From the NCBI GenBank assembly GCA_040757115.1, contig JBFLYA010000179.1, positions 1 through 7,589 of the forward strand: a stretch of 7,589 nucleotides of DNA, written 5' to 3'. Each line of letters opens with the position of its first letter. Position 1 is the stretch's first letter. This document shows, one piece after another, positions 1 through 7,589 of this stretch. The translations under genes were made by a program, and so were the position numbers. Below the pieces are notes generated by a model, which ran no database searches, was not told the origin of the DNA, and saw nothing but the letters and a program-made list of their open reading frames with translations. The DNA is from a bacterium. Its GTDB lineage: Bacteria > UBA9089 > CG2-30-40-21 > SBAY01.

Positions 1-698
1 GTCCATTTCCTTTCTATTTTTTCCATTATATCACGGAGATTTGGACAATCCAGACAAAAGATTACCCGTCCATAAAACGGAACTTTGTTCATAAATGTAA
101 GAAATGCAAGTTTAATTTCATCTAAATCCTTATAAAAATCAAGGTGTTCACGGTCAATATTAGTTACAACAGAGATGATGGGCGAAAGTTTTAAGAAACT
201 TCCATCACTTTCATCTGTTTCTGCAACCATATATTCAGAATTACCCAATCGGGCATTACTTCCAATATCGTTAAATCTGCCGCCAACGACAACAGTTGGG
301 TCGAATTCGGCTTTAGTTAAAATTAATGAAATCATTGAGGTTGTGGTTGTTTTGCCATGTGCGCCGGCAATGGCAATCCCATATTTAAGCCGCATCAACT
401 CGGCAAGCATCTCCGCACGAGGGATAACTGGTATTCGCTTAGATTTAGCATACGCTACCTCCACATTATCCTCACTAACCGCAGAAGAATAAACTACAAC
501 ATCTACATCTTTAATATTATTAGCATTATGTCCATAATATATTTTTCCACCTAACATTTCAAGCCTTTTCGTGGTATCACCGGGATGAATATCTGACCCA
601 CTTACCTGGCATTTCAGATTTAACAACACCTCAGCAATACCACTCATACCACTACCACCGATACCAATTAAATGTATATGTTGGCCTTGTTTAAACAT
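1..698 (-). CDS. murC: UDP-N-acetylmuramate--L-alanine ligase MurC, N-terminal part (3' end outside window)
   Basis: MurC is the cytoplasmic ATP-dependent ligase that adds L-alanine to UDP-MurNAc, the first amino acid of the peptidoglycan stem peptide. The frame is open from the ATG at 698 to the window edge, giving 232 complete codons, about half of the usual 450-480 residues. Visible motifs are the N-terminal dinucleotide-fold loop GIGGSGMSG (residues 12-20), the Mur-ligase P-loop [10 protein letters not shown] (111-120), the substrate-domain stretch ETDESDGSF (160-168) and TNIDREHLD (179-187). GAHGKT in place of the GTNGKT seen in MurD, together with GGSGMSG, separates MurC from the other Mur ligases. 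The start is supported by a GAGGT ribosome site at 706-710. The gene begins 31 bases after the ATPase stop, so it is probably cotranscribed with the upstream genes. No frameshift is seen. Identification is firm; the C-terminal ligase domain is not visible. Confidence 0.96.
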
Positions 699-729
699 CC
701 TTGCTACCTCTTTTGTGTAAAAATATTTC

Positions 730-1857
730 TTATATAACAATTTCTTTTACAAATGATGTTATATATTCTTTAAATAAAGGGTCGCTTAATTCATATTGAC
801 CTTTATCTATTTTTTTCAAATAGCCTAACATTTCTAATTGAGATGTAATGTAATAAATCTGTTGTCGTTCTAAGTGGCGCAAATTATATGGGTTAGAATT
901 ACCTGAGGCGATAAAGCGGATTACTTCTAAAAAATTCTTCTTTGTTTTAAGTTTCTCCCATATTTGTTCAAAATATACTCTTTCAGTATTCAATGTTTCC
1001 TGGATGGCGATATCAATATCTTCTTTAGTGATTATTTGTCCATTTCTTAATAAGTAAATATTTTGGCAGAGTAATTGAGTATAGTAAGGATGTCCCCAAA
1101 CCCTATCAATTATCTCACCAGCGAGTTCATCGGAGATAATGATATTTTCCTGGGAAAATTTAGATATAATATACTTAACTAAAGGTGCTTTAGGAAGTAA
1201 ATCTAAATGGATAACTCGAGCAAATCTGAAAAATGCAGATTTAGAATTAGAGAATAAGTTAATCATAATACTTTCTTGACTTCCAGAGAAAACATAGACT
1301 ACCTTTTCTTGCATTTGAAGTATTGCCCGCATCCTCTTTATTAACATCTCTCCATTTAGTTTAACTAAATCCCCAAATTCATCATAGACCATTAATAAAT
1401 TAACATTATTTTTACTTGCATAATCTTCTGGAAATTGTAATGCCTCATCAAGTAACATTAATTCGTCTATCTTAGTTTCTCCGAATTTTAATATAAACTC
1501 GAAATCTTCGATTATCTGTTTAAATTCTATTCGCTTCATCCATTGACTTAATCCTTCTTTAATTGTTTTAACAAACTGACTAATTTTTTTATTTTCTATA
1601 ACCGTATCTACAATTTTTTCAGCAAGTTCTTGTTTAGATATGACTCTAAATATATCTACATACCCACAAAGATATTTTTCTTGTTTTATCCTCTGGATAA
1701 CTTCTAAGACTAAAGATGTCTTTCCATATCTTCGAGGAGCAATAATCGCAACACTTTGTCCAATTTTAAGCAATTGACAAATTTTTTCAATCTCTTTTTC
1801 ACGACCGACTAAGTCATCTCCCCTAACCGGAATACCCACAGGGAAAAGTCTTTTCAT
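730..1857 (-). CDS. AAA-type ATPase with C-terminal winged-helix-like region, inserted between murG and murC
   Basis: This 375-residue protein resembles the archaeal-type predicted ATPases (Arch_ATPase, COG1672-like) of the STAND/AAA group. In order it shows a VGREKEIE segment (17-24), Walker [10 protein letters not shown] (40-48, K46), Walker [10 protein letters not shown] (153-161, D159/E160), a sensor-1-like SGSQES (191-196), a conserved-looking [10 protein letters not shown] (209-218) and a GHPYYTQLL motif (255-263). The last roughly 75 residues, ending [18 protein letters not shown] (345-362), look like a winged helix. No signal peptide or membrane segment is seen. The ATG is preceded by AAGGAG (1864-1869) at good spacing. 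The biochemical role of this family is mostly unknown, and it is not a standard dcw gene. It lies directly downstream of repeat element 1 and 31 bases before murC, so it probably rides on the operon transcript. A cell-wall function would be a guess. Family assignment is fairly sure; function is unknown. Confidence 0.88.
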
Positions 1858-1885
1858 CCTACACTCCTTTCTTTAAAGAATAAAT

Positions 1886-2043
1886 GTAAGCGTTCAGCCA
1901 TCAGGTATCAGCAATCAGTTAACATCCAGGAAATCAGGATAGTAACAAATCCTACAATTTTGCGTAAATGGTGTCTATGTGTCTGGTAGTCTATGTAACC
2001 CAGACACTTAGACACCCAGATACCAGACTACCTGAACGGTTAC
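1886..2043. repeat. Element 1: 158-base intergenic element with 12-base inverted ends
   Basis: The ends read GTAAGCGTTCAG on the plus strand (1886-1897) and GTAACCGTTCAG on the minus strand (2043 to 2032), an 11/12 inverted match. Inside the left end, tandem 7-base units continue the motif: CGTTCAG, CCATCAG, GTATCAG, CAATCAG (1891-1918). The right part holds a strong hairpin (1971-2015). The right end overlaps the last four bases of murG, including its stop codon. The left end stops 28 bases before the ATPase start, so the element fills almost the whole murG-ATPase gap. No credible coding sequence is seen within it. The structure is MITE-like or REP-like; mobility is inferred, not shown. Confidence 0.65.
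1971..2015 (-). other. Long hairpin 25 bases downstream of murG
   Basis: GTGTCTATGTGTCTGG (1971-1986) and CCAGACACTTAGACAC (2000-2015) pair over 16 positions with one mismatch, around a 13-base loop. A competing 8-base inverted repeat, GGTAGTCT (1985-1992) with AGACTACC (2025-2032), overlaps it. On the operon transcript the hairpin lies just after the murG stop. No T-run follows on the minus strand, so it is not a standard intrinsic terminator. It could protect the upstream mRNA end or simply be part of the repeat element. Confidence 0.6.
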
Positions 2044-3092
2044 GAATAAATAATATTAACCACATTTTGGGTTGCATCTGCCGTTTTAAGCGGCTGATAA
2101 TTTTCAGCCATTATTTTGAGTTTATGACGATTTTCGATTAACTCAATAATAATCTTGCCTAAATTTTCAGATGATAGTTCTCTATCTTTTATCATTATTG
2201 CCGTTCCCTTTTCCACCAGAGGTCTGGCGTTATATTCCTGATGATTATCTGTGGCATAGGGATATGGGATTAAAATTGCTGGCAAATTACAAGCAATAAT
2301 TTCCGCGATGGTTGTTGCTCCGGCTCGACAGATAACCAAATCTGCCACTTGATACGCTACGGGTAAATCATAAAAAAACTTTTCAACGACTATTTTTACT
2401 TTTGATTTTGTTTCCTTTATGACTTGATAATCTTCCTCCCCGGTTGCCCAAATTATTTGTATTTTATCATCTGGGAGAAGATTTAGTGTTTGTTTCATCA
2501 CCTCATTAATTTTATGTGCCCCTTTGCTTCCGCCAAAGACAAGCAAGGTAAATTTATCTCCACTTATCTCAAATCTCTTTAGTGCCTCCTGTCTATTTAT
2601 CTGTCCAATCTGTAATCTAACGGGATTGCCTGTTAGCACGGTTTTTTTCGTGGGTAGAAATCGATTAGAATCGGCAAAACTAATGGCTATTTTATCGACA
2701 AATTTAGCCAGCAAGCGAGTGGCTTTACCAGGAATAAAATTTTGCTCATGAATAACGGTTTTAATCTTAAATAAGACTGCTCCTAAGACTACAGGAACTG
2801 AGGCATAACCTCCCATTCCCAGAACAATATCTGGTTTAAACTCTATAAGATACCTTATCCCGACAAAAAAGGTTTTTATTAGTTTAATGAAAAACTTAAT
2901 TTTATTTTTTCCAGTCCAGCCTTCGACATCAAGCCCTTTAAATTTAAACCCTTGTTTTTGAAGGATATCTGACTCAATCCCTTTTGTGGTACCTATAAAT
3001 AAAATCTCGGTCTTTTCTTTTAATCTCTCGGCAATTGCCAGAGCCGGGTAGATATGTCCTAATGTCCCACCGCCTGTAATTATAATCCGCAT
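2040..3092 (-). CDS. murG: UDP-GlcNAc:lipid I GlcNAc transferase MurG
   Basis: MurG is the GT28-family glycosyltransferase that moves GlcNAc from UDP-GlcNAc to lipid I, giving lipid II on the inner face of the membrane. At 350 residues it has the normal length. Visible motifs are the N-terminal glycine loop GGGTLGHIYPALA (7-19), GMGGYASVP (92-100), HEQNFIPG (115-122), TGNPVR (154-159), the second glycine loop FGGSKGAHKIN (186-196), CRAGATTIAE (255-264) and the nucleotide-sugar site PYPYATDNHQ (276-285). The first loop reads GGTLGH where the family usually has GGTGGH; the histidine (H13) is kept. The ATG follows the ftsW stop by 21 bases with purine-rich AGAAGAGG upstream, so the two genes are probably cotranscribed. 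The last codon and the stop (TCG TAA) overlap the GTAACCGTTCAG boundary motif of element 1. Identification is firm. Confidence 0.97.
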   Translation of the reverse strand: MRIIITGGGTLGHIYPALAIAERLKEKTEILFIGTTKGIESDILQKQGFKFKGLDVEGWTGKNKIKFFIKLIKTFFVGIRYLIEFKPDIVLGMGGYASVPVVLGAVLFKIKTVIHEQNFIPGKATRLLAKFVDKIAISFADSNRFLPTKKTVLTGNPVRLQIGQINRQEALKRFEISGDKFTLLVFGGSKGAHKINEVMKQTLNLLPDDKIQIIWATGEEDYQVIKETKSKVKIVVEKFFYDLPVAYQVADLVICRAGATTIAEIIACNLPAILIPYPYATDNHQEYNARPLVEKGTAIMIKDRELSSENLGKIIIELIENRHKLKIMAENYQPLKTADATQNVVNIIYS

Positions 3093-3113
3093 TTTACCCT
3101 ATGCCTCTTCTAC

Positions 3114-4238
3114 CTACTGATGCAATCTACTGGTGAATGATTGTTGTAACGAGTACTTAGCGATATTTAAAATAATTCCCACTCCAATCATATTAATAAG
3201 TAAAGATGAACCGCCAAAACTAATAAAAGGTAATGGCATTCCTGTAGTTGGAACTACGCCTGTAACGACACCGATATTGAGAAGTGATTGCAGGATAATT
3301 AAAGCCGTTATCCCAAATGCCAATAATGAGCCATAAGCATCTGCGGCTAAAAGACTAATTTTTAATCCCGCAAAGGCAAATAGTACAAATAGAATAATAA
3401 CAAAGGCTGTCAGTAAAAATCCACCTTCTTCGCCGATGACCGCAAAGATGAAATCTGTCGATGATTGAGGCAAGTAAAATAATTTTAACTTACCTTCACC
3501 TAATCCCTGTCCATATAGTCCTCCAGAACCTAAGGCAATTAATGACTGAATAATGTGGTAACCTTTATGCTCGGGGTCTGCCCAGGGGTTTAAAAATACC
3601 ATTAATCTTCTGGCTCGATATGGAGCACATTGAATTAAAAAATAAACTGTTGGAATAGCCAATAATACCAGCGCTATTAAATATTGCATCCTACACCCGC
3701 CGACAAATAAAATAGACACTGTCGCCATACCTAAAAGAACAACCATTCCCAGATGAGGTTGTTTTAATAGAATTACGGAAACAAGTCCTAAAAGTAACAA
3801 AGGGGGCAGAAATCCTTTAAAAAGCCCCTGAAATTCTTTTCCTCGACGAACTATAAAATCAGTCAAATAAATGATAAAGATAATTCTCATTAATTCTGAT
3901 GGTTGAAAACTTATAAACCATATTTTTAGCCATCTTGTTGCCCCACTTATCTCATATCCTATGCCAGGGATGATAGTCAGGCTAATTAAACATACCCCAA
4001 AAAGAAATAATTGCCAACTTCTCTTTTGTAACTTATGATAATTAAATTTCCAGGCACAAAAAAGTCCAATTAGCCCCATTGTCACCCAGATAAGTTGTCT
4101 TTTAAAAAAATAATATGTGTCACCAGTATGTTGTTTAGCAAAGATAGCACTGGAACTATAAATCATCAACACACCAATCCCCACCAAGGTAATCGTGATT
4201 AAAAATAATGCAATATCCACTCGTGATTTTGACGCCAT
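3114..4238 (-). CDS. ftsW: SEDS peptidoglycan polymerase FtsW
   Basis: FtsW is a multi-spanning SEDS-family glycosyltransferase that polymerises lipid II at the septum with a class B penicillin-binding protein. The protein has 374 residues, many hydrophobic membrane segments and a short cytoplasmic N-terminus. Diagnostic stretches are YSSSAIFA (27-34), GATRWLKI (99-106), FQPSELMRI (111-119), the extracellular-loop region from RARRLMVFLNPWADP (208-222) to GQGLGEGKLKLFYLPQSSTD (243-262), DFIFAVIGEEGGF (262-274) and PLPFISFGGSS (335-345). D262 matches the position of the proposed catalytic aspartate. The usual QPDLGT reads QPHLGM (160-165); a histidine here is, to my knowledge, also found in some Firmicute SEDS proteins. 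FtsW is chosen over RodA because of its place between murD and murG. The start is supported by a strong AAGGAGG (4244-4250) five bases upstream. Confidence 0.95.
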   Translation of the reverse strand: MASKSRVDIALFLITITLVGIGVLMIYSSSAIFAKQHTGDTYYFFKRQLIWVTMGLIGLFCAWKFNYHKLQKRSWQLFLFGVCLISLTIIPGIGYEISGATRWLKIWFISFQPSELMRIIFIIYLTDFIVRRGKEFQGLFKGFLPPLLLLGLVSVILLKQPHLGMVVLLGMATVSILFVGGCRMQYLIALVLLAIPTVYFLIQCAPYRARRLMVFLNPWADPEHKGYHIIQSLIALGSGGLYGQGLGEGKLKLFYLPQSSTDFIFAVIGEEGGFLLTAFVIILFVLFAFAGLKISLLAADAYGSLLAFGITALIILQSLLNIGVVTGVVPTTGMPLPFISFGGSSLLINMIGVGIILNIAKYSLQQSFTSRLHQ

Positions 4239-4300
4239 ATAATCCTCCTTGAGTATGTTATAGCACTTATTAATCGAAATTTGACCCAGATATGGCTATG

Positions 4301-4435
4301 AAATTCCAAATCACAAATTCCAAATTCCAAACAAATTCGAATGACCAAAATTCAAAACATTACCTCCCATAGTTTGGTATTTAGTACTTGAAATTTGGTG
4401 CTTATTTGAAATTTGGTGCTTGGGATTTGGGATTT
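4301..4435. repeat. AT-rich long imperfect inverted repeat between murD and ftsW
   Basis: The left arm (4301-4338, starting AAATTCCAAATCACAAATTC) and the right arm read on the minus strand (4435 to 4398, starting AAATCCCAAATCCCAAGCAC) align without gaps at roughly 28 of 38 positions. The right side also holds a perfect 16-base direct repeat, TTGAAATTTGGTGCTT, at 4388-4403 and 4406-4421. No open frame of note is present in the stretch. With the adjoining murD tail element it occupies most of the 202-base murD-ftsW gap; the ftsW ribosome site lies outside it. It looks like a decayed repeat unit of a kind common in repeat-rich environmental genomes. Function is unknown. Confidence 0.55.
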
Positions 4436-4440
4436 TTTAC

Positions 4441-5862
4441 TTATCCACCCTGAGTATAATAACTGCTATAACAGCGTTCATTCAAAAACTGAATGCTGAA
4501 TGCTGAACGCTTACTTATTCTTGCTACTTCTTCCTTGAATACCCGGCCTCTTTCTTCATAGTTTTTAAACATATCATAACTTGAGCAGGCGGGTGAAAAA
4601 AGGATTGTATCCTTTGGTTTAGATAGTTTATATGCTAATTCAACTGCCTCGTGTAAATTCTGGACTTTAAAGATATTATCAAAATGGACACCTTGAGCGA
4701 TTTTATCCTTTGCTTCACCCAACAAAATCAATGTCTTTACTTTTGCTGATAACAAAGGATTTAGTCGGCTATAGTCACATCCTTTGCTTCGACCACCAGC
4801 AATTAAGATAATTGGTTTATTAAAACTTTGCAAGGCAACAAGGACTGAATCAACATTGGTTGCCTTTGAATCATTAATAAACCGTATGCCGTTAATACAA
4901 GCCACCTCTTCTATGCGGTGCTCGACCCCTTTAAATTCTCTTAATGTCTTTCTGACCACCTCGAAATCAATTTTAAGAATAGCACTTACTCCCAGAGCCG
5001 ATAGGACATTCTGGAGATTGTGAGGCCCGATTAAGGCTATATCTTGAGTTTTGCATATCTTATTTTCTTGTCCTTCAAATCGGCTAACAATCTGATTTCC
5101 TTTTAGAAAGATACCGTTTTCAAAGTCTTTTTTAGTCAGACTGAAAAAAATTGGTTTAGCCTTAGATTGTTGACTTACCTCCATAATATTTGAATCATCT
5201 GCATTTAGAACCATAAAATCATCTTTAGTCTGGTTCTCAAAGATTCTTGCTTTTATTTTCAAGTAATCATTCAGGTCTTTATGTCTATCAAGGTGGTCTG
5301 GGGTAAAATTTAAAAAAACACTGATATTGGGTCTAAAATCTTTTATGGTTTCTAATTGAAAACTGCTTATTTCTACAACCACAAGATAATCTTTGTCAAT
5401 TTTATCTATTGCCTCGGATAATGGATAACCGATATTGCCGGCGACGATAACTTTTTGGTCAGCGGTTTTTAAGATTTCGCCAATTAATGTTGTAGTCGTT
5501 GTTTTGCCATTTGTGCCGGTAACCGCAATCACTCGATTTTGTGGTAAAAATTGATAGGCTAATTCCATTTCTGAGATAATCGGAATACCCAATTTTTTCG
5601 CCTTTTGTAAAAATGGAATCTCTACCGGAATTCCAGGACTGACAACGATTAATTCACAGCGGGGTAAAGAGTCTTCCTTATGTCCGTCTGTTTCTATTTC
5701 TATGTCTAAATTTTTTAATTGAGTAATTTCGTTTTGCAATTGTGAGGCTGGTTTTGAGTCAGAGATTTTTACCTTTGCCCCATATTTAAGTAACAATTTA
5801 GCCGCTGACAAACCGCTTCTCGCCATGCCAACAATAATTATTCTTTTATCTTTAATATTCAT
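4441..5862 (-). CDS. murD: UDP-N-acetylmuramoylalanine--D-glutamate ligase MurD, with repeat-encoded C-terminal tail
   Basis: MurD is the cytoplasmic ATP-dependent ligase that adds D-glutamate to UDP-MurNAc-L-Ala. From the ATG at 5862 it has 473 residues. Motifs are GMARSGLS (12-19), the P-loop TGTNGKTTTT (116-125), SSFQLE (166-171), LNFTPDHLDRH (184-194), DYLKIKARIFEN with the probable carbamylated lysine (K204), EHRIEEV (314-320), NDSKATN (330-336), GGRSKG (356-361) and SPACSSYDMF (423-432). A GTG at 5889 in the same frame would add nine residues, but it lies inside the repeat boundary motif with no ribosome site, so ATG 5862 is preferred; its own site (AAGAAAAG) is weak. The family domain seems to end near residue 450. 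The last 23 residues (K451-G473) are encoded by GTAAGCGTTCAG, its CATTCAG repeats and flanking sequence, and are probably a late addition. Identification is firm; the start is moderately sure. Confidence 0.95.
   Translation of the reverse strand: MNIKDKRIIIVGMARSGLSAAKLLLKYGAKVKISDSKPASQLQNEITQLKNLDIEIETDGHKEDSLPRCELIVVSPGIPVEIPFLQKAKKLGIPIISEMELAYQFLPQNRVIAVTGTNGKTTTTTLIGEILKTADQKVIVAGNIGYPLSEAIDKIDKDYLVVVEISSFQLETIKDFRPNISVFLNFTPDHLDRHKDLNDYLKIKARIFENQTKDDFMVLNADDSNIMEVSQQSKAKPIFFSLTKKDFENGIFLKGNQIVSRFEGQENKICKTQDIALIGPHNLQNVLSALGVSAILKIDFEVVRKTLREFKGVEHRIEEVACINGIRFINDSKATNVDSVLVALQSFNKPIILIAGGRSKGCDYSRLNPLLSAKVKTLILLGEAKDKIAQGVHFDNIFKVQNLHEAVELAYKLSKPKDTILFSPACSSYDMFKNYEERGRVFKEEVARISKRSAFSIQFLNERCYSSYYTQGG
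4474..4514. repeat. Element 2: short inverted-repeat unit inside the murD 3' end
   Basis: On the minus strand it reads GTAAGCGTTCAG (4514 to 4503), continuing as 7-base units CGTTCAG, CATTCAG, CATTCAG. It closes with GCGTTCA on the plus strand (4474-4480), which pairs with TGAACGC (4504-4510). The result is a small hairpin-forming unit of 41 bases with a GTAA foot. The whole unit is translated within murD. The match to the edges of elements 1 and 3 is exact or nearly so over the 12-base motif, although the left boundary keeps only seven bases of it. Confidence 0.55.
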
Positions 5863-5919
5863 TTTCGTTCTTTTCTTGCAACCGTTCACCGCAGAGACAC
5901 AGAGACGCAGAGAAGAAAA

Positions 5920-6104
5920 TTAAAAACTATTTACCAGATGCTTCATTCCATTCCTGATTTTCATCAGGACAATCTCTGATTTTCATCAGAGCAAGCTTTT
6001 AAGGACCGAGATATCATGATTGATTAACAAATTTGGTTGTGATGTCCTATGTATTTTACCATGATTGCACCAATAATCTTTTCTGTTATCTGATTTATTT
6101 CCAT
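5920..6104 (-). pseudogene. Remnant of a GxxExxY-family protein gene with a deleted middle
   Basis: From the ATG at 6104 the minus strand encodes MEINQITEKIIGAIMV before the frame runs into unrelated sequence and stops at 6024. This matches the usual start of GxxExxY proteins (PDDEXK_3-like, roughly 125 residues), which typically read MEINxITExIIGAAIEVH. Near the other end, GMKHLVNSF followed by TAA (5949 to 5920) resembles a plausible C-terminus of the same family. The core, including the GxxExxY motif that names the family, is missing, and the two parts are not in one frame. The intact family has no firmly known function. The N-terminal match is good; the C-terminal match is weaker. The remnant is enclosed by the inverted ends of element 3 and is not expected to make a working protein. 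Confidence 0.55.
5952..5991. other. Two tandem perfect hairpins
   Basis: TCCTGAT-TTTC-ATCAGGA (5952-5969) and CTCTGAT-TTTC-ATCAGAG (5974-5991) are two 7-base-pair stems with identical TTTC loops. They share a CTGATTTTCATCAG core repeated at a 22-base offset. They lie in the middle of element 3, where the core of the decayed gene should be, in the transcribed mraY-murD spacer. Their role is unknown; no T-run follows on the minus strand, so termination is unlikely. Confidence 0.6.
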
Positions 6105-6160
6105 ATCTTCTCTGTGAACTCTTGCGTCTGGGCGGTGAATTACCAGCTGAACGGTTACCC

Positions 6161-7258
6161 TTACCTTAATTTCAAGGTACTTAAACTTAACAGGGTAAAT
6201 ATCCCGGCAATAATCCAGAATCTCACAATAATCTTTGGTTCACTCCAACCTTTTTTCTCGAAGTGATGATGTAGAGGCGCCATATTGAATATTCGGCGTT
6301 TAGTCAATTTCATCGAACCAACTTGAAGAATAACCGATAAAGCCTCAATCACAAATAATCCGCCGATGATTACTAATAATAATTCATTTTTAATCAAGAC
6401 AGCCGCTGTCCCAAGTATACCACCCAGAGCCAATGAGCCTGTATCCCCCATAAATACCTCTGCGGGATAGGCATTGTACCACAGGAAACCAATGGATGCT
6501 CCAATCAAGGCGGCAAGATAAATAGTTATCTCTCCTGCACCACTGACATAGATTATCTTTAGATAATGGGCGAATTTAAAGTGCCCGGCAAAATATGAGG
6601 CACCGACAAAACCAATTGCCGCAAATATTATCGCACCAATCGCCAGTCCATCCAGACCATCGGTTAGATTAACCGCATTGGAAGTGCCAACTATGACCAA
6701 AATGACAAATGGAATATAAAACCAACTTATATCTACCGGTGCTCCTTTAAAAAAAGGAATAGAAAGGGAAGTTCCATACTGCGAATGTATCGGATGATAG
6801 CACAGATAAATTGCCAACATAGATGCCAGGATAACCTGACCACTAAATTTATACTTAGCGACTAAACCTTCAGACCTTTGTTTGACTAATTTCAGGTAAT
6901 CATCTATAAATCCAATTAGACCTAAACCTACAGTCATTCCTATAATTATCCAGGTAAATCGAATATCAAACCGCAACCAGAGAATTGAAGATACAAGTAA
7001 CGCAATTAGAATGATTATCCCTCCCATAGTTGGGGTTTCAGCCTTATGAATATGATTTTGGAGGTATTCTTTGCGAATGACTTGATTAATATGTTTTTGC
7101 TTTAATTTTTTGATAATAAATGGAGCGATAATTAAAGATATGACTAACGCCGTGATAGCGGCATAAGCCGCCCGGAAGGTAATATATTTAAAAACCCTGA
7201 AGATGGAAAAACAAGTCTCTGGTTCGTATAACCATTCATAAAATATATGATAAAGCAT
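6161..7258 (-). CDS. mraY: Phospho-N-acetylmuramoyl-pentapeptide transferase MraY
   Basis: MraY is the polytopic inner-membrane enzyme that transfers phospho-MurNAc-pentapeptide from the UDP precursor to undecaprenyl phosphate, making lipid I. From the ATG at 7258 it has 365 residues, the usual length. Motifs are FRVFKYITFRAA (20-31), ETPTMGG (74-80), FIDDYLK with the paired catalytic-site aspartates D119 and D120, NLTDGLDG (197-204), MGDTGSLALGG (270-280) and the histidine-rich PLHHHFE (328-334). Many hydrophobic segments separate these loops. A TTG at 7285 in the same frame is less likely: the ATG has GAGGGG (7265-7270) six bases upstream, gives the typical MLYH start, and the TTG overlaps a possible -10 box. 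The stop is followed after two bases by the boundary motif of element 3. It is the first gene of the operon visible here; murE and murF, often upstream, are not in the window. Confidence 0.97.
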   Translation of the reverse strand: MLYHIFYEWLYEPETCFSIFRVFKYITFRAAYAAITALVISLIIAPFIIKKLKQKHINQVIRKEYLQNHIHKAETPTMGGIIILIALLVSSILWLRFDIRFTWIIIGMTVGLGLIGFIDDYLKLVKQRSEGLVAKYKFSGQVILASMLAIYLCYHPIHSQYGTSLSIPFFKGAPVDISWFYIPFVILVIVGTSNAVNLTDGLDGLAIGAIIFAAIGFVGASYFAGHFKFAHYLKIIYVSGAGEITIYLAALIGASIGFLWYNAYPAEVFMGDTGSLALGGILGTAAVLIKNELLLVIIGGLFVIEALSVILQVGSMKLTKRRIFNMAPLHHHFEKKGWSEPKIIVRFWIIAGIFTLLSLSTLKLR

Positions 7259-7284
7259 TTTTTTCCCCTCTTTTTTAGTTACCA

Positions 7285-7290
7285 ATTATA
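7285..7290 (-). promoter_or_regulatory. Possible -10 box upstream of mraY
   Basis: The minus strand carries a perfect TATAAT (7290 to 7285), placed so that transcription would begin roughly 20 bases before the mraY ATG at 7258. No convincing -35 hexamer is found 16-18 bases further upstream (AGTTTC at 17). Such a match is expected by chance in AT-rich sequence, so this is only a candidate. It would let the operon be transcribed from a point inside the repeat-separated upstream spacer. Confidence 0.25.
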
Positions 7291-7374
7291 GATTTCTGCA
7301 AAACCAGGAAACTGTAGTTTTTAAACGGGTATTTACAAAAATCAAAATGCAAAAAGCAAATATAAAAATTACAT

Positions 7375-7569
7375 ATCAAAATGTAAAATTATCTCTTCCC
7401 TTTCAAGGTTAAAATACTCGATGCAAAGATATTACCAAATTCCTCTAACTCTTTGAGAAACACTATCTTTTGGCAACTTATCGATCAATTCTATAAGTCG
7501 CACAGTAAAGTTATATAGTCTTTTCTTGAAGTCCTTTTTGAAATTTGATTTGTAATTTTGCATTTTGAT
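7375..7569. repeat. AT-rich inverted repeat enclosing a decayed four-helix-bundle gene
   Basis: ATCAAAATGTAAAATTA on the plus strand (7375-7391) is matched at 16 of 17 positions by the minus strand from 7569 to 7553. A further plus-strand copy, ATCAAAATGCAAAA (7341-7354), matches the same minus-strand arm perfectly over 14 bases. The arms bracket the remnant of a small gene: its start codon lies in one arm and its terminal stop in the other. Together with the -10 candidate this accounts for most of the 331 bases upstream of mraY; nothing else is recognised there. Confidence 0.55.
7389..7563 (-). pseudogene. Remnant of a four-helix-bundle (23S rRNA intervening sequence protein type) gene
   Basis: From the ATG at 7563 the minus strand encodes 43 residues beginning MQNYKSNFKKDFKKRLYNFT and continuing VRLIELIDKLPKDSVSQRVR before a stop at 7432. 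This is like the N-terminus of four-helix-bundle proteins (23S rRNA-IVP family, about 115-125 residues), which typically have a FKKRLY..ALRLI.FI..LPKD pattern. In the next frame, EFGNIFASSILTLKGKR followed by TAA (7442 to 7389) looks like the C-terminus of the same family. Roughly 60 codons of the middle seem to be deleted, with the junction near 7442-7455 out of frame. The short frame could still be translated but would not fold as the family does. The N-terminal similarity is strong; the function of intact members is not firmly known. Confidence 0.65.
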
Positions 7570-7589
7570 ATTTATATTTGATATTTAAT

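Follow-up and report, generated by a model that had tools for sequence, protein, structure and literature searches.

The window considered here, the whole stretch of 7,589 nucleotides that was analyzed, contains a cell-wall gene cluster in which copies of one 12-base motif lie in the gaps between genes of the same direction. This locus raises the question of what these copies are and what could have brought them there. The genes, all on the minus strand, are mraY (6161-7285), murD (open reading frame 4441-5889), ftsW (3114-4238), murG (2040-3092) and an ATPase_2-type gene (730-1857), together with one more gene that is truncated at the start of the window. The ATPase_2/AAA_35-type gene lies within the mur gene cluster, adjoining murG, and this region is also present in the congener G001 at 99% identity.

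Genomes and Sampled Regions

The host genome assembly (G000) comprises 4.3 Mb in 462 contigs. Close analysis was carried out on samples of 975 kb from G000, 406 kb from its congener G001, 260 kb from the distant G008 and 74 kb from G005.

Motif Copies in the Window and Their Abundance

Exact motif copies were confirmed at positions 1886-1897 (+), 2032-2043 (-), 4503-4514 (-) and 6147-6158 (-), and the fifth copy reported at 5878-5889 is present with two mismatches. At up to two mismatches the window contains six matches against 0.43 expected, a number reached in none of 200 shuffles; the additional two-mismatch match at 5263-5274, inside murD, looks like a chance occurrence.

The genome-wide search that the original prediction had proposed yielded 627 exact copies of the 12-mer GTAASCGTTCAG in the 4.3 Mb of G000 (304 forward and 323 reverse), compared with a single copy of the reversed control. 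Across 19 genomes of the phylum the exact counts were 627 and 619 (G000 and G001, same genus), 468 (G008, another family), 144, 100, 82, 75 and 46, followed by values of 0-19; counts in the 22 genomes from outside the phylum stayed at the control level (0-2). Elements with paired ends make up about 2.7% of the sampled sequence, and about 87% of the exact ends lie outside ORFs of at least 120 amino acids, though ORFs of this size occupy 72% of the sampled sequence.

Structure and Mobility of the Elements

Among neighboring ends less than 700 bp apart in the 975 kb of G000, the inverted orientation predicted for them (+-) was found 67 times, compared with 12 ++, 5 -- and 7 -+ arrangements. Perfect 8-bp direct repeats flank 30 of the 67 inverted pairs and are absent in the other 37, and pairing the flanks of different elements gave an expectation of 0.05; the duplications are exactly 8 bp long, with none of 9 bp or more. 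Perfect 8-bp duplications also flank 14 of 20 pairs in G001 and 10 of 22 in G008. The ends themselves (109 distinct ends) are sharply conserved at positions 1-12 and more weakly at position 13, after which conservation is gone. A sister end type, GTAACTATTCA(G/C), pairs with itself, also with 8-bp duplications, whereas the counts listed for mixed CGTT/TATT pairs include no 8-bp duplications, which is what nested or neighboring elements would be expected to give. The elements are about 115-570 bp long (115-567 bp in the sample) and carry no transposase gene.

Several insertions lie in dispersed repeats of which uninterrupted copies exist at other places; these empty sites contain the 8-bp target only once. 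Examples are the insertion at L039:10454 as compared with the intact L037 and L177 (97% over about 180 bp), the insertion at L032:19625 as compared with L040 and L044, and the insertion at G001 L164:3267 as compared with the intact L034, L182 and L198. Near-identical element copies occur at unrelated loci (one 237-bp family has 15 members in 975 kb), and elements are also nested within one another. The combination of paired inverted ends, 8-bp duplications and empty sites therefore identifies the elements as MITEs moved by a DDE-type transposase.

The Three Sites in the Window

At site 1 the claimed 158-base element bounded by an inverted motif pair proved to be a complete MITE (1886-2043) with a hairpin-forming interior, whose left end GTAAGCGTTCAG occupies 1886-1897 (+) and whose right end GTAACCGTTCAG occupies 2032-2043 (-). 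It is flanked on either side by the 8-bp target-site duplication GAATAAAT, with identical copies at 1878-1885 and 2044-2051. G001 has a single GAATAAAT here and carries a different element, 238 bp long with the duplication CTTACTTT, between flanks that are 98-99% identical. Other 158-bp copies of MITE 1, each with its own duplication, are found in G000 at L050:9229 and L135:3410, and the copies in G001 are 98-99% identical. The GTAA of the right end is the source of the murG TAA stop codon (TTATTC-GTAA across 2032-2051, read as Tyr-Ser-stop), and the C-terminus of murG, shortened by this MITE-supplied stop, differs from that in G001.

A separate widespread hairpin with GGTAA(C/T)TG heptamers and the tail AACCGATTACTTACTTTATAATTTCGTGAAGCCCTA was observed in G001 L164 near site 1, at L195:17345 and at L034:7161; it has no motif ends and is itself a MITE target.

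Site 2 did not bear out the claimed 41-base element closed by a reduced motif copy at 4474-4480. Instead, a single unpaired MITE end (GTAAGCGTTCAG, 4503-4514, -) is joined to a different dispersed repeat at 4258-4471. The end belongs to a remnant (4474-4514, -) that consists of one intact end and a short hairpin of CATTCAG heptamers, its other end being lost or damaged beside the preceding repeat. That repeat is a hairpin with AAATTCC-type arms of 7 bp and a terminal TATAGCASTTATTA inverted repeat, is not bounded by the motif, and, with the window counted, has 15 matches in the G000 and G001 samples. Both the MITE end and the 4258-4471 repeat are missing from this site in G001, and the murD reading frame extends into the region. 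The repeat represents a second dispersed family, which is sometimes nested in CAGAG-type MITEs (L041:15879).

The claimed 281-base element at site 3 proved to be full-length but diverged; it belongs to a common MITE family and is also present in G001. This MITE 3 (5878-6158) has the ends GCAACCGTTCAC and GTAACCGTTCAG, the latter at 6147-6158 (-), and CGCAGAG arms, and matches a 254-bp element flanked by a duplication (L124:9506) with 82% identity over 279 bases. No target duplication remains in the flanks of 5878-6158, and the element is an old copy. G000 and G001 carry this same old element, with an internal difference of 84 bp.

Cargo Diversity

The expectation that ends are shared while interiors are unrelated held far beyond the window, with one end type capping at least 20-30 unrelated hairpin cargoes. 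Interiors formed 20 clusters in the G000 sample and 31 in the four genomes, but because certain clusters are mosaic or only partly related, the figure of at least 20-30 types indicates an order of magnitude only. The interior contains no gene, is not common between element types, and in almost every case forms a long, imperfect hairpin whose arms are built of degenerate 7-8 bp repeats. In a rough comparison (mononucleotide shuffles, 20 each) most interiors folded better than shuffled sequence, the exceptions being a few long or nested ones. Self-identity of the arms is in excess at lags 7 and 8 (z of about 9-10 against dinucleotide shuffles). The same CGCAGAG cargo was found under CGTTCAC, TGTTCAC and TATTCAC ends, and none of the cargo clusters of G008 and G005 is common to G000; cargo differs between lineages.

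The inverted ends, exact 8-bp duplications, empty sites and unrelated interiors strongly support the claim of one mobilization system that acts on different cargo in trans, in the manner of MITEs. A new cargo type would originate once a new hairpin has become flanked by two ends, and amplification of the pair would follow. More tentatively, one transposase end may serve as a general cap, so that hairpins of 7-8 bp repeats repeatedly gain IS66-type end pairs and spread, the phylum keeping the end sequence while its lineages turn over the cargo. As part of this possibility, transposition or repair might itself make new cargo, for example by fold-back copying from a single end, a guess prompted by the symmetry of the elements.

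Putative IS66-Family Driver and Rival Explanations

Among the transposase genes that the original prediction had suggested looking for, no RAYT gene with the same ends was found, and an IS66-family element with these ends, its gene broken, is present in G000. This single-gene element of 1,563 bp (G000:C277:3061-4623; PF03050, E = 1.9e-39) has inverted GTAACCGTTCAG at both ends, and its transposase gene contains two in-frame stop codons. Within the same gene a perfect GTAAGCGTTCAG lies in frame (L118 3441-3452; VSVQ), oriented as a left end; it could be a chance occurrence or a source of shortened elements. An intact IS66 transposase of 468 amino acids lies between GTAACCGTTCAC ends in G004, from another family of the order, and matches both Pfam DDE_Tnp_IS66 (PF03050) and NCBIfam transpos_IS66 (NF033517) above cut-off. 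G005 contains a further intact IS66 transposase with GTAACTACTCAG ends, and IS66 fragments adjoin GTAACCGTTCAC-like ends in G002, G006, G007 and G008. The IS66 transposases G002:C119 (L167) and G004:C299 (L166) share 97% protein identity in genomes of different families, which suggests recent horizontal transfer of a likely driver.

The published IS66 terminal repeat begins with GTAAGCG, is 20-30 bp long and is accompanied by 8-bp duplications (PMC11946415), and IS66 ends have been given as GTAAGCGTCCGG... (PMC12888890). The ends studied here begin with GTAA(G)CG, in agreement with both reports (PMC11946415; PMC12888890), and are associated with 8-bp duplications. Terminal repeats of 20-30 bp were not seen; the conserved MITE end spans 12-15 bp and the local IS66 copies share ~13-15 bp between their own ends. 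As the ends and the duplication length agree with those of IS66 and the two occur together, we consider the motif, with a probability of roughly 85%, to be the terminal inverted repeat shared by a large population of non-autonomous MITEs that an IS66-family DDE transposase mobilizes in trans. Such an enzyme would recognize the 12-13 bp ends in trans, mobilize the element and place it in targets that are AT-rich and mainly intergenic, with 8 bp duplicated in the process. We infer IS66 TnpC to be the acting enzyme and to have moved all cargo types.

An intact IS66 driver was found in neither G000 nor G001 when searching with PF03050, the G004 transposase or the N-terminal portion of the disrupted copy from G000, and since the assemblies are fragmented multi-copy driver elements could be missing from them. 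The MITEs might instead depend on another DDE transposase whose ends are similar and which also makes 8-bp duplications, the IS66 copies being passengers or sharing end chemistry only. Consistent with this, the 468 ends of G008 are accompanied by only tiny IS66 fragments and the 619 ends of G001 by no full IS66 element, with at most fragments found there, and the three full IS66 copies examined have no obvious 8-bp target duplication. We nevertheless regard a different DDE transposase as unlikely, given that the identical 12-bp ends occur on an IS66 element in G000 itself and near-identical ones on an intact element in the order, that IS66 fragments lie beside the same kind of ends in several genomes, and that the GTAAGCG start with an 8-bp duplication is the published IS66 signature (PMC11946415).

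Two explanations that dispense with a DDE transposase are both very improbable. The original prediction had speculated on REP-like units moved by RAYT (a Y1 tyrosine transposase), which the GTAA foot with its hairpin does resemble, and G000 contains six Y1_Tnp matches. Four of these six, however, lack an exact motif end in their vicinity; for one of the four, a variant end with one mismatch lies at a distance of about 1.1 kb. Next to the remaining two are ordinary two-ended MITEs. RAYT/REP transposition is not known to yield two inverted ends with 8-bp duplications, and REP/RAYT was rejected because of the 8-bp duplications and paired ends of the elements, whose lengths are mostly 115-570 bp. 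At the Y1_Tnp (RAYT-like) matches L243 (G000:C4) and L245 (G000:C14), a motif-ended MITE was observed inserted in or beside the gene. Were the 12-mer a non-mobile regulatory or structural site that recurs in spacers, such as a terminator or protein-binding site, the excess of ends outside ORFs and the hairpin folding of the elements would fit, but the target duplications, empty sites, nesting and near-identical copies at unrelated loci would not, and an Rfam scan of the window gave no match. A secondary regulatory effect after MITE insertion is conceivable.

Comparison with Known Systems

MITEs and IS66 are each already known. A search of the open-access literature gave no report of IS66-ended MITEs, nor one of a single end sequence common to such a number of unrelated hairpins whose arms have a 7-8 bp period, and a review of bacterial MITEs makes no mention of IS66 (PMC10969869). 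The elements offer a worked example of the birth of MITE families, with constant ends and interiors replaced many times (some 20-30 cargo types). At a locus where two congeners are otherwise about 98% identical, they account for much of the turnover of spacers, and they are probably one reason why these assemblies are fragmented.

The elements resemble single-gene (tnpC only) IS66 in that the ends start with GTAA(G/C)CG, the duplication is 8 bp and the tnpC element of G000 has identical 12-bp ends; they differ in having no transposase gene and a conserved end of 12-15 bp as compared with the reported 20-30 bp. With REP/RAYT systems (GTAG-tagged palindromes) they share high-copy intergenic hairpins adjoining a short GTA tag, but REPs have no known 8-bp target duplication, whereas paired ends and exact duplications occur here. 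The heptamer intergenic repeats of cyanobacteria and Beggiatoaceae are likewise short spacer repeats with a 7-bp period but, unlike the present MITEs, are described as direct repeats that lack transposon ends (PMC4679880). The BrickBuilt MITE of Porphyromonas gingivalis likewise has an interior of short tandem repeats, but it is one 23-bp repeat family with 19 copies, in contrast to the many hairpin cargoes with 7-8 bp periodicity found here (PMC4596501). As in bacterial MITEs such as Correia, ERIC and Chunjie (PMC10969869), the elements are about 115-570 bp long and non-coding, with inverted ends, target duplication, high copy number and an intergenic bias. Whereas the usual MITE families have a common interior together with common ends, here many unrelated interiors are found under one end sequence.

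Follow-up and report, generated by a model that had tools for sequence, protein, structure and literature searches.

The 3′ end of murD

In the window (the whole stretch of DNA analysed, 7,589 nt, which is the entire contig C179 of the genome of an uncultured bacterium, 4.3 Mb with 37 % GC in 462 contigs), mraY, murD, ftsW, murG, an ATPase gene and the beginning of murC lie on the minus strand, and the murD frame runs through a dispersed repeat before it stops. This raises the question of where the end of this enzyme came from. We put the probability at roughly 0.87 that the MurD tail would have been built in at least two transposition steps, the insertion of a small element, here called M1, and then of a second element, M2, and that these were probably near-neutral. 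The features of the window are listed in Table 1.

MurD matches TIGR01087 over positions 1–439 of the 441 in the profile (E 1.8e-136; 455.8 bits, cut-off 212), a full-length equivalog match. Its C-terminus is EEVARIS-KRSAFSIQFLNERCYSSYYTQGG-stop, and the minus-strand frame crosses GTAAGCGTTCAG (4514 to 4503) and then two CATTCAG units, reaching the TAA at 4441–4443. The preliminary description attributed a tail of 23 residues following VFKEEVARIS to a single repeat. The 23 codons stand. However, the element that carries the motif supplies only the first 14 residues (KRSAFSIQFLNERC), and the last nine, YSSYYTQGG, are from a second dispersed element, M2. Without M2, and with one TA kept, MurD would be 464 aa long and end NERC, hence the division into 14 M1 and nine M2 residues. 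The TAA in the motif was correctly described as out of frame in murD and as the stop of murG, but the murG copy (GTAACCGTTCAG) differs by one base.

The GTG listed as the start of the longest murD ORF (5889) falls inside the end of another M1-like copy (5878–5889), and the ATG at 5862 is therefore the likelier start. Automatic gene callers may give MurD nine spurious extra residues from this GTG. A shorter, diverged version of this M1-like copy is also found in a genome of the same genus, G001.

Table 1. Features of the window relevant to the ends of murD and murG
Feature	Position	Strand	Basis
Complete M1 copy, 158 bp, 8-bp duplication ATTTATTC on either side, TAA ends murG	1886..2043	(-)	
murG, stop codon from M1	2040..3092	(-)	Pfam and frame reading
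M2, 212 bp, inverted ends TATAGCASTTATTA, encodes YSSYYTQGG and the present stop	4259..4470	(-)	TA duplication from empty sites
murD CDS including the element-encoded tail	4441..5862	(-)	ATG start, 473 aa; TIGR01087, Pfam Mur ligase domains
23 tail codons and stop TAA	4441..4512	(-)	Frame reading of sequence
M1 remnant (GTAAGCGTTCAG...GAACGCTGT), encodes KRSAFSIQFLNERC	4471..4514	(-)	Exact 12-bp left end
Older M1-like copy in the mraY-murD gap, decayed right end (TGAACGGTTGC), holds probably spurious GTG 5889	5878..6158	(-)	

M1 and M2 in the window

The M1 copy in murD is a remnant of 44 nt that folds as a short hairpin. Its left end is exact, its right end has decayed and no 8-bp duplication is visible, and for this reason it was assigned to M1 by the left end and the repeat motif only, not by both ends plus a duplication. 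The complete copy at murG supplies the stop of that gene, TAA at 2040–2042 within GTAACCGTTCAG, and shortens the protein: MurG ends IIYS, and it would end IIYSLKKGV if the element were absent. Between murG and murC there is an ATPase_2-type gene (730–1857), and the congener has a start at the same place after murG. An Rfam search of the window gave no matches.

M2 ends (TATAGCASTTATTA) were found 147 times in the genome (control, 0), and the copies are ~95 % alike. Paralogous empty sites, 94–100 % identical, contain a single TA, which identifies TA as the target duplication. In murD, M2 occupies the TA of TGT-TAA, an earlier stop, and one TA is present on each side. Full copies read TTATTAGTCAAAATTTTACTC, whereas the window copy reads TTATTATACTC; the 10 bases missing from the latter account for the loss of a TAG that would end the frame four codons into M2. 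Short inverted ends and a TA duplication are shared with IS630/Tc1-like MITEs (miniature inverted-repeat transposable elements), and the TA duplication suggests that M2 belongs to this group. IS630 genes (PF13358) are present, and none of those examined is bounded by M2 ends or represents a matching autonomous element.

As such repeats are found at many contig edges in the assembly and could cause misjoins, the arrangement might be an assembly artefact in which a repeat consensus was misjoined between murD and ftsW. We consider this quite unlikely. M2 occupies a precise TA position and has a single TA per side, like real insertions, the murD copy has a 10-bp deletion of its own, and the flanks are collinear with G001.

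The M1 family

Exact 12-bp M1 ends (GTAASCGTTCAG) number 627 in the genome, while the backwards control gave 1 and base composition predicts ~0.65; a chance origin of the motif was rejected. G001 has 619 copies of GTAASCGTTCAG and G008 has 468, with fewer elsewhere in the phylum (reversed control, 0 to 3). Element pairs and gene-end counts were drawn from sampled stretches totalling 1.46 Mb. These include 36 inverted GTAASCGTTCAG / CTGAACGSTTAC pairs less than 500 bp apart (133–471 bp, commonly 237), and M1 thus has short terminal inverted repeats. Exact 8-bp target duplications flank 15 of the 36, and other duplication lengths are at background. At least 7 of the 8 flanking bases match in 17 pairs (shuffle mean 0.8, maximum 4).

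Several unrelated low-complexity interiors (CACAGAG, GGAGATAAGG and CATCAG types) are found between the same ends (L038, L052, L065, L127 and others). Complete M1 copies in G005 can be as short as 47 and 62 bp, and the murD hairpin remnant is similar. Many contig ends of this genome (G000; e.g. C4:41, C6:112, C8:131 and C10:111) have M1 copies nearby, and repeats of this kind therefore probably fragment the assembly.

One locus, L166, contains a decayed IS66 transposase gene (PF03050, E 1.9e-39) between exact GTAACCGTTCAG ends that are 1563 bp apart (at 893 and 2444–2455). Its reading frames are broken and an 8-bp duplication is not visible. The ends of an intact IS66 gene found in G005, GTAACTACTCAG, closely resemble those of M1. 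IS66 elements in general produce 8-bp duplications (PMC3916326), and because M1 has 8-bp duplications and ends in common with an IS66 gene, it is best read as an IS66-type MITE, most likely mobilized by an IS66-family transposase. M1 resembles IS66 family members such as ISPsy5 (PMC3916326) in its 8-bp duplications, and the decayed IS66 here shares its 12-bp ends. However, no transposase gene is carried by M1 copies, and most of the complete pairs in the sample span 130–470 bp. A literature search found no published IS66 end sequences.

The small M1 copies form hairpins, and M1 might instead be a palindrome of the REP/BIME type, mobilized by the tyrosine transposase associated with REP elements. 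A minus-strand ORF beside an M1 copy in L127, the end of which is itself M1-encoded, may be a gene for such an enzyme, as its motifs look like those of REP-associated tyrosine transposases. Nevertheless, this assignment appears quite unlikely. M1 makes 8-bp target duplications and has its terminal inverted repeats in common with an IS66 gene, and neither is known to be a feature of REP elements.

Predicted structure of MurD with its tail

The conserved MurD fold finishes ahead of the tail in the AlphaFold model (mean pLDDT 90, pTM 0.86), in which the core is predicted to be intact and the tail is of low confidence (residues 463–473 <50). The tail could have been adopted for a function under selection, such as partner binding or stability, and it is consistent with this that the frame stays open across the two elements and that the model continues the last helix into the tail. 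However, we regard adoption as very unlikely, given that the tail is present in one genome only, that model confidence is <50 from residue 463 on and that the congener G001 manages without it.

The MurD C-terminus in relatives

Between the window and G001, both from fragmented assemblies, the flanks are ~98 % identical on both sides, with a break in the alignment where the element begins to differ from G001, at its boundary. The spacing from murD to ftsW is ~30 nt in G001 and ~262 nt in the window, the insert being absent from G001. MurD of G001 is 95 % identical to that of the window but shorter, ending EEVARIGSKTVH-stop (GSKTVH-stop), whereas the window protein ends EEVARISKRSAFSIQFLNERCYSSYYTQGG-stop. 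The MurD ends of members of the same order and phylum differ again, and the tail was found in none of the sampled relatives. These differences indicate that the tail is recent and not ancestral. A comparison with close relatives lacking the repeat had been proposed in the preliminary description; the GSKTVH end of G001 identifies the tail as repeat-derived, and the different, shorter end bears out the claim that a repeat altered the end of MurD. That the tail is ancestral sequence resembling the repeat by coincidence was rejected as extremely improbable: the length of the MurD end does vary across the phylum, but the 95 % identical G001 protein ends differently, no sampled relative has the tail, and the DNA for its second half is a dispersed repeat.

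It is possible that the spacer in G001, GTAAAACTGTTCAC, is also a decayed M1 end, and GSKTVH would then not necessarily be the ancestral MurD end; a blast search with this spacer against the sampled sequence gave no repeat match. Other inserts are present at the murD-ftsW junction in the related genus g3. At this junction, G006 has an element with an inner sequence that resembles M1, and G007 has a similar one. In G005 (L032), a short tandem repeat located there gives MurD the end SDRSDRSDRSD.

Proposed origin of the tail

In the two-step origin favoured here, a small M1 MITE with GTAASCGTTCAG ends would have inserted at the 3′ end of murD, replacing the old last codons and stop, so that MurD came to end ...SKRSAFSIQFLNERC-TAA. 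Later, the unrelated M2 MITE would have hit the TA of the TAA supplied by M1, with loss of this stop and gain of YSSYYTQGG. The loss of 10 bp within M2 would have deleted the TAG and lengthened the frame to the present stop. Most likely, insertions at the far 3′ end swap the stop codon and are tolerated, probably as near-neutral changes because the tail, which is presumably translated, is beyond the conserved last helix.

Comparison with known systems

In Coxiella burnetii, QMITE1 and QMITE2 overlap the 3′ ends of functional genes, including mutT, nagZ, ruvB, recN and others, and EnhC has a 33-aa C-terminal extension derived from a QMITE (PMC5896051). As in MurD, these are MITEs that lie over functional gene ends and provide C-terminal extensions, but the element families and the host are different here. 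Two unrelated elements are stacked in the end of murD, and none so stacked are described for QMITEs in the excerpted text (PMC5896051). In the amidase ECA3499, the enterobacterial repeat RU-1 removed the stop codon, and the protein gained a peptide at its C-terminus, outside the conserved domain (PMC2759123). Here also a small mobile repeat removes a stop and extends the C-terminus past the conserved domain; however, RU-1 is 127 bp, belongs to another family and affects other genes. C-terminal extensions supplied by MITEs have therefore already been described, and MurD is a well-documented further example, not a new kind. It comes from a different lineage, its elements are stacked and a close congener serves as a control.

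The MurD tail would represent a recent, two-layer case (the two genomes are ~98 % identical in DNA in this region) in which transposable elements wrote the C-terminus of a presumably essential enzyme. C-termini can change fast without the fold being touched and, in repeat-rich genomes, annotated C-termini (and N-termini, cf. GTG 5889) may be element sequence.

Other genes ended by M1

M1 ends supply the stop of a long ORF in 16 of 157 cases (sample plus window), eight via the built-in G-TAA and eight by read-through. Because ORF calling relied on a simple length criterion, some small ORFs listed may not be genes. In the sample alone, 11 % of M1 ends are within 30 nt past a stop, compared with 0.9 % of random points, and 0.7 % lie deep within ORFs, compared with 23 %. 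This enrichment just past stops and rarity deep in ORFs indicates that insertions survive at gene ends. The chances are about even that, in this lineage, core enzymes steadily acquire new C-termini through MITEs inserting at the 3′ ends of their genes, a reading that takes in ~40 genes per genome by extrapolation from the sample (stops and tails together), the stacking of elements that are unrelated, and a murD-ftsW junction that was remodelled repeatedly, and apparently independently, across species of the order.

SecA, RuvC, CarB and MurG are cases parallel to MurD, the first three being presumptive identities from motifs recognized by eye. SecA (L125:3060) has the M1-encoded end GNRSGGNLP where G001 has ATV, and RuvC (L127:16906) ends VSVQAVSKGKWKSREKGGKY where G001 has FRPVRLD. 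In CarB (L144:10988), ~30 M1-encoded residues are added, and G001 encodes similar sequence at dozens of other loci. The M1-encoded terminal peptides of these three proteins are absent from the corresponding ends in the congener, and the end of MurG likewise differs there.
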